64,000 nucleotides of DNA from NCBI GenBank assembly GCA_014879445.1, contig JACSSC010000018.1, positions 1-64,000 of the forward strand, given 5' to 3'. The notes below the pieces were generated by a model. That model had not been told where the DNA came from. It was given only the letters and a program-made list of their open reading frames with translations, and did no database searches. Position numbers and translations under genes: made by a program. The stretch comes from Candidatus Competibacteraceae bacterium (GTDB lineage: Bacteria; Bacteroidota; Bacteroidia; CAIKAF01). Of the stretch, positions 1 through 64,000 are shown piece after piece; the first letter of the stretch is position 1; each line of letters opens with the position of its first letter.

Positions 1-246
1 TCGGGTATGGTAGCCATTGTTATTTCAATAGGGGTAATGATGATATTTGCCGGTAAAATCAGTCGTATCATTCAAAAACATCCATCCCTTCAGATATTAG
101 CTCTTGCTTTTCTTATATTAATAGGATTTATGTTAGTATTAGAGTCATTAGAGATGGAGATACCAAAAGGATATATATATTTTGCTATATTCTTTACCTT
201 AGGTGTGGAGTTGATAAATATGAGAATTAGAAAAATTAAATCTTGA
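1..246 (+). CDS. TerC-family integral membrane protein, C-terminal end (partial)
   Basis: This is the last 81 codons of a gene that begins before the window; the frame is open from base 1. The visible part has two hydrophobic segments separated by a KHPSLQILAL stretch, then an IPKGYIYFAI segment and a basic tail. That pattern (a 'KHP-LQ-LAL-FLILIG' helix followed by 'IPKGYIYFA') matches the C-terminus of TerC/YgaF-type membrane proteins, which have been linked to metal-ion homeostasis and loading of exported metalloproteins. It ends 3 bases before the convergent T9SS plug-domain gene. The family call rests only on this short tail, so the function remains uncertain. Confidence 0.7.
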   Translation, partial: SGMVAIVISIGVMMIFAGKISRIIQKHPSLQILALAFLILIGFMLVLESLEMEIPKGYIYFAIFFTLGVELINMRIRKIKS

Positions 247-249
247 TAA

Positions 250-1521
250 TTATCTATCTTTCATAGAGTTGATGAATGAGATACCCAGTAATTTATGGGT
301 TATATCACCAGGTTGTCTGATATACACAAAAATAGTATAGTCATTTTCTGTTTCAGCAAAATCACCTTCAATAGGAAAAGTTAAACCTTCTTTTTTACCT
401 TTAGGTTTGATTAAATACTGATAGTTGTAATAACCTTGTTTTAACTGTGTAACCAATTCATACATTTGATAATTGGCATTATATTGCATTTTATAAGTTG
501 GCAGCATTTCGCCGAAAGTAAATCCGCCTGTAAGATATACATCACCCTCTTCAAAAGGTTCGTAGGCCGGAACACTAAAATAAACATAAGCGTAATCAGG
601 ATCAATAGAAGTCCCGTAATTATCCTGGTTATAAATAGCGAATCTTCCATTAATATCAGGTCTCATTTGAAAATTTGTATAAGTTCGAATGATTTCTGGT
701 CGAAGAAGAATATGATATTTACCATTATCAAGCATTACCTTACTTACCGGCTCCACAATTAGCATTAATGTTTTTAGGTCTAAGAATCTATATTGATTAC
801 CTGCTGGAAATGCGGTTTCTCCGGTAGTATATTGATATGAAAATTGACCTGGACTTACAAATTGAGGAGGAATATCATACTTTACATTATCCCAACGATT
901 ATTTTGCATGACAACCACTTTTAGATCATTATAAGCATCTTGAACAGTAACACCAGCAGAACGTATGGTAAAATACAGTTCTTGATGCGTGTTACGGAGT
1001 TGAACCTGGCTTGCATAACGAACTTTTGCATCTATACTGACACGATTTTCAACCACCCAAAAGCGACGTGTAAAAATGACATTTTCTTTGTCATTAGCAT
1101 CAAACACACGAATAATGTAGTTGCCAGAAATAGTTGGGCGCATATATTCATTAGGAAAATGAAACCAGTAATGAGTATAAGATTGCGTAGTATTAGTACT
1201 AAGTTTAAAATCAAAGATTTCATAAGATTCAAAACCTTGCATATATTGCATAAAAACCAAATCAGAGGGTTTCCAGTCATAAGTACAATGAATCACCTCG
1301 TATGCATACCGATTAGTTTCTTGGTTTAAATCATCAAAACTGATTTTAAGGGTTTGATTGCTGTTAAGTTCCCAAATGGGGAATGTTTGGTTGGATCCTT
1401 CCTGATAAATTTCAACAAAACGTATATGTGGGTTATAAATATAATCAGGAGGTAAATGTTGTCCGAAGGCGTAAGAGCTTATAAATAGCAGAAATACATA
1501 TAAAATGAGAAAGATTCGCAT
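250..1521 (-). CDS. Type IX secretion system plug-domain protein (DUF5103 family)
   Basis: The protein is about 423 residues. I start it at the ATG at 1521, because this gives a typical signal peptide (MRIFLILYVFLLFISSYAFG, then Q); the open frame continues upstream to 1656 but that extension is unlikely and would run into the nqrA promoter region. The mature part begins with an Ig-like module ('RFVEIYQEGSNQTFPIWELN', 'YEVIHCTYDW') and ends with a second beta-rich module ('VYLTGGFTFG', 'YNYQYLIKPKG'). This layout is that of the Bacteroidota DUF5103 family, whose member is described as the periplasmic plug of the SprA translocon of the T9SS. The T9SS cargo genes elsewhere in the window fit that role. 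It is divergent from nqrA. Confidence 0.8.
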   Translation of the reverse strand: MRIFLILYVFLLFISSYAFGQHLPPDYIYNPHIRFVEIYQEGSNQTFPIWELNSNQTLKISFDDLNQETNRYAYEVIHCTYDWKPSDLVFMQYMQGFESYEIFDFKLSTNTTQSYTHYWFHFPNEYMRPTISGNYIIRVFDANDKENVIFTRRFWVVENRVSIDAKVRYASQVQLRNTHQELYFTIRSAGVTVQDAYNDLKVVVMQNNRWDNVKYDIPPQFVSPGQFSYQYTTGETAFPAGNQYRFLDLKTLMLIVEPVSKVMLDNGKYHILLRPEIIRTYTNFQMRPDINGRFAIYNQDNYGTSIDPDYAYVYFSVPAYEPFEEGDVYLTGGFTFGEMLPTYKMQYNANYQMYELVTQLKQGYYNYQYLIKPKGKKEGLTFPIEGDFAETENDYTIFVYIRQPGDITHKLLGISFINSMKDR

Positions 1522-1676
1522 GAACCCGGTATTAGAAATATGACAAATAGGAAAAACCATGCCTAAAAATGATATTAAGAGCCAAAAAAATTGAAAAAAA
1601 TTGTGGCAAGTGTGAACAAATATCCTAAAAATTGTCAAATTTGCCACCGTTTCCACTACAAAGAAGACAAAAACGA

Positions 1677-3053
1677 ATGGGAAAGAACATTAAAATCAAG
1701 AAAGGATTAGACATCCGGCTGATTGGAGAGGCAGATAAAGTATTGGTAAATGCCGATATGCCTTCAGAAGTCAGCATCAGCCCTGCTGATTTTGTGGCCA
1801 TGAAAGCTAAACTGTTGGTAGCGGTTGGTGATAAAGTGAAAGCAGGATCACCACTATTGTACGACAAAAATAATCCCACTGTAATGATATGTTCCGCAGT
1901 AAGCGGTGAAGTGGTAGAAATTAAAAGGGGTGCAAAGCGCGTATTAGAAGAAGTTGTTATTAAAGCAGATAAAGAAACCGATTACTTACCTTTTCAGGGG
2001 GGCAATTTGGATTCATTATCAAGAGAAAGGGTAATTGAATTAATGACACAAAGCGGTGTTTGGGCCTTTATCCGTCAACGCCCATACGATTGTGTTGCGC
2101 AGCCGGAAAAATCACCCAAAGCCATTTTTATATCAGCATTTGATTCTTCACCATTAGCCGCAGATACTGATTTTGTTTTGCAAGGCCAGGAAAAATATTG
2201 GGAGGCGGGCATAGCGGCTTTACAAAAAATTCACAATAATTTACAGCTAAACATACATAGCGAAAAGAACAAGTCAACAATACTTACTCAAACCAAAGGA
2301 GTAACCATAAACACATTTTCGGGCCCACATCCAGCAGGTAATATAGGGGTTCAAATTCATCATATAGACCCCATCAATAAAGGAGAAAATGTATGGTATA
2401 TTGCACCACAGGACGTATTAATAGTGGGACGATTATTTTTGGATGGCAAGTATGATGCACATCGAATAATAGCAATTACCGGATCAGAGGTTAAAAAGCG
2501 CAGATATGCAAGAACTATTGTAGGTGCCAACTTGCCGAGTTTTTTATCTTCCGACAATGTTGAATCTGGGAAAAATCGTTTTATCAGTGGAAATGTCTTA
2601 ACAGGAAGAAAGATATCCCCTTCGGGCAGTTTAGGATTTTATGATACGCAAATAACAGTAATTCCCGAAGGAGATGAACCAGAATTTTTTGGATGGCTTG
2701 CGCCAGGTTTTGATAAGTTTAGCAACTCTTGCACGTTTCTCACATGGGCCATGCCCGGAAAGAAATTCAAACTGAACACCAACCCACATGGAGAACAAAG
2801 GGCATTTGTTGTAACAGGCGAATACGAAAAAGTTTTCCCAATGGATATTTATCCTGTACAGTTATTAAAATCCATTCTTATCAACGATATTGAACTTCAG
2901 GAAAATCTTGGTATTTATGAAGTATCACCTGAAGATTTTGCGCTATGTGAATATGTTTGCACATCAAAAATCAATAGTCAGGATATAATTCGCAAAGGTT
3001 TGGAAGCCCTATATTTAGAGGAAATAGAGTCATTAAAAGAGTCACATCATTAA
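1677..3053 (+). CDS. nqrA: Na+-translocating NADH:quinone reductase subunit A
   Basis: First gene of a complete nqr operon. NqrA is the cytoplasmic subunit of the sodium-pumping NADH:ubiquinone/menaquinone oxidoreductase. The start chosen is the ATG at 1677 (MGKNIKIKKGLDIRLIGEA), which matches the family N-terminus 'KIKKGLDLPI.G'; an in-frame ATG at 1632 would add 15 unlikely residues. The resulting 458 residues are normal for the family. Visible landmarks are the early biotinyl-lipoyl-like segment ('KVKAGSPLLYDK') and the central 'FSGPHPAGNIGVQIHHIDP' stretch typical of NqrA. A -7 like sequence, CAAATTTG at 1636-1643, lies 34 bases upstream, one mismatch from the Bacteroidota consensus, without a clear -33 element. 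Confidence 0.95.
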   Translation: MGKNIKIKKGLDIRLIGEADKVLVNADMPSEVSISPADFVAMKAKLLVAVGDKVKAGSPLLYDKNNPTVMICSAVSGEVVEIKRGAKRVLEEVVIKADKETDYLPFQGGNLDSLSRERVIELMTQSGVWAFIRQRPYDCVAQPEKSPKAIFISAFDSSPLAADTDFVLQGQEKYWEAGIAALQKIHNNLQLNIHSEKNKSTILTQTKGVTINTFSGPHPAGNIGVQIHHIDPINKGENVWYIAPQDVLIVGRLFLDGKYDAHRIIAITGSEVKKRRYARTIVGANLPSFLSSDNVESGKNRFISGNVLTGRKISPSGSLGFYDTQITVIPEGDEPEFFGWLAPGFDKFSNSCTFLTWAMPGKKFKLNTNPHGEQRAFVVTGEYEKVFPMDIYPVQLLKSILINDIELQENLGIYEVSPEDFALCEYVCTSKINSQDIIRKGLEALYLEEIESLKESHH

Positions 3054-3069
3054 TTAGAGTATATCTGCA

Positions 3070-4257
3070 ATGAATCCATTAAAAAAGTTATTGGAGAAAG
3101 TGGAGCCCAGTTTTCGCGAAGGCGGAAAACTCCACAAATTTTGGCCCGTTTACGATGGATTTGCCACGTTTTTGTTTGTTCCGGGTCATCCCACCCACAA
3201 AGGATCACATATTCGCGATGGCATAGACCTAAAACGCACCATGGTTTCTGTCATATTTGCCATGATGCCTGCTTTATTGTTTGGTATTTATAATGTTGGT
3301 TATCAACATTATCTTGCATTAGGGCAGGAGTCGGGTTTGGTAGAAAATATGATTTACGGATTAATAAAAGTACTTCCGTTGATTGTAGTTTCGTATGCCG
3401 TAGGCCTGGGTGTAGAGTTTGCTTTTTGTGTTATTAAAAAGCATCAGATTAATGAAGGGTTTTTGGTTAGTGGAATGTTAATACCATTGGTGGTACCTCC
3501 TGATATGCCCCTGTGGATGGTGGCCGTTGCTACCGTTTTTGCCGTTGTTATAGGCAAAGAAGTTTTTGGGGGCACCGGCATGAATGTTCTGAACCCTGCT
3601 CTTACAGCACGCGCCTTTTTGTTTTTTGCCTATCCCGCTTTTATTTCCGGCGATAAAGTTTGGGTAAGCTTGGGAGGTGAAAAAGCAGTAGATGGTTTTA
3701 GTGGTGCTACACCTTTGTCTCAATTTATTACCCAGGGGCCAGCTATTAAAAATCCAGTAGGTGGAGATATTGGTTTTATTGATGGATTTATTGGGTTGAT
3801 TCCCGGCTCTATAGGAGAAACATCTACGTTGGCTATTTTAATTGGTGCCGCCATTTTGATATTTACAGGAGTAGCTAGTTGGAAAATCATGTTTTCTGTT
3901 TTTGCAGGCGGATATCTTACAGCGACTTTGCTTAATTTACTTGCCGGCCATTTTCCCGACAACCCTTATTTAACCATTGAGCCACACTGGCATTTAGTGT
4001 TTGGAGGATTCGCATTTGGGGCGGTGTTTATGGCAACAGACCCAGTTACTGCTGCACAAACACCACTCGGAAAGCTCATATATGGATTTTTGATTGGTGT
4101 GATAACAATTGTTATTAGGGTGCTTAATCCCGCATATCCAGAGGGCATGATGTTGTCTATCCTATTTATGAACGTGGCCGCCCCACTAATTGATTATTAT
4201 GTAGTGCAGGCAAACATCAAACGAAGATTAAAACGTGTAACCGCTAAAGCAGCATAA
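3070..4257 (+). CDS. nqrB: Na+-translocating NADH:quinone reductase subunit B
   Basis: Polytopic membrane subunit of the sodium pump, 395 residues with about ten hydrophobic segments. The flavinylation motif SGATP lies at residues 211-215, so Thr214 is the predicted site for covalent FMN attachment by ApbE (no apbE is in this window). 'GKEVFGGTGMNVLNPALTAR' at about 162-181 and 'GAVFMATDPVTAAQTPLGK' near the C-terminal third are family signatures shared with RnfD. It follows nqrA by 16 bases and precedes nqrC by 3 bases, so the genes are surely co-transcribed. Vibrio NqrB is thought to hold the sodium path and part of the quinone site; I infer the same here. Confidence 0.96.
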   Translation: MNPLKKLLEKVEPSFREGGKLHKFWPVYDGFATFLFVPGHPTHKGSHIRDGIDLKRTMVSVIFAMMPALLFGIYNVGYQHYLALGQESGLVENMIYGLIKVLPLIVVSYAVGLGVEFAFCVIKKHQINEGFLVSGMLIPLVVPPDMPLWMVAVATVFAVVIGKEVFGGTGMNVLNPALTARAFLFFAYPAFISGDKVWVSLGGEKAVDGFSGATPLSQFITQGPAIKNPVGGDIGFIDGFIGLIPGSIGETSTLAILIGAAILIFTGVASWKIMFSVFAGGYLTATLLNLLAGHFPDNPYLTIEPHWHLVFGGFAFGAVFMATDPVTAAQTPLGKLIYGFLIGVITIVIRVLNPAYPEGMMLSILFMNVAAPLIDYYVVQANIKRRLKRVTAKAA

Positions 4258-4260
4258 GCC

Positions 4261-5043
4261 ATGAATAAAGAGAGCAACGCATACATTATTCTTTTTTCTG
4301 TGATTATGGTAGTAATTGTGGGAGTTGGACTGGCTGTTATTGCCCAGATTACCAAACCCAACTACATTAAAAATCAAGAAATAGAGAAAAAACAAAACAT
4401 TCTTTCATCAGTAGGAATTAGAGTATCCCCTTCAGAAGCAGAAGCGACTTATAACAAGCATATTACAGGAAGTGTTGTTTTTAAACAAGATGGTTCTGTT
4501 GTGGATGGGCAAGATGCTTTCCTGGTGGATTTAGCTAAAGAGTTGAAAAAACCAGAAGCGGATCAGTTTTATACCCTGTTTTTTTGTAGTAAAGACAATG
4601 AATCGTTTTATATTATACCCATGCGAGGAAAGGGGCTATGGGATGCGGTTTGGGGATTTGTGGCTGTTAATAATGATGGGATAACCATTGCAGGAGCCAT
4701 GTTCGACCACAAGGGAGAAACTCCCGGATTGGGAGCTGAAATTTCTAAAGAGGGATTCCAAAAACAATTTTTGGGTAAAAAAATTGTTGATGCATCCGGA
4801 GAGTTTAAAGGAGTTGAGGTGGCAAAACAGGGTAAATATCCCGAAGGATATGAACATAGTGTAGACGGCATTTCTGGAGGCACAATAACCAGTAATGGCG
4901 TAAGCGATATGATACAAAAGTATCTAAAAGCATTTCAGGCATATATGAAAGTTAATGTTTCAGCCATACCGGCACCCCAGCCCGAGCCCGAAACATTAGA
5001 TACTTTAGAGACAACTCTAATTGAAGCCGATACAATAAATTAA
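4261..5043 (+). CDS. nqrC: Na+-translocating NADH:quinone reductase subunit C
   Basis: FMN-binding subunit, 260 residues. One N-terminal transmembrane helix (about 8-30) anchors a periplasmic domain. The flavinylation motif reads D-G-I-S-G-G-T at 202-208, so Thr208 is the predicted FMN attachment site; the motif has Gly where the usual consensus has Ala (SGAT). 'HKGETPGLGAEI' at 150-161 is the other strong NqrC/RnfG signature. The last 30 residues are an acidic, Pro/Glu-rich tail (PAPQPEPETLDTLE) that is longer than in the Vibrio protein. The gene sits 3 bases after nqrB and 23 before nqrD. Confidence 0.95.
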   Translation: MNKESNAYIILFSVIMVVIVGVGLAVIAQITKPNYIKNQEIEKKQNILSSVGIRVSPSEAEATYNKHITGSVVFKQDGSVVDGQDAFLVDLAKELKKPEADQFYTLFFCSKDNESFYIIPMRGKGLWDAVWGFVAVNNDGITIAGAMFDHKGETPGLGAEISKEGFQKQFLGKKIVDASGEFKGVEVAKQGKYPEGYEHSVDGISGGTITSNGVSDMIQKYLKAFQAYMKVNVSAIPAPQPEPETLDTLETTLIEADTIN

Positions 5044-5066
5044 TCAGAACGAATAATAGCGTTACT

Positions 5067-5735
5067 ATGAGTACAGAAACAGCAGTAGCCCAAAAAGAAA
5101 AGGAAGCGCTTTTCTCGGCCAAAAGAAGAAAACTGATTACAGACCCACTAAACGATACCAATCCAGTAACAGTTCAGGTGTTAGGTATATGCTCTGCATT
5201 AGCCATTACGGTTCAGGTTAAACCATCTTTGTTTATGTTTGGTGGTGTTTTGTTTGTGTTAGCACTGGGCAATGTGATTGTGTCTTTGCTAAGAAATCTT
5301 ATCCCGTCACGAGTGCGTATTATTGCCCAATTGGTTATTGTGGCAGCCCTTGTTATTGTTGTAGATCTTGTATTAAAGGCCTACGCCTATGACATGAGCA
5401 AGCAACTTTCTGTTTTTGTTGGATTAATTATTACAAACTGTATCGTGATGGGCCGACTTGAGGCATTTGCTTTAGGCAACAAATGGTGGCCATCTTTATT
5501 GGATGGCATTGGAAATGCGATGGGATATGGACTTATTCTCGTTATAGTAGCTGCCGCACGTGAGCTGTTTGGCTCCGGCACGTTGCTTGGATTTAAAATA
5601 ATCCCTGCCGCTTTTTATGAAATGGGCTACGTAAATAACGGATTTATGATTTTACCCCCTATGGCACTGGTGGTTGTGGGAATCATTATCTGGGTGCAAC
5701 GAAGCAGAAATAAGAAACTTGTTGAATCAAATTAA
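5067..5735 (+). CDS. nqrD: Na+-translocating NADH:quinone reductase subunit D
   Basis: Membrane subunit of 222 residues with a hydrophilic N-terminal 25 residues and about six transmembrane helices. 'DPLNDTNPVTVQVLGICSALAIT' is the classical NqrD/RnfE start, and 'ITNCIVMGRLEAFA' carries the conserved cysteine that, with the matching Cys in NqrE, coordinates the intramembrane iron centre. 'AAARELFGSGTLLG' is also a family signature. The protein is a normal length. It lies between nqrC (23 bases upstream) and nqrE, in standard nqr order. Confidence 0.95.
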   Translation: MSTETAVAQKEKEALFSAKRRKLITDPLNDTNPVTVQVLGICSALAITVQVKPSLFMFGGVLFVLALGNVIVSLLRNLIPSRVRIIAQLVIVAALVIVVDLVLKAYAYDMSKQLSVFVGLIITNCIVMGRLEAFALGNKWWPSLLDGIGNAMGYGLILVIVAAARELFGSGTLLGFKIIPAAFYEMGYVNNGFMILPPMALVVVGIIIWVQRSRNKKLVESN

Positions 5736-5753
5736 CAATTGAAAGATATTACT

Positions 5754-6368
5754 ATGGAACTGATAAATATATTCGTTAAATCCATATTTATAGACAATAT
5801 GGTGTTCGCCTACTTCTTAGGCATGTGTTCATATTTGGCTGTATCTAAACAAGTAAAAACAGCGGTAGGGTTAGGCATGGCTGTTATATTTGTATTAGGA
5901 CTCACAGTCCCAATAAATTATTTGTTGGAAAACTATTTGCTTAAAGAAGGGGCAATGGTATGGCTAAGTCCGGCATTGAAAGATGTTGATTTGAGTTTTC
6001 TTTCCTTTTTGATGTTTATTGCTGTGGTTGCAGCATTTGTTCAATTGGTTGAAATGGCAGTAGAAAAATTTTCTCCGTCACTTTATGCCTCTTTGGGAAT
6101 ATTTTTACCTCTTATTGCCGTAAATTGTGCGATTCTTGGAGGTGCATTATTTATGCAGCAACGCGATTATCCAACGGTTGGCCATGCCGCCGTATTCGGA
6201 TTGGGCTCTGGTGTTGGTTGGTTGATGGCAATCGTTTTTATTGCAGCTATTCGTGAAAAAATTCGATATTCAAATATTCCTGCACCATTGCGTGGATTAG
6301 GAATTGCCTTTATTCTTACTGGTTTGATGGGAATAGGTTTTATGAGTTTTATGGGTATTAAACTTTAA
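5754..6368 (+). CDS. nqrE: Na+-translocating NADH:quinone reductase subunit E
   Basis: Membrane subunit of about 204 residues with six helices, a homologue of NqrD in inverted topology. I start at the ATG at 5754 ([20 protein letters not shown]), which matches the family N-terminus ending in '[12 protein letters not shown]'; an in-frame TTG at 5739 is less likely. '[11 protein letters not shown]' contains the cysteine expected to bind the shared Fe centre with NqrD. '[22 protein letters not shown]' near the C-terminus is characteristic. Its stop codon overlaps the nqrF start by one base (TAATG), implying translational coupling. Confidence 0.95.
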
Positions 6369-7693
6369 TGTTGTTTATCATGGTATTGCTACAGTTCAGC
6401 ACATTGCAAATCGGGGTTGCCGTTGGTGTTTTTCTTTTTGTTATTTTACTTTTAGTCGCAGTTTTGCTCTATGCCAAATCAAAACTTACACAATCCGGCC
6501 CGGTTAAGATTAGTATTAATGGAGAAAAGGAAATAGAGGTTAATGCCGGCAGCACACTTCTTTCAACTCTGGGTAATGAAAAAATATTCCTACCATCAGC
6601 ATGTGGTGGAGGTGGAACCTGCGCCATGTGTCGTTGTCAGGTTTTAGAAGGGGGCGGAGAAATTTTACAAACCGAAGTGGGGTATTTTTCACGCAAGGAG
6701 CAAGCTGATAAATGGCGACTTGCTTGTCAGGTTAAGGTAAAAAATGATTTAAAAATTAAGATTCCAGATGAAATATTTGGTATAAAAAAATGGGAGTGTG
6801 AAGTTGTTTCTAATTATAATGTGGCAACATTCATCAAAGAATTTGTGGTAAAATTGCCCGAAGGGGAAACACTTAATTTTCAATCGGGAGGATATATTCA
6901 GATTGACGTTCCTGCACTGGAAGTAGATTTCAAAAACATTGATATTTCTCCGTCGCCTGACGACCCCGCAGGTAAAGATAAGTTTAAAGAAGATTGGGAT
7001 AAATTCAATCTTTGGGATTTGAAGATGATAAATAAAGAACCTCTTTTCAGGGCATATTCAATGGCCAATCATCCTGCTGAAGGGAATATTGTTATGCTCA
7101 ATATTCGTATCGCCACCCCGCCATGGGATAGGGCAAGTAATGGATGGATGAAAGTGAATCCTGGCGTTTGTTCATCATTTATTTTCTCACGAAAACCTGG
7201 TGATAAGGTTACTGTCTCCGGCCCTTATGGTGAATTTTTTATCAAGAAGACAGAAAATGAGATGGTGTATATTGGTGGTGGCGCAGGTATGGCACCACTG
7301 AGATCGCATATTTTTCACCTTTTCCATACAATTAAAACAAATCGTAAAGTTTCATTTTGGTACGGAGGAAGGTCAAAACGCGAATTGTTCTATGTTGATC
7401 ATTTCAGAAAGATTGAAAAAGAATTTCCCAATTTTAAGTTTCATATTGTTCTTTCTGAGCCCATGCCCGAAGATAATTGGGTGGCAAAAAAGAATATGGA
7501 TGACGAGGGAGACGGGTTTGTGGGCTTCGTTCATCAGGCATTTATTGATAATTACCTGAGTAAACACCCCGATCCTGAAGAAATTGAGTTTTACTTCTGT
7601 GGGCCACCTATGATGAATAATGCTGTAGTAAAAATGTGCGACGATTGGGGTATTCCTAAAGAGAACGTAATGTTTGACGATTTTGGAGGGTAA
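6368..7693 (+). CDS. nqrF: Na+-translocating NADH:quinone reductase subunit F
   Basis: Electron entry subunit, 441 residues: one N-terminal helix (about 12-36), a plant-type [2Fe-2S] ferredoxin domain, then an FAD/NADH reductase domain. The cluster ligands are visible as C79-x5-C85-x2-C88 and C120. The FAD-binding motif is R-A-Y-S-M-A-N-H, the nucleotide-binding glycine motif [12 protein letters not shown] follows, and the protein ends FDDFGG as in other NqrF. It oxidises NADH and passes electrons through FAD and the cluster into the membrane subunits. It is the last gene of the operon and converges on the DUF2062 gene 11 bases away. Confidence 0.97.
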
Positions 7694-7704
7694 CCCACCC
7701 CGGT

Positions 7705-8139
7705 TTATTTTTGTTGAGATAGTATTTTTCTGCATAAAAAGTAACTGGCAAGTCCACTCGCTACAGAAAGGATGAGTCCCCCCAAAAGCAATGTCCATCC
7801 GGCATCTATTAACGTATGCCATCCAGCCGATTTCAGCTCAATGGATGCCGAATTTCCGCCAATAATAAGATGGCCAATAGTCAATTGTGCCATTAATACA
7901 AAAGGTATCAATGGAGGGATGCTAATATACGAGAAACCTAGCGTGATGATTTTATTTAATCTGAACAGCCCAATCAATATGATGACTATTATTGTTTGAA
8001 GCCCCCAGAATGGAGATAGGCCAATAGAAACTCCAATAGCGGCAGAGAGCGCCCGTTTATGAACCGACTCATCTTTGCGCCAAAGATGTGTAAACCAAAA
8101 TGTTCGAAACCTATCTTTGTATTTATGTATAAACGACAA
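7705..8139 (-). CDS. DUF2062-domain small membrane protein
   Basis: Membrane protein of about 144 residues if started at the TTG at 8139, which overlaps the panC stop codon; the next upstream start (ATG 8250) would overlap panC by 109 bases and encode a shadow of PanC. The conserved core 'AAIGVSIGLSPFWGLQT' followed by a 'SIPPLIPFVLMAQLTIGHLI' segment is the DUF2062 pattern of a small bacterial inner-membrane family with no defined function. About three hydrophobic segments are visible. Co-directional with panC and probably in its transcript. The start codon is my choice and is uncertain. Confidence 0.7.
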   Translation of the reverse strand: MSFIHKYKDRFRTFWFTHLWRKDESVHKRALSAAIGVSIGLSPFWGLQTIIVIILIGLFRLNKIITLGFSYISIPPLIPFVLMAQLTIGHLIIGGNSASIELKSAGWHTLIDAGWTLLLGGLILSVASGLASYFLCRKILSQQK

Positions 8140-8141
8140 AA

Positions 8142-8999
8142 TTAATATAACGAGAGTTCCCCAAATCCCAAATTGTCTATCAAGCGTGTTTCGCCAGCAT
8201 AAAATGCAATAAAAATTCGAAATTGCTTTGGGTCGCCTTTTTCCTTCCAAGGGGCCAACGTGTTTTCTTCAGCAAAATCAACATATTCGAGCCGCAATTC
8301 CTCCCACGCCTTAAACGCAGCTTCAATTTCTTTCGTTAAAACACCCACCTTTTTTTCGCCTAGTTGGTTCAATTGTGTCTTGAGCAATCTATAAACACAC
8401 GATGCCTGTTGCTTTTGACTGTCAGTTAGTCGCATATTTCTTGAGCTCATTGCCAGGCCAGAACTTTCACGAAGGGTATGAACACCTTTAATTTCTAATT
8501 TACTAAATAAAGGAGCGATACAATTTTTTATAATTATAAACTGCTGATAATCCTTCAGACCAAAATAGGCCCTATTGGGCTGGATTATCTGAAAAAAACG
8601 AAATACAACATTGGCCATTCCCTGAAAATGCCCAGGCCTATGCCTTCCTTCCATTGGAACATCTAAGCCATGTAAATCAAAAATTTGGATACTGCCTGGT
8701 GGATACAATTCTTCTTTAATTGGTAAGTATAATAAATCGCATCCGGCATTTTGAAGCATTAAGCTATCGCGATCAGGCGTTTGAGGATAATTTATAAAAT
8801 CATTTTCGTTGTTGAATTGTAGAGGGTTTATGAATATGCTGGCAATGGTAATATCATTTTCCTTTATACCGCTCTCAATTAACGATAGATGCCCATGATG
8901 CAGTGCCCCCATTGTTGGAACAAAACCAACCGATTGGCCCAACTTTTTGACGGATTCAACATGAGCAACCAATTCGCTTGATGAATGAAATATTTTCAT
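8142..8999 (-). CDS. panC: Pantothenate synthetase
   Basis: ATP-dependent condensation of pantoate with beta-alanine, the last step of vitamin B5 synthesis. The start at 8999 (MKIFHSSSELVAHVESVKK) is the standard family start; 14 further upstream residues are open but unlikely. The 285-residue length is normal. Nucleotide-binding HxGH appears in 'FVPTMGALHHGHLSLI', followed by 'SIFINPLQFNNENDF', 'YFGLKDYQQFIIIK' and the KMSKS-like 'LRESSGLAMSSRNMRL'. panC lies divergently from the glycogen-synthase-like gene across the 0.8 kb gap. Together with coaX at 57.4 kb this shows endogenous CoA precursor synthesis. Confidence 0.96.
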   Translation of the reverse strand: MKIFHSSSELVAHVESVKKLGQSVGFVPTMGALHHGHLSLIESGIKENDITIASIFINPLQFNNENDFINYPQTPDRDSLMLQNAGCDLLYLPIKEELYPPGSIQIFDLHGLDVPMEGRHRPGHFQGMANVVFRFFQIIQPNRAYFGLKDYQQFIIIKNCIAPLFSKLEIKGVHTLRESSGLAMSSRNMRLTDSQKQQASCVYRLLKTQLNQLGEKKVGVLTKEIEAAFKAWEELRLEYVDFAEENTLAPWKEKGDPKQFRIFIAFYAGETRLIDNLGFGELSLY

Positions 9000-9080
9000 A
9001 GATAAATAGACGAAACTTTTGCCAAAACCGTTATAAGCCACAAATTAACGAACTAATTGGCAGAGAAATGTAAATATTAT

Positions 9081-9112
9081 TTTGATTTATCGCAGAAAAT
9101 TCGTTAATTTTG
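9081..9112 (+). promoter_or_regulatory. Bacteroidota-type promoter (TTTG - 20 bases - TAATTTTG)
   Basis: TTTG at 9081-9084 and TAATTTTG at 9105-9112 match the Bacteroidota sigma-A -33/-7 consensus with a 20-base spacer. The tRNA-Phe promoter in this window has the same spacing. It points into the gene-poor stretch and may originally have served the glycogen-synthase-like gene at 9799, nearly 700 bases downstream. Confidence 0.55.
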
Positions 9113-9151
9113 CATATTCTTTTGTAACACCATGTATAACAAACGTACCAA

Positions 9152-9253
9152 ATGAGGCCGTTTAAAGTAGAGCTTGGAGCAGACGAGATTCAATCATTGG
9201 ATGTAGTGCATCAGTACGCCAAACAGGCATTTGAGAAATTAGGGTTTATGTAA
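9152..9253 (+). pseudogene. Short reading frame (33 codons), possible remnant of a phage-like operon
   Basis: ATG at 9152 opens a 33-residue frame beginning MRPFKVELGADEIQSLDVV and ending EKLGFM, stop at 9251-9253. It has ordinary coding-like composition, with no transmembrane segment. It lies 11 bases before the next damaged frame, and that frame overlaps a third as TAATG. This compact spacing looks like a former operon rather than random intergenic sequence. I do not recognise a family. It could equally be a genuine short peptide gene or chance. Confidence 0.3.
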
Positions 9254-9263
9254 CAATAGAACT

Positions 9264-9571
9264 ATGAATAAATTAATTTTTTTTCGCCCATGGCCTTATT
9301 TGTTTCGTGTGGTATGGATTGCGTAGAGAAAACATTTGGGTATTATCAGGTGTGGAATAACGGTAATTATTCTATCTGTTTGTTAGAAGATAATAAGGGG
9401 TTTTTAACTATGACAGCAGGCGCAATTACTATTAGATACAGTTTTACGCCCAACTGCGATTCATTAGGCACAGCATTAAGTTATGACCACCCTTTAGTAT
9501 TTTACCCTATTGAGAAATTAGACAATGACCATGTCAAGATTAGTTCAACTATTTATACAAGAGTTCAATAA
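9264..9571 (+). pseudogene. Lipoprotein-like small protein, apparently frameshifted in a T8 tract
   Basis: An uninterrupted frame runs from the ATG at 9290 (93 residues), starting MALFVSCGMDC. The ATG at 9264 reads MNKLIFFR in another frame. Adding one T to the run of eight T at 9277-9284 would join them as MNKLIFFSPMALFVSCG, a good lipoprotein signal peptide with the lipobox ending F-V-S-C. The mature part (CGMDCVEKTFGYYQVWNNGN and onward) is a small soluble domain I do not recognise. The stop overlaps the next ATG (TAATG at 9569-9573). Either the gene is broken, the tract is phase-variable, or the sequence has a homopolymer error. Confidence 0.45.
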
Positions 9572-9776
9572 TGGAGCGTAGAGTTTTATTAGACATACAG
9601 ATTCAAGACGACCAAGCAGTAAAGAATGTTACATCGCCGAAAATTCTATTCGGTTATTGAAAGAAGAAAACCTCAATCTGCAAATTATGAAGCACATCAC
9701 CACATCAGTTCAACATCCTTACATCTTCATCAAGCAGCTTGTGCTCTTGCGGTTTTACGATGTGATATTTATTAAA
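9571..9776 (+). pseudogene. Fragment resembling the N-terminus of a phage tape-measure protein
   Basis: The frame from ATG 9571 reads MERRVLLDIQIQDDQAVKNV and stops at 9660. A second frame overlapping it continues with A-E-N-S-I-R-L-L-K-E-E-N-L-N-L-Q (about 9636-9683), which is a natural continuation, so one frameshift separates two halves of what looks like a coiled-coil start. 'LLDIQIQDDQAVKN' followed by 'ENSIRLLKEEN' resembles the first ~40 residues of tail tape-measure proteins in Bacteroidota prophages. Beyond about 9690 the similarity fades. This is recognition from memory of the family style, not a search result. Confidence 0.35.
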
Positions 9777-9798
9777 CAAGTAACAACAAATTCATTTT

Positions 9799-10626
9799 AT
9801 GGAAAAGCGTAAAGTACTCTTTATTTCACAAGAGATGCAGCCCTACACGGTCAACGAAACCCTGATGGGAAAAATTTCTAGACAGCTACCCCAGGGCATT
9901 ATGGAGCAAGGATATGAGATTCGCACTTTTATGCCCCGATTTGGATGTATTAATGAAAGAAGACATCAACTGCATGAAGTAATTCGACTCAGTGGGATGA
10001 ATATTATCATAAACGATACGGATCAGCCCTTGATTATCAAAGTGGCCTCTATTCCGTCGGCCCGAATGCAAGTATATTTTATTGACAATGATGAATATTT
10101 CAAACGCAAATCTATTCTGACGGATGATGCCGGCAGTTTTTTTAATGATAATGACGAGCGTGCCATCTTTTTTGTTCGTGGGGTTTTTGAAACGGTTAAA
10201 AAATTAGGATGGTCGCCTGATATTATTCATTGCCATGGATGGATGTCAGGCCTTGCCTCCGTCTATCTTAAAACGGCATATAAAGACGATCCCGTTTTTT
10301 CTAATGCTCGAATAGTGGTTTCTCTTTACAATTCTGACCAGTTTGACCAAACACTGAGCAATGATTTTGCAACAAAAGTTATTTGCGGCGAAATGAGTGC
10401 GGCAGATTATAGTATCGATAAACCCACTTATCCCAATTTAATTAAATCCTATTTGGGATATGCTGATGCCATCGTTAAAGGAGGCGAGCCCATTCACAAA
10501 GATCTCGACAAGCACATTAAAAACGCTAATATAAAAACTGTAGATTATAATCCCGAAGAGGATTATGTAGGACCGATGCTTACACTATATGAGGAATTAA
10601 TAGACGAATCTGTCGTTGCAGAATAA
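9799..10626 (+). CDS. Glycogen/starch synthase-like protein (GT5 N-terminal domain only)
   Basis: 275 residues corresponding to the N-terminal Rossmann half of a GT5 glycogen synthase (usual length about 480). Matching landmarks are 'KVLFISQEMQPY', 'GYEIRTFMPRFG', 'DDAGSFFNDNDERAIFF' and 'SPDIIHCHGWMSGL'. The ADP-glucose motif K-x-G-G-L expected after residue 15 is replaced by V-N-E-T-L-M-G, and the whole C-terminal nucleotide-binding half is missing, so classical synthase activity is doubtful. A gene of this type between panC and DUF4270-glmS is a recurrent Bacteroidota arrangement, so this short form is probably functional in some other role. Confidence 0.8.
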   Translation: MEKRKVLFISQEMQPYTVNETLMGKISRQLPQGIMEQGYEIRTFMPRFGCINERRHQLHEVIRLSGMNIIINDTDQPLIIKVASIPSARMQVYFIDNDEYFKRKSILTDDAGSFFNDNDERAIFFVRGVFETVKKLGWSPDIIHCHGWMSGLASVYLKTAYKDDPVFSNARIVVSLYNSDQFDQTLSNDFATKVICGEMSAADYSIDKPTYPNLIKSYLGYADAIVKGGEPIHKDLDKHIKNANIKTVDYNPEEDYVGPMLTLYEELIDESVVAE

Positions 10627-10685
10627 AAGCAGGTCTTTTCTATCGTTAATTTTTCAAAAATAGCTACAGCACAATAGCGATTGGT

Positions 10686-10693
10686 TAGATTTG
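10686..10693 (+). promoter_or_regulatory. Possible -7 element TAGATTTG upstream of the DUF4270-glmS pair
   Basis: TAGATTTG at 10686-10693 is an exact match to TAnnTTTG and lies 30 bases before the DUF4270 start. No convincing TTG is seen about 20 bases upstream, so confidence is low. Confidence 0.3.
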
Positions 10694-10723
10694 CATTTTT
10701 ATCACACTTATTAGATAATCCGG

Positions 10724-12034
10724 ATGAAAGGAAATAGATTGATTGTTTTGATGTTTTCAGTATGGTTTTTTTCATCCTGTCAACTTAATGAAAATCCTGA
10801 TCCAGGCGTAATTCCACCCGAAGATTTGCTCAATGCACAATACTCTGATACAACACAAATAGTTGCTAGTGTTTTGTATGACGATACAGTAAGAACAGAT
10901 AATGCCATTTATTATACCGTTGGCAGCAATTATGACCCCGTGTTTGGAAAAACCCGAGCCGCTTTTTACACCACAGTTAATGTGGCTCAGAGCTATAATA
11001 GCTTTGGCTCCAATCCGGTACTTGATTCAGTAGTGCTTATTTTGCGATTTAGAGGCACGTATGGTGATGCTGCCAAGCTTAATGGATACCAAACAATTGA
11101 GGTTTTTGAACTTCAGGATGATTTACCGGTTGACAGTACAGAACATAACTCCTTTACGCCAATAACGTATTATCCCACCCCTTTGGCTACTCAAGGGTTT
11201 GTGCCCATTTTTGTTTCATATCCCGGGCAAGGCACTCAAATGCGCATTCGCCTTAACCAAACATTTGGACAAAGATTTTTAAATGCAGACAGCTTAACAG
11301 CATCAAATATCAGGTCATTAATCAAAGGTTTTTATGTACGCATTGCGCCATGGGTTACACAGGGCCAAACGCAAGGGCAGGGAGCAATTGTATTTTTTGA
11401 CCTGCGGTCGGAGGTAAGCCGCCTGTCAGTATATTTTCATAACGACCAGAATCCGGGGGGGCTCGAAATTAAAATGCTAACCACCGGCTCCGGAAATGAG
11501 CGTTTTAATGAGTTTTCTCACGATTATTCATTTGCCTCATCAGAGCTTGCAACTAAACTTTCAGACCCGAATGACCAAACGGTTGACAAACTGTTTCTAC
11601 AATCAGGGCAGGGATTAAGAATCAAACTCGGATTTCCGAATCTGATGAATTATGCGACCAATCAAAAAATTATTATTAATAAAGCAGAGCTTATTATCCC
11701 CGTTGACGAATCACAGGATTATCAACACTATCCCGCTCCACTAAACATCACATCCTATACACTGAACGCTGACCGAACCTATAACCTAACAGATGATTTT
11801 CAATTTACCTACTATGATAGTTTTTATGATGAAGTAAAGAAACAATATCGTGTTTTGCTTACCCAACATTTTCAGCAAATCATGAATGGAGAGTATCCTG
11901 TTGATGAATTGTATATTGATGCGCCGATATTAAGCAAAAACACAGATGTTAATAGGGTTGTATTACATGGCCCTAATCACCCTCTTCGGCCTATGAAGCT
12001 TCACCTAGTTTATACACCTATACAAACACCATAA
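10724..12034 (+). CDS. DUF4270-family lipoprotein
   Basis: 436-residue lipoprotein: signal peptide MKGNRLIVLMFSVWFFSSC with the lipidated cysteine at about residue 19, followed by 'LNENPDPGVIPPEDLLNAQYSDT'. The 'YSDTTQIVASVLYDDTVRTDN' opening and the phrase 'YTVGSNYDPVFGKTRAAFYT' are typical of DUF4270, a Bacteroidota-specific outer-membrane or surface lipoprotein family of unknown function. It is followed by glmS 3 bases later, a conserved order in the phylum. Linkage to glmS suggests an envelope role, but that is inference. Confidence 0.8.
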   Translation: MKGNRLIVLMFSVWFFSSCQLNENPDPGVIPPEDLLNAQYSDTTQIVASVLYDDTVRTDNAIYYTVGSNYDPVFGKTRAAFYTTVNVAQSYNSFGSNPVLDSVVLILRFRGTYGDAAKLNGYQTIEVFELQDDLPVDSTEHNSFTPITYYPTPLATQGFVPIFVSYPGQGTQMRIRLNQTFGQRFLNADSLTASNIRSLIKGFYVRIAPWVTQGQTQGQGAIVFFDLRSEVSRLSVYFHNDQNPGGLEIKMLTTGSGNERFNEFSHDYSFASSELATKLSDPNDQTVDKLFLQSGQGLRIKLGFPNLMNYATNQKIIINKAELIIPVDESQDYQHYPAPLNITSYTLNADRTYNLTDDFQFTYYDSFYDEVKKQYRVLLTQHFQQIMNGEYPVDELYIDAPILSKNTDVNRVVLHGPNHPLRPMKLHLVYTPIQTP

Positions 12035-12037
12035 AAT

Positions 12038-13879
12038 ATGTGTGGTATTGTTGCATACATTGGTAGTAAAGAGGCATATCCAATATTAGTTAAAGGGCTG
12101 CGTCGCTTAGAATATAGAGGATACGATAGTGCCGGTGTGGCATTGACACACAACCATCAAATCAACCTGTATAAATGCAAAGGAAAAGTTTCTGACCTTG
12201 AATTGTTTGTTGCCGACAAAGACATTCGAGGACAAATAGGGATTGGGCATACCCGTTGGGCTACGCACGGATCACCAAGCGATGTGAATGCACATCCCCA
12301 CTATTCTATGTCTGAGGACTTAGTGATTATACACAATGGCATTATTGAAAACTATGCCACCCTGAAGGAGGGGCTTACGCAACGGGGCTATGTGTTTAAA
12401 AGCGAAACAGATACAGAGGTGTTGGCCCATTTAATAGAAGATGTTCAGAAAAAGGAAAATGTAGATTTACACAATGCTGTACGCTTGGCTTTGTCGGAAG
12501 TCATAGGAGCATATGCCATCGTTGTAATGAGTAAAAAGGAGCCCCAACGACTAATTGCTGCTAAAAAGGGAAGCCCAATGGTTATTGGCATAGGAGAGAA
12601 TGAGTATTATATTGCCTCAGACGCTACCCCAATCGTTGAGCATACGCGTAATGTTGTCTATTTAGATGAAGAGGAGGTTGCCCTTCTTGAGCCGGGTAAA
12701 GAATTGCGTATTGTAACAATTGGCAACCATGAAATTACACCGTATATTCAACAATTGCAACTAGAATTGGAGTTGTTGGAAAAAGGGGGTTACGATCACT
12801 TTATGTTGAAAGAAATCAACGAGCAGCCACGCTCTATTCGAGATAGTTTACGAGGGCGAATGGATCCCGACACAGGTAGGGTAAGCATGGCGGGGATTAT
12901 TGATTTTGAAAAAAAATTTTTAAGTGCACGTCGCATTATTATAATTGGATGTGGTACCAGTTGGCATGCCGGCTTGGTAGGAGAATATCTAATAGAAGAG
13001 TTTGCCCGCATTCCTGTAGAGGTTGAATATGCATCAGAATTCAGATATCGGAATCCTATTTTGTTTGAAGATGATATTGTATTGGCCATTTCGCAATCAG
13101 GCGAAACCGCAGACACCTTGGCCGCCATTCAGTTGGCCAAACAAAAAGGGGCTACAATTTTTGGTATATGTAATGTTGTGGGATCATCTATTGCTCGTGC
13201 TACAGATGCTGGGGCATATACGCATGCTGGGCCGGAAATTGGCGTGGCATCTACAAAGGCATTTACCGCCCAAGTGTCTGTATTGGCATTAATAGCGTTA
13301 TCGCTTGGACATAAAAACGGACGGCTATCAGAGGTTCAATATCGAAAAGCACTTTTTGAACTCCACAGAATACCTGATTTAGTGGCAGAAGTACTTCAAG
13401 CCGAGCACGCAATTCAAGAATTGGCGGCTTTGTTTAAAGATGCAAGCAACTTTTTATATTTAGGCCGAGGCGTTAATTTTCCGGTTGCGCTGGAGGGCGC
13501 TCTTAAATTAAAAGAAATCAGTTATATACACGCCGAGGGATATCCTGCCGCCGAAATGAAGCACGGACCGATTGCATTGATTGATGAAGAAATGCCGGTG
13601 GTTGTTATTGCCAACCGCAATACTTCTTACGATAAGATTGTGAGCAATATACAGGAAGTAAAAGCCCGAGGAGGCAAAGTAATTGCCATTGTAACGAAGG
13701 GAGACAAAGAAGTTACTCGCCTTGCTGATTATGTCATTCAAATACCCGAAGTAGAGGAATTATTATCACCCTTGATTACGGTTGTGCCACTTCAACTCCT
13801 TTCTTATCACATTGCTGTAATGAGAGGATGCAACGTAGATCAACCTCGAAATTTAGCCAAGTCGGTTACGGTAGAATAA
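12038..13879 (+). CDS. glmS: Glutamine--fructose-6-phosphate aminotransferase (isomerizing)
   Basis: First committed step of UDP-GlcNAc synthesis: fructose-6-phosphate plus glutamine to glucosamine-6-phosphate. The N-terminal glutaminase begins MCGIVAYIG with the nucleophile Cys2, and 'RLEYRGYDSAGVA', 'HTRWATHGSPSDVNAHPH' and 'HNGIIENY' are the glutamine-site motifs. Two SIS domains follow ('CGTSWHAGLVGEYLIE', 'SQSGETADTLAAI', then 'EGALKLKEISYIHAEGYPAAEMKHGPIALI'). The C-terminus 'DQPRNLAKSVTVE' is canonical. 613 residues is full length. No glmS ribozyme is expected in this phylum, and the 3-base gap to the upstream gene leaves no room for one. Confidence 0.97.
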   Translation: MCGIVAYIGSKEAYPILVKGLRRLEYRGYDSAGVALTHNHQINLYKCKGKVSDLELFVADKDIRGQIGIGHTRWATHGSPSDVNAHPHYSMSEDLVIIHNGIIENYATLKEGLTQRGYVFKSETDTEVLAHLIEDVQKKENVDLHNAVRLALSEVIGAYAIVVMSKKEPQRLIAAKKGSPMVIGIGENEYYIASDATPIVEHTRNVVYLDEEEVALLEPGKELRIVTIGNHEITPYIQQLQLELELLEKGGYDHFMLKEINEQPRSIRDSLRGRMDPDTGRVSMAGIIDFEKKFLSARRIIIIGCGTSWHAGLVGEYLIEEFARIPVEVEYASEFRYRNPILFEDDIVLAISQSGETADTLAAIQLAKQKGATIFGICNVVGSSIARATDAGAYTHAGPEIGVASTKAFTAQVSVLALIALSLGHKNGRLSEVQYRKALFELHRIPDLVAEVLQAEHAIQELAALFKDASNFLYLGRGVNFPVALEGALKLKEISYIHAEGYPAAEMKHGPIALIDEEMPVVVIANRNTSYDKIVSNIQEVKARGGKVIAIVTKGDKEVTRLADYVIQIPEVEELLSPLITVVPLQLLSYHIAVMRGCNVDQPRNLAKSVTVE

Positions 13880-13885
13880 TTATCG

Positions 13886-14002
13886 TCAGAATTTCATAGC
13901 AGTCATTACTCCGAAAGTAAGACCTGCAATGAGAACTATCGCGAGAATTACGACCATTACCCATGCTTGGGCACTCATGCTTTTTTGCGCTACCTTTTCC
14001 AT
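13886..14002 (-). CDS. 38-residue single-span membrane peptide
   Basis: ATG at 14002 to TGA at 13886-13888 encodes 38 residues starting MEKVAQKSMSAQAW, followed by a clean hydrophobic helix (VMVVILAIVLIAGLTFGVMTAM) and ending in KF. A short polar N-terminus with one span is the usual architecture of small bacterial membrane proteins. It converges on glmS 7 bases away. No good ribosome-binding site is seen, but these are weak in Bacteroidota. The family is not recognised, and expression is not shown. Confidence 0.45.
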   Translation of the reverse strand: MEKVAQKSMSAQAWVMVVILAIVLIAGLTFGVMTAMKF

Positions 14003-14065
14003 AACACATTGTTTTAGTGGTTCTACATGTGGACGTCTTCATAGTAGCAGGGGAGCTAAAAAGTC

Positions 14066-14093
14066 CTATTTTATAGTGTTTATACTATAATAG
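14066..14093. repeat. AT-rich imperfect inverted repeat
   Basis: CTATTTTATAGT (14066-14077) pairs with ACTATAATAG (14084-14093) with a two-base bulge and a 6-base loop. It lies between the 38-residue peptide gene and the glycosyltransferase gene. It could be a weak transcript end or an operator. There is no run of T beside it, so it is not a standard terminator. Confidence 0.3.
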
Positions 14094-14163
14094 AGCCAAA
14101 AATGTTACAATAAGTTGCATGGGAGAATGCAAAAATAATGAATTCAACAAAAGAAAACCAATA

Positions 14164-15312
14164 TTATCGGTTGGCTTTTTTCCACAAAGCACTGTGTTTT
14201 TTTCTTATAAACATTATAAACCCCACAATTACAGCGAAATTCATCATACAATAATAAAATGGAACAAATAAAAACGAGGCGTAATTTTTTTTGTTTTTTA
14301 AGAAAAACCCTATGAGGGCAAAAGCATAGAAAGTCAATTGTAGCATTAAAATAGCAAAGTAAAATGGAAGTGAAAAGAGGAAAGCATTAGACACAAGCAG
14401 CAGGAGCATAGCAATGGGGGCTAATGTCCAGCGTAGAAGGCGATGCGAAACAAATTGAAAAAACAAACGAGGATTTGATATGGGATTAAAAAGAAAAGGG
14501 AGACGGATCAATGCCTGCCATACGCCGGAAGAAATTCTCACTTTGCGATTAAACTCATCATCAATATGCTGGCTCGGAGCTTCATTAGCAAAAGCTTCGG
14601 GCTCATATGCAATAACAAAACCCTGTTTGACAATTTCAATAGATAATACAAAATCATCTAAAATGGTATCGTTTGGCAAGGGTTTGAACAAATCAGATTT
14701 GAACGAGAACAATTCGCCGGCGGCGCCAACAACGGAGTAAAAGAGAGCACCTTCGCGTTTCAGAAATGACTCATATTTCCAGTATAAACCTTCTCCTCCC
14801 ACACTTGAATCATGGTTAGAGGTTTGTATTCTTTTTTCTCCTGAAACGCCCCCCACTTGTTGGGATTGATAATGCATCATCATTTTCTGAATGGATGCAG
14901 GATGAATAAACGTATTGGCGTCGGTGATGAAAGTATAAGGGGTATTTACGCATTGCATGGCATGGTTAATAGCCGACGCTTTGCCTAATCGTTCGGGTTG
15001 GTGTATGTGTAAAACTCTTTTGTCTTGAAAAACAAGCGACTCGCTTCCATCATCAGATCCGTCAGTAATTACAATAATAAAAATGCAATCGGCCGGATAA
15101 TCGCATTGTAACGTGTTTTTCACTTTATTATCAATCACAGTCAACTCGTTGTAGGCGGGAATAATAACAGTAACAGGAGGATATGCCGACAAGGGCATGA
15201 GTGGTTTATTTTGTCGAGTTCGATTAATCAGCACCAATAACAACACATATCCTATATATGTATAGAAAACAACACCAAACGAAATCCAAAATATAATCTG
15301 AGCAGTTATCAT
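14164..15312 (-). CDS. Family 2 glycosyltransferase, membrane-anchored, processive type
   Basis: 382 residues. One N-terminal helix (about 5-27) precedes a GT-A domain starting 'PPVTVIIPAYNELTVIDNKVKNTL'; the first acidic motif is in 'IVITDGSDDGSE', the DxD-like motif is 'TFITDANTFIHP', and a third conserved acid appears in 'DTILDDFVLSIEIVKQG'. 'RKVRISSGVWQAL' stands in place of the Q-x-x-R-W motif of processive enzymes. Several C-terminal helices follow. The architecture fits poly-N-acetylglucosamine-type or related polysaccharide synthases. The sugar donor and product cannot be read from the sequence. It is divergent from mlaE, about 100 bases away. Confidence 0.85.
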   Translation of the reverse strand: MITAQIIFWISFGVVFYTYIGYVLLLVLINRTRQNKPLMPLSAYPPVTVIIPAYNELTVIDNKVKNTLQCDYPADCIFIIVITDGSDDGSESLVFQDKRVLHIHQPERLGKASAINHAMQCVNTPYTFITDANTFIHPASIQKMMMHYQSQQVGGVSGEKRIQTSNHDSSVGGEGLYWKYESFLKREGALFYSVVGAAGELFSFKSDLFKPLPNDTILDDFVLSIEIVKQGFVIAYEPEAFANEAPSQHIDDEFNRKVRISSGVWQALIRLPFLFNPISNPRLFFQFVSHRLLRWTLAPIAMLLLLVSNAFLFSLPFYFAILMLQLTFYAFALIGFFLKNKKNYASFLFVPFYYCMMNFAVIVGFIMFIRKKHSALWKKANR

Positions 15313-15413
15313 TTATTAGTACAAAGTGCACGACAAAGTTAATTACTCTATTGATTTATCCATTTTGTTTATTTTTAGCTTAATATTGCACAAAGTAAAT
15401 CAGGACAAAGGGC

Positions 15414-16154
15414 GTGAATTTTTTACACAATTTTGGGCGGTACTGTATGCTGGTTGCGCGGTCTTTTTCGAGAAGTCCGAAACCCGCTATAATGCGACAA
15501 CTTATTGTTCGCGAAATTGACAATTTGGGTATAGGGTCGCTTTTTATTGTTTGTATCATTTCTTTTTTCATGGGAGCGGTAATTTCTATTCAAATGGCAG
15601 CACAAATTGATACGCCCCTTATACCGATGTACACAGTGGGATATGGCACACGAGAAACTGTAATACTTGAGTTTTCGCCTACAGTTATTGCATTAATTTT
15701 GGCTGGGAAAGTGGGCAGTAATGTTGCCTCTGAAATAGGAACCATGCGTGTAACCGAACAAATTGATGCACTTGAAATCATGGGCGTCAATTCAGCAAAT
15801 TATTTGGTTTTGCCCAAAATTATAGCATCTGTACTTATTAATCCTATACTTACGATAATTAGCATGGCGCTTGGCATTTTTGGTGGATATTTGGCCTGCA
15901 CATTGACAGGTCTGTTAGACGCCACTACATATTTATATGGAGCCACTTTGGATTTTAAAACATTTCATTTAGTATATGCATTAATAAAAAGCTTCGTGTT
16001 TGCTTTTATTATTTCATCTATTTCTGCATATCGTGGCTATTATGTTGATGGCGGCTCGCAGGAGGTGGGTCAGGCCAGTACAAGAGCTGTTGTAAACAGC
16101 AGTATTTCTATTTTGCTTTGGAATTTTATTTTAACTCGACTATTGCTTTTGTAA
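15414..16154 (+). CDS. mlaE: MlaE-family lipid ABC transporter permease
   Basis: Integral membrane permease, 246 residues, of the Mla/MCE family that moves phospholipids between the inner and outer membrane. Signatures are 'FMGAVISIQMAAQI', 'TVIALILAGKVGSNVASEIGTMRVTEQIDALEIMGVN' and 'LVLPKIIASVLINPILT', the last two being the coupling region that contacts the ATPase. About five hydrophobic segments are visible. The ATPase gene begins right after the stop codon (TAA then ATG with no gap). The MCE-domain partner (MlaD) normally next in line is not here; the next gene is on the other strand. Confidence 0.92.
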   Translation: MNFLHNFGRYCMLVARSFSRSPKPAIMRQLIVREIDNLGIGSLFIVCIISFFMGAVISIQMAAQIDTPLIPMYTVGYGTRETVILEFSPTVIALILAGKVGSNVASEIGTMRVTEQIDALEIMGVNSANYLVLPKIIASVLINPILTIISMALGIFGGYLACTLTGLLDATTYLYGATLDFKTFHLVYALIKSFVFAFIISSISAYRGYYVDGGSQEVGQASTRAVVNSSISILLWNFILTRLLLL

Positions 16155-16907
16155 ATGATTGAGATTAAAAATCTGAATAAAATTTTTGGCACTCGGCAAG
16201 TGTTATACGACTTTAATGCAATTTTTGAACCTGGCCAATGCAACCTGATTATTGGGCAAAGCGGATCGGGTAAGACGGTGCTTATGAAGTGTCTTGTAGG
16301 ATTATTACAGCCCACCTCAGGAGGCGTTTATTATGCAGGTACGGATTTTACTAAAGCATCAGAAAGTGAAAAAAAGCGTATTCGCCAGGAGATAGGCATG
16401 GTATTTCAAGGGGGAGCACTATTCGATTCAATGACTTGTGAAGAAAATGTAGCTTTTCCGTTGAGAATGTTTACGAATTGGAACAAGAATCAAATATCAG
16501 ACCGTGTAAAATTTTGTCTTGATAGAGTTAATTTATCACATGCATTCAAACTTTATCCGGCTGAAATTAGTGGCGGAATGAAGAAAAGAGTTGCTATAGC
16601 TAGAGCCATTGCATTGAATCCTAAATATTTGTTTTTTGATGAGCCCAACTCTGGACTGGACCCCCAAACGGGAATTGTAATCGATCGATTGATTATGGAA
16701 ATTACACGCGAATTCAACACCACAACCATTGTAAACACACATGATATGAATTCTGTAGTAGAGATAGGAGATAAAATATTTTTTATTTGTAATGGACACA
16801 AACATTGGCAGGGGGATCGAACAAATATTGTAAGCTCAAGCAATAAAGAATTGATTGATTTTGTTTTTGCCACCGGCCTTCTAAAAAGGGTTCAAAATAC
16901 TTTTTAA
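16155..16907 (+). CDS. mlaF: MlaF-family lipid ABC transporter ATPase
   Basis: ATP-binding subunit partnering the MlaE permease, 250 residues. Walker A is 'IIGQSGSGKTVLMK', the Q-loop is 'IGMVFQGGALFDSMT', the signature is the MlaF-type 'ISGGMKKRVAIARAIA', Walker B is 'YLFFDEPNSGLDP' and the H-loop is 'TIVNTHDMNSV'. The 'FQGGALFDS' and 'SGGM.KRVA' forms are typical of the Mla subfamily rather than of general importers. The protein is full length, begins directly after mlaE, and its 3' end overlaps the convergent antiporter gene by 4 bases (16904-16907). Confidence 0.92.
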   Translation: MIEIKNLNKIFGTRQVLYDFNAIFEPGQCNLIIGQSGSGKTVLMKCLVGLLQPTSGGVYYAGTDFTKASESEKKRIRQEIGMVFQGGALFDSMTCEENVAFPLRMFTNWNKNQISDRVKFCLDRVNLSHAFKLYPAEISGGMKKRVAIARAIALNPKYLFFDEPNSGLDPQTGIVIDRLIMEITREFNTTTIVNTHDMNSVVEIGDKIFFICNGHKHWQGDRTNIVSSSNKELIDFVFATGLLKRVQNTF

Positions 16908-19093
16908 ATTTCTTTGAGTTGATATCGTTCAACATTCACATTTCCGATTTCTTTTTTAGGGTCTGATAGAATTAGTGTACTCGGACAATGGCTGAGCCAA
17001 GGCGTTTGATAATGAATCAATTTGTGCCAGTATTCAATATCAATAATAAGCAAATCGTAGCGATCAAGTAAAATTTTGTCAATTGGTCTTTTGTCAAGAA
17101 TTGTAGTTGACTTCAAATCTGGAATATCTGTGGATGCCAAATTGGAAAGGTTGAGAACTTCAACAAGAACGTCGGGATTGCTGCTAAGTTTTTGAGTAAT
17201 TGATACAAGTGAGAGTGCAGATGACGAAGAATAAAGTATTAGAATGCGACTCGGGAAATCCATTCCTTTATCAATAAAAATACCCAATCCGCTGGAGCAA
17301 TTTTGAACAATATTTCCGACTCGTCCACCTACAATATTTTCGGTAAACAATGAGCGTGCGCCACCAATAAGTAAAAGATTAACGGGATATTTTTTGCTTT
17401 TACGCAATATTTCAGCGTCAATTTGATCTGAGACCTTATAATAAGTTTGTAGCCGGAGACCGAAATTACTGGCAATACGCCTTGCAGGAGCAAAGCCCTC
17501 TTTTTCAAAAATAGTTGCTTCTTGAGGCGTAATTTCGAGATTGGGTGTCATATGAAGGGCCTTGATTAGGGATTGTTCTTTCTCGTTACCAATAATAGCA
17601 GCTGCAATTTTCATGAGTGCGGCACCCATTCGAGGCGGGCCAAAAGAGAGGAGAATTTTGTAAGAATAATTTTCGCCGGCTAACCCTTTTCGTGTGTTGC
17701 GTTTTTTATAAACCCATTCAATAAAATCTAAACTAGGGCCGGCTATAAAGGTTGTGATTAAGGCCATTAGCACTAAAATGGTGAAGATTTCAGAAGAAAA
17801 AAGGCCTAAATCATAACCAATATTCAAAACAATTAATTCAATTAATCCACGCGAATTGAGTAAAGCACCAACCATAAGGGACTCTTTCCATCCGTGTCCT
17901 GTCATTTTAGATCCGATAAGTCCACCAAAAAATTTACCCGCAATGGATATACCAATAATAGCAGCTGCGATGCCCCAAAGTGACGAATTGTTAAGTAGTC
18001 CAATTTCGGTTCGGAGCCCGGTAAAAACAAAAAAGAGTGGGAGCAATAAAACTAAGCTTAGGTCTTCAAATTTTTCGCTAAGCACTTTTTTGAATCGAAA
18101 ATTGGGGGGCATTATTACGCCGGCAACAAATGCACCAAAAAAGGCATGAATACCAATAATTTCGGTAATATATGAAGAAACTAACATGATGCCGAAAATC
18201 ATACCCACAATGGGGCGGCTGAGATTTTCACGCGAAACGTAAATGTTGCCGATTTTTTTAAGAAAGGGTTGAATAAGGCCAAACATGACAGCGATATAAC
18301 CCATTGATAATAAGATGGTAGGCAAAGCGCCTACAATGGTTCCGGCCTTTATGTAGGCAATCAATGTAGCCAACAAGCACCATGCAGTAATATCATCAAC
18401 GGCGGCGATACCAATCATCATTGTGCCGAATGATTTGCGAGTATAACCCTTTTCTTGCAGAATGCGAGCCATAACAGGAAATGCGGTTATACTCATAGAC
18501 ATACCCATAAAAAGAGCGAACTCGACAATACCGGTATCAGGTGGCGCAAAAAGATTATAAACCCATATTCCGGCAGCGATACCAGCCAAAAATGAAAGCA
18601 GAATGCCTGTATGGCTTATGATTACAGAATGTTGTAGCTTGCGCTTGAAGGTGGTAAGATCAAGCTCCATTCCAACGATGAACATAAAAAACAGCAAGCC
18701 GATTTGGCTTAGAAACAAAAGGGGATCTAAAGAACCTGGAGGAAAAATAAACTGACTTATATTGGGTAAAGCCCAACCCAACAACGAAGGGCCAAGTGCG
18801 ATTCCCGCAACAATTTCACCCATAACGGGCGGTTGTCCTAATAAAGAGAATCCATAAGCAAAGGTTCGGGAGATGGCTAAAATAATAATGATTTGAAGTA
18901 ATAATAGCGATAATGGGTGGTGTAGATTTTGAGAAATACCCGAGAAAACAAGATGTGTTGAAAAAGTATTAGATAATGTTTCAGGAGGCGCTGGCGACGG
19001 TTTTAAATATGGTTGAAGAAGCAAGAAGGCAGAAAATGAAAATACGATTAACAGTATTACATACAAACCGGCAAACTTTCCCTTTCTATACAT
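16904..19093 (-). CDS. CPA2-family cation:proton antiporter with C-terminal cytoplasmic domain
   Basis: 729 residues. A first hydrophobic segment near the N-terminus (residues 8-27) is followed by the usual 12-13 spans of a Na+(K+)/H+ exchanger starting at about 60 ('GQPPVMGEIVAGIALGPSLLG'). The ion-binding region is 'AAVDDITAWCLLA' with the paired Asp-Asp, as in KefB and plant CHX proteins. 'TEIIGIHAFFGAFVAGVIMP' and 'LLNSRGLIELIVLNIG' are further signatures. Residues from about 475 form a soluble tail of two similar alpha/beta halves resembling the UspA-like tail of CHX exchangers. The exchanged cation cannot be told from sequence. Confidence 0.88.
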   Translation of the reverse strand: MYRKGKFAGLYVILLIVFSFSAFLLLQPYLKPSPAPPETLSNTFSTHLVFSGISQNLHHPLSLLLLQIIIILAISRTFAYGFSLLGQPPVMGEIVAGIALGPSLLGWALPNISQFIFPPGSLDPLLFLSQIGLLFFMFIVGMELDLTTFKRKLQHSVIISHTGILLSFLAGIAAGIWVYNLFAPPDTGIVEFALFMGMSMSITAFPVMARILQEKGYTRKSFGTMMIGIAAVDDITAWCLLATLIAYIKAGTIVGALPTILLSMGYIAVMFGLIQPFLKKIGNIYVSRENLSRPIVGMIFGIMLVSSYITEIIGIHAFFGAFVAGVIMPPNFRFKKVLSEKFEDLSLVLLLPLFFVFTGLRTEIGLLNNSSLWGIAAAIIGISIAGKFFGGLIGSKMTGHGWKESLMVGALLNSRGLIELIVLNIGYDLGLFSSEIFTILVLMALITTFIAGPSLDFIEWVYKKRNTRKGLAGENYSYKILLSFGPPRMGAALMKIAAAIIGNEKEQSLIKALHMTPNLEITPQEATIFEKEGFAPARRIASNFGLRLQTYYKVSDQIDAEILRKSKKYPVNLLLIGGARSLFTENIVGGRVGNIVQNCSSGLGIFIDKGMDFPSRILILYSSSSALSLVSITQKLSSNPDVLVEVLNLSNLASTDIPDLKSTTILDKRPIDKILLDRYDLLIIDIEYWHKLIHYQTPWLSHCPSTLILSDPKKEIGNVNVERYQLKEI

Positions 19094-19125
19094 GGCATAG
19101 AATTATCAGCCATAAAGGTAAATTA

Positions 19126-19953
19126 TTATCTGAAAAACAAGAATAATAAAGGAGTCGTCAACAACCCATCAACCCAATACCGATAGAGATGATGAGAGGC
19201 GAATAGTTTTTGAAAAAAAAGAGGAAACAAGGTCAACCATGGTAAGATAGCCAAGACGGACATCCAGAAGACGGGTAAATTGCAAAAAGGAATCACCCCA
19301 GCAGAAAGAAAAGCCATCAAGAATCCAATAATGTAAATGGCGTATTCGCTAAAAAGGTGTATCAAGCTTTTTTCATTTTTAGCAGCATCCTCATCTTTTT
19401 CAAAAAATCCAATAACAATCACATTGATAAATGCTAATAAAAATAGGTACAAAAAAAATACAATCATAGGCACTGTCCAAGTTAGATTTTCAGACCACCA
19501 GGCCACCGTAATGCCCAAAGCAAACCCAAGCGCAATAAATGGCTCTTTCAAGACAAATATGCGGGTTTTTAAATAACAATAACGCTTAAAAAACAGATAG
19601 ATACAAATAAAAAGCACTAAGAATAAACCGCCCACGATCAATCCCTTGGGGCAATAAAAAATCAGCAGTCCGAAAGCCATTAAGCATATAGAGAAAATTG
19701 CAAACCAACCCCAGCGAATATTTCTTGCCCAAAACGCGTGACGCGCAGTAAGATTATGAGGTTGGGCTCTTACATCAATCAATCTATCTAAAGTGTAAAC
19801 ACACCATACAGCGGCGCCAAACAAAAGGTAATGATAATGAGGGATAGGAGAACAAGCAATTTGAGCGCCCAGCCAGGCAAAAATCAGACAGCCGCCAACG
19901 ACATCCAAATTTAGAAATGAAATGTATCGGTATGTGGCAAATATGCGCAACAA
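19126..19953 (-). CDS. Polytopic membrane protein, possibly UbiA-like prenyltransferase
   Basis: About 275 residues with eight or so hydrophobic segments. 'VYTLDRLIDVRAQ' resembles the first DxxxD motif of the UbiA superfamily, and 'GFFEKDEDAAKNEKSL' is a possible degenerate second acidic motif, so it may be a diverged UbiA-type intramembrane transferase. I place the start at the TTG at 19953, just after the stop of the upstream gene; an ATG at 20049 would overlap that gene by 77 bases and encode its shadow. It follows the PduO-type gene and probably shares its transcript. The family is uncertain. Confidence 0.55.
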   Translation of the reverse strand: MLRIFATYRYISFLNLDVVGGCLIFAWLGAQIACSPIPHYHYLLFGAAVWCVYTLDRLIDVRAQPHNLTARHAFWARNIRWGWFAIFSICLMAFGLLIFYCPKGLIVGGLFLVLFICIYLFFKRYCYLKTRIFVLKEPFIALGFALGITVAWWSENLTWTVPMIVFFLYLFLLAFINVIVIGFFEKDEDAAKNEKSLIHLFSEYAIYIIGFLMAFLSAGVIPFCNLPVFWMSVLAILPWLTLFPLFFQKLFASHHLYRYWVDGLLTTPLLFLFFR

Positions 19954-19972
19954 TAGGTTGGAAGGATTATAA

Positions 19973-20530
19973 TCAAATTTTTTGAGAGCGGGGTTTCCAT
20001 GGAATTTCGTCAGCGCCAAAATGAGCAGAGATAAAACGAGCCAAGACAAAAAGATAATCGCTCAGGCGATTTAGAAAAACTAAGATTTCGGAAGGCACCT
20101 GCTCGCTATCAGCAACCTGCACGACGAGGCGTTCTGCCCTGCGACAAACACAACGAGCGATGTGCGTATAACTAGAGGCAGGGTGCCCCCCGGGCAGTAT
20201 GAAATTTTGAAGAGGGGGAAGCGATTGCTCCATAAGGTCAATGCTGTTTTCAAGTTGGGAGATAGCATCTAATTTGATTTCCGGCACCCATATTTTAGTA
20301 TTACCCGGCTCGGCAGCCAACAATGATCCGGCTTCAAAAAGCCGGTATTGGATGATTAACAAATCTTGTTTGGATGATTCGGGTATGGGCTGGTCTTTAA
20401 TGAGACCAAGCCAGGAGTTTAATTCATCAATGGTTCCATAAGCTTCGATGCGGGGGTGATGTTTAGAAACCCTCACTCCCCCCATCAGAGCCGTAGTGCC
20501 TTTGTCGCCGGTTTTGGTATATATTTTCAT
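19973..20530 (-). CDS. Cob(I)alamin adenosyltransferase, PduO type
   Basis: Transfers the adenosyl group of ATP to cob(I)alamin to make coenzyme B12. The 185-residue protein starts [18 protein letters not shown], the ATP-binding N-terminal motif of PduO enzymes, and includes 'RIEAYGTIDELNSWLG', 'ILPGGHPASSYTHIARCVCRRAER' and 'LNRLSDYLFVLAR', all conserved. The start ATG overlaps the upstream ATPase stop as TGATG, so they are translationally coupled. Methylmalonyl-CoA epimerase elsewhere in the window (61.3 kb) fits an organism that uses adenosyl-B12 in methylmalonyl-CoA mutase. Confidence 0.93.
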   Translation of the reverse strand: MKIYTKTGDKGTTALMGGVRVSKHHPRIEAYGTIDELNSWLGLIKDQPIPESSKQDLLIIQYRLFEAGSLLAAEPGNTKIWVPEIKLDAISQLENSIDLMEQSLPPLQNFILPGGHPASSYTHIARCVCRRAERLVVQVADSEQVPSEILVFLNRLSDYLFVLARFISAHFGADEIPWKPRSQKI

Positions 20531-21270
20531 CACGAGGGAGAGTTAGCTGATATATTGGAAAGATAAGATTCAAAGCCCCTTTCGGGTTGATTGGCAACAC
20601 CTGTTTCTATCAGTCCATCACGAAGGCGAATGATGCGACTGGTATGACGAGCAATGTCTTCTTCATGGGTAACGACAATAATAGTATTTCCGTTTTTGTG
20701 CAAATCGTCAAAGAGTGACATGATTTCATAACTTGTTTTGGTATCCAAATTGCCGGTAGGTTCGTCGGCCAGCAGAATGGTGGGGTTGTTTACAAGCGCT
20801 CGGGCAACTGCAACTCGTTGACGTTGCCCACCCGATAGCTCGTTGGGCTTATGTTTGATTCGGTCGCCCAGACCAACTTGTTCGAGCACTTCTGTTGCTC
20901 TGCGAGTTCGGTCGCTTTTGTTCATTCCGGCATAAACCAAAGGAAGCGCCACATTTTCAAGGGCGGTATATCTAGGTAGTAAATTGAATGTTTGAAAAAT
21001 AAAACCAATTTCTTTGTTTCTAACAGCAGCCAATTCGTGGTCGTTCATTTTGCTCACATCTGTACCATTGAGAAAATATTGACCACTTGTTGGGGTGTCT
21101 AGACAGCCAACAATATTCATAAAAGTAGATTTTCCAGAGCCAGAAGGCCCCATGAAAGCCACGTATTCATTTTTTTGAACAGAAATAGAAATCCCTTTTA
21201 GAACATGAATTATCTCTTTTCCCAATACAAAATCACGAATAATATTTTGTGTACGGATAACCTCAACCAT
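20530..21270 (-). CDS. ABC transporter ATPase, LolD/MacB type
   Basis: 246 residues from the ATG at 21270 ([20 protein letters not shown]); 13 upstream residues are open but lack family similarity. Walker A '[19 protein letters not shown]', Q-loop '[19 protein letters not shown]', signature '[19 protein letters not shown]', Walker B '[12 protein letters not shown]' and '[11 protein letters not shown]' are all present. The '[18 protein letters not shown]' stretch is typical of MacB/LolD ATPases, which work with FtsX-like permeases in lipoprotein release or peptide export. No such permease is next to it, so its partner is elsewhere. Coupled to the PduO-type gene by a TGATG overlap. Confidence 0.9.
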
Positions 21271-21461
21271 AGTTAGTAGATAACATGCAATGTTACATAT
21301 TCTAAACACAGAATAACATTCCGGCAGATTAAAGTTTGTTAATTTGAAGACAATGAGAACGATTATTTTACATTACAATTTCGCAATAGTTCCAACAATC
21401 ACATCTGCATATATTTCAATATTGGAGTAAAATGATAGCATATTTTTTGATAAAAAACATT

Positions 21462-21469
21462 TAGGTTTG
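21462..21469 (+). promoter_or_regulatory. Possible -7 element TAGGTTTG upstream of the oxoamine synthase gene
   Basis: TAGGTTTG is an exact TAnnTTTG match, but lies only 13 bases before the ATG at 21483 and has no TTG at the usual distance. If used, it would give a very short leader. Confidence 0.25.
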
Positions 21470-21482
21470 TAAAAAAAATGTC

Positions 21483-22862
21483 ATGAGTGAGGGAAAAAAC
21501 CTTAGTGTAGAAGAAAAAAAGGAGCTGCTAAAAAAACTGATGAAAGAAAAGGCATCAAAGCCAACAATCCATGCGAAACCGGCTATAGAAAACCAAGTAC
21601 AAGGAGATTTATCAGTATTTGCAAGGGTGGAGGAATTTCCGGAGGTGCAAACCTTGGCGGCACAATTTGATACCCTACAGATGTTGCAGGTAGAAAATCC
21701 ATATTTTCGAGTGAATGAGGGCATTGTAAATGACAAAACCCGTATAGATGGACGAGAGTTAATCAGTTTTTCGAGTTATAATTACATTGGGTTATCTGGC
21801 GATTCGAGGGTAAGTCAGGCAGCCAAAGATGCTATAGATAGGTATGGCACCTCGGTTTCGGCAAGTCGAATTGCAACCGGAGAGCGTCCGATTCACAGAG
21901 AACTGGAAAAAGAAATAGCAGAAATGCTTGGCGTGGAAGACGCTATTGTATTAGTGAGCGGGCACGCCACCAATGTAACGGTTATTGGGCATCTTATGCG
22001 ACCAGGCAAGGATTTAATTGTGTATGATTCTTTAAGTCATAATTCAATTATTGAGGGATGCGTGTTGTCTGGAGCTAGAAGAATTGCTTTTCCACACGAA
22101 AACTGGGAAGAGTTGGATAAGATATTAACCGAAGTTAGGGGAGATTATGAACGCGTACTAATTGCCATTGAGGGGGTGTATAGCATGGATGGAGACATTG
22201 CCAACTTGCCACGATTTATAGAAATTAAGAAAAAGCACCATGCATTATTGATGGTAGATGAGGCCCATTCGATGGGGGTAATTGGACCTAGAGGGTTGGG
22301 AATTCGGGATTATTTCGGAGCAGAGGGAACGGATGTAGATTTATGGATGGCAACATTCAGTAAGTCGTTTGCCAGTTGTGGGGGCTATATAGCAGGAAGC
22401 AGGAAGCTAATTGATTATTTGAAGTATAATACACCCGGGTTTGTATATAGTGTGGGAATAAGTCCGGCAAATGCCGGTGCTGCTTTGGCGGCAGCTCGAA
22501 TTATGAGGTCTGAGCCACAAAGGGCATTAAAAACACAATCAAACGCCCGATATTTTTTAGACAAGGCAAAAGAAAGAGGGTTAAACACCGGACCCAGCAA
22601 GGATTCTGCCGTTATTCCTGTCATAACAGGCAATTCTGCGCATGCCTTAATATTAGCAGACGCACTTTTTAAGGATGGCATAAATGTGCAGCCAATTTTA
22701 TACCCAGCCGTACCCGATAATGAGGCAAGATTGCGGTTTTTTATTACATCCGATCATACAGAGGCCGAGATAGACGAAACCGTTGAAAAATGTGCCAATC
22801 AATTAAGTAGGATACGGCGCGATATGGCCGATGTGGCGTTTCCCAAATCTATGCTAGGATAA
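21483..22862 (+). CDS. Alpha-oxoamine synthase (serine palmitoyltransferase/AONS-like), PKS-linked type
   Basis: PLP enzyme of 459 residues expected to join an acyl thioester to an amino acid with loss of CO2, giving an amino ketone. PLP contacts include Asp259 in 'LMVDEAHSMGV' and the Schiff-base Lys294 in 'ATFSKSFASCGGY'. The core ('FSSYNYIGLSGDSRVSQAAK', 'GTSVSASRIATGERPIHREL') resembles the domain fused to polyketide synthases more than free AONS or KBL. Residues 7-24 (LSVEEKKELLKKLMKEKA) look like the linker that follows carrier domains in PKS/NRPS proteins. The next gene is an extended SDR that could reduce the ketone, as in ceramide synthesis. Serine palmitoyl- and cysteate acyltransferase are the main candidates; the substrate is unproven. 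Confidence 0.8.
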   Translation: MSEGKNLSVEEKKELLKKLMKEKASKPTIHAKPAIENQVQGDLSVFARVEEFPEVQTLAAQFDTLQMLQVENPYFRVNEGIVNDKTRIDGRELISFSSYNYIGLSGDSRVSQAAKDAIDRYGTSVSASRIATGERPIHRELEKEIAEMLGVEDAIVLVSGHATNVTVIGHLMRPGKDLIVYDSLSHNSIIEGCVLSGARRIAFPHENWEELDKILTEVRGDYERVLIAIEGVYSMDGDIANLPRFIEIKKKHHALLMVDEAHSMGVIGPRGLGIRDYFGAEGTDVDLWMATFSKSFASCGGYIAGSRKLIDYLKYNTPGFVYSVGISPANAGAALAAARIMRSEPQRALKTQSNARYFLDKAKERGLNTGPSKDSAVIPVITGNSAHALILADALFKDGINVQPILYPAVPDNEARLRFFITSDHTEAEIDETVEKCANQLSRIRRDMADVAFPKSMLG

Positions 22863-22880
22863 ACATTCAATAATAGAATT

Positions 22881-23861
22881 ATGAAAGGAAAAATCTTTGT
22901 TACAGGAGGTGCCGGATTTATTGGTTCAAGAGTGGTTAGGGCATTATTAGCGCATGGATATGAGGTGCGTTGCTTGCTTAGAAGCACGACACAAACCCGT
23001 AGAATTGAAGGATTGACATATGAGCGTTTTGAAGGAGATATTACAAATCTTCAATCGCTTGAAGAGGGGATGAAAGGATGCGATGGAGTGTTTCATTTGG
23101 CTAGCTTGTCTAATTGGAAAGACATTAAGTCGTCTAAAATGCCACAGGTTGTGATAGAGGGATCAAAAAACATGATTGAAGCAGCCAAGAAAAACGGCAA
23201 CCTCAAAATGGTATATGTAAGTTCATCAACAGCAATTGACGGAACAGATGAGCTGATTGTTTTAAATGAAGATTCACCACTGACCTTGCCTTGTAATCAG
23301 CATTATGTGTATGCTCATGCCAAAAAAAAAGTAGAAGAGTACTGCAAGCAGGAGGCCCAACAGGGTTATCCGGTAGTGATTGTAAACCCAACAGAAGTGT
23401 ATGGCCCTTATGATTATGATAAAATCACATCGGGCAATCTTATTGATTTTGCTACGACAAAAACAGTTCAATTAGCACGCGGTGGAACGTCTATTGTGTA
23501 TGTAGATGATGTGGCAGAAGGGATTGTGGCGGCGTTTGAAAAAGGGCGTTCTGGTGAAAGATATATTTTAGGAGGCGACAATGTTGAGTTTAAGGATTTG
23601 GCTCAGATGACCTTAGATATATTAGGCATACAAAAGCCGGTTAAAAGCATTGGGCGAGGGATGTTGCTGATGCTTGCCTGGATATCCAAAACATTTGGCA
23701 TTAATATGGGTTTTGAACCTGCCGTGATTCCTTATGCGGTTAAGTACTGGTTTGTAGATAACAGCAAGGCACGCAATGAGTTGGGGATTAGTTTTCGTTC
23801 GGCAAAAGAAACATTGGAGCCCACCTTGAAGTGGATAAGAGAAGAAGGGCTGTTGCCCTGA
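22881..23861 (+). CDS. NAD(P)-dependent extended SDR (epimerase/dehydratase type; possible ketosphinganine-type reductase)
   Basis: 326 residues. The Rossmann start 'IFVTGGAGFIGSRVVRALL' and the catalytic Tyr144-x3-Lys148 ('YAHAK') with the preceding 'VYVSSST' serine place it in the extended SDR family. Members of this group include the CerR enzyme that reduces 3-ketosphinganine in bacterial ceramide synthesis, along with sugar epimerases and dihydroflavonol-reductase-like enzymes. Its position 18 bases behind the oxoamine synthase supports a role in reducing that enzyme's amino ketone. This is inference from neighbourhood; the sequence alone does not separate it from a sugar-nucleotide epimerase. 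Confidence 0.8.
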   Translation: MKGKIFVTGGAGFIGSRVVRALLAHGYEVRCLLRSTTQTRRIEGLTYERFEGDITNLQSLEEGMKGCDGVFHLASLSNWKDIKSSKMPQVVIEGSKNMIEAAKKNGNLKMVYVSSSTAIDGTDELIVLNEDSPLTLPCNQHYVYAHAKKKVEEYCKQEAQQGYPVVIVNPTEVYGPYDYDKITSGNLIDFATTKTVQLARGGTSIVYVDDVAEGIVAAFEKGRSGERYILGGDNVEFKDLAQMTLDILGIQKPVKSIGRGMLLMLAWISKTFGINMGFEPAVIPYAVKYWFVDNSKARNELGISFRSAKETLEPTLKWIREEGLLP

Positions 23862-23957
23862 TAGGGGCGTGATTGTTAATAATTAATTAAGCAAACCGGC
23901 CATTAACAAAATGCTGGTTGTTATTTTTACGCCCGCCAGCCCGTCAGACGTTTTATT

Positions 23958-24602
23958 ATGCTGATGGAAAAAACAAAAATAATGGAGACCTCAACAAGGT
24001 ATTCTCGAGAAAGCAGCACCCTTGCATTGTTTGACTTTGACGGTACAATTACCCATAAAGACACACTAATACATTTCATACGATTCACCAAAGGTAGATC
24101 TAGGTTGTTTTGGGGAATGCTTCGGATGCTCCCGGTATTGTTTTTAAACAGATTAGGTATTATATCAAATGCAAAGGCCAAAGAAAAATTGATGAGTCAT
24201 TTTTTTAGGAATATGAACTATGCCGAATTTAAGCGCTTTGGTGAACGATTTTGCAAAGAAAAATTGCCCAGTATTTTAAGACCTAGCGCCATTGAAAAGA
24301 TCAATTGGCATCAATCTAAGCTACACAGAGTTGTGTTGGTTTCTGCTTCCATACAGGAATGGATAAGCCCATGGGCAGAACAGTTTGGTATAGAGTGGAT
24401 TACAACAGAAATGGAGGTCAAGGATAACCGACTAACGGGCCGTTTTTCTACACCGAACTGTAATGGCCGCGAAAAAGTAAATCGTATTAAGCAATATTTA
24501 AACATTGATCAATATACCTTAATTTACGCATATGGCGATACCCGTGGTGATAAGGCCATGCTCGAAATTGCCAACAAGCCGCTGTTTCGTCATTTTGACT
24601 AA
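23958..24602 (+). CDS. HAD-IB family phosphatase
   Basis: 214 residues. Motif I is 'LFDFDGTITHKDT' with Asp26 and Asp28; 'VVLVSASIQEWI' is motif II; 'YAYGDTRGDKAML' carries the motif IV acids. The length and motif spacing match the SerB/PgpC-like HAD-IB group, several of which dephosphorylate lipid or small-molecule phosphates. The gene is 96 bases behind the SDR and 15 before the transporter. If it belongs with the two preceding genes it could act on a phosphorylated lipid intermediate, but that is speculation. An alternative start lies at the ATG at 23964. Confidence 0.8.
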   Translation: MLMEKTKIMETSTRYSRESSTLALFDFDGTITHKDTLIHFIRFTKGRSRLFWGMLRMLPVLFLNRLGIISNAKAKEKLMSHFFRNMNYAEFKRFGERFCKEKLPSILRPSAIEKINWHQSKLHRVVLVSASIQEWISPWAEQFGIEWITTEMEVKDNRLTGRFSTPNCNGREKVNRIKQYLNIDQYTLIYAYGDTRGDKAMLEIANKPLFRHFD

Positions 24603-24617
24603 CAAAACATACATACC

Positions 24618-26261
24618 ATGAACCCACCCACACCCCGTCATCACTTTCACTCTTCATTCACTACCCTGATTTCTGTTTTTTTCTTTTGGGGGTTTGTAGC
24701 TGCATCCAATGGTGTTTTTATCCCTTTTTGCAAGCAATATTTTCAACTTAATCAGCTCCAATCGCAGTTAATAGACACCTCGTTCTATGGCGCATATTTT
24801 TATGGCGCATTAGTACTATTTGTGATGTCGTATTTCTCACAGGTAGATATCCTAAATAAAATGGGATATAAGCGAGGAATTATTATCGGATTGTTTATTT
24901 CAATTGCCGGAGCTCTCGGGTTGGCATACACTAGCACGATAGAGCAGGCAACATTTGGCATGGTTTTGCTTTCTTTTTTTGTAATAGCGCTTGGATTTTC
25001 ACTACAACAAATAGCGGCACAATCATTTGCTGTAGCGTTAGGCAAACCTGAAACAGGGGCACATAGGTTAAATTTGGCTGGTGGTATTAATTCATTGGGA
25101 ACATTATTGGGGCCATTGGTTGTAAGTGTAATGCTGTTTGGCAATGTGCAGGGATCCGCGGATGCTGCTAGTATTTCAAGTATCAAGATTTTGTATTTAT
25201 TTTTAGCAGGACTGTTTACCGTTGTGGCCTTCGTATTTATTGTTTCTTCTATGCCTAAAGTTACAACCAACGAAACGATTGAACGCAGCCCTAAGGCACT
25301 GTTGGCGCTATTATTAATAGGATTAGCCTTCCCTGTTGCATTATTTGCCGATGCCATACAAGAGCATACGGGCATTGATAAATCTTATTTGGTTTTAGCA
25401 GTATTGTTATTCACTTTGGCAACATTATTTATCGCACTTCGCTTGTCGGCAAACAATCCTGTGGGGTGGGGCGCCATGCAATACCCGCAGCTTGTTTTGG
25501 GCATGATTGCGATTTTTATATACGTAGGCGTTGAAGTTACGGTGCAGAGCAATATGGGCGCATTACTGAAACAGCCACTATTTGGCGGTTATGACGAAAG
25601 CAACATTTCTCACTATATTTCGCTTTACTGGGGGAGTTTGATGATTGGGCGTTGGACAGGGGCATTGGCAGTTTTTTCATGGCCCAAAAGGGTAAAGCAA
25701 TTACTCTCTATTGTCGTTCCCTTTGTTGCTTTTGCTTTGATTTTGGGAGTAAATCTTCTTAAAGGCAACCCAATAGATGAGTTGGTTATGTATGCTTTGT
25801 GTATCATGGTACTAGTTGTAGCTCTGAGATTAAGCAATGAAAAGCCGGCAAGGATGTTAATGGTGGTTTCGCTTTTGGCAACGCTGGCTATGGGGGTGGG
25901 CTTAATGACGCATGGGCAGGTTGCTATATATGCTTTTTTAAGCGGAGGTCTTTTTTGTAGCGTTATGTGGCCATGTATATTTGCCATGGCCATTACCGGT
26001 CTTGGCAAATATACGTCTCAAGGGTCGGCCTTTTTAATCATGATGATTTTGGGAGGAGCATTGATTCCGCCTGTTCAGGGAGCAATTTGCGATTTAGACC
26101 TTTCATACCCCAACGGTTTAGGCGGGTTTAGCTTTACTCACATGTCCTATGGTATTGCCTTTTTTTGCTTTGCTTATTTGGCCTGGCACGCATTGCAAAC
26201 AACCAAAGTATTAAAAAAACAGGGCTTTGATTTTAGCCATGCCCAATCAACAACCCATTAA
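24618..26261 (+). CDS. MFS sugar transporter, FucP/glucose-galactose type
   Basis: 547 residues with at least 12 transmembrane helices. The N-terminus 'FFFWGFVAASNGVFIPFCKQYFQL' is the FucP-family signature, and 'GFSLQQIAAQSFAVALGKPETGAHRLNLAGGINSLGTLLGP' covers the conserved second-third helix region including the N..GTLLGP motif. It is longer than E. coli FucP (438), mainly through extra helices in the middle. The ROK sugar kinase gene starts 2 bases after its stop, so uptake of a hexose and its phosphorylation are probably coupled. Which sugar is carried (glucose, galactose, N-acetylglucosamine) cannot be determined. Confidence 0.88.
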   Translation: MNPPTPRHHFHSSFTTLISVFFFWGFVAASNGVFIPFCKQYFQLNQLQSQLIDTSFYGAYFYGALVLFVMSYFSQVDILNKMGYKRGIIIGLFISIAGALGLAYTSTIEQATFGMVLLSFFVIALGFSLQQIAAQSFAVALGKPETGAHRLNLAGGINSLGTLLGPLVVSVMLFGNVQGSADAASISSIKILYLFLAGLFTVVAFVFIVSSMPKVTTNETIERSPKALLALLLIGLAFPVALFADAIQEHTGIDKSYLVLAVLLFTLATLFIALRLSANNPVGWGAMQYPQLVLGMIAIFIYVGVEVTVQSNMGALLKQPLFGGYDESNISHYISLYWGSLMIGRWTGALAVFSWPKRVKQLLSIVVPFVAFALILGVNLLKGNPIDELVMYALCIMVLVVALRLSNEKPARMLMVVSLLATLAMGVGLMTHGQVAIYAFLSGGLFCSVMWPCIFAMAITGLGKYTSQGSAFLIMMILGGALIPPVQGAICDLDLSYPNGLGGFSFTHMSYGIAFFCFAYLAWHALQTTKVLKKQGFDFSHAQSTTH

Positions 26262-26263
26262 AC

Positions 26264-27190
26264 ATGAAATGCGTTGCAATAGGAATAGATGTGGGAGGCA
26301 CAAACATTTCCTTTGGTGTGGTTACAGATCAAGGAGAGATAATATATAAAACCCATTCACCCACACATCAATATCCAATTCCTGAAGATTTTGTGGAATG
26401 GATATCTCAAAATATTGTCAAATTTTCAGTGGATCAGCCCAATGTTATTATTCAGGGCATTGGCGTAGGAGCACCTAATGGAAATATCCATTCCGGACAA
26501 ATTGTTTTTGCCCCCAATCTTCCATGGAAGGGGGAAATTTCTTTAGCTCAGATGCTAACAACCCAAACAGGGCTGCAAACCACGCTTACCAATGATGCCA
26601 ATGCGGCCGCTTGGGGCGAAATGTTATATGGGGCAGCTCGGGGGTGTAAAGATTTTTTATTTATAACCTTAGGCACCGGCTTGGGAAGTGGAATTGTGAG
26701 CGGAGGCGAAATGATTTATGGCCATGATGGTTTTGCAGGTGAGGTCGGCCATATGATATTATTTCCCGAAGGGCGGGATTGTGGATGTGGAAGAAAGGGC
26801 TGTGTAGAGGCGTATTGTTCGGCTAGCGCCATTTTATTAACATATTATGAGTTGGGCGGGGAGAATGTTTGTAGCGCTCAGGAAATCTTTAATCGAGCGC
26901 AGCAAGGAGAGGGCTTGGCCATACAGGCGTTTGAACAAACAGGAAACTGGCTTGGCTTAGTTTTGGCTAATTGCGTAGCGGTTACAAGCCCGGAGAAGAT
27001 CATTTTGTTTGGTGGTTTGGCGCAAGCCGGAGAAGTTTTACTATCTCCAACAATTAAGAGCTTTGAAAACAACCTATTGACCATTTATAGAAACAAGATT
27101 CCTATAATAATTTCACAGCTTCCGGGCAATGATTCAGCCATATTGGGAGCAGCGGCATTGGCTTTTGGCACAAAGGCAAGCCGCAGATAA
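26264..27190 (+). CDS. ROK-family sugar kinase (probable glucokinase)
   Basis: 308 residues. The ATP-binding loop is 'IGIDVGGTNISFGVV', and the substrate region is 'LTNDANAAAWGEMLYGAARG' with the catalytic Asp. 'GFAGEVGHM' gives the ExGH motif, and 'CGCGRKGCVEAY' is the zinc-binding CxCGxxGCxE signature of ROK proteins. There is no N-terminal helix-turn-helix, so it is a kinase rather than a ROK repressor. It is coupled to the MFS transporter (2-base gap), which supports glucose or another hexose as substrate. The C-terminal 'GNDSAILGAAALA' is typical. Confidence 0.9.
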   Translation: MKCVAIGIDVGGTNISFGVVTDQGEIIYKTHSPTHQYPIPEDFVEWISQNIVKFSVDQPNVIIQGIGVGAPNGNIHSGQIVFAPNLPWKGEISLAQMLTTQTGLQTTLTNDANAAAWGEMLYGAARGCKDFLFITLGTGLGSGIVSGGEMIYGHDGFAGEVGHMILFPEGRDCGCGRKGCVEAYCSASAILLTYYELGGENVCSAQEIFNRAQQGEGLAIQAFEQTGNWLGLVLANCVAVTSPEKIILFGGLAQAGEVLLSPTIKSFENNLLTIYRNKIPIIISQLPGNDSAILGAAALAFGTKASRR

Positions 27191-27301
27191 ATAGAGAGAT
27201 ATTTGCAATTTTTGGGATTGTGAGGGTATTTATCTTCCCGATTTTGGGCTATTCACGCTTATTTGGTATAATTTTTGTTAAAATTTACAAAAAATACATT
27301 T

Positions 27302-30300
27302 ATGAGAAAACTATTTTTACCCCTTTTCGTATTATTTCCATTTTGGGCAATAGCTCAAACGCCCATTCCGAATGGAGGGATGGAAAATTGGCAAAATGTT
27401 GGGTCGAGTACAGAAGAGCCCACAGAATGGAACTCCAATAAAACGGGCACCGGCTTTGCTACCTGGGGTCCACAAACCTTATACCGGGAGAGCACGGCAG
27501 CCAATGTTCACAGTGGCACGTACGCCGCCAGAATTCAAACAGGATCTTATTTAGGAACACCTGTAAATGGAGTTATGACATTAGGCAGAGTGAACGCCCC
27601 CACAACAACGCCATCAGACGGGTATAACAACACACTTCAATCAGATCCAAATTTTAGTGAAGCGATAGTTTCACAGCCCGACACCTTGGTTTTTTGGGCA
27701 AAGTATGTGCCATCTGATGGAACGGATTCGGCGCGGGTATCGGCATTTGTTCACGACGCCTATGACCTTCGCGATCCACCCAACTCAGCATCGTTGCCCC
27801 ACATACGCTCAAGTGCTATAAAGAACTTTCGTACGGGTGGGGTTTATGTTCGCATGGCCATACCTTTTACAATGGTTAATACCGGCGTAAGCGCTCAATA
27901 CATTCTTATTTCTTTAACATCTAGTAAAACACCTGGCGTTGGAACCAGCGGTACTAAGTTGTATGTTGATGACATAGCTTTGATATATAATCCCACATTA
28001 ACTACAGGGACAATTAATCCCACCACCTATTATGTAAGCACATCAGCAGGAACGTCAATCAGTGTTCCTTTTACAGCTACTGGCACATATAATGCCGGTA
28101 ATGTATTTACAGCACAGTTGTCAGACGCAAGTGGTTCGTTTGCAAGCCCTGTTGTGTTGGGCACATTGTCTGGAACCACATCTGGAACGATAAATGGAAC
28201 AATACCGGCCGGCACGCCAAGCGGAAGCGGGTATCGAGTTCGCATAGTTTCTTCCAATTATCCTGTAACAGCTGCGCCTAATAGCGCAGATATAACAATC
28301 AACCTAGTTTCCAACTCCATTGCACCAACAGCTACACAAACCATTGAAGCCAATGTGGCTGGAGCGCCATTGTCGGTTTCTGAATCAACCACACCTACTT
28401 CACGAGCATGGAGATATGCAACGGTAAGCGGTGGCCCATATTCAGGATTTACACCCGCCGAAACAGGATCAACCTACATTCCACTATCACCATCAGCCGG
28501 AACATTTTATATTGTTTGCGAGTCAACATTCCCGGGGGGATTGGTAGCTACTTCTAATGAAGTTATCATCAATGTAGTGGACAACGCAGTTACACCATCT
28601 GCCACCCAAAGTATTCTCATAGGCCAAAACGGCAATTTGCTTACTGTAACAGAAACACCATCAGGCACCAGTCGCGAATGGCTCGTTGCAACTGTGTCGG
28701 GGGGGCCATATAGTTCATTTGCTCCAATAGAAACAGGGATGACTTATCTACCCAATTTTGCTTCGTCTGGCACGTATTATGTAATATGTCAGAGCATTAT
28801 TAGTGGAGTTATCGTTACAAGCAATGAGGTTGTAATTACTGTTGACAATATCACGCTATCAACTGGAACGATATCTGGCTCACCTTTTGAGTTTAGTCCA
28901 TCTGCGCCCAATGCTGCGGTAAATGTGCCATATACGGTTGGCGGGTCAGGAAGTTTTGGTGGCGGAAATGTGTTTACCGCCGAACTTTCTGATGCAACAG
29001 GGTCGTTTGCATCGCCAGTTGTTATTGGTAGTGTAAGTTCTACAACCAGTGGAACTATCAATGCGTCCATTCCTTCAACTACACCTGCAGGGAACGGCTA
29101 TCGCATTCGTGTTGTAGCAAGTAGTCCGGCTATATCAGGAAGTGATAATGGAAGCGATTTGATAATAGATCAGTATAACAATCAAATTGCACCAGCCGGC
29201 GTTCAAAACTTTACTGTTTCTTCAAATGGCAGTTTGCTTACAGTAACCGAATCACAATCAACTACAGTTCGCGAATGGCGATACAGCACAACATCAGGAG
29301 GCCCATATAATTCTTTTGTTCCTGTTGAAACTGGAAATAGCTATACACCTTCTTTTGCAACATTGGGTACGTTTTATGTTGTTTGTGCTTCAACCAATCA
29401 GTATGCAGACGAAGTGTTGAGTAACGAGGTAGAATGTAATGTGATTAATAGTACGACACTAACCACAACAACCATTACAGGAACGCCTTTTTATGTGTCG
29501 CCCAATGCTATAGCAAATGGCAGTGTGAGTTTTACTACAGATGTTGTATATGGCGCTACCAATGTGTTTAGTGCAGAACTTTCGGATGAGAATGGGAGCT
29601 TTGCCTCCCCTGTTGTAATTGGCACACTAAGCGCAACAGCATCAGGGAATATACCTGTTACGATACCCAATAATTCATATTCGGGAACAAATTACAAAAT
29701 TCGGGTAGTTTCTTCAGACCCTGCTTTAACAGGAACAGTTGGTGTAGCAAGCCAAACCATCGTGCAGTTCGAAGTGTCAGCCACTCCACTTGATACACAA
29801 TATATTGCATCAAGTTTTAATGGATCGCCAATTAGTGCAACCAGCACACATCCAGGAGCAACTTATACTTGGGTTTATAAAACACTACCAAACAATCCAT
29901 GGTTGGATTTTTCGCCTGCAGAAACAAACACATCATATACACCTTTCTTCACAACAGCCGGAGGGCGATATGTTGCTTGTATGATAGTTAATGTATGGAA
30001 TGATACACTATATACTCCCGAAACGGTTATTATTGTTTCAAACTCGGGAGTGGGTATTGAGGATGAGAATATAGCTAAGGTAACGGGCTATTTAAGCAAT
30101 GATCAATGGATTATTAATCTTACTTCTTTGTCAGCTACTCCTACTTTGATAGAGGTAATAAATCAGTCAGGACAGGTGATTGTTAGTAGAGAAGTGATGG
30201 GTGGAGTCCTTCAAGCCCTTCAAACACCTTATGCCTCTGGCATCTATCATATCCGAATAATACATGGCGCAGAAAGTTATCATCTCCGTTTACTTAAACC

Positions 30301-30304
30301 ATAA
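27302..30304 (+). CDS. Large secreted T9SS protein with alternating Ig-like repeats
   Basis: 1,000 residues from the ATG at 27302 (signal peptide MRKLFLPLFVLFPFWAIA, then QTPIPNGGMENW); a 27-base upstream extension is unlikely. An N-terminal domain of about 230 residues begins 'NGGMENW' and resembles the carbohydrate-module PCMD style. Seven Ig-like units of two kinds follow in the order A-B-B-A-B-A-B. A units share 'GSFASPVV'; B units share 'SGGPY' and 'ETG.SY.P'. The last ~80 residues look like a type A T9SS sorting domain, with 'ASGIYHIRIIHGAESYHLRLLKP' at the end. It is expected to be exported and surface-attached or released. Function unknown, possibly adhesion or polysaccharide binding. 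Confidence 0.85.
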   Translation: MRKLFLPLFVLFPFWAIAQTPIPNGGMENWQNVGSSTEEPTEWNSNKTGTGFATWGPQTLYRESTAANVHSGTYAARIQTGSYLGTPVNGVMTLGRVNAPTTTPSDGYNNTLQSDPNFSEAIVSQPDTLVFWAKYVPSDGTDSARVSAFVHDAYDLRDPPNSASLPHIRSSAIKNFRTGGVYVRMAIPFTMVNTGVSAQYILISLTSSKTPGVGTSGTKLYVDDIALIYNPTLTTGTINPTTYYVSTSAGTSISVPFTATGTYNAGNVFTAQLSDASGSFASPVVLGTLSGTTSGTINGTIPAGTPSGSGYRVRIVSSNYPVTAAPNSADITINLVSNSIAPTATQTIEANVAGAPLSVSESTTPTSRAWRYATVSGGPYSGFTPAETGSTYIPLSPSAGTFYIVCESTFPGGLVATSNEVIINVVDNAVTPSATQSILIGQNGNLLTVTETPSGTSREWLVATVSGGPYSSFAPIETGMTYLPNFASSGTYYVICQSIISGVIVTSNEVVITVDNITLSTGTISGSPFEFSPSAPNAAVNVPYTVGGSGSFGGGNVFTAELSDATGSFASPVVIGSVSSTTSGTINASIPSTTPAGNGYRIRVVASSPAISGSDNGSDLIIDQYNNQIAPAGVQNFTVSSNGSLLTVTESQSTTVREWRYSTTSGGPYNSFVPVETGNSYTPSFATLGTFYVVCASTNQYADEVLSNEVECNVINSTTLTTTTITGTPFYVSPNAIANGSVSFTTDVVYGATNVFSAELSDENGSFASPVVIGTLSATASGNIPVTIPNNSYSGTNYKIRVVSSDPALTGTVGVASQTIVQFEVSATPLDTQYIASSFNGSPISATSTHPGATYTWVYKTLPNNPWLDFSPAETNTSYTPFFTTAGGRYVACMIVNVWNDTLYTPETVIIVSNSGVGIEDENIAKVTGYLSNDQWIINLTSLSATPTLIEVINQSGQVIVSREVMGGVLQALQTPYASGIYHIRIIHGAESYHLRLLKP
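27991..30030 (+). repeat. Internal tandem protein repeats, order A-B-B-A-B-A-B
   Basis: A units lie near 27991-28309, 28846-29178 and 29446-29770; B units near 28318-28575, 28576-28845, 29179-29445 and 29771-30030. A units keep SD-x2-GSFASPVV-x-G and later GY(R/K)-(V/I)R(I/V)V. B units keep W-x3-T-x-SGGPY (weaker in the last). Similarity is clear at protein level but not high at DNA level, so the expansion is old. Confidence 0.75.
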
Positions 30305-30327
30305 GCGACATTTTTGACAAAACGGAT

Positions 30328-30359
30328 AAAAATCCCCGGAACAGCCCGGGGATTTTTTT
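30328..30359. terminator. Strong bidirectional Rho-independent terminator
   Basis: AAAAATCCCCGG, a short AACAG loop region, then CCGGGGATTTTTTT form a GC-rich stem with A and T tracts on both sides. It sits between the secreted repeat protein and convergent rsmG and can end both transcripts. Confidence 0.9.
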
Positions 30360-30383
30360 GTTTATGCGAAATCATTCCATTTT

Positions 30384-31010
30384 TCAGGAAAAGGGGTTGA
30401 TGTGAAGAAGTTTTTTTGTTTCAAAAAAATCCTCACTAAATACTGAAGAGAGAGGGAACTCTTCCACGATGCCTTTAATTGGTTTAGTCATTATACTATC
30501 TCCACCTTTAAGATAAAGAATTCCGTTGGGCATAGAGGAGCGATTTCCGGGTCGAACCATATGACGAACACGCTGAACAAAAACGCTTAAATCTTCTACG
30601 GCGCGACCTGTTACAAAATCCACAAGAATTTTACTCGACTCTGCCCTTGAGCGCAAAACAGATACATTTTTTAGATGACATGAATTAATCACTTCAGAGG
30701 CAACGAGAAGTTTTTTTTCGATGGAATCAATTAGTGTAAAAGAACATTCGGGAAATAGGATAGCTAGTGGGATACCCGGGAACCCACCTCCTGTGCCCAC
30801 ATCGGCAATATGGGTTTGATGAGCAAAGTGAACAAATTTTCCAATAGATAAGGCGTGAAGAAAATGCCGTTCTTCAAGGTTTGAAATATCTTTTCTTGAA
30901 ACAACATTAATCTTATCGTTCCAATAAATATAAGTTTGAATTGCGGTTTCAAACTGTTGTTTTTGTGTTTCCGTTAGAGAAGGGAAATAGGAAGTTATCT
31001 TTGTTAACAT
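30384..31010 (-). CDS. rsmG: 16S rRNA (guanine-N7) methyltransferase RsmG
   Basis: 208 residues, the usual length, methylating G527 of 16S rRNA. 'YIYWNDKINVVSRKDISNLEERHFLHAL' is the characteristic N-terminal segment. The SAM-binding motif is 'IADVGTGGGFPGIPLAILFPE', followed by 'LIDSIEKKLLVASEVI' and 'VTGRAVEDLSVF'. It lies 7 bases after the ECF sigma factor gene, so rsmG, the sigma factor gene and the GT2 gene are probably one transcript. Loss-of-function changes in RsmG elsewhere give low-level streptomycin resistance; no damage is visible here. Confidence 0.95.
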   Translation of the reverse strand: MLTKITSYFPSLTETQKQQFETAIQTYIYWNDKINVVSRKDISNLEERHFLHALSIGKFVHFAHQTHIADVGTGGGFPGIPLAILFPECSFTLIDSIEKKLLVASEVINSCHLKNVSVLRSRAESSKILVDFVTGRAVEDLSVFVQRVRHMVRPGNRSSMPNGILYLKGGDSIMTKPIKGIVEEFPLSSVFSEDFFETKKLLHINPFS

Positions 31011-31017
31011 ACTTGAT

Positions 31018-31626
31018 TCAGAATCTTCCTTTGGTTTTATGAATGATCTGATAAAGTAAATCTTTTGCCCTAAAAAGCTGGGCTTTAACGGTGCCTAGCG
31101 GCAGGCCGAGCCGATTAGCAATTTCTTCGTAGCTTAAATCTTCGTAATAACGCAATTCAATAAGTTGTTTGTAGCGGGGTTTTAGTTTGTCAACAAACTG
31201 CCTTAATACTTCTTTTTTTTGTTCCCGAATCATGGTTTCTTCCGGGTCGGGCGTATTGCCAGAAATGTTGATTTCGAATTGATCACCATCTTTGTTTTTT
31301 ATTGGATTATCAATAGAGAATGTTGAAATTTTCTTTTTGCGTAAAAAATCAATTCCATTGTTTGTGGCGATACGATAAAGCCAAGTGCTAAAAGCAAAAG
31401 TAGGTTGATAGTTGTGCAGATTTCGAAAGGCCTTGCCAAAAGTTTCGATGGTAAGGTCTTCGGCATCATCTTTATTATTAACCATTTTCACAAATAAATA
31501 ATAGATGGAGTCGCGATATCGGTCAAGCAATTCCGTATAAGCGCCCTGATCAGAATGATGAACGGCACGTAGTACAAGCTCGTGATCGGAGAGTGATGAG
31601 TGGGGTTGAGGATTATTTACATCCAT
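31018..31626 (-). CDS. ECF-type RNA polymerase sigma factor
   Basis: 202 residues with sigma region 2 ('YYLFVKMVNNKDDAEDLTIETFGKAFRNLHNY' and 'FSTWLYRIATNNGIDFLRKKK') and region 4 ('LKPRYKQLIELRYYEDLSYEEIANRLGLPLGTVKAQLFRAKDLL'). A charged linker of about 40 residues separates them. No anti-sigma gene adjoins it: upstream, overlapping by 10 bases, is a glycosyltransferase, and downstream is rsmG. Such solitary sigma factors next to rsmG are common in Bacteroidota and may be constitutive. The promoters recognised cannot be inferred. Confidence 0.92.
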   Translation of the reverse strand: MDVNNPQPHSSLSDHELVLRAVHHSDQGAYTELLDRYRDSIYYLFVKMVNNKDDAEDLTIETFGKAFRNLHNYQPTFAFSTWLYRIATNNGIDFLRKKKISTFSIDNPIKNKDGDQFEINISGNTPDPEETMIREQKKEVLRQFVDKLKPRYKQLIELRYYEDLSYEEIANRLGLPLGTVKAQLFRAKDLLYQIIHKTKGRF

Positions 31627-32711
31627 GTTTTATTATTTTGAAACAGCGATTTGATGGTTATAAACGGCGTAACGAAAATATGAATAAAATCAAGCATGGG
31701 GATATATGGGATAAGGTCTTTTTCTAATAGAATGTTAAATGCATGTTGTCTAAACAGCACATTAAGTAGCCATCTCGCCATTATTATTACAAGCCCCAAC
31801 CATACCCATTTTGGTGTCGTGGCAAAAATTATGACAGCAAAAACATATTGGAAGATTCCAGTTAAAAACCAACCCAATAATAAAAGGCGTGTGCCAAGTG
31901 GATAATACCATCCGGTGGTGAGGTGTCGAGTTTTTTGTTTTAACCAACTCTTCCAACGAGTATGAGGGGCAGAATACACATAAGTATCGGGCGACAGAAT
32001 GGGCTGTATGTTTTGTTTTTTTGCAGCGCGTTGCAGCAGCAGGTCATCATCTCCAGAGGATGTAACTTGTTTTGACAATCCAGCTAATAATGGCTCGACA
32101 AAATTTTTTTTCCATCCCATATTTCTTCCTACACCCATGTAAGCATTACCGCGGTGGGCCATTGAAAGATATTGAATGGCAATAAGAGCAGTATCATATC
32201 TGATTAGGCGGTTAAGAAGTCCTGGCATTTTTTCATAAGGTGCGTAAGCAACATATCCCATAGTGTGTGTTTCACACTTTGTTATTATGCTTTTTATCCA
32301 TTGAGGAGACGAAACATAGCAATCGGCGTCAGTAAGCATTAACCATTCGTATTGTGCTAATTGAATGCCGGCAGAAAGGGCATCTTTTTTTCCTGGAGAA
32401 GAATGTTCAAGACGATGAATTTTTAAATTAGCATTATGAATAGTTTGCAACCAATCCCAGGTGCCATCGGTTGAGTTATCATCAATGACGATTACTTCAA
32501 ATTGGGGGTGTTTCTGGGAAAGAAACGATGGCAATCCGCGTTGAAGCAAAAGCAAATTGTTGTGTGTGCAAATAATAACGGAAGCATTGGGGAGTGATTT
32601 GTGATTAAGATTTTCGCTAATGGGAGGAAGTTTCCAGTATAGCAGATATGCTATATGAACAAGAAAGCAAAATGCGACAGGGAATACTACCCAAATTGGC
32701 AATGTCAACAT
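31617..32711 (-). CDS. Family 2 glycosyltransferase with membrane anchors
   Basis: 364 residues from the ATG at 32711 (MLTLPIWVVFPVAFCFLVHI); the open frame continues into the nupC-like gene but that portion is its shadow. One N-terminal helix is followed by a GT-A domain: 'NASVIICTHNNLLLLQRGLPSFLSQ', 'VIVIDDNSTDGTWDW', and the DxD-type 'WLMLTDADCYVSS'. 'GRNMGWKK' and 'SSGDDDLLLQRAAKK' are typical of glycosyltransferases acting on lipid acceptors, and two or three C-terminal helices follow. The exact donor and acceptor are not determinable. Its 3' end overlaps the sigma factor gene by 10 bases. Confidence 0.85.
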   Translation of the reverse strand: MLTLPIWVVFPVAFCFLVHIAYLLYWKLPPISENLNHKSLPNASVIICTHNNLLLLQRGLPSFLSQKHPQFEVIVIDDNSTDGTWDWLQTIHNANLKIHRLEHSSPGKKDALSAGIQLAQYEWLMLTDADCYVSSPQWIKSIITKCETHTMGYVAYAPYEKMPGLLNRLIRYDTALIAIQYLSMAHRGNAYMGVGRNMGWKKNFVEPLLAGLSKQVTSSGDDDLLLQRAAKKQNIQPILSPDTYVYSAPHTRWKSWLKQKTRHLTTGWYYPLGTRLLLLGWFLTGIFQYVFAVIIFATTPKWVWLGLVIIMARWLLNVLFRQHAFNILLEKDLIPYIPMLDFIHIFVTPFITIKSLFQNNKTWM

Positions 32712-32752
32712 GCCATAAATGTAGTTTTGATTTTGGACGAAGACAAATGTGA

Positions 32753-34234
32753 TTAATAAAACATGCCGGCAACGGTAGCTGTAAGCAGGCAAGCCATTGT
32801 TCCAGCCAGCATGGCCCGGAAGCCAAGTTGCGATAACATACTTTTTTTGGCAGGGGCAAGAGAGCCAATGCCACCAATTTGAATACCGATTGAAGCAAAG
32901 TTGGCAAAACCACAAAGTATATAAGTGGTCATAACAAGGGATTTTTCATAAACGAATGCGCCAGCACTTTTTAATGCCCCCATTTGGGTATAGGCATAAA
33001 ATTCGTTGAGAACTGTTTTTTGCCCTAAGAGTTGACCAACCACGAGCATGTCGTTATTAGGCACACCAAGCATCCATGCTACCGGAGCTCCCAAATAACC
33101 CAGAATAAATTGCATATTAAGCCCTGAATAGCGATTTTGTGTTAGTGTGGCAATTTCGATATTGAGTCCGGTATAATGACCAATTACGCCCTCGAATAAA
33201 AAATTAACCAAAGTTACCAGTGCAATAAACACAAGCAGCATGGCTCCCACATTAACAGCAAGTCGCAAACCATCTGTGGTTCCATTGCTTATGGCTTCAA
33301 GGAAATTATTCCCAATCCGGTCTTTAGAGATTTTCATTTCGTCTGAAAATGTTTCAGTTTCGGGCAAAAGCAATTTGGCAGCAACGATAGCCGCTGGAGC
33401 CGACATGACGGATGCGGTAATTAGGTGTTTGGCATAAAAAAGCTGCTGAACAGGGTCATCTCCTCCTAAAAATGTAACATATGCGGCCAACACCCCGCCC
33501 GCTATGGTTGCCATTCCACCGCTCATTAGGCAAAGGACTTCAGAGCGGGTCATTTTATCAATGTAGGGTTTTATCAGCAAGGGGGCCTCTGTTTGTCCCA
33601 AAAAGATATTGCCGGCAGCGGCTAAAGATTCAGCACCAGAAAGCCGCATTGTTTTTTTCATAATCCAGGCCAACGCATATACAAGTTTTTGCAAAATACC
33701 AAAATAGAATAACAAGCTGGTTAATGCAGAAAAAAAAATGACAGTTGGCAAAATAGTAATAGCAAAATTAATTAATGGTTCTTCTATTATTTGTTGGCCG
33801 AATCTAAATGAACCAAACAAAAATTTCACACCCTCGCTGGTAAAAGAAAGAACCTTTAGGAAGGCGGCACTGACACCATCCAATAGTATGCGAAAAAAAG
33901 GAACATTTAGAACCAAAACAGCAATTAAAATTTGAATTCCCAAACCTGAAAGAACTAAGCGCCAGTTAATATTGCGACGATTGGCACTAAAAAGGTATCC
34001 TAACAATAACAAGAAAAACACACCTAGGAGCCCTCTTAGAACGGATTGAATGGAAATTCCGGAGCTGCTAATGCTATATCCCAACACCTCAGAATGTTCT
34101 TCTGAAGGCGTTTCTGCCACAGCGGAGATGGCCTCTGTCGATATTGTATCCTGTGCGGAAAGAGGAAGCGAGAAGATTATAAGAAAAAGAAGAATTCGAC
34201 TATATGATATGAATTTTTGTAAGTTCGTTTCCAT
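32753..34234 (-). CDS. CNT/NupC-family nucleoside transporter with N-terminal signal peptide
   Basis: 493 residues from the ATG at 34234. Concentrative nucleoside transporters import nucleosides with Na+ or H+. The transport domain has the family motifs 'GQTEAPLLIKPYI', 'LMSGGMATIAGGVLAAYV' and 'ILCGFANFASIGIQIGGIG'. The N-terminus is unusual: 'FISYSRILLFLIIFSLPLSAQDT' reads as a cleavable signal peptide, followed by about 40 polar residues before the first transport helix. Many Bacteroidota homologues carry such a leader. With the sodium-pumping Nqr complex in the same window, sodium coupling is plausible. Gene upstream of the GT2 gene, 41-base gap. Confidence 0.88.
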   Translation of the reverse strand: METNLQKFISYSRILLFLIIFSLPLSAQDTISTEAISAVAETPSEEHSEVLGYSISSSGISIQSVLRGLLGVFFLLLLGYLFSANRRNINWRLVLSGLGIQILIAVLVLNVPFFRILLDGVSAAFLKVLSFTSEGVKFLFGSFRFGQQIIEEPLINFAITILPTVIFFSALTSLLFYFGILQKLVYALAWIMKKTMRLSGAESLAAAGNIFLGQTEAPLLIKPYIDKMTRSEVLCLMSGGMATIAGGVLAAYVTFLGGDDPVQQLFYAKHLITASVMSAPAAIVAAKLLLPETETFSDEMKISKDRIGNNFLEAISNGTTDGLRLAVNVGAMLLVFIALVTLVNFLFEGVIGHYTGLNIEIATLTQNRYSGLNMQFILGYLGAPVAWMLGVPNNDMLVVGQLLGQKTVLNEFYAYTQMGALKSAGAFVYEKSLVMTTYILCGFANFASIGIQIGGIGSLAPAKKSMLSQLGFRAMLAGTMACLLTATVAGMFY

Positions 34235-34288
34235 TATTGGTTGCTTAGAAATGACTTCAAACATACCACAAACGAATAGAAATTCACA

Positions 34289-35329
34289 ATGGAATTAAAA
34301 AAAATCAGTTTTGCCAGCGATAACAATTCCGGCATACACCCCACCATATTACATGCAATAGAACAGAGCAACAATGGACACTGCTTTGCTTATGGCAAAG
34401 ACCCGATTACCCAAAGAGGAGAGATGGCAATAAAAAAAGAGTTTGGGCAAGATACTGAAGTGTTTTTTGTGTTTAATGGCACAGGGGCCAATGTGTTGGC
34501 TGTTAAATCAGTCGTGCGCTCCTGGCAATCTGTTATTTGTGCAGGCATTTCGCATTTAAATGAAGATGAGTGCGGTGCTGCCGAAATGGCTGTTGGGTGC
34601 AAGCTCATTCCACTTACAGAGAAGAATGGGAAAATTTCAGTTGAGCAAATTGCCGATCACCTAACGTGGCTTGGCGATGAACACAGGGCTCAGCCAAAGT
34701 TGGTTTCAATAACTCAACCAACAGAATATGGAACACTATACACTCCAGAAGAAATTAATGAGTTGGCCGTGTTTTGTAAGCAGAATAATCTTTTGCTCCA
34801 TATGGATGGAGCGAGAATAGCTAATGCGGCAGTAGCCCTTTCTCTTTCTCTCAGGGCATCTACCCGCGACTTAGGTGTTGATATTTTGTCTTTTGGAGGC
34901 ACAAAAAACGGGATGTTGATGGGGGAAGCTGTTTTGTTTTTTACACCTGGACTTACAACCGAGACCAAATATTTCAGAAAGCAGAATATGCAGCTCTTTT
35001 CGAAAATGCGTTTTGTGGGAGCCCAATTTGACGCATATTTAAATAACAATCTTTGGCAACATAACGCATCTCATTCCAATCAAATGGCCTCTATTTTGTT
35101 TGAACAAATTAAGGATGTGCCGAACATTCAATTTCCACTTCCGGTTCAAGCCAATGCGGTATTTGCTATTATACCCACTCTTGCTATTGAACGCTTACAA
35201 CAAGAGTTTCCGTTTTATGTTTTCAACGAGAAAACAAACTTAATAAGATGGATGTGTTCTTTTGACACCCAAAAAGAAGATGTGATTCATTTTGCATCAC
35301 GCATACGCGAAACCATGCTTTCATTATAA
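34289..35329 (+). CDS. Low-specificity L-threonine aldolase
   Basis: PLP enzyme of 346 residues cleaving L-threonine (and allo-threonine) to glycine and acetaldehyde. The opening 'SFASDNNSGIHPTILHAI' and 'YGKDPITQRGEMAIKKEFG' correspond to the aldolase N-terminus. 'LHMDGARIANAA' carries the PLP Asp, and 'LSFGGTKNGMLMGEAVLFF' contains the Schiff-base lysine. This variant is closer to the beta-eliminating lyase/aldolase group common in Bacteroidota than to E. coli LtaE. It is divergent from the nucleoside transporter and converges on the OmpA-domain gene. Confidence 0.88.
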   Translation: MELKKISFASDNNSGIHPTILHAIEQSNNGHCFAYGKDPITQRGEMAIKKEFGQDTEVFFVFNGTGANVLAVKSVVRSWQSVICAGISHLNEDECGAAEMAVGCKLIPLTEKNGKISVEQIADHLTWLGDEHRAQPKLVSITQPTEYGTLYTPEEINELAVFCKQNNLLLHMDGARIANAAVALSLSLRASTRDLGVDILSFGGTKNGMLMGEAVLFFTPGLTTETKYFRKQNMQLFSKMRFVGAQFDAYLNNNLWQHNASHSNQMASILFEQIKDVPNIQFPLPVQANAVFAIIPTLAIERLQQEFPFYVFNEKTNLIRWMCSFDTQKEDVIHFASRIRETMLSL

Positions 35330-35349
35330 AAAAGCAAAGCCAATGGCAA

Positions 35350-37446
35350 TTATTTTTTCAAGATGGTAAACTCAACTCTCCTGTTAAGCTGCTTGCCCTC
35401 TTCGGTTGAGTTGGATGCTACAGCTTTTGTTTCGCCATATCCCTTACAGGTAAGACGAGATTTGTCAATCCCCTTTCCTGTAATATAAGCACATACAGAA
35501 TTAGCGCGGTTTTGAGAAAGCGTTTGATTGGTGGCATCATTACCCACAGCATCTGTATGACCCGAAACTTCAATAGAAATATTTGGATTTTTGTTAAGCA
35601 GCGTAACGACGCGATTCAATTCAGAATAAGATTCTTCGCGTAGGTCAAATTTTCCGCTATCAAAAAACACATTATTCAAGCGGATGGTTTGCCCTACTTC
35701 TATCGGCGTGAGCAATAAATCCCGATTAATTTCGGTGTATTCTGTTAGTGTAAGCGTGTTAAAGTTTTCAGATGTAGCAATAAATAAATCTTTTTCTGCC
35801 AAAAAACTATACATATTACCAGATGGGAGGATGATTTTATACGACCCATCAATAGGCGAAGAGCGTGCAGAGCCAAGCACCTCATCAGTTTTTAGATTGC
35901 GGTAGGTGATGATGGCTTCAAGCGGTTCTTTGGTTTTGCTGTTTAGCACTTTTCCAGCTATCAACACAACGGGCTTGGGCTTTAGTGCTTGCGGTAATTG
36001 AATTCTAAAAATATCACTACCGCCATATTCGCCACTTGCTGCCATATAAGCATATTCGCCGGATGCAGGAATAACGTAATAGGCATTCCACTCCGGGCCG
36101 TTGATGCCGGGGCCTAAATTCTCGGGCTCGCTCCAGTTTTGCCACGTATCATCTAATCTTCTTGAAACAAAAATATCAGCAGATCCATAGCCGGCATGGC
36201 CATATGACGAGAAATACAACGAAACGCCATCGGCGGCAAGGAAAGGACTTAATTCAGACAACCAAGTGTTAATTACAGGGCCTAAATTGATAGGAGGACC
36301 AAAGCTGCCATCTTCTTTTCGCTTACAAACATATACATCTTTGTCGCCATAATTTTTATCGGGATGCTGAATGGTCAATAACATATACATACCATCAGAT
36401 GATAACCAATATTCAGAAGTAGAAGCATTGTTTTTGTAGTTCTCTATATCAATCGGAACCGGCATACTCCATCCTGACTGAGTGCGGTAAGTTATGGAGG
36501 CACCATTACCACCAAAACTCCCATCGCTTTTATATCGTCCTCTCAACAACATGCTGTTGTTGTCGGGTGTGATTGAAATAACCGTGTTGGGGGATGAATT
36601 GTTAATTGGCTTGCCAATGTTTTTGCGCATACTCCAAGTGTTGTCTGATTGCCTTTCGCTAATCCACACATCGTCTTTATCATCCTTTCCTCCTATATTA
36701 TCCGGATTGTTCTTGCTAGAATAAAACAGATATTTGCCATCTTGAGAAATAATGGGAGAAATTTCAGAATACGACGTATTTATATTGGGGCCTAGATTTT
36801 CTTTATTCAATGTTGAAGGAATGCCGGATACCGTTTTTAATGGAGGAAAGCCATCCTGGCGGAATACCACTTCATCTACAAACATTTTGTTTGGCCCTTC
36901 AGAAAAAATTCCAAAGTAATTGCTGTGATAAGGAATTCCGGTAAGCGTAGCAACTTTTTCATCGTTTACAAAGAAATGGAATGTGCCACTCTTGGTTTCA
37001 ATACGCAACCGGTTGGCGCCACCCTTAACAACCGACTTTGTTTTTCCCTTTTTTGAAACAATTTGGGTGTTAGCCGATAGGGAGTGTATTTCAAAACTAC
37101 CATCATTTGATATGATGAATTTGCTATGATTATCAACATCTTCAACCAAAAACACCATTCCATAGTGCTTGCTATCAATGCCAGTTGTTTTGGAAATGGT
37201 TACTTCATATGAGAAGTCAAGCTCCTTGGAAAAAGCATAGCCGCTTGACTGATAGCGCCAGGTTGTACCTGAGTAATCAAACACATAATTGCCATCCACT
37301 ATTTGCGTGTTGAACTTATCAATAGAAGTTATGCCGTATAAAGAATTTTTGCTGTCGGAAAAATCGTTACGATATTCCACAAATTTTTGAGAAAAAACAG
37401 GATAAAACAGAGCAGTGCCTAGTATAATAAGAATAGGTTTTTTCAT
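35350..37446 (-). CDS. OmpA-domain outer-membrane protein with PD40 repeats and LamG-like N-terminus
   Basis: 698 residues. After the signal peptide (MKKPILIILGTALFYPVFS, then Q) comes a LamG-like beta domain (about 20-195), then PD40 beta-propeller repeats (for example 'SPIISQDGKYLFYSSKNNPDNIGGKDDKDDVWISER', about 225-480). A carboxypeptidase-regulatory-like fold follows (about 500-575, 'LIAGKVLNSKTKEPLEA'), and a C-terminal OmpA peptidoglycan-binding domain (about 585-698, 'SGHTDAVGNDATNQTLSQNRANSV'). PD40 plus OmpA resembles PorE of the T9SS, but PorE has TPRs where this has the LamG-like domain. It likely tethers a periplasmic complex to peptidoglycan. Confidence 0.85.
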   Translation of the reverse strand: MKKPILIILGTALFYPVFSQKFVEYRNDFSDSKNSLYGITSIDKFNTQIVDGNYVFDYSGTTWRYQSSGYAFSKELDFSYEVTISKTTGIDSKHYGMVFLVEDVDNHSKFIISNDGSFEIHSLSANTQIVSKKGKTKSVVKGGANRLRIETKSGTFHFFVNDEKVATLTGIPYHSNYFGIFSEGPNKMFVDEVVFRQDGFPPLKTVSGIPSTLNKENLGPNINTSYSEISPIISQDGKYLFYSSKNNPDNIGGKDDKDDVWISERQSDNTWSMRKNIGKPINNSSPNTVISITPDNNSMLLRGRYKSDGSFGGNGASITYRTQSGWSMPVPIDIENYKNNASTSEYWLSSDGMYMLLTIQHPDKNYGDKDVYVCKRKEDGSFGPPINLGPVINTWLSELSPFLAADGVSLYFSSYGHAGYGSADIFVSRRLDDTWQNWSEPENLGPGINGPEWNAYYVIPASGEYAYMAASGEYGGSDIFRIQLPQALKPKPVVLIAGKVLNSKTKEPLEAIITYRNLKTDEVLGSARSSPIDGSYKIILPSGNMYSFLAEKDLFIATSENFNTLTLTEYTEINRDLLLTPIEVGQTIRLNNVFFDSGKFDLREESYSELNRVVTLLNKNPNISIEVSGHTDAVGNDATNQTLSQNRANSVCAYITGKGIDKSRLTCKGYGETKAVASNSTEEGKQLNRRVEFTILKK

Positions 37447-37590
37447 TTTGATGATGTAATTAGGTTATTAATATGATAATAGGAATAAGTGTATTTCTGA
37501 ATAATAAAAAAACAGACATTAAATCGCAAATGGCAAGGACTTATTGTGTGTAAATATAGAAAATCTGAAATAATAACGGCGAAAATTAGC

Positions 37591-37598
37591 TATTTTTG
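37591..37598 (+). promoter_or_regulatory. Possible -7 element TATTTTTG upstream of ileS
   Basis: TATTTTTG is an exact TAnnTTTG match, 17 bases before the ileS ATG and followed by CACGC. No clear TTG lies about 20 bases upstream, so support is partial. Confidence 0.3.
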
Positions 37599-37614
37599 CA
37601 CGCATTGATCAAGT

Positions 37615-40600
37615 ATGAGTAAAAGATATCCAGAACACAAGCAGCTAAACCTATCCCAAACAGGGCGGGAAATATTGGACTATTGGAAGCATAATCAGGT
37701 TTTTTTACAAAGTATTGAAACCCGCGACGCCCAAAAGCCATTCACATTTTACGAAGGACCTCCATCCGCAAATGGCTTGCCCGGCATACACCATGTAATG
37801 GCGAGATCTATTAAAGATATTTTTTGCCGGTTTAAAACATTACAGGGCTATCGCGTTCAACGAAAAGCGGGATGGGACACCCATGGATTGCCCGTTGAGC
37901 TTCAGGTTGAAAAAGAACTGGGCATCACCAAAGAAGATATTGGGCACACTATCAGTATTGAGGATTACAACAAGGCCTGCCGCAAGACAGTGATGAAATT
38001 CACTGATGTTTGGAACGATTTGACCGAAAAAATGGGATACTGGGTAAACATGGACGATCCATATATTACCTATGACAATAAATATATTGAATCGGTTTGG
38101 TGGCTGTTGTCTCAATTTTACCAAAAAGAACTTTTATATAAGGGGTACAGCATACAACCCTATTCGCCGGCCGCCGGAACGGGCCTGAGTACCCACGAGC
38201 TGAACCAACCCGGATGTTATCGTAATGTAAAAGACAGAACTGCTGTGGCCATGTTTGAGGTAAAAAGTGATGAGAATATTATAACCAAGCTAAATAAAAA
38301 GCACGGGAAATTATTTTTTCTTGCATGGACAACAACACCATGGACACTCCCATCTAATACCGCCTTGGCTGTTGGAAAAAACATTGACTATACATTTGTA
38401 GCAACCTATAATCCCTTTACCGAAGAGCCCATAACGGTTATAGTTGCCCAGGCACTTTTACATAAATATTTTATTGAAGCCAACGCAGAGATTCCTTTAG
38501 AAAGTTTTGTTGCGGGGCAAAGTGATAAGAAGAAAATACCATACAAAGTTCTTTATACATGCAAAGGAAACGAGTTGGAGACAATTTCATATCACAGATT
38601 ACTTCATTTTTCTGATGCCCATTCATATTATGCAGAACTTGAGAATGCATATAGAGTTATTCTTGGCGACTTTGTTACTACCGAAGACGGAACCGGCATT
38701 GTACACATTGCGCCCAGTTTTGGCGCCGACGACTTTAGAGTAGCTCGTCAAAACGGAATAGGTGGGCTAACACTTGTTGACAAGCGCGGAAGATTTTTGT
38801 CAGAGGTAAACGATGGCGTGTTTCTTTATGGTGATGAATATGTTAAAGAGGCATTCCTGAGCCAGGAGGAAAAAGAAACAGAATGGAAAAAACAGAAGCA
38901 AATCCTGGAATACGCCGGCAAAATTAAAGACCTCAAACAGTATCTTAGCGTAGATGAGCGCATTGTTTTAAAACTGCAAGAAGAAGGCAAATTGTTCAGA
39001 AAAGAAACCTACGAACACGCCTATCCGCACTGCTGGCGAACCGACAAGCCGGTGCTGTATTATCCGTTGGATTCGTGGTTTATTAAAACTACGGCTATTA
39101 AGCCCAAGCTGGTTGAACTCAACAAACAAATAAACTGGAAACCGGAATCAACAGGCACCGGACGTTTTGCTAATTGGCTCGAAAACTTAGTGGATTGGAA
39201 CTTGTCAAGATCGCGCTATTGGGGCATCCCATTACCCATTTGGAGAACAGAAGACGCCTCAGAGGAGTATTGTATTGGTTCAATCCAAGAGCTTTACGCT
39301 AAAATTGAGCAAGCCATTACTGCAGGATTAATGAATCAGAATCCTATTCCTTCAATATCTGATTATGATACGTTTGATTTACATAGGCCCTACGTTGATC
39401 AAATTATACTTGTTTCGCCAACCGGCAAACCCATGTATCGCGAAAAAGACCTTATAGATGTATGGTTTGATAGTGGCGCCATGCCATACGCACAACAACA
39501 TTATCCATTTGAAAACAAAGACAGCATTGACAATCGCACTGCTTTTCCAGCCGATTTTATTGCCGAAGGCGTAGATCAAACACGGGGGTGGTTTTTTACA
39601 CTGCATGTTATTGCAGCAGCACTTTTCGATTCGGTGGCCTATAAGAATGTAGTATCAAACGGTCTAGTTTTAGATAAAAACGGTCAAAAAATGTCTAAAC
39701 GACTCGGCAATGCAGTAGATCCATTTCAAACCATCAACAAGTTTGGCCCTGATGCTTTACGTTGGTATATGATTAGCAATGCGCAACCTTGGGATAACTT
39801 AAAATTTGACACAGACGGGATAATAGAAGTGCAACGCAAATTTTTTGGAACGCTTTTTAACACATACAACTTTTTTGCCATCTATGCCAATGTGGACGGG
39901 TTTGTGTATAAAAGTCAACTTACTACTCAGGTTAAGCAAAGGCCCGAGTTTGATAGATGGATATTATCTAAACTGCATCAACTTATTCAAGCGGTTACGT
40001 TAGATTATGAGCAATATGAGCCCACCAGAGCAGCAAGAGCCATACAGGATTTTGTGTGTGACGATTTAAGCAATTGGTATGTTCGACTTTCCCGTCGAAG
40101 GTTCTGGAAGGGAGCGTTAAACAACGATAAGCAAGCCGCCTACGAAACGCTTTTTGAATGCTTACAAGCCATTGCTATTATAATGAGCCCCATCGCGCCA
40201 TTTTTTGCCGACCGACTGTATCTTGACCTTACCGCCGGCGAGTCGGGATCTGTGCACCTGCAATTATTCCCTCATCATAATGAGGCCATTAATGACATGC
40301 CGCTTATGGAGAGTATGTGGCTGGCCCAACATTTTTCTTCGCTTATTCTTTCATTACGAAAAAAACATAATTTAAGAGTAAGACAGCCCTTGCAAAAAGC
40401 ACTCATTCCAGTTGATTCGGATCAGATAAAACAACATATTGAAAGAGTAGCCCCTCTGATAAAGAGCGAGACCAATATTCGCGAAATTGCATTTATTAGC
40501 ATGGATGCAGATTTCATTAAAAAGAAAGCCAAGGCCGACTTTAAAAAGTTGGGCCCAAAGTTTGGTAAACACATGAAGCCGATTTCTGAGGCAATTCAAA

Positions 40601-41055
40601 ACCTTGATGCCCGTCAAATAAATTTGCTTGAACAGCAGGGGACAATTATCATCGAAACGAATGGCCAACCCTTTGTTATTGAGCGTGATGATGTAGAAAT
40701 TATTTCAGAAGACATTCCCGGGTGGGTGGTAGCAACAGAGCGGGGTCACACCATTGCCCTTGACATTACCCTTACACCCGAACTCATACAAGAAGGCACA
40801 GCACGCGACCTAATCAATCGCATACAAAATATCAGAAAAGACAGAGGATACGAGCTTACAGATAAGATTTTTCTGCGCATTCATCCCTCATACGGCCTTT
40901 CAGAAGCAATTCAAAACAATTTACATTATATTTGCACCGAAATACTGGCCGATTCGCTCGAAGTGACCGAAATAGTCAATCCCGACTCAGCCACAGAAAT
41001 TGAGCTCGAAAACAACCTGAAAACCTGGATTGAAATGGATAAAATTACCGGCTAG
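37615..41055 (+). CDS. ileS: Isoleucyl-tRNA synthetase (long, eukaryote-like type)
   Basis: Charges tRNA-Ile. At 1,146 residues it is much longer than E. coli IleS (938) and falls in the long, eukaryote-like group (type 2) associated with natural mupirocin resistance in other bacteria. The HIGH-type motif reads 'GPPSANGLPGIHHVMAR' (about residues 48-64), with P-G-I-H-H instead of H-x-G-H. KMSKS is K692-M-S-K-R696. The editing domain (CP1) includes 'LAWTTTPWTLPSNTALAVG' and 'GTGIVHIAPSFGADDFRVAR'. The C-terminal extension beyond about 850 is the long type. First gene of ileS-dksA-like-lspA-cdsA. Confidence 0.96.
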   Translation: MSKRYPEHKQLNLSQTGREILDYWKHNQVFLQSIETRDAQKPFTFYEGPPSANGLPGIHHVMARSIKDIFCRFKTLQGYRVQRKAGWDTHGLPVELQVEKELGITKEDIGHTISIEDYNKACRKTVMKFTDVWNDLTEKMGYWVNMDDPYITYDNKYIESVWWLLSQFYQKELLYKGYSIQPYSPAAGTGLSTHELNQPGCYRNVKDRTAVAMFEVKSDENIITKLNKKHGKLFFLAWTTTPWTLPSNTALAVGKNIDYTFVATYNPFTEEPITVIVAQALLHKYFIEANAEIPLESFVAGQSDKKKIPYKVLYTCKGNELETISYHRLLHFSDAHSYYAELENAYRVILGDFVTTEDGTGIVHIAPSFGADDFRVARQNGIGGLTLVDKRGRFLSEVNDGVFLYGDEYVKEAFLSQEEKETEWKKQKQILEYAGKIKDLKQYLSVDERIVLKLQEEGKLFRKETYEHAYPHCWRTDKPVLYYPLDSWFIKTTAIKPKLVELNKQINWKPESTGTGRFANWLENLVDWNLSRSRYWGIPLPIWRTEDASEEYCIGSIQELYAKIEQAITAGLMNQNPIPSISDYDTFDLHRPYVDQIILVSPTGKPMYREKDLIDVWFDSGAMPYAQQHYPFENKDSIDNRTAFPADFIAEGVDQTRGWFFTLHVIAAALFDSVAYKNVVSNGLVLDKNGQKMSKRLGNAVDPFQTINKFGPDALRWYMISNAQPWDNLKFDTDGIIEVQRKFFGTLFNTYNFFAIYANVDGFVYKSQLTTQVKQRPEFDRWILSKLHQLIQAVTLDYEQYEPTRAARAIQDFVCDDLSNWYVRLSRRRFWKGALNNDKQAAYETLFECLQAIAIIMSPIAPFFADRLYLDLTAGESGSVHLQLFPHHNEAINDMPLMESMWLAQHFSSLILSLRKKHNLRVRQPLQKALIPVDSDQIKQHIERVAPLIKSETNIREIAFISMDADFIKKKAKADFKKLGPKFGKHMKPISEAIQNLDARQINLLEQQGTIIIETNGQPFVIERDDVEIISEDIPGWVVATERGHTIALDITLTPELIQEGTARDLINRIQNIRKDRGYELTDKIFLRIHPSYGLSEAIQNNLHYICTEILADSLEVTEIVNPDSATEIELENNLKTWIEMDKITG

Positions 41056-41087
41056 GGTAATACATAAACTAACTAAACCGATGGATT

Positions 41088-41504
41088 ATGGCAAAAGGAA
41101 AAACAACCAAAGCAACAACTAAAAAGGAAGCACAACCGGATAGATATAGCGATGAGGACTTGGAAGAGTTCAAAGAGTTGATTCTAAAGAAGCTTAGTAA
41201 GGCCAAAACCGAGTTGGACTTGCTAACAGAAGCATTTCGCCACAAAGACGGCAATACAACGGATGATACTTCTCCAACATTTAAATTTATGGAAGACGGG
41301 GCAGAAGTGGCAACCAAAGAAGAGCTAGGCCAACTGGCATCGCGTCAGCAAAAGTTTATTCAAAATCTTGAACAGGCATTGTTGCGAATTCAAAACAAAA
41401 CCTATGGCGTTTGCCGCGTTACGGGCAAACTTATACTAAAAGAACGCTTACGCGCCGTGCCACACGCCACACTTAGCATGGAGGCCAAAATGTCTCAACG
41501 CTGA
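41088..41504 (+). CDS. DksA/TraR-family protein with a degenerate zinc site
   Basis: 138 residues: a Lys-rich N-terminus, a coiled coil (about 22-50), then a zinc-finger-like end. The usual C-x2-C-G...C-x2-C ligands are reduced to a single Cys109 in 'TYGVCRVTGKLILKERL', so zinc is probably not bound. In DksA the coiled coil enters the RNA polymerase secondary channel to tune rRNA and stress promoters; this form is widespread in Bacteroidota and presumably keeps that role by fold alone. It lies 33 bases behind ileS and upstream of lspA, a common order in the phylum. Confidence 0.87.
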   Translation: MAKGKTTKATTKKEAQPDRYSDEDLEEFKELILKKLSKAKTELDLLTEAFRHKDGNTTDDTSPTFKFMEDGAEVATKEELGQLASRQQKFIQNLEQALLRIQNKTYGVCRVTGKLILKERLRAVPHATLSMEAKMSQR

Positions 41505-41549
41505 CAATCTACCATCGGGCTTGCCGGGTTCATATAGCAAACAGATTCA

Positions 41550-42185
41550 ATGAAAAGAGCGATTTTTGTAATTTTAGGGGTGTTGGCAGCCGACCAGTTG
41601 ATTAAAATTTGGGTAAAAACGCACATGTATCTTGGTCAAAGTATTCAAGTAATGGGCAATTTTTTTCAATTGTATTTTATCGAAAATAATGGAATGGCTT
41701 TTGGTATGGAATTAGGCGGGAATTACGGCAAACTATTACTTTCCGTTTTTCGTATTGTCGCTGTTATAGCTATTGGCTATTATTTATGGAAACTTACACG
41801 AAAAGAAAAATCCGACAAACTATTGATAACGGCCATTGCCCTCATATTTGCCGGCGCCATTGGTAATATCATTGACAGTATTTTTTACGGGCTTATTTTT
41901 TCACAAAGTTATGCCAACGAGGTGGCTGTTCTTTTTCCACAGGGAGGAGGATATGCTCCTATGCTAAAAGGAAGGGTGGTAGACATGTTTTATTTTGAAA
42001 TTATTAATCTGCATCGAGAGGATGCGCCAACCTGGCTGCCTCGTTTTTTGTTTGGCGATGATGGTCGTTGGATCTTTTTTAGGCCGATTTTTAATTTGGC
42101 TGACGCCTCTATTACTGTTGGCGTTGGATTGTTGATTTTGTTTCAGAAGCGATTTTTTAAGCAAGTTTCTCCCAACCAATCATGA
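41550..42185 (+). CDS. lspA: Lipoprotein signal peptidase (signal peptidase II)
   Basis: Membrane aspartyl protease that cleaves prolipoprotein signal peptides. 211 residues, about 45 longer than E. coli LspA, because of a loop around 115-140 ('SQSYANEVAVLFPQGGG') and another at 153-175. The catalytic aspartates are D145 in 'KGRVVDMFYF' and D185 in 'FNLADASITVG'. 'AADQLIKIWVKTH' and 'IENNGMAFG' are conserved earlier blocks. Four transmembrane helices are visible. It processes the lipoproteins found in this window (DUF4270 and LptC-like), among others. Confidence 0.95.
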   Translation: MKRAIFVILGVLAADQLIKIWVKTHMYLGQSIQVMGNFFQLYFIENNGMAFGMELGGNYGKLLLSVFRIVAVIAIGYYLWKLTRKEKSDKLLITAIALIFAGAIGNIIDSIFYGLIFSQSYANEVAVLFPQGGGYAPMLKGRVVDMFYFEIINLHREDAPTWLPRFLFGDDGRWIFFRPIFNLADASITVGVGLLILFQKRFFKQVSPNQS

Positions 42186-42217
42186 ACAGTGCCTTCTGAT
42201 TTTTTTACATTTGAAAC

Positions 42218-43009
42218 ATGAAAAACCTCCTAACACGAGCTCTTACCGGTGCGGCGTTTTTGATTGTTATGGTTGGAGCAATTCGCTTTGGATCATTTCC
42301 TTTGCTCGGATTGTTTATGTTTATCGTGTTTTTGGCTGTATATGAATTTTTTTCACTTACAGGGCTAAAACAAGCTCGTTTACCTGTCGGAGCGATTGCT
42401 GCTGTTTTACTTGCATGCTCGCCATGGGTTGCATGGGTCGATATTTCACTTATGTTTTTATTGGCCTTTGTTTTAATTTGCTTAATGGCCTTTTTCATTA
42501 AGCCCAATGCGGCTATTGAAGTTTCTATGCAATCTGTTTTCGCACTGATTTGGATTGCTGTTCCTTTTGTGCTGTTATTACATATCGGCTTTGAAGCAAC
42601 ATATCATGACAGGCCTTCATATCAATGGCTATTGGCATATTTTGTTTTGTTGTGGGTCAACGATACATTTGCTTATCTTATAGGCAAAGCTATCGGCCGA
42701 CACCCGCTCGCCCCCAAGGTAAGTGCCGGCAAAACGATTGAAGGCACATTAGGAGGCATAATATTTACTATCGGCGCCGCCATAATGATGGCAAGGGTTT
42801 TTCATTTATTTCCTTTATATAAAGCGCTTTTCTTGGCCTTGGTTTTGTCGCCCATAGCTGTAGCATCCGACTTGTTTGAATCTCTATGGAAGCGCAAAGC
42901 CGGCGTAAAAGATTCTGGCAATATTTTGCCAGGGCATGGGGGTATGCTCGATCGGTTCGATTCTGTTTTTTTTACAGCACCCTGCTTTTATGCCATAATG
43001 CAGCTATAG
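42218..43009 (+). CDS. cdsA: Phosphatidate cytidylyltransferase
   Basis: Makes CDP-diacylglycerol from phosphatidate and CTP, the branch point for membrane phospholipids. 263 residues with about seven helices. The family signature S-D-x2-E-S-x2-K-R-x4-K-D appears as 'SDLFESLWKRKAGVKDSGNI', then 'LPGHGGMLDRFDS'. The earlier 'LLWVNDTFAYLIGKAIGRHP' and 'KVSAGKTIEGTLGG' motifs are also canonical. Last gene of the ileS cluster; it converges on the ABC ATPase gene. Confidence 0.95.
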   Translation: MKNLLTRALTGAAFLIVMVGAIRFGSFPLLGLFMFIVFLAVYEFFSLTGLKQARLPVGAIAAVLLACSPWVAWVDISLMFLLAFVLICLMAFFIKPNAAIEVSMQSVFALIWIAVPFVLLLHIGFEATYHDRPSYQWLLAYFVLLWVNDTFAYLIGKAIGRHPLAPKVSAGKTIEGTLGGIIFTIGAAIMMARVFHLFPLYKALFLALVLSPIAVASDLFESLWKRKAGVKDSGNILPGHGGMLDRFDSVFFTAPCFYAIMQL

Positions 43010-43036
43010 CACGATTCAGCACGATTTCACATTTAT

Positions 43037-44743
43037 TTACTTATAAGAATTGGCCTTACCCGGTATGGCATCAATAAGTTTGGAAGTATAAGGGCTTGTT
43101 GGAAAGGCAAAAATCTGGTCAGGATCACCCGATTCTTCTATCCTGCCCCGATTCATTACCAACATGCGGTCACTCATATATTTCACGACCGACAAGTCGT
43201 GCGAAATAAATATATATGTCAGACCATTTTCTTTTTTCAAGTCATTTAGCAAATTCAATATCTGCGCCTGAACGCTAACATCAAGCGCTGATACCGACTC
43301 ATCACAGATTAAAAAACGCGGATTCACGGCTAGCGCTCGTGCTATAACAATTCGTTGTCGCTGTCCACCCGAAAATTCATGAGGCAAACGACCGGCGCTA
43401 GATATTGGCAGCCCCACCTGCGTCAACAAATCTTCCATTCTTTTTTTGCAGGCGCTTCTGTTGCGGTACAATCCGTGAACTCTCATGGGCTCTGAAATAG
43501 CATCACCTATGCTCATGCGAGGATTCAGCGATGAATATGGATCCTGAAATACAATTTGCATGCTTTTGCGAATGGTGCGCAATGTAGATGGATTCATAGC
43601 GGTTATTTCTTGTCCGTCAAACCAAATGCGCCCTTGGCTGGGTTCTATTAGTCGCAATAGGCAACGCCCTAATGTGGTTTTTCCGCATCCCGACTCTCCA
43701 ACAAGACCAAGCGTTTCGCCGGCATAAACTTCAAAGCTAACCTGATCAACAGCTGTAATTTTGTGCTTTCGCCAGCCACCCGATTGTTCATATATTTTGC
43801 TTAATCCTTCAACGCGCATTAGCGGATCACCTGCATATAGTTGTTTGTGATGTTCTTCACGCTGATGTTTGCTGATGGTGTTTTCTTCTTGTTCTAAAAT
43901 ATTACAGTTTCCTGACAAAAAATCGGACACAACAGGCAGTCGGCGTAATCGGTTATTAACCGGTGGGCGACAAGCAATCAGACCTTTTGTATAGGGGTGA
44001 GATGGATGACTGAAAAGATCATTCGTTTTTCCCGACTCTACAACCTCTCCCTGATGCATCACCAATACACGGTGTGCGATATCTGTTGTTACCCCCAAAT
44101 CGTGTGTAATAAAAATCATTGACATGCCATATTCTTCCTGAAGCCCCAATAGCAATTCAAGAATTTCTTTTTGTACGGTTACGTCAAGAGCTGTTGTGGG
44201 CTCATCGGCTATCAGCAAACGAGGATTGCAACTAATAGCCATAGCTATCATTACACGCTGTTTTTGTCCGCCAGAAAGTTGATGCGGCCAAGCATCAATA
44301 ATTTGCCTGGCTCGCGGCAATCGTACTTTTTCGAATAGCGCAAGGGTTCTTTCTCTTGCCTCTTTCCGGCTAATTTTGTTGTGGACACGTATGGCCTCCA
44401 TCACTTGCTGTCCACACCTAAGCACAGGATTTAATGAAGTCATTGGTTCCTGAAAAATCATGGCCATATCGGCACCCCGCAATGCCCTCATTTGGTTTTC
44501 AGAGAGACGATTAATGATGAGCTGTTCGTTCTTTTTGTTGCGATATGATATGATGCCTGAGCGGATGCTACCACTGTTGTCTAAAAGGCGCATGAGAGAT
44601 AATGATGTTACCGACTTACCCGAACCAGATTCTCCGACGATGCCCAATGTTTCGCCCGGCATAATGTCGAATGAAACCGACTTTACCACATCTGTTTCGC
44701 CAAATGAAACAACCAGCTCTTTAACGTCAATGATAGGCAGCAA
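43037..44743 (-). CDS. Fused dual-ATPase of an oligopeptide/dipeptide ABC transporter
   Basis: 568 residues containing two complete ATPase domains, equivalent to OppD and OppF joined in one chain as in GsiA or YejF. Domain 1 has Walker A 'GIVGESGSGKSVTSLS', signature 'LSGGQKQRVMIAMAIS' and Walker B 'LLIADEPTTALD'. Domain 2 has Walker A 'GLVGESGCGKTTLGR', signature 'FSGGQRQRIVIARALA' and Walker B 'FLICDESVSALD'. After the first domain the typical oligopeptide-transporter tail appears ('HPYTKGLIACRPP'). No permease or binding-protein genes are next to it, so the rest of the transporter is elsewhere. Confidence 0.92.
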   Translation of the reverse strand: MLPIIDVKELVVSFGETDVVKSVSFDIMPGETLGIVGESGSGKSVTSLSLMRLLDNSGSIRSGIISYRNKKNEQLIINRLSENQMRALRGADMAMIFQEPMTSLNPVLRCGQQVMEAIRVHNKISRKEARERTLALFEKVRLPRARQIIDAWPHQLSGGQKQRVMIAMAISCNPRLLIADEPTTALDVTVQKEILELLLGLQEEYGMSMIFITHDLGVTTDIAHRVLVMHQGEVVESGKTNDLFSHPSHPYTKGLIACRPPVNNRLRRLPVVSDFLSGNCNILEQEENTISKHQREEHHKQLYAGDPLMRVEGLSKIYEQSGGWRKHKITAVDQVSFEVYAGETLGLVGESGCGKTTLGRCLLRLIEPSQGRIWFDGQEITAMNPSTLRTIRKSMQIVFQDPYSSLNPRMSIGDAISEPMRVHGLYRNRSACKKRMEDLLTQVGLPISSAGRLPHEFSGGQRQRIVIARALAVNPRFLICDESVSALDVSVQAQILNLLNDLKKENGLTYIFISHDLSVVKYMSDRMLVMNRGRIEESGDPDQIFAFPTSPYTSKLIDAIPGKANSYK

Positions 44744-44797
44744 AAGCTATATTTTTTATATTTCTAAGTTTGTCAAATTCAACGTGTAATTTATACA

Positions 44798-45859
44798 CTA
44801 TAACCAATTTTTTCTTCTGAAAAAATACAATAGAACAGCAGCCAACCCAAACATCAACCCCAGCACAATAAAATATCCATAGCGCCATTCAAGCTCAGGC
44901 ATGTGCTTAAAATTCATTCCGTAAATGCCCGCAATCAGAGACAAACACATAAAGACAGTTGAAATAATTGTCAGCGTTTTCATGATGTTGTTCATCGTTT
45001 GATTTGTGCCTGAAAGATATATATGTATCAATCCGTTTACCTTGTCCCACGATTGGTCCAATGTTTCTACTATATGTACCACGTGATCCATCAGGTCGCG
45101 GATAAACAGTTTTGTCTTTCTTTTTATCAGCGAGTTTTCTGATTTGTAAAACGCATACACAACCTCTCTGCCTGGCAGCATAACCCTTTTCAGATTATTG
45201 AACTCATTTTTATTGTCCATAATTTCTGCTAACTCTGATTTCCCTGTTACTAAATATAAGCGCTCTTCTAACTCGTCTATTGATTTATCAAACCACTCAC
45301 AAATCACAAAATAATTATCCACAATTGCATCCAGCAATGCGTACATCAGATAATCGCTGCCGCGTGTTCTTATTTTTGTTGCACCTGTTCGTAGGCGGTT
45401 GCGCACACCGTCAAACACATCTCCCTCTTCTTCCTGAAATGTGATGAGCAACCGTTCTTTCATCACAAACGATAATTGCTCAGCCATTAAGCCGCCATTT
45501 TCCACATACAAATCTTTAATGATACAAAAAATATAATCATCATATTCATCATACTTTGGGCGTGTTTGCGTATTCAAGATGTCTTCCAGCGACAAGGGGT
45601 CTAATTCAAAAACATGACCTATTTGTTCGATCTGCTTTACGTCATGCACCCCATCAATGTTTATCCACACATTATAATCATTGCTTATCCACGCTTGCAG
45701 GTTATCGGACGATGTGAGCACTGTTTCTTCAAAGTGATTATCATTGTAACGAATAATGGTAATGCGTACCGGCTTTACCTCTGCATCTCCTACATAAATC
45801 AGCGATCCGGGAGGCATTCCTGTTTTTTTTATTCGAGATGGCTTTAGCGGTGTGCTCAT
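44798..45859 (-). CDS. corA: CorA-family magnesium/cobalt transporter
   Basis: 353 residues. The long cytoplasmic N-terminal domain is followed by two C-terminal helices, with the selectivity motif G-M-N at 314-316 ('GIYGMNFKHMPE') between them. 'PLSLEDILNTQTRPKYDEYDDY' is the conserved N-terminal block. The chain ends in a basic tail (RRKNWL). The start ATG overlaps the mscS stop by four bases (ATGA), so the two genes are translated together. Mg2+ uptake is the standard role, and pairing with a mechanosensitive channel suggests osmotic or divalent-ion homeostasis. Confidence 0.93.
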   Translation of the reverse strand: MSTPLKPSRIKKTGMPPGSLIYVGDAEVKPVRITIIRYNDNHFEETVLTSSDNLQAWISNDYNVWINIDGVHDVKQIEQIGHVFELDPLSLEDILNTQTRPKYDEYDDYIFCIIKDLYVENGGLMAEQLSFVMKERLLITFQEEEGDVFDGVRNRLRTGATKIRTRGSDYLMYALLDAIVDNYFVICEWFDKSIDELEERLYLVTGKSELAEIMDNKNEFNNLKRVMLPGREVVYAFYKSENSLIKRKTKLFIRDLMDHVVHIVETLDQSWDKVNGLIHIYLSGTNQTMNNIMKTLTIISTVFMCLSLIAGIYGMNFKHMPELEWRYGYFIVLGLMFGLAAVLLYFFRRKNWL

Positions 45860-46713
45860 GGGTTTTTTTGTACAATGTTTAAGTATGGATAAGGGATTTC
45901 TATTCCCTCTTTATCAAATCGAAGTTTTACACTTTTATTCAAATCTGTCATCAATCGAAACGACTCAGCTGAGTTGCGGCCGCATACATAACCCCTCAAT
46001 AATACACCATAATCTGCCAAGCGCAGTACAATCACATTTACTTTTGGCTCTTTGGCGTCAACCTGCTCTTGCGTACGAGGATCTACAAACAGAGGATGCC
46101 GCTCGGCCTCGTCGGCAATAATCTGGCAAGCCAAATCTATATTGCTGGTATAACTGATTGTTACTTCAAAAAATCGCACAATTTTTTCATCAACAATGGT
46201 GCGGTTTATCAAAATTTCTGTGCTTATGACGGTATTAGGGACAACGATTCTTTTATTTTCAAAATTACGAATCACGGTATGTCGCAGCGTAATATCTTCC
46301 ACCAATCCGGCAAATTCATTATTTTTATTTCCAATTTCTATCACGTCACCTATTCTGAAGGGCTTAAACATGACAATAAATATTCCATTAATGATGTTAG
46401 AAAAAGCCGTTTGCGAAGCAAAGCCAAGTATCGCCGCAATAATTCCGGCTCCGGCAAATAATGTAACGGCAATTTGTTTAAATGCCGGTATTGAATAAAT
46501 TATACTCAGCGAAGTAAATATCACAATGATAAATGTCAATGCATTTTTCAAAAAGTTATATGCGGTTGGGTCAACATTGATTCGCGCTGATTCCCTTTTA
46601 AAGTATGCCGAGATCATTGTTCGCAACAGCTTGTTCAACAAAAATGCTACAGCAACAATGATGATGATTTTAAAAACCGGCTCGTAATCTGTATATATTT
46701 CCTTCCAGTTCAT
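45856..46713 (-). CDS. MscS-family small-conductance mechanosensitive channel
   Basis: 285 residues: three N-terminal transmembrane segments, the pore helix region 'LFAGAGIIAAILGFASQTAFSNIINGIFI' (TM3, Gly/Ala-rich), then the cytoplasmic beta/alpha vestibule ('FRIGDVIEIGNKNNEFAGLVEDITLRHTVIRNFENKRIVVPNT'). This is the compact MscS core that opens under hypo-osmotic stress to release solutes. It is a normal length with no extra domains. Stop and corA start overlap as ATGA. Upstream of the start lies the GC-rich intergenic element. Confidence 0.92.
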   Translation of the reverse strand: MNWKEIYTDYEPVFKIIIIVAVAFLLNKLLRTMISAYFKRESARINVDPTAYNFLKNALTFIIVIFTSLSIIYSIPAFKQIAVTLFAGAGIIAAILGFASQTAFSNIINGIFIVMFKPFRIGDVIEIGNKNNEFAGLVEDITLRHTVIRNFENKRIVVPNTVISTEILINRTIVDEKIVRFFEVTISYTSNIDLACQIIADEAERHPLFVDPRTQEQVDAKEPKVNVIVLRLADYGVLLRGYVCGRNSAESFRLMTDLNKSVKLRFDKEGIEIPYPYLNIVQKNP

Positions 46714-46775
46714 TTGTACAAAAATACCTTTATTCTTTCATAATTCCATTTTGAGATTATTGAAAGCGCTTTTGG

Positions 46776-46890
46776 GGGCCAGCCACCCCACCTCCTTTCC
46801 CAATGCTTCGTGTCGCCGGGCGCTACGTTCATAGTCCTCGCGGCTTCAGGCCGCTCCGGGCTGCCACTTCGCTCCCTGGCCCGAAAAAAA
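46776..46890. repeat. GC-rich structured intergenic element, possibly a dispersed repeat
   Basis: About 110 bases, much richer in GC than the surroundings. GGGCCAG at 46776-46782 is complementary to CTGGCCC at 46876-46882 and closes the element. Inside are GC hairpins such as GCGGC-TTCAG-GCCGC (near 46840-46855) and a CGCCGGGCGCT block. A run of A follows (46884-46890), which reads as T on the minus strand. It lies upstream of mscS and of the TPR protein gene, which are divergent. A mobile or repeat-like element is my inference; no copy is present elsewhere in this window. Confidence 0.5.
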
Positions 46891-46949
46891 TACCATTAAA
46901 TAGAAGCTTTTGTGTGAAAAGATTTCAGTACTTTCGTTTCTGTGCTTAA

Positions 46950-49076
46950 TTGGTTATGAAAAAGAAAACATATAACAAGCCCAAGCCAAAATCTAGCCCA
47001 CCGCCCGAAATGCCACCTATAGTGGCCTATGGGGCGCACTATCCCCTGTTTTTTGCCTTGTTTTGTGCTGTTTTGGGGTTGGGTTTGTATATCCAAACCA
47101 TTGGCCATGATTATGTACTCGATGACGAAATGGTTACTTTCAAAAACACCATCGTTACGCAAGGGTTTTCGGCTATCCCTGATATTCTTACTACACCTTA
47201 TCGTCAAGGGTTTTGGGATCGAAAAGAAAGTTTATACCGCCCCCTCTCACTTGTGATGTTTGCTGCTGAATGGCAAATTGCACCCAACCAACCCTGGCTT
47301 CATCATTTGATGAACATTTTGCTTTATGCGCTCACCGGATGGCTGGTTTATCGCCTTTTTCATCGCCTCACATGGTCGCTTCATCCACTTATCCCTCTTT
47401 CAGCAGCTATATTGTTTATGGTGCATCCGTTGCATACGGAAGTAGTTGCTAATATTAAAAGCCGCGATGAGATGCTGGCTTTAATGTTTGGTGTTTTGGC
47501 CTTGCAACAGTTTTTGAATTATGTGCAATCTTCAAAATTTGTTCATCTGTTTTGGGGTGCATTATCTTTCTTTTTGGCTGTTTTGGCTAAAGAAAGTGCG
47601 ATTACCTTATTTGCTGTTTTGCCCATAACCCTCTTTTTCTTTGCAAAGCCACAAACGCGCCATTACCTTGTTTCGCTTGTCGTTTTGTTTGTTGCTATTT
47701 TGGCTTATTTTGGCTTACGTATAGCAGCGTTAGGAGAAATTTCAAATTTCAAAGAAATTGCAGTAATCAATAATTCCATTGTGGCAGCAAGCAATTCCTC
47801 CGAACATTTTGCTACTGCCATTGTGCTTGTGGGCGCATATTTGCGACTCTTTATTTTACCACATCCCCTAAGCTACGATTATTCATTCAATACCTTTCCT
47901 GTTGCACGTTTTTCTGAACCGGCGTTTTTACTATCTATGGCCGCAATCGTGGCAATTGTTGTTTATGTGGCCATGAATTGGAAACGCAAAGATCCCGCCG
48001 CTTACGGATTATTGTTTTTTGGCCTTACCATTTCTATTGTGTCTAATTTGGTTATTATTATCGAAGCGACCCTGGGAGAGCGATTCGCGTATTTGCCATC
48101 ATTAGGCCTAAGTTTGGCTTTCCCTGTTTTGATATCGCGCTTATTTAAGCTTAGTCATAAATCTGCTCATTTCTCATTCGGGGCTATGCTGTCGGCCAAC
48201 AAATCGTTTGTTGTTGTCTTGGGCATTGTTATCGTTCTTTTTTCGATTAAAACCATATCTCGTAATCCTGATTGGAAAACCAGTGCCACACTTTTTGCTG
48301 CCGACAAAGACAATAATCCTCGTAGTGCCCGAACTCAGTTTGCATATGCCAGCAATATGCTGCACAAAAAAATTATTCCAATGGACGACTCAAATCCTAA
48401 AAAGAATGTCCTTACACGTGAAGCCATCGAATATCTCAATCGCAGTATCAAAATTATGCCCGATTATTTTGACGCCTGGGTTCACTTGCTCATTGCATAC
48501 CGACAGGTTAAAGATTTTCCTTTAGCTCGCCAGGCATATGAGACCGGATTAAAATATAAAAACAAAGACAATATTGATTTCTTTATTCAAGGGGCATTAA
48601 CCTATTCAGATATGGGCATGTGGCAAGAAGCTATTGAGGCCAACCGACTAGCGTTACAACTCGACACCTCTCGTGCTGAAATATGGAATAATTATGGAAT
48701 GTGCCTAACAGAAACCGGCAACCGGCTCGATGGATTTAATGCCCTGTATCATTCTCTTCAGCTGGATAGCTCGCAATCAAACACTTGGTATAACCTCGGA
48801 AACTGGCATGCCAAAGGTGGAGATTACAATAATGCGATTCTTCATTACAGCAAAGCATTGCAGCGCGATTCTGCTCATATCGGATCGCTTAATAATACAG
48901 GCAATAGCTATGCTGCCATGGGGCAGTATAATACGGCTCTTATTTATTATGAAAAAACGCTTTCTATTCAACCTAACAACGGAGAAGCCATCCGCAATAT
49001 TGGCATTACTTATAACATACTAGGGCAACCCGATAAGGCAAACGAGTACTTGAAACGCCTCAGCAACAAGCCATAG
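46950..49076 (+). CDS. Membrane glycosyltransferase-like (TMTC/PMT-type) protein with C-terminal TPRs
   Basis: 708 residues (an in-frame ATG at 46956 is an alternative start). A basic, Pro-rich N-terminus (KKKTYNKPKPKSSPPPEMPP) precedes a polytopic domain of about 11 helices to roughly residue 435. Its first loop, 'IGHDYVLDDEMVTFKNTIV', has the D-D motif and its later loop 'HPLHTEVVANIKSRDEMLA' the pattern of TMTC O-mannosyltransferase-like proteins. From about 445 on it has several TPRs ('AEIWNNYGMCLTETGNRLDGFNALYHSLQLD' type). In Bacteroidota, such proteins are common but uncharacterised. Protein O-glycosylation is a hypothesis. Confidence 0.8.
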   Translation: MVMKKKTYNKPKPKSSPPPEMPPIVAYGAHYPLFFALFCAVLGLGLYIQTIGHDYVLDDEMVTFKNTIVTQGFSAIPDILTTPYRQGFWDRKESLYRPLSLVMFAAEWQIAPNQPWLHHLMNILLYALTGWLVYRLFHRLTWSLHPLIPLSAAILFMVHPLHTEVVANIKSRDEMLALMFGVLALQQFLNYVQSSKFVHLFWGALSFFLAVLAKESAITLFAVLPITLFFFAKPQTRHYLVSLVVLFVAILAYFGLRIAALGEISNFKEIAVINNSIVAASNSSEHFATAIVLVGAYLRLFILPHPLSYDYSFNTFPVARFSEPAFLLSMAAIVAIVVYVAMNWKRKDPAAYGLLFFGLTISIVSNLVIIIEATLGERFAYLPSLGLSLAFPVLISRLFKLSHKSAHFSFGAMLSANKSFVVVLGIVIVLFSIKTISRNPDWKTSATLFAADKDNNPRSARTQFAYASNMLHKKIIPMDDSNPKKNVLTREAIEYLNRSIKIMPDYFDAWVHLLIAYRQVKDFPLARQAYETGLKYKNKDNIDFFIQGALTYSDMGMWQEAIEANRLALQLDTSRAEIWNNYGMCLTETGNRLDGFNALYHSLQLDSSQSNTWYNLGNWHAKGGDYNNAILHYSKALQRDSAHIGSLNNTGNSYAAMGQYNTALIYYEKTLSIQPNNGEAIRNIGITYNILGQPDKANEYLKRLSNKP

Positions 49077-49176
49077 ACAAGCACAGAGTCATTTGCTTTA
49101 TTTTATAACTATACACCGGATATTAAATAAGCCGTTGATTTGAATTTGTAAATAGGAAAAAATCTTTACATCAAAA

Positions 49177-50454
49177 TTATTTTTTGATGAATTTTTGAAT
49201 AATCTCTCCCCTGTTGGTTGTTATTCTTACCCAATAAACACCCACCGGCAAGTTGCTCACATCTATTGTTGATAAGGGCGTTGTCAAGCAAATTTTTCCA
49301 TGCACATCCCCAATGATAATTTCATCTGAAATAATTATATCTGCGCTTAGAAGGTAAATCTGAATTTGGTCTGATGTTGGGTTTGGAAAAAGACCAACGA
49401 GGCCGTTAGCTGTTGTTTGATTGTGAACAGAGAGAGGCAACCCGACCAATTCCTGTCTGAAATTTTCTAAAACATATCGCATAATACTTACCTGGCCCTG
49501 AGTAAACATATTCATACACGAATCAGAGGCATAGTCCATATAGTTTTCGATATTATCAGGCAGTTCTGGACCGGATGTTTCTGTACAAGTATTCTTCAAC
49601 CAGTCGCAGATTTGTTGTGCATCTGATGCCGCAGGTGGGGTGTCGGCAATGCCATCATCCATGGTGCAATCTCCATCGCCCCATATATGTCGCAAGCCCA
49701 GGTAATGACCTACTTCGTGGGTTGTTGTGCGACCTCGATTTACCGAAGCCAAAGGCCCAGTGGCCAAAGGATTATTGCGACCAAATACAGGGTAATGGAT
49801 AACAACCCCTTGCTTTCTAGAGTCGGCGGGCGCAACCCCCGGGTCCCAATTCGGAACTGTGCCAATAGGCGGATAGGCATATCCCAATATCCCAAATCCA
49901 AATACCAAATCACAAACCCAAATGTTAAGATAGCGATTGGTTGGCCATGCATTTTTACCACCCAATGAATCAAACTTAACATTATCGTCAAATGGCGAAA
50001 ATGTTCCCCACGAAGGAGTACCAGATGTACGGGTTATTCCGGTGGTTGGGTTTCCGTCAGGGTCAGTAGTGGCCAAGAAAAACTCAATTTCGGCATCGGC
50101 AGCAACCGGCAAAAAAGCTGCTCTCGTTTGTAAAGTGTCTGCATTCATGCGACGGTAATCTTCGTTTAATACGGCAATCTGACTGTAAATAATAGAATCA
50201 TGTAAGTTTTGGTCAGGCGTTAGATATACAACGTGTACAACAACGGGGATTTGATATACGCCTCCAGATTTTTGCCACCCATTTGAAGAGGCCCAATCAC
50301 TTGCCGATTGATACATGGCTTGAACAGCTTGCCCGTAAGTGGGATATTGAAGTGAGTTTTGTAAATATACATCATGTGTGACGCAGCGATGTTGGGCAGA
50401 AACCCCTGAGAAACACAAGCATATCACAAGTAATAAAGCAAATAATCTTTGCAT
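49177..50454 (-). CDS. M43 (pappalysin-like) zinc metalloprotease, T9SS cargo
   Basis: 425 residues. Signal peptide MQRLFALLLVICLCFSGVSA, then a protease domain (about 60-330). The zinc site is H246-E-x2-H250-x2-G-x2-H256 ('HEVGHYLGLRHIWGDGDC') and the Met-turn is 'NIENYMDYASDSCMNMF'. The last ~85 residues are a type A T9SS sorting domain ('LVGLFPNPTSDQIQIYLL', ending 'GEIIQKFIKK'). Expected to be secreted and to degrade proteins outside the cell. The strand-opposite 1,093-residue T9SS gene lies close by, but they are transcribed divergently. Confidence 0.9.
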   Translation of the reverse strand: MQRLFALLLVICLCFSGVSAQHRCVTHDVYLQNSLQYPTYGQAVQAMYQSASDWASSNGWQKSGGVYQIPVVVHVVYLTPDQNLHDSIIYSQIAVLNEDYRRMNADTLQTRAAFLPVAADAEIEFFLATTDPDGNPTTGITRTSGTPSWGTFSPFDDNVKFDSLGGKNAWPTNRYLNIWVCDLVFGFGILGYAYPPIGTVPNWDPGVAPADSRKQGVVIHYPVFGRNNPLATGPLASVNRGRTTTHEVGHYLGLRHIWGDGDCTMDDGIADTPPAASDAQQICDWLKNTCTETSGPELPDNIENYMDYASDSCMNMFTQGQVSIMRYVLENFRQELVGLPLSVHNQTTANGLVGLFPNPTSDQIQIYLLSADIIISDEIIIGDVHGKICLTTPLSTIDVSNLPVGVYWVRITTNRGEIIQKFIKK

Positions 50455-50601
50455 ATGTTTTGTTTTTTACAAAAGTAAGATTTTTCTAATTTGTTATCGC
50501 ATGCAACACTTTCTAGCCACAGTTCGTCTAATTATCAATCTTGTTGATTTTTGTTTTAAGAAATATGTGTAACTTAGTAGGATTAATACCAACTAATATA
50601 T

Positions 50602-53600
50602 ATGTTTAAAAGATACTTTATTGGATTTTTCTTGTTGATTTTTTCTTTTTCGCTTGCAGGTCAAAAGCTCTTTCATTTTATAGAAAATAAAGGACAATGG
50701 GAAGAATCTTTCGATTATCGATGTGATGTGCCGGGTGGCGCACTCTTTATTAGGCCAGATGGTATAATATGGCATTTGGCAGATCATTCAGGACTGCACA
50801 AGGCACACACATCCGTGCAATTAAATGGCGATTATTCTATTAAGGGGCATGCGTTTCAAACACGGTTTATTCAAAGCAATGCATCATCAGAACATTATGC
50901 TTTTGAGCCAGCTCATTATTATCTAAATTATTACAGAAGCAATGATCCCAATAAATGGGTGCATTCTTTATACCCTAAGCACCGTATTCATTATCGAAAC
51001 ATTTGGGCCCTTATAGATATACACTATTATAACTACGAAGGACAACTTAAGTATGATGTTATTGTTCAGCCCGGAGGCAAGCCAGATCAGGTTCGTTGGA
51101 CATATGATGGTACAGATAATTTCTCCATTCAAGATGATAAAATTGTGATTCGAACTTCTATGGGCGAGGTTTACGAAAACAAACCCTATGCATACCAAAT
51201 AATTCAAGGCGAAAAAAGAGAAATACCTTGTCGCTATGTAATTCAGAATGGAGTGGTGTCTTTTGAAATTGGAAAATATAATAAGAAACTTCCATTGGTT
51301 ATTGACCCGACATTAATTTTTGCGTCATACACAGGGTCAACGGCTGATAACTTTGGTATGACAGCCACATATGATAATCAAGGGCATTTTTATACCGGAG
51401 GGATGGCTTACAGTATAGGTTATCCCACTACGCTGGGGGCTTACCAAACAACCACTACCGTAAACGGAAGCACATACGGCATAACAGATGCCGTGATAAC
51501 CAAGTTCTCTCCAGATGGATCATCGTTGGTTTATTCAACGTATTTGGGTGGGGGCACCGCAACTTCAGGAACAGAAACCATACATAGCTTGATTGTTAAT
51601 CAGCAGGATGAGCTTTATATGTTTGGTGTTACCAGCTCTGCTGATTTTCCCACCACCGCCAATGCTTACGATCCTACTTTTAATGGGGGTAGTTTTATCG
51701 GATTCATGCAAAATGGAACATATTTCAATTCAGGAACCGATATTTATGTTTCCAAGTTTAATAGTTCGGGTACCGCTTTGTTGGGATCAACCTTTATTGG
51801 CGGATCAGGCAACGATGGTGTTAATTATAATAGAAATTACCTTTCAGGAAGTTATTGGGTGTCTAATTACGACTCTCTTCAGTTTAATTATGGAGACCAG
51901 TTTAGAGGAGAAATTATGATTGACGAAGATGGAAATTGTTATGTGGCCAGTACTACAAAGTCGTCTGATTTTCCTGTTTTAAATGCCTTGCAATCTACCT
52001 TCGGAGGAAGTCAAGATGCGGTTGTATTTAAACTAGATGCCAACTTACAAAACTTGATTTGGAGCACCTATTTAGGGGGGGCAGATAAAGATGCGGCTTA
52101 TGGATTAAAAATTGACAACGACAGGCGTGTCTATGTTGTCGGGGGTACCTCGTCATCAAATTTTCCTACCATTTCGGGAGGGCTGAACACCTTGTATCAG
52201 GGAGGAAAAACAGATGGCTTTGTAGCTAAAATTGATTCAAACGGAAACACATTACTGCAAAGTACATTTATTGGAACCAATCAGTATGATCAGGTGTTTT
52301 TTGTAGAGCTTGACGGTGATAATGATGTGTATATTTATGGCCAAACACAAAGCCCTGCAACATACCCTGTTCTCAATGTATCTTATGCCAATCTCAATAG
52401 TGGTCAGTTTGTTACCAAACTTAACAACTCGCTAAGTGCAATGATATATAGCAGCTTGTTTGGCAATGGAAATGGCCAGGTGAATGTTTCCCCTACAGCA
52501 TTTTTGGTTGACATCTGTGAAAATGTTTACATTTCCGGGTGGGGCGGTAGTTTGGTAAGCGGCGTGCCTCTTACAGGAATGCCTGTTACGGCTAATGCCT
52601 TCCAGGCGTCAAGTGGCGATGGATTTAATTTCTTTATTTCTGTTTTTGCTACCGATTTTGACTCGTTGGTATATGCCACTTATTTTGGGGGGGCTCAAAG
52701 TCAGGAGCATGTGGATGGAGGCACCAGCCGATTTGATAAGAATGGCGTGATTTATCAGTCCGTATGTGCCGGCTGTGGCAATCATGATGACTTCCCGACT
52801 ACTCCTGGCGCCTGGTCTCAGACCAATAATTCAAGCAATTGCAACAATGGGGTATTCAAACTCAGTATCGATCTTCCATTCACAACGGCCGATTTTGATT
52901 TTCCATTGGCCGTTTGTTCGGGGTATGGTTATCAGTTCGTTAATCAAAGCTCTACAGGTCTATCATATCATTGGTTTTTTGGAGATGGTAACGAATCATT
53001 TGAGCCCAGCCCTTTCCACACGTATGCTGATACCGGGCTATATACGGTTACATTAATCGTTGTTGATACGACATTTAGCACTTGCATTCCTTCAGATACA
53101 ATTAGCAAGCAGATTATGATTGTTGAGAGCCCAGACAATCCCGATTTGGCCACGTTAGATTTATGCGAAAACGCGTCAGTAGAAATTGGTATTCCTCCGG
53201 TGGCTGGTTATCAGTATAGTTGGTCGCCGTCAACAGGGTTGAGCAATCCAAATATTTCCAATCCCATTGCTAGCCCACCATCAACAACGGACTATATGTT
53301 GGTGATTGATAATGGGTATTGTCTCGATACCGTATTTCAAACAGTCGTCGTAAATGATCAAATACCTGTACCGGGATTTGGATTTGGAGCAGTAGGGAGT
53401 TGTACAGGAGTAACGGTTGCTTTACTTAATTATGCTGTCAATTCTACAAATGTAATCTATGTGATTAATGGAGACACTTTGGCGCCAGGAGATACTGTTT
53501 TTAATGTAGCATTTAATAATACAGTTAATGTTACTCAGATTGCAATTAATGGGCCTTGCTCTAGTTCGCTTACACAAGCATTTTCGGCGGGAGGATTTGG

Positions 53601-53883
53601 TGATTATAATGACAGCTTAGTTATGCCTAATGTATTTACACCGTTTGTTTCACAGGGGCAAAATGACTTGTTTTGTCCTATTGGCAACAATGGCCAGTAT
53701 TGTTATGAGTTGATTATTTACAATAGATGGGGGCGCTCGGTTTATGAAAGTTCAGAAGATGAACCATGTTGGGATGGATATGTCAATAGCACTTATAACG
53801 CGGCAGTTGATGGCGTGTATTTTTATATTCTGAAATATGGAGGAACAGAACAACACGGATTTTTGCACCTGATTCGTAACTAG
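50602..53883 (+). CDS. Giant secreted protein with SBBP repeats, PKD domain and type B T9SS C-terminus
   Basis: 1,093 residues, signal peptide MFKRYFIGFFLLIFSFSLAG. A domain to about 230 opens 'FHFIENKGQWEESFDYRCDVPGGALFIRPDG', the start of the DUF7948/SBBP-protein family. SBBP beta-propeller repeats follow (about 240-740), such as 'ITKFSPDGSSLVYSTYLGGG'. A PKD domain ('FVNQSSTGLSYHWFFGDGNESFEPSPFHTYADTGLYTVTLIV', about 770-830) and a further Ig-like unit come next. The end 'VMPNVFTPFVSQGQNDLFCPIG...YNRWGRSVYES...DGVYFYILKYGG' is the gliding-motility-associated (type B) T9SS sorting domain. Likely cell-surface adhesin or matrix component. Confidence 0.92.
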   Translation: MFKRYFIGFFLLIFSFSLAGQKLFHFIENKGQWEESFDYRCDVPGGALFIRPDGIIWHLADHSGLHKAHTSVQLNGDYSIKGHAFQTRFIQSNASSEHYAFEPAHYYLNYYRSNDPNKWVHSLYPKHRIHYRNIWALIDIHYYNYEGQLKYDVIVQPGGKPDQVRWTYDGTDNFSIQDDKIVIRTSMGEVYENKPYAYQIIQGEKREIPCRYVIQNGVVSFEIGKYNKKLPLVIDPTLIFASYTGSTADNFGMTATYDNQGHFYTGGMAYSIGYPTTLGAYQTTTTVNGSTYGITDAVITKFSPDGSSLVYSTYLGGGTATSGTETIHSLIVNQQDELYMFGVTSSADFPTTANAYDPTFNGGSFIGFMQNGTYFNSGTDIYVSKFNSSGTALLGSTFIGGSGNDGVNYNRNYLSGSYWVSNYDSLQFNYGDQFRGEIMIDEDGNCYVASTTKSSDFPVLNALQSTFGGSQDAVVFKLDANLQNLIWSTYLGGADKDAAYGLKIDNDRRVYVVGGTSSSNFPTISGGLNTLYQGGKTDGFVAKIDSNGNTLLQSTFIGTNQYDQVFFVELDGDNDVYIYGQTQSPATYPVLNVSYANLNSGQFVTKLNNSLSAMIYSSLFGNGNGQVNVSPTAFLVDICENVYISGWGGSLVSGVPLTGMPVTANAFQASSGDGFNFFISVFATDFDSLVYATYFGGAQSQEHVDGGTSRFDKNGVIYQSVCAGCGNHDDFPTTPGAWSQTNNSSNCNNGVFKLSIDLPFTTADFDFPLAVCSGYGYQFVNQSSTGLSYHWFFGDGNESFEPSPFHTYADTGLYTVTLIVVDTTFSTCIPSDTISKQIMIVESPDNPDLATLDLCENASVEIGIPPVAGYQYSWSPSTGLSNPNISNPIASPPSTTDYMLVIDNGYCLDTVFQTVVVNDQIPVPGFGFGAVGSCTGVTVALLNYAVNSTNVIYVINGDTLAPGDTVFNVAFNNTVNVTQIAINGPCSSSLTQAFSAGGFGDYNDSLVMPNVFTPFVSQGQNDLFCPIGNNGQYCYELIIYNRWGRSVYESSEDEPCWDGYVNSTYNAAVDGVYFYILKYGGTEQHGFLHLIRN

Positions 53884-53885
53884 TG

Positions 53886-54056
53886 TTATTTCTGTGATCG
53901 TCGTCGTTGATTGCGACGTTTAAAATACATAAACAACCCGATGGCTGGAAATACATAATAAATCACTTTGTGGGGAGCGTCAAACCAAGTGAGATAAAAA
54001 GCAACACCCAATAATATAATACTAACTCCCATCCAAAACAATTCTAAAGCTTTCAT
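53886..54056 (-). CDS. 56-residue membrane protein beside lptC
   Basis: ATG at 54056 to TAA at 53886-53888 encodes 56 residues. It begins MKALELFWMGVSIILLGVAF, has a second helix 'VIYYVFPAIGLFMYF' and ends in a very basic tail (KRRNQRRRSQK). Two short spans with a cytoplasmic-looking basic C-terminus is consistent with a small integral membrane protein. It starts only 3 bases after the lptC stop on the same strand, so it is likely the last gene of the coaX-barrel protein-TPR-lptC operon. Family not recognised. Confidence 0.6.
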   Translation of the reverse strand: MKALELFWMGVSIILLGVAFYLTWFDAPHKVIYYVFPAIGLFMYFKRRNQRRRSQK

Positions 54057-54058
54057 AT

Positions 54059-54601
54059 TTATTCTTCTATGTGAAAAGTTCCGGTTGGAATAAGAATAAC
54101 ATAAGTTTGAAAATTATCGTCTGCAATTAATCCATCACCGGTCAATATGCGATTTTTGTCAATGATTCGGATTGGACGGGTCGTATAAATTTTTTTTTGT
54201 TTGTTGTCCCATGTTAATTCGTCAGTAAAAAGCTGGCTTCCTTTTTCATTTATAAGCTCAACTTGTTGTGAAAAGTAAAACACGCCTGATTTTTGCCAAA
54301 TGACACCTGTGTTGGCGCTAAGGCGTGTATTAATGCTTTGGTCAGCATTGTAAAACACCAAATGAATACCCTCAGGGAACTCGCTTCTTGAATCATCGCT
54401 GATGTAATCGTTTCGCAAAGGGGCTGAAAGTTGCGATACCGTTCGAGCAGAGTCGCTATATGTAAGCACCACATCGCGAGTAATGGCAACAGGCAATTCT
54501 TCTGTTTCGTTTATTCTAACTTTTTCCAAATCATTAGAACATGACATATGCAATATCAGAAGAGCAAAAGAACAAATCCAAACACGAGGAATGGTTTGCA
54601 T
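54059..54601 (-). CDS. lptC: LPS export protein LptC, lipoprotein-type
   Basis: 180 residues. The N-terminus 'WICSFALLILHMSCSNDLEKVR' is a lipoprotein signal with Cys after H-M-S, unlike E. coli LptC, which has an uncleaved anchor. The body has the LptC/OstA-type jellyroll pattern: 'RDVVLTYSDSARTVSQLSAPLRNDYIS', 'EFPEGIHLVFYNADQSINTRLSANTGVIWQ', then repeating 'NKQKKIYTTRPIRIIDKNRILTGDGLIADDN'. LptC bridges the inner-membrane LPS extractor to the periplasmic LptA bridge. Neighbours (TPR protein, barrel protein, coaX) match a conserved Bacteroidota order. Confidence 0.87.
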   Translation of the reverse strand: MQTIPRVWICSFALLILHMSCSNDLEKVRINETEELPVAITRDVVLTYSDSARTVSQLSAPLRNDYISDDSRSEFPEGIHLVFYNADQSINTRLSANTGVIWQKSGVFYFSQQVELINEKGSQLFTDELTWDNKQKKIYTTRPIRIIDKNRILTGDGLIADDNFQTYVILIPTGTFHIEE

Positions 54602-54606
54602 GGTGT

Positions 54607-55935
54607 TTATTTAATGCGGACGGTAGTAGATTCGCTTATCCAACAGCCAACCGTATAAGATTGCCCTTCTTTAAACCCGTCGAAGAAGCAATTGTCTTTA
54701 GAGGGATAGTTGGCTGCAGCTATGCCCAGTTTGCGATTGGCCTCGTCTGAGCACGAAGGATCAATGGATTTGGCATAAATATATTTGTCGGCTGCCGCCC
54801 AAAAAACAGCACGGTCTTCACACGGATTGCCTACGCTACAACGAGAAGCGCTCCCGGCATACAAATCACCGATAAACAGATATGGCTTCCCCCAATTTTC
54901 TCGAAGTTTGGCAGCATTTCGTGCGCTGTTTCTCGCTTGAGAATATTGGCCTTTCTCTGCCTGTGTTAACGCAAACTCCATGTATAATTGCGCTTTATCT
55001 TCATTTTGCACAGCCAACTCAATAGCTTTTTCATAATTAGTTTGAGCCAAATTAATGTTTCCCATCAGCACGTGCATGCGAGCTAATTTTTTATAACCAT
55101 CAGAACTGGGATTAAAGCCAACATTGACATCAAATAGCTGCAAGACCAGATCCTCTTTTCTATATTGCTCTTCTTTTAGGCACTTTTTGCGGTCAAGAGC
55201 GTCTACTGTTCGTTTAACCCAAACTGGATTGGTTTTATTGGCCTCAAAACTGCGTTTCAAAATATCAACCAAGTTGTCGCATGTCAAGCAAGCTCCGGCA
55301 AGTTTATCAACATTTTCTTGCGCCTTTTGGTTGTTCGCGTATTTTATAGTGTCTGTTTCTTCATATCGCTTAAGATTATCATCAATATATTCGCTTAGCA
55401 AATTATACACATTGATGACATCATCACATGTTAGTTTTTCTTTTGTGTTCAGAATAGCGGTATATTGCATATAAGTACTCATCACGCTAGCGGCAGATTC
55501 AGACCCCTCTATTTCAACCGATTTTTTTGAGAGTTCATATATTACCTCAAGTTGGTCTTTGCGATGCAAGGCATAATAATTTGCTTTTTTTCCTATAATG
55601 AATCCTTCTTTCCCATATTTGGAATCATTTTTTGAAATTTCAATTCTTTTATCCAACAAAATAAAAAGCGTATCAATCAAACCCTCTTTAACGGATTCAT
55701 TTTTTTCTTTACTAATAAAATGATTTAGTAACTCTTCTCCTCGAATATAAAGCCCCGTCCCGATTTCTGCACAATTATTAATAAGGTAACGGAATGACGG
55801 CATGGCGTATTCATAGTTTTTGGTTTTCATGTTTTCAGTGAAAATAGAAAACTCTTTTTTGCAATCATCATTAAATGAAAATGTACTTAATGTAGCAGAA
55901 AGAGCAACTGAGATTAAACTGGAGGAAATCATCAT
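54607..55935 (-). CDS. Secreted tetratricopeptide-repeat protein
   Basis: 442 residues. The N-terminus 'MMISSSLISVALSATLSTFSF' is a signal-like hydrophobic segment. The rest is mostly helical. Clear TPRs are in the C-terminal half, for example 'YKKLARMHVLMGNINLAQTNYEKAIELAVQNEDKAQ' (about 285-320) and 'MEFALTQAEKGQYSQARNSARNAAKLRENWGKPYLFIGDLY'. Several cysteines in the 'CLTCDN' and 'CSVGNPCED' regions may form disulfides. Homologues usually sit between the coaX-linked outer-membrane protein and lptC in Bacteroidota. Specific function unknown; a periplasmic scaffold is the simplest reading. Confidence 0.8.
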   Translation of the reverse strand: MMISSSLISVALSATLSTFSFNDDCKKEFSIFTENMKTKNYEYAMPSFRYLINNCAEIGTGLYIRGEELLNHFISKEKNESVKEGLIDTLFILLDKRIEISKNDSKYGKEGFIIGKKANYYALHRKDQLEVIYELSKKSVEIEGSESAASVMSTYMQYTAILNTKEKLTCDDVINVYNLLSEYIDDNLKRYEETDTIKYANNQKAQENVDKLAGACLTCDNLVDILKRSFEANKTNPVWVKRTVDALDRKKCLKEEQYRKEDLVLQLFDVNVGFNPSSDGYKKLARMHVLMGNINLAQTNYEKAIELAVQNEDKAQLYMEFALTQAEKGQYSQARNSARNAAKLRENWGKPYLFIGDLYAGSASRCSVGNPCEDRAVFWAAADKYIYAKSIDPSCSDEANRKLGIAAANYPSKDNCFFDGFKEGQSYTVGCWISESTTVRIK

Positions 55936-55945
55936 TATTATGAAT

Positions 55946-57379
55946 TTAATTAAACCTTCTTTTTATAAACCATTTATCGCGAATAGTAACTCCTAGGTTA
56001 AGTCGGAAGAATGATTCGTTGATGGTGCCATTATTTCTTGATGCCGCCCATCCGCCCTCTACACCAATATTGATGTATGATAGGATTCTTCTACTTTCAG
56101 CTTCGGAATAGTATTTATTACCAAACGCCAACGGCAAACCCAAACCAAAACTTATGCCAACTTCATCCACCGGATTTGTGTCAGGTCTGAAAGCACGGTC
56201 TTGATAGCGAGCCCCCGCTCGAAATAACATGTTTTTAAGAAATTGATTTTTACCTAGATTCTTATTTTTGTATGGAGGGTCGAACTCGGCGCCGGCACTT
56301 ATTCCCCAGGTGTTTGAGAATAGCACATTGGGTTGGTCGAAATAAGAGAAAGATGACCAATTGCCCCAATTGAAGTCAAATGCTGCCGACCACCATTTGG
56401 CATTAGTAAGATGAATGCCGGCTGTAATGATGTGAGGTAGCGTAATCGCTCCGTTGATTCCAGGAGCAAGGTCGAAAGTGTCTACACCATACTCAGTATT
56501 GCCATATAAAAACTGTATGCCATATTTGTCAAGCGATGCAGAAAGGTCTCGCCCCATAGAGTAATTTATGCCCATATTAATGAATAGACGAGATGTTTTA
56601 TATGGCCATAAACTGCGCTGAATCAATGAATCTTTGGTCATTTCTTTAGGGCGAAAGCGGTGCTTGGTTTTGATAGAAAAATGGCTTTGCAATCCCACAT
56701 CAAAACCCACCTCTTGAATGCGTGTTTTTTCTTGTACGCGACTACTTAAGTATGCCTGGTTGAGAGGCATTAGTAGAGAGCGGTTGCGGTCAATTGTGCC
56801 AAATAAATAATGAACATTGAGGCCAATAGAAATGTATTTGTATATTCTAAACCCATTTCCCAAAGTTACTTGATTAACACCACCACTTCCATCATATCTA
56901 CGCTTCACTAATACAGTGTCTGTTCCAAAATATTGTGTTACAGAGTCAGCAAAGGTGTATCCAACTTGAGAATATGGGCTATAGCCAACATACAACCCCC
57001 ATCCAACCCATTTTTTTCTCATAATTGGTACTCCAAGCCCTACTTGATTAATAAAAACATTGTAATCTAAGATATTTATATTGTTGAGAGAGCGATTGTA
57101 AACATTATTTTCAGCACCAAAAATAAACTGAGTAACATCAATAGCGGAATAAGAAGCAGGATTTAGAAAATTGATAGTGTTTGAATCGCGGAGGCCGGCA
57201 AATATGCCCCCCATACCAAATCCATTTTGTAGTGCATTGCGTTGGGGCACACCAATCCCGTAGAAGGAGTAAGGAGAATGGCTGTCGGACTGTGCAAAGA
57301 TCGGCGTAAAAGAGGGGGCTGCAAAGACCAATAGCAAAGCAAAAATAATTTTGGCCAGCAAGTTTTTATTTCGTTTCAA
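55946..57379 (-). CDS. Outer-membrane beta-barrel protein (coaX-linked)
   Basis: 477 residues with signal peptide (MKRNKNLLAKIIFALLLVFA...IFAQ). The mature part begins 'SHSPYSFYGIGVPQRNALQNGFGMGG' and continues with regular amphipathic strands ('GWGLYVGYSPYSQVGYTF', 'YISIGLNVHYLFGTI', 'LFINMGINYSMGRDL'), ending in 'LNLGVTIRDKWFIKRRFN'. Aromatic-rich alternating strands and glycine turns indicate an outer-membrane barrel, roughly FadL/PorV in style. The start overlaps coaX by 14 bases. Substrate or role is unknown, but linkage with lptC suggests envelope assembly. Confidence 0.8.
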   Translation of the reverse strand: MKRNKNLLAKIIFALLLVFAAPSFTPIFAQSDSHSPYSFYGIGVPQRNALQNGFGMGGIFAGLRDSNTINFLNPASYSAIDVTQFIFGAENNVYNRSLNNINILDYNVFINQVGLGVPIMRKKWVGWGLYVGYSPYSQVGYTFADSVTQYFGTDTVLVKRRYDGSGGVNQVTLGNGFRIYKYISIGLNVHYLFGTIDRNRSLLMPLNQAYLSSRVQEKTRIQEVGFDVGLQSHFSIKTKHRFRPKEMTKDSLIQRSLWPYKTSRLFINMGINYSMGRDLSASLDKYGIQFLYGNTEYGVDTFDLAPGINGAITLPHIITAGIHLTNAKWWSAAFDFNWGNWSSFSYFDQPNVLFSNTWGISAGAEFDPPYKNKNLGKNQFLKNMLFRAGARYQDRAFRPDTNPVDEVGISFGLGLPLAFGNKYYSEAESRRILSYINIGVEGGWAASRNNGTINESFFRLNLGVTIRDKWFIKRRFN

Positions 57380-58109
57380 AATGATATTTTAAGGTTTGTG
57401 CCAATCCGGTTAATACCAAATCGGGATGTGCAAAATTCTTAATTTTTAGGTATTTGCCAAAAAACGGAGCGTTGCCTCCGGTAAAAATAATGTTAAGCGG
57501 GCCAAATAATGCATCATAGTGGTGGATGATAGATTCCGCTTCTGCCAATATTCCACCTAGTGTTGCAGAGAGGATACAATCTTTAGTATTAAGCCCGGGA
57601 TGTATGCCAGAAAAATCTTCAGGGTTGAGCGTTGGAAGCTTCCCTGTATAATCATGCAGTGCTTTGAGTCGCATTTGTAGGCCTGGCGAGATTCCTCCTC
57701 CCATATAAGTGCCGGATGACAATACCAATTCATAATTATTACAAGAGCCGAAATCAATCACTAAGGAATTTTGACACGGAAATAAATGCCATGCGCCAAT
57801 GGCATCAGCGAGTCGGTCGGGGCCTAATGTGTTAGGGGTTTCGTAGCCATTGATGAGAGGGTGAGGTATATGGGCCGAAAATGTTGTACATGCAATGTTA
57901 TGTCTTTCTATCCCCTCTTTTAACGCATTATACATAGTATCGTTGGCAACAGAACAAATCAAGGCCTTCGACCCGGAATAAAAACTAATTTGGCTCAGAA
58001 AATCTTGAAGAGAGGGGGCAAAATGCACTTTCTGAATTTCAAATTCAGGAGGCATAACAGAAGTCCACTTAATAACGGTATTCCCTTGATCAACGATCAA
58101 AAACATCAT
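57366..58109 (-). CDS. coaX: Type III pantothenate kinase
   Basis: First step of CoA synthesis from pantothenate. 247 residues, normal length. The ATP-binding motif D7-x-G-N-T11 ('LIVDQGNTVIKW') is in place. 'TPNTLGPDRLADAIGAW' contains the G-P-D-R motif, and 'LVIDFGSCNNYELV' and 'YMGGGISPGLQMRLKALHDYTGKLP' are family blocks. Type III kinases need a monovalent cation and resist feedback by CoA. First gene of an operon that continues with the barrel protein, TPR protein, lptC and the 56-residue protein. panC at 8.1 kb supplies pantothenate. Confidence 0.94.
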   Translation of the reverse strand: MMFLIVDQGNTVIKWTSVMPPEFEIQKVHFAPSLQDFLSQISFYSGSKALICSVANDTMYNALKEGIERHNIACTTFSAHIPHPLINGYETPNTLGPDRLADAIGAWHLFPCQNSLVIDFGSCNNYELVLSSGTYMGGGISPGLQMRLKALHDYTGKLPTLNPEDFSGIHPGLNTKDCILSATLGGILAEAESIIHHYDALFGPLNIIFTGGNAPFFGKYLKIKNFAHPDLVLTGLAQTLKYHFETK

Positions 58110-58198
58110 AAATCATCATGTCAGATAAACGTATAGAGCAAAAAATATTGCCACTTACAAAACAAATAACTCGATTAATTTGCAAATATCGGCTAAGA

Positions 58199-58229
58199 TT
58201 GGATTGAATTAAAATTTTTTTTACATTTG
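58199..58229 (+). promoter_or_regulatory. tRNA-Phe promoter (TTG - 20 bases - TACATTTG)
   Basis: TTG at 58199-58201, a 20-base spacer, then TACATTTG at 58222-58229 exactly match the Bacteroidota consensus. The -7 box ends 29 bases before the mature tRNA. This placement upstream of a highly expressed RNA gene makes it the best-supported promoter in the window. Confidence 0.65.
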
Positions 58230-58258
58230 CGCTCCTTAAAAGGAAGTCAGATTGAGAT

Positions 58259-58331
58259 GGTTTGGTAGCTCAGTTGGTAGAGCAAAGGACTGAAAATCCT
58301 TGTGTCGGCGGTTCGATTCCGCCCCAAACCA
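58259..58331 (+). tRNA. tRNA-Phe (anticodon GAA)
   Basis: 73 bases. The acceptor stem GGTTTGG pairs with CCAAACC; the D-arm is AGCTCAGTTGGTAGAGC; the anticodon stem-loop is GGACTGAAAATCC, with anticodon GAA; the T-arm is GGCGGTTCGATTCCGCC. No CCA is encoded; the discriminator A is followed directly by CAAAG. A terminator follows 1 base later. Confidence 0.97.
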
Positions 58332-58332
58332 C

Positions 58333-58352
58333 AAAGCCCGAAAGGGCTTTTT
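58333..58352 (+). terminator. Rho-independent terminator after tRNA-Phe
   Basis: AAAGCCC, GAAA loop, GGGCTTTTTT: a short stem with a tetraloop and a T run, immediately downstream of the tRNA, expected to end its transcript. Confidence 0.85.
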
Positions 58353-58421
58353 TCTTTTTGGGTTGTCTTAATCTCTGTTATTTAATTTTTAAAACATACC
58401 TTTACCTAAAATGAATTTTGT

Positions 58422-59117
58422 ATGAATACATCTAGATTTGCTGTAATTGGTCTAGGGCAATTTGGCACATCCATAGCACGCGAATTATCGATACGAGGTG
58501 CAGAAGTTATGGCGATAGACAATAACGAAGACCATATTAATGATCTAAGTGGAGAAATTGCATATGGCGTTACAATGGATGCCACTGATTTCAGAGCGTT
58601 AAAGGCGCAAAACATTTCCGACATGGATGCCGTTATTGTTGCAATTGGTGAAGATTTTGACGCACTTCTACTTTGTGTGGTTTTATTGATGGAGTTGAAT
58701 GTTAAAAAAATAATTGCACGAGCAGAAGGGCGTCACCAGCGCATGATACTTGAAAAAATCGGTGTGAAAGAAATTCTTTCACCCGAGGACGAAATCGGGA
58801 AGCTCATGGCTGAAAAATTGATAAATCCAAGCATAATTTCATGCATATCATTACCCGATGATCATGAAATTGTTGAAATTTTGACGCCGCCGGGCATCGC
58901 CAATCGCACATTAGAGGATATAAATTTGCGCAATAAGTATCGCTTGAACCTCATTACGCTTAAGAGAGAGTTTGAAGAGGAAAAAAATGGGTCAATTGTG
59001 AAAGAGCAGCACATTATTGGCGTGCCGGCATCCGATACTATCATTCGCCCGAATGATACCATTATTGTTTTTGGCAAAATCAAAGATATTCAACGCTTTG
59101 TTGAGATTAACCAGTAA
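58422..59117 (+). CDS. TrkA/KtrA-type potassium uptake regulator (RCK domain)
   Basis: 231 residues. The N-terminal Rossmann fold starts 'FAVIGLGQFGTSIARELSIRGAEVMAIDNNEDHIN'; the Gly motif and the D at the end of strand 2 bind NAD(H) or ATP. The C-terminal half is an RCK_C domain ('NRTLEDINLRNKYRLNLITLKR', then 'GVPASDTIIRPNDTIIVFGK'). Such proteins gate a membrane K+ channel subunit (KtrB/TrkH), which is not adjacent here. A Na+ role for KtrB-type channels would fit the Na+ economy suggested by Nqr, but that is speculative. Confidence 0.9.
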   Translation: MNTSRFAVIGLGQFGTSIARELSIRGAEVMAIDNNEDHINDLSGEIAYGVTMDATDFRALKAQNISDMDAVIVAIGEDFDALLLCVVLLMELNVKKIIARAEGRHQRMILEKIGVKEILSPEDEIGKLMAEKLINPSIISCISLPDDHEIVEILTPPGIANRTLEDINLRNKYRLNLITLKREFEEEKNGSIVKEQHIIGVPASDTIIRPNDTIIVFGKIKDIQRFVEINQ

Positions 59118-59198
59118 AATATTTGGCGTTGTCAAAGGTTTTGACTAACTTCATCATCCAAAAATTTATTTTATTTGAATCATTGAAATTTCCCACGC

Positions 59199-61304
59199 AT
59201 GAAAAATTTTTCAGTTACATTATGGATGGGCGTTATTTTTGCTTCTTCGCCCCTTGTTTTTTCTCAGCATGATGCCGGATGGTGTGGCACAGACCACAAG
59301 ATGAAAGAATACATAGCAGACAATCCGCAGTTGGCTATTGATTTTGAGCAATTGAATCAGTGGATTGAAGACAATTCGGAATTTATCATGAGCACTTCAG
59401 AGAGTGGCGAATATTATATTCCAATGGTAGTGCATGTAATACATAATTATGGCACCGAAAACATATCGGATGCGCAAATTGTGGACGCAATACGCATTTT
59501 GAACGAGGACTTCAACAAGCAAAACGCTGATACGTCCAGCATTGTGCCCACATTTAAACCCATAGCGGGCAACTCCAAGTTCGTTTTTCGTTTAGCCACA
59601 AAAGACCCTAGTGGAAATTGCACAAATGGAATAACTCGTACACCTTCTTTGCTTACTTATGATGCCAATGATGATTCTAAGCTCATCAGTTGGCCTAGGT
59701 CAAAATATTTTAATATGTGGGTTGTTTCCAACATTTATACAGAGAGCACCACGTCGGTAACGGCAGGGTATGCTACTTTGCCCGGTTTTTCATCTGATGG
59801 TACAGATGGGATTATTTTGGATGATAATTATGTTGGCAGTATTGGTACTTCTAACGGGTCCAACTTCAACAAAAGAGTATTAACACATGAAACAGGTCAT
59901 TTTTTTAACCTGATGCACCCTTGGGGCTATACCGAAATTGGAACAAGCTGCACAGGATCAGATTTTGTTAGCGATACACCACCAACTAAAGGTGCTTTTA
60001 GCACCTGCCCACTTACAAAAGACGAATGTGGGCAGTTGGAGAATGTTCAAAATTTCATGGATTATGCCAGCTGCACAAACATGTTTACAAACGGACAGGT
60101 AACACGAATGACAACAGCTATAAATAGTAGTTCCGGACAGCGTAGCAGCTTGTGGAAGTCGGCGAATCTGACAGCCACCGGCACCAGCGATCCATACAAC
60201 TATCCGGCAAACTGCGCTCCCATTGCCGATTTTAAAACAAATCGTTATAGTGTTTGTGCCGGAACATCATTTACGCTCACAGACCAGAGTTATAATGCCA
60301 CGCCAACCTCATGGAATTGGACGATTACAAACGGCACACAAACATTTACTGAAACAGTACAAAACCCAACAATTACCATCAACGATCCCGGAACTTATGA
60401 TGTAACACTTACGGTAAGTGCACCTGGAGGCAATGATAGCGAAACACGCAATGGTTTTATTTATGTGTATCCAGCAACTGCCGATTTTTCAAGCTACTTA
60501 TATGAAGATGCGTTTGACAATGGCCCCATATCAAACGGACGTTGGAGCAATCAGTATGATTGGAGTACAACAGTTGGTTGGGAGGAAACTACGCTTGCGT
60601 CAACATCTGCCCCTAACGCCCTAAGGGTTAATAATTATGGTTCGCAGAAAGGAATTAGCTATAGTATTCTTTCACCTTCATACGATTTTTCAGCTATAGA
60701 AGGCACACCTACGCTGAGTTTTAAATATGCATTTGCTAGAAGATCTAATGATAATGAAGACCGCTTACGAGTATATGTATCTAACAATTGTGGGCAAAGT
60801 TGGAATGTGCGTTGGTCTGCTCTAGGATCAGATTTGGCAACCACTACTAACAAAACAAGTAACTGGGCACCTACTTCAACTTCTGAATGGAAAACAATCA
60901 CGCTGAACAATCTTTCAGCTTGGGGTTCAAGTAATAATGTTCGTTTTCGTTTTGAGTTTAATTCTGATGGTGGCAACAATTTATACCTTGATGATATAAA
61001 TATTGTGGGGCCGAATATTGGCATTGATGAGATTGCTAATACAGCATTGGCTCTAACCTTGTATCCCAATCCGACACAGTCAGAGCTTACACTTATATTT
61101 GATGCGCCGGCTTCCGGTTCATATTATGTTTCATTGGCTGATATGACAGGGCGCACCATTCTCACAACACAAGAAATGCACACATCCGCAGGCCAGGTAT
61201 CACAAAAAATCATTCTCCCTACGGGGATTTCTAATGGTATGTATTTCATGACTTTATTTATGGGAGGGCACTCGGTTACAACCAAAGTGATGGTTCAACC
61301 TTGA
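59199..61304 (+). CDS. M43-like metalloprotease with PKD-type module and T9SS type A C-terminus
   Basis: 701 residues, signal peptide MKNFSVTLWMGVIFASSPLV then FSQ. Protease domain about 70-320. The zinc motif is H230-E-T-G-H234-F-F-N237-L-M-H240, with Asn at the position usually held by Gly in metzincins; the Met-turn 'VQNFMDYASCTNMFTNGQ' is intact. A PKD-type domain follows ('FTLTDQSYNATPTSWNWTITNGTQTFTETVQNPTITINDPGTYDVTLTV', about 350-425), then a beta-sandwich (430-605). The end 'LTLYPNPTQSELTLIFDAPASGSYYVSLADMTG' is a type A T9SS sorting domain. Secreted protease; substrate unknown. Confidence 0.88.
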   Translation: MKNFSVTLWMGVIFASSPLVFSQHDAGWCGTDHKMKEYIADNPQLAIDFEQLNQWIEDNSEFIMSTSESGEYYIPMVVHVIHNYGTENISDAQIVDAIRILNEDFNKQNADTSSIVPTFKPIAGNSKFVFRLATKDPSGNCTNGITRTPSLLTYDANDDSKLISWPRSKYFNMWVVSNIYTESTTSVTAGYATLPGFSSDGTDGIILDDNYVGSIGTSNGSNFNKRVLTHETGHFFNLMHPWGYTEIGTSCTGSDFVSDTPPTKGAFSTCPLTKDECGQLENVQNFMDYASCTNMFTNGQVTRMTTAINSSSGQRSSLWKSANLTATGTSDPYNYPANCAPIADFKTNRYSVCAGTSFTLTDQSYNATPTSWNWTITNGTQTFTETVQNPTITINDPGTYDVTLTVSAPGGNDSETRNGFIYVYPATADFSSYLYEDAFDNGPISNGRWSNQYDWSTTVGWEETTLASTSAPNALRVNNYGSQKGISYSILSPSYDFSAIEGTPTLSFKYAFARRSNDNEDRLRVYVSNNCGQSWNVRWSALGSDLATTTNKTSNWAPTSTSEWKTITLNNLSAWGSSNNVRFRFEFNSDGGNNLYLDDINIVGPNIGIDEIANTALALTLYPNPTQSELTLIFDAPASGSYYVSLADMTGRTILTTQEMHTSAGQVSQKIILPTGISNGMYFMTLFMGGHSVTTKVMVQP

Positions 61305-61310
61305 TGAATC

Positions 61311-61712
61311 ATGATAGGAAGAATTGAACACATTGGCATTGCCGTAAAAAATTTGCAAGATGCTGTTCCGCGTTATGTTCGTTTATTAGGCGTTGAGCCA
61401 TACAAAACAGAGGAGGTTTTATCTGAAAAGGTTATAACTGTTTTTTTTAAATCTGGAGAAAACAAGGTTGAGCTATTACAGGCATCCGATCCGTCAAGTA
61501 CCATTGCAACATTTATTGAAAAAAGAGGAGAAGGGATTCACCATATTGCTTTTCATGTTGAAGACATTGAGTTAGAAATGACGCGATTGAAACAAGAAGG
61601 ATTTCGGCTTTTGCAAGAAGCACCTAAAAAAGGAGCAGATAATAAACTTATTTGTTTTGTGCATCCCAAAGATGCAGGAGGCGTATTAATAGAGCTGTGT
61701 CAGGATATATAA
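61311..61712 (+). CDS. mce: Methylmalonyl-CoA epimerase
   Basis: 133 residues of the glyoxalase fold, interconverting (R)- and (S)-methylmalonyl-CoA, which links propionate to succinate metabolism. 'IEHIGIAVKNLQDAVPRYVRLLGV' supplies the metal His7, 'GEGIHHIAFHVEDIELEMTRLKQEG' the second His region, and 'HPKDAGGVLIELCQ' the Glu ligand. The length is typical. The B12 adenosyltransferase at 20 kb is consistent with a B12-dependent methylmalonyl-CoA mutase in the same cell. It follows the secreted protease by 6 bases, which may only be chance packing. Confidence 0.94.
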   Translation: MIGRIEHIGIAVKNLQDAVPRYVRLLGVEPYKTEEVLSEKVITVFFKSGENKVELLQASDPSSTIATFIEKRGEGIHHIAFHVEDIELEMTRLKQEGFRLLQEAPKKGADNKLICFVHPKDAGGVLIELCQDI

Positions 61713-61729
61713 AAAAATACTTAGTGTAT

Positions 61730-64000
61730 TTACAACACTATATTGACAATTCTACCTGGAACGACAATAATTTTTTTAGGGGTTTTTCCTTCCATCCATT
61801 TTTCAGCCATTTCATGTTGTAATGCAGCGGCCTCAACAGTTTCTTTAGGCGCATTTACAGGCATTTCTATTTGAAAACGAACTTTCCCGTTAAAAGAAAC
61901 AGGATATGTAAATGTATCTTCGGCAAGGTAAGAAGGGTTGAAAGCAGGAAATGTGGCATGTGCAATGGATGAGGAATGGCCCAATCGGCTCCACAATTCT
62001 TCGCAGATGTGTGGAGCAAATGGCGAAAGAATAATCAGTAGCGGCTCGAAAATGGCTTTTTTTCGGCAACCCATTTCACTCAATTCATTTAGGCATATCA
62101 TAAAAGCGGCGATAGAAGTATTTAAACTGAGGGATTCAATATCTTCACTGGTTTTTTTAATCGTTTTATGGAGCACTTTCAATTCTTTAGTGCTTGGCTC
62201 TTCATTTGTAAGTTGTATGTTGTCGTGCGAATTTATACAAGTGCGCCAGAGTTTGCGTAAAAATTTATGCACACCTTCAATGCCTTGAGTATTCCAGGGT
62301 TTGCTTTGTTCTATGGGGCCTAAAAACATTTCGTACATCCTAAGCGTATCGGCTCCATAATCTTTACAGATTTGATCTGGATTAACTACATTCCATTTTG
62401 ATTTCGACATTTTTTCAATCTCCCAACCACAGATGTATTTCCCATTTTCAAGCAACCAGTCTGCTTTATCAGCATCGGCAAGATTATGCAACTTTTTATC
62501 CTTGATTGCTTGCAAATCCAGTTCGTCATTTTGAACGAAATTAACATCAACATTGATGGCTATTGTTTCATACTGATCTTTTAGCCCCAACGAAACATAT
62601 GTATTTTTCCCCTTTATTCGATATACAAAATTACTACGCCCTTGAATCATACCCTGATTCACTAATTTTTTAAAAGGTTCGGTTGTAGGCACATAGCCCA
62701 AGTCGTACAAAAACTTATGCCAAAACCTGCTGTAGAGCAGATGGCCTACGGCATGTTCAGTGCCGCCGATATACATATCTACATTTTGCCAGTAATTCAG
62801 CGCCTCAATAGAAGCGAAGACGTCCTGATTATTTGGGTCCATATATCTTAAAAAATACCAGCTACTACCGGCAAATCCGGGCATGGTATCGGTTTCAAGC
62901 GGGAGCCCCTCAAAGTTCCATTGGTCAAGAGGTAGTTTAGCCAGCGGGCCTTCTGGATTACCGGTAGGTTTAAAGTCGTCCATGGGAGGCAACTTAAGGG
63001 GGAGTTGATCCAAGGGAAGTGGAGTAGCGATGTTGTTTTTAAAACAAATAGGGAATGGCTCTCCCCAATATCGTTGTCGACTGAAGTTGGCGTCACGCAG
63101 GCGGTAATTTACTTGTCGTTCGCCTATTCCTTCTTTTTCCACGCGTTGTTTTACGGCTTCCATCGCATCTTTTACAGCAAGACCGTTGATAAAGCCAGAA
63201 TTGATTAAAGTGCCTTCTTTGGCTTCATAAGCATCATCAACTAGTTCAGAATCGTCACCGTTGGCGCCTGCTATTACACGTGGAATGGGTAATCTAAAAT
63301 TTTTTGCAAAGCGAAAATCTCGGGAATCATGTGCCGGCACAGCCATTACAGCACCTGTTCCGTAGCCGGCCAGCACATACTCGCTAATCCATATAGGAAT
63401 ATTATGACCGTTGAAAGGATGAATGGCATATGATCCTGTAAAAACTCCGGTAACACGTTTTACATCGGACTGTCGCTCTCGTTCACTGCGATTTTTGGCA
63501 TCGTTTACGTAAGCAGTTACCGCCTCTTTTTGTTCAGGAGTAGTGAGTAAATTTACCCATTCATTTTCAGGAGCCAGCACCATAAAGCTAACGCCAAAAA
63601 TTGTATCCGGTCGCGTAGTAAAAACTTCTAATTTTTCGGGTTGGTCTTTTAGCGCGAAGCGAATCAACAATCCTTCACTTTTTCCAATCCAGTTTCGCTG
63701 CATTTCTTTCATGCTTTCGGACCAATCTAAACTATTCAGATCTTCATACAGCCGGTCGGCATAATCCGTAATACGCAAAAACCACTGACGCATTTGTCGA
63801 CGCTCAACAGCGTGTCCGCCTCTTTCACTCACGCCGTCTTTCACTTCATCGTTGGCCAAAACGGTGCCGAGGGTATCGCACCAATTTACATAAGCAAAAC
63901 TTTGATAAGCCAATCGATAGTTCATTAAGATACTTTGTTTGGTCTGTTCACCAAAACCTTTCCATTCGTCAGCAGAAAAGATTTGTGTTACGCCTTCCAC
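61730..64000 (-). CDS. leuS: Leucyl-tRNA synthetase (C-terminal 756 residues, 5' end outside window)
   Basis: The gene runs off the right edge; the HIGH region is not in view. Visible parts are the CP1 editing domain ('[23 protein letters not shown]', '[22 protein letters not shown]'), the catalytic continuation ('[22 protein letters not shown]', '[26 protein letters not shown]') and KMSKS in '[25 protein letters not shown]'. An insertion of about 60 residues precedes KMSKS ('[25 protein letters not shown]...'), a variable segment in this family. The C-terminal anticodon-binding and LeuS tail are intact ('[33 protein letters not shown]'). Confidence 0.95.

Follow-up and report, generated by a model that had tools for sequence, protein, structure and literature searches.

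A GC-rich element between divergent genes

The window, by which is meant the whole stretch of 64,000 nucleotides that was analysed, contains an intergenic gap bounded by a gene for an MscS-type channel (45856-46713, minus strand) and a TPR gene (46950-49076, plus strand). The gap holds a GC-rich block, an element of about 113 bases (46770-46882, minus strand) that is delimited by its complementary ends, by a scripted search for an outer helix followed by CC and by a family-model match inside it. The divergent orientation of the two genes, given in the initial annotation, was confirmed. The GC content is far above that of the surroundings, as had also been claimed (0.57-0.60 over the element versus 0.30-0.52 elsewhere in 45500-48500, in 100-base windows), and is 71% in the 72 bases matched by a covariance model. 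Rfam reports one feature of the window over threshold, a tRNA gene at 58259-58331.

The complementary ends and the flanking A run described earlier are both present: 46770-46782 and 46876-46888 are 85% complementary over 13 nt, and seven A's are found at 46884-46890. These ends form the outer helix, P1, of the family treated below, after which come CC and AAAA. In minus-strand orientation, the 5' strand of P1 comprises six bases (46877-46882) and its 3' strand, P1', lies at 46776-46781, both placed by the complementary ends and the scripted search. The CC and then AAAA directly after P1' (46770-46775) are the usual 3' end of the family according to the same search and a tally of flanks. The inner helix, P2, was located by alignment to the covariance models R1 and R2, with its 5' strand at 46871-46876 (model columns 9-14) and its 3' strand at 46818-46823 (columns 77-82). 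Between P2 and P1' there are 36 bases (46782-46817), whose place in other copies is taken by a short spacer or a hairpin (P4).

The internal hairpins that had been proposed were recovered in part. One clear hairpin, the tip hairpin P3 with five base pairs and a loop of five (46840-46854, minus strand), can be read from the sequence and is also found in the fold of the other strand; the region around it varies freely in length across the family. The energy of the block as a whole, however, is no better than that of dinucleotide shuffles on either strand (z 0.44 for plus and 1.99 for minus). Folding energy therefore provides no evidence of structure, and the structural evidence for the window copy was taken from its relatives.

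Related elements and the Flavo-1 family

The element had been suggested to belong to a family of dispersed repeats or of small non-autonomous elements. This holds for structure, since a structural family and further copies in the source genome were found, but not for a second copy by letters: BLAST of the source genome gave only matches of 14-17 bases besides the element itself. No Rfam family matched the window copy, including in a search at E up to 10, and there was accordingly no match at the gathering threshold of RF01705 (42 bits). A distant nucleotide search with the element against phages gave no match, and neither did a copy from genus g11 used as query against plasmids and phages. Two short matches of the window element to Gordonia plasmids (E 0.1) were taken as chance.

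Weak BLAST matches (E 0.001-0.002) were obtained in two genomes of the same taxonomic family, G005 and G007, among 16 genomes searched. These genomes contain longer elements with a common core, of which there are six exact matches in G005 and five in G007. A pattern derived from these elements retrieved, in one scan, four loci in Pedobacter cryophilus, Chryseolinea serpens and two Bacteroidota metagenome assemblies. Genus g11, which we take to be Flavobacterium, has five related units that score 40.3-64 bits with RF01705 (Flavo-1), four of them above the cut-off of 42. The loci L055 and L056 score 36.4 and 28.5 bits, and for L012, L016, L020, L053 and L054 RF01705 gave nothing at E up to 1. 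In L053, from a Bacteroidales assembly, a pair of hairpin repeats in tandem, each about 37 bases long, occurs within the 3' half of the element (about 4680-4780), as if one repeat had entered another.

At E 0.001 or better, RF01705 has matches in 44 of 296 genomes of the phylum, with scores over the cut-off in 35 of these, and in none of 14 control genomes. At least 15 copies are present in 21 genomes, of which 17 belong to g11. In the taxonomic family of the source genome, 12 of the 16 genomes matched at E 0.5 or better, three over the cut-off; of the 14 controls, two matched at this level and none reached the cut-off. A strict 20-base pattern had given no match across 395 genomes of the phylum, and was judged too strict because RF01705 later matched in 44 of 296.

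Flavo-1 and the window copy have the same helix plan and the same internal loops bounded by G-A, and intermediates of 40.3, 36.4 and 28.5 bits connect the two without a break. The window copy differs from Flavo-1 in being GC-rich, in the changed letters of the 3' half of its core, in one extra loop base and in the 36 bases before P1'. The Rfam model of RF01705 leaves the outer helix P1 unpaired. The window element is very probably a diverged copy of a dispersed hairpin family whose best-known branch is Flavo-1. Because it falls below the Rfam threshold, it is named Flavo-1-like and not a member of RF01705.

The source genome contains at least 11 copies when RF01705 and R1 are combined and the window copy and the one on contig C7 are included. 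Two copies match RF01705 under the cut-off (C13, 34.7 bits; C39, 32.3 bits), while C7 has a weak RF01705 match and an R1 score of 36.6 bits. The R1 scan, in which 150 of 660 first-look candidates were scored and the window copy and C7 were not among the matches listed, gave at least nine places, namely C13, C39 and seven weaker ones (23.8-27.3 bits, E 0.001-0.01). The seven form one subfamily with a unit of about 114 bases, pairwise identities of 82-95% and ends of one kind. Two of them (L245 and L246) have about 110 further upstream bases in common and two others (L249 and L250) lie at contig ends, where the remaining 26 bases are common to both; the other flanks of the subfamily do not align. 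With the window copy and this subfamily, the family is wider than the Rfam model.

Covariance models and conserved pairing

The sequences for the models were filtered by regular expressions, which gave 89 raw matches and required the P2 pairs 9-82, 10-81 and 11-80 together with some core letters. These pairs and several invariant letters of the resulting alignment A1 are therefore partly a product of construction, while pairs 14-77, 24-67 and 25-66 and columns 68 and 71 are free of selection. After 15 of the 89 had been dropped, some spurious and some real copies that were misread, 74 remained, 52 of them with a short tip. Of the short-tip sequences 39 were placed in A1, from which R1 was built with the window copy left out, and 13 similar ones were omitted. 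R2 was built from 27 sequences (A2), all of which were retrieved with RF01705 before filtering. A set of 82 elements consists of the 74, the window copy and the seven source-genome copies.

R1, trained among others on two source-genome copies (L120 and L133) and on two loci found by a pattern resembling the letters of the window copy (L055 and L056), matched the window only once at E up to 10, at minus-strand positions 46813-46884 (31.3 bits, E 2.1e-6). R2, trained without these four, matched the same region with 28.2 bits (E 2e-5) as the sole match in the 64 kb, by which the window copy is homologous to a profile of RF01705-retrieved sequences. R1 did not detect L012, a real copy with a long tip. 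Across 51 further loci (157 kb, with some overlap between loci) the only R2 match was in L062, at a position overlapping a Flavo-1 call by Rfam of 67.3 bits.

The ten proposed pairs are formed in 98.2% of the 390 cells of A1, compared with 24-43% when partners are slid by one to three columns and a mean of 74.1% when partners are shuffled. Cells changed on both sides number 89, against at most 15 with slid partners and a mean of 27.3 with shuffled ones. The number of further pair types is not above that of shuffles (346 of 500 shuffles were at least as high). Among the pairs free of selection, 14-77 and 24-67 are formed in all 39 sequences, with three and four pair types respectively, and 25-66 in 32. 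The helices are flanked by A-G or G-A opposites in 39/39 sequences, most of these letters being wholly or partly required by selection, but not column 71. The conserved pairing and the G-A mismatches are confined to one strand.

The outer helix, with at least four paired bases directly followed by CC, was found in 45 of the 82 elements (mean 8.3 and maximum 16 in 200 shuffles), and P1 helices of five or more in 56 (shuffle mean 19.4). The scripted test did not detect P1 with CC in the other 37 elements; in our reading, many of these open with an end helix too short for the test to have counted it. Most of 49 tallied elements have A's after the CC.

In the window copy, as read from the alignment, the core helices of Flavo-1 are paired: nine of the ten model pairs are standard and the tenth, 25-66, is C-A, as it is in 6 of 39 relatives. 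Pairs 13-78, 14-77, 19-72 and 24-67 differ from the commonest family pair on both sides with pairing kept, and 13-78 and 14-77 are of pair types absent from A1.

These results bear on the explanation that the block is a chance GC-rich stretch or an unrelated remnant with an accidental likeness to the family, which would accord with its being a single copy by letters, with a fold no better than shuffles and with the lack of an Rfam match. The R1 and R2 matches, sole ones in the window, and the near absence of R2 matches in the other loci, where the one hit was itself Flavo-1, argue against it. So do the two pairs, 13-78 and 14-77, that changed on both sides and are still paired, and the outer helix with CC and AAAA, which agrees although it lies outside the models. 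An accidental likeness is thus highly improbable.

Dispersal, possible mobility and comparison with known systems

In the sister species G002 the mscS and TPR genes are adjacent, and the space between them contains no element and no R1 or R2 match. As this genome keeps the gene pair without the element, the latter, for which a possible influence on both genes had been suggested, is not a conserved regulator of the pair. The two genes lie on separate contigs in G001, and only mscS was matched in G003. A second case of presence and absence is the L016 element of G005, which by eye begins four bases past the stop codon of a gene. The stretch aligns along its full length in G007, and the homologous gene end in G004, G006, G008 and G009 has no element. 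No precise empty insertion site was obtained, as the adjacent bases no longer align at the element-free sites. In G005 an identical 69-base core occurs at two sites about 330 kb apart, and in G272 another unit occurs 14 times, with no alignment between the flanks of its copies (10 pairs of copies measured).

An exchange of element places between G005 and G007 was considered and dropped, the sites being orthologous. In two of the five orthologous pairs (L013/L020 and L014/L017) the homology between the two genomes ends within about 30 bases 5' of the element, as it might at the breakpoints of rearrangements. Next to the L015 element on its upstream side, G007 carries about 147 bases (about 1215-1362) that the G005 site lacks and that are in part similar to the sequence flanking L014 upstream.

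The target-site duplication sought after the initial annotation was not found in the family: over 49 elements the longest word shared by the two flanks is 4.06 bases on average, versus 4.09 for re-paired flanks. A 13-base direct repeat near the window element was rejected as a target duplication, since one copy lies at least 37 bases from the element and this distant copy resembles a promoter box of mscS.

When 76 elements were sorted by their neighbouring genes, 17 had convergent and 13 divergent neighbours, and tandem neighbours were on the strand opposite to the element in 23 cases and on its own strand in 11; the remaining 12 overlapped a crude ORF call. The 64 elements outside ORF calls and the 17 between convergent genes would suit a transcription terminator or a similar structural punctuation between genes. 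The 13 between divergent genes, as in the case of the window copy, would not, and a simple scan found no terminator-like site on either strand of 46600-47050. The window element is not a stem-loop followed by a T run: with T's on its 5' side and A's on its 3' side, no such run comes after the hairpin on the pairing strand. A terminator is therefore very unlikely.

The elements are dispersed and have sharp ends and a paired consensus, and they differ in presence between relatives. This scatter of sharply bounded copies, their variable presence and their indifference to the direction of genes are compatible with a unit of mobile DNA, and the maintenance of pairing on one strand points to recognition of that strand in its folded form. 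The window element is accordingly regarded, with somewhat more confidence than doubt, as a diverged copy of a family that spreads as a non-autonomous mobile DNA hairpin. One strand (minus here) can fold into P1, P2, short helices, internal loops bounded by G-A mismatches and a tip of free length. A hypothetical enzyme encoded elsewhere would recognise the folded single strand and would place the element without target duplication, mostly in intergenic DNA. We infer the single-stranded DNA route, the mobilising enzyme and any present-day movement.

Several points count against mobility. The source-genome copies are 82-95% identical, so that present-day movement can be presumed at most, and the further pair types did not exceed those of shuffles. 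Pairing on one strand is equally expected of an RNA, and the units could instead be small RNAs or parts of mRNAs whose fold acts, for example, by protein binding. Flavo-1 is filed by Rfam as an sRNA gene and has a 'y' in the first column of a table in a 2010 paper (PMC2864571), taken here as 'likely RNA'; the G-A mismatches are also restricted to one strand. A transcriptome study of F. psychrophilum notes several 5' transcribed regions that coincide with Flavo-1 matches, a point for RNA and against mobile DNA, but also that the matches are indistinctly sense or antisense and in many cases outside transcribed regions, which agrees with mobile DNA (PMC9723704). Further against an RNA are the lack of a preferred gene arrangement among the 76 elements, the many dispersed and sharply bounded copies per genome and the small number of G-U pairs (7 of 390 A1 cells), with a weak hint from the tips (G-U in 46 of 965 pairs versus 12.2% in shuffled tips). 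An RNA role is hence rather unlikely, and the sharp ends, the lack of target duplication and the lack of preferred orientation fit a mobile hairpin better than an RNA gene or a terminator.

In the same transcriptome study no real clue to the function of Flavo-1 emerged, and a 2022 survey counts it among the most abundant small-RNA families while leaving its function blank (PMC9029176). RF01705 also occurs in PMC3765529 and PMC7682815. The literature searched, which lies mostly outside subscription journals, yielded no proposal of a mobile-DNA role. It is tentatively proposed, as a possibility somewhat short of probable, that Flavo-1 is the fold of Bacteroidota mobile DNA hairpins and not an RNA gene, placed by an enzyme without target duplication, and that the window copy and the seven-copy subfamily are branches unreported by Rfam. 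Should they prove to be mobile DNA, the present small-RNA annotation of the family would be wrong and a mobilising enzyme would await discovery. The window copy is a variant of a known, unexplained kind of repeat.

One candidate mover that was considered is the RAYT (Y1) transposase of REP/REPIN elements, the subject of PMC3116915 and PMC3733652. Y1_Tnp had no match in the source genome (G000) at E 0.001 and none in G004 and G009, although all three hold copies. Among the best 20 of 41 Y1_Tnp places, one had a Flavo-1 match over the cut-off nearby and one more a match at 36.4 bits; elements flanking the transposase gene, as in REP/REPIN, were not the rule there. In a set of 15 genomes, elements are present in 10/10 genomes with Y1_Tnp and in 3/5 without. 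Y1_Tnp is not supported as the mover of the family, though a looser link may exist.

Matches of another family, Acido-Lenti-1 (RF01687), were observed near Y1_Tnp genes. One is over the cut-off (L076 in G169, 784-828, 39.9 bits); others are below it, among them four about 145 bases apart in L080 (G185, 108-869), and L082 (G040, 1829-1860) is matched too. These may be repeats that accompany those Y1 transposases.

Integron attC sites have paired ends, conserved unpaired positions and a variable tip. The likeness of the Flavo-1-like elements to them is one of layout only, with paired ends, conserved unpaired positions and a tip of variable length; the letters of the attC ends are different. REP/REPIN elements are moved by RAYT (Y1) transposases, whereas G000, G004 and G009 hold Flavo-1-like copies without a Y1_Tnp match. 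The two kinds of element are otherwise alike in that both are small, intergenic and dispersed, have no ORF, possess a folded strand and are without target duplication.
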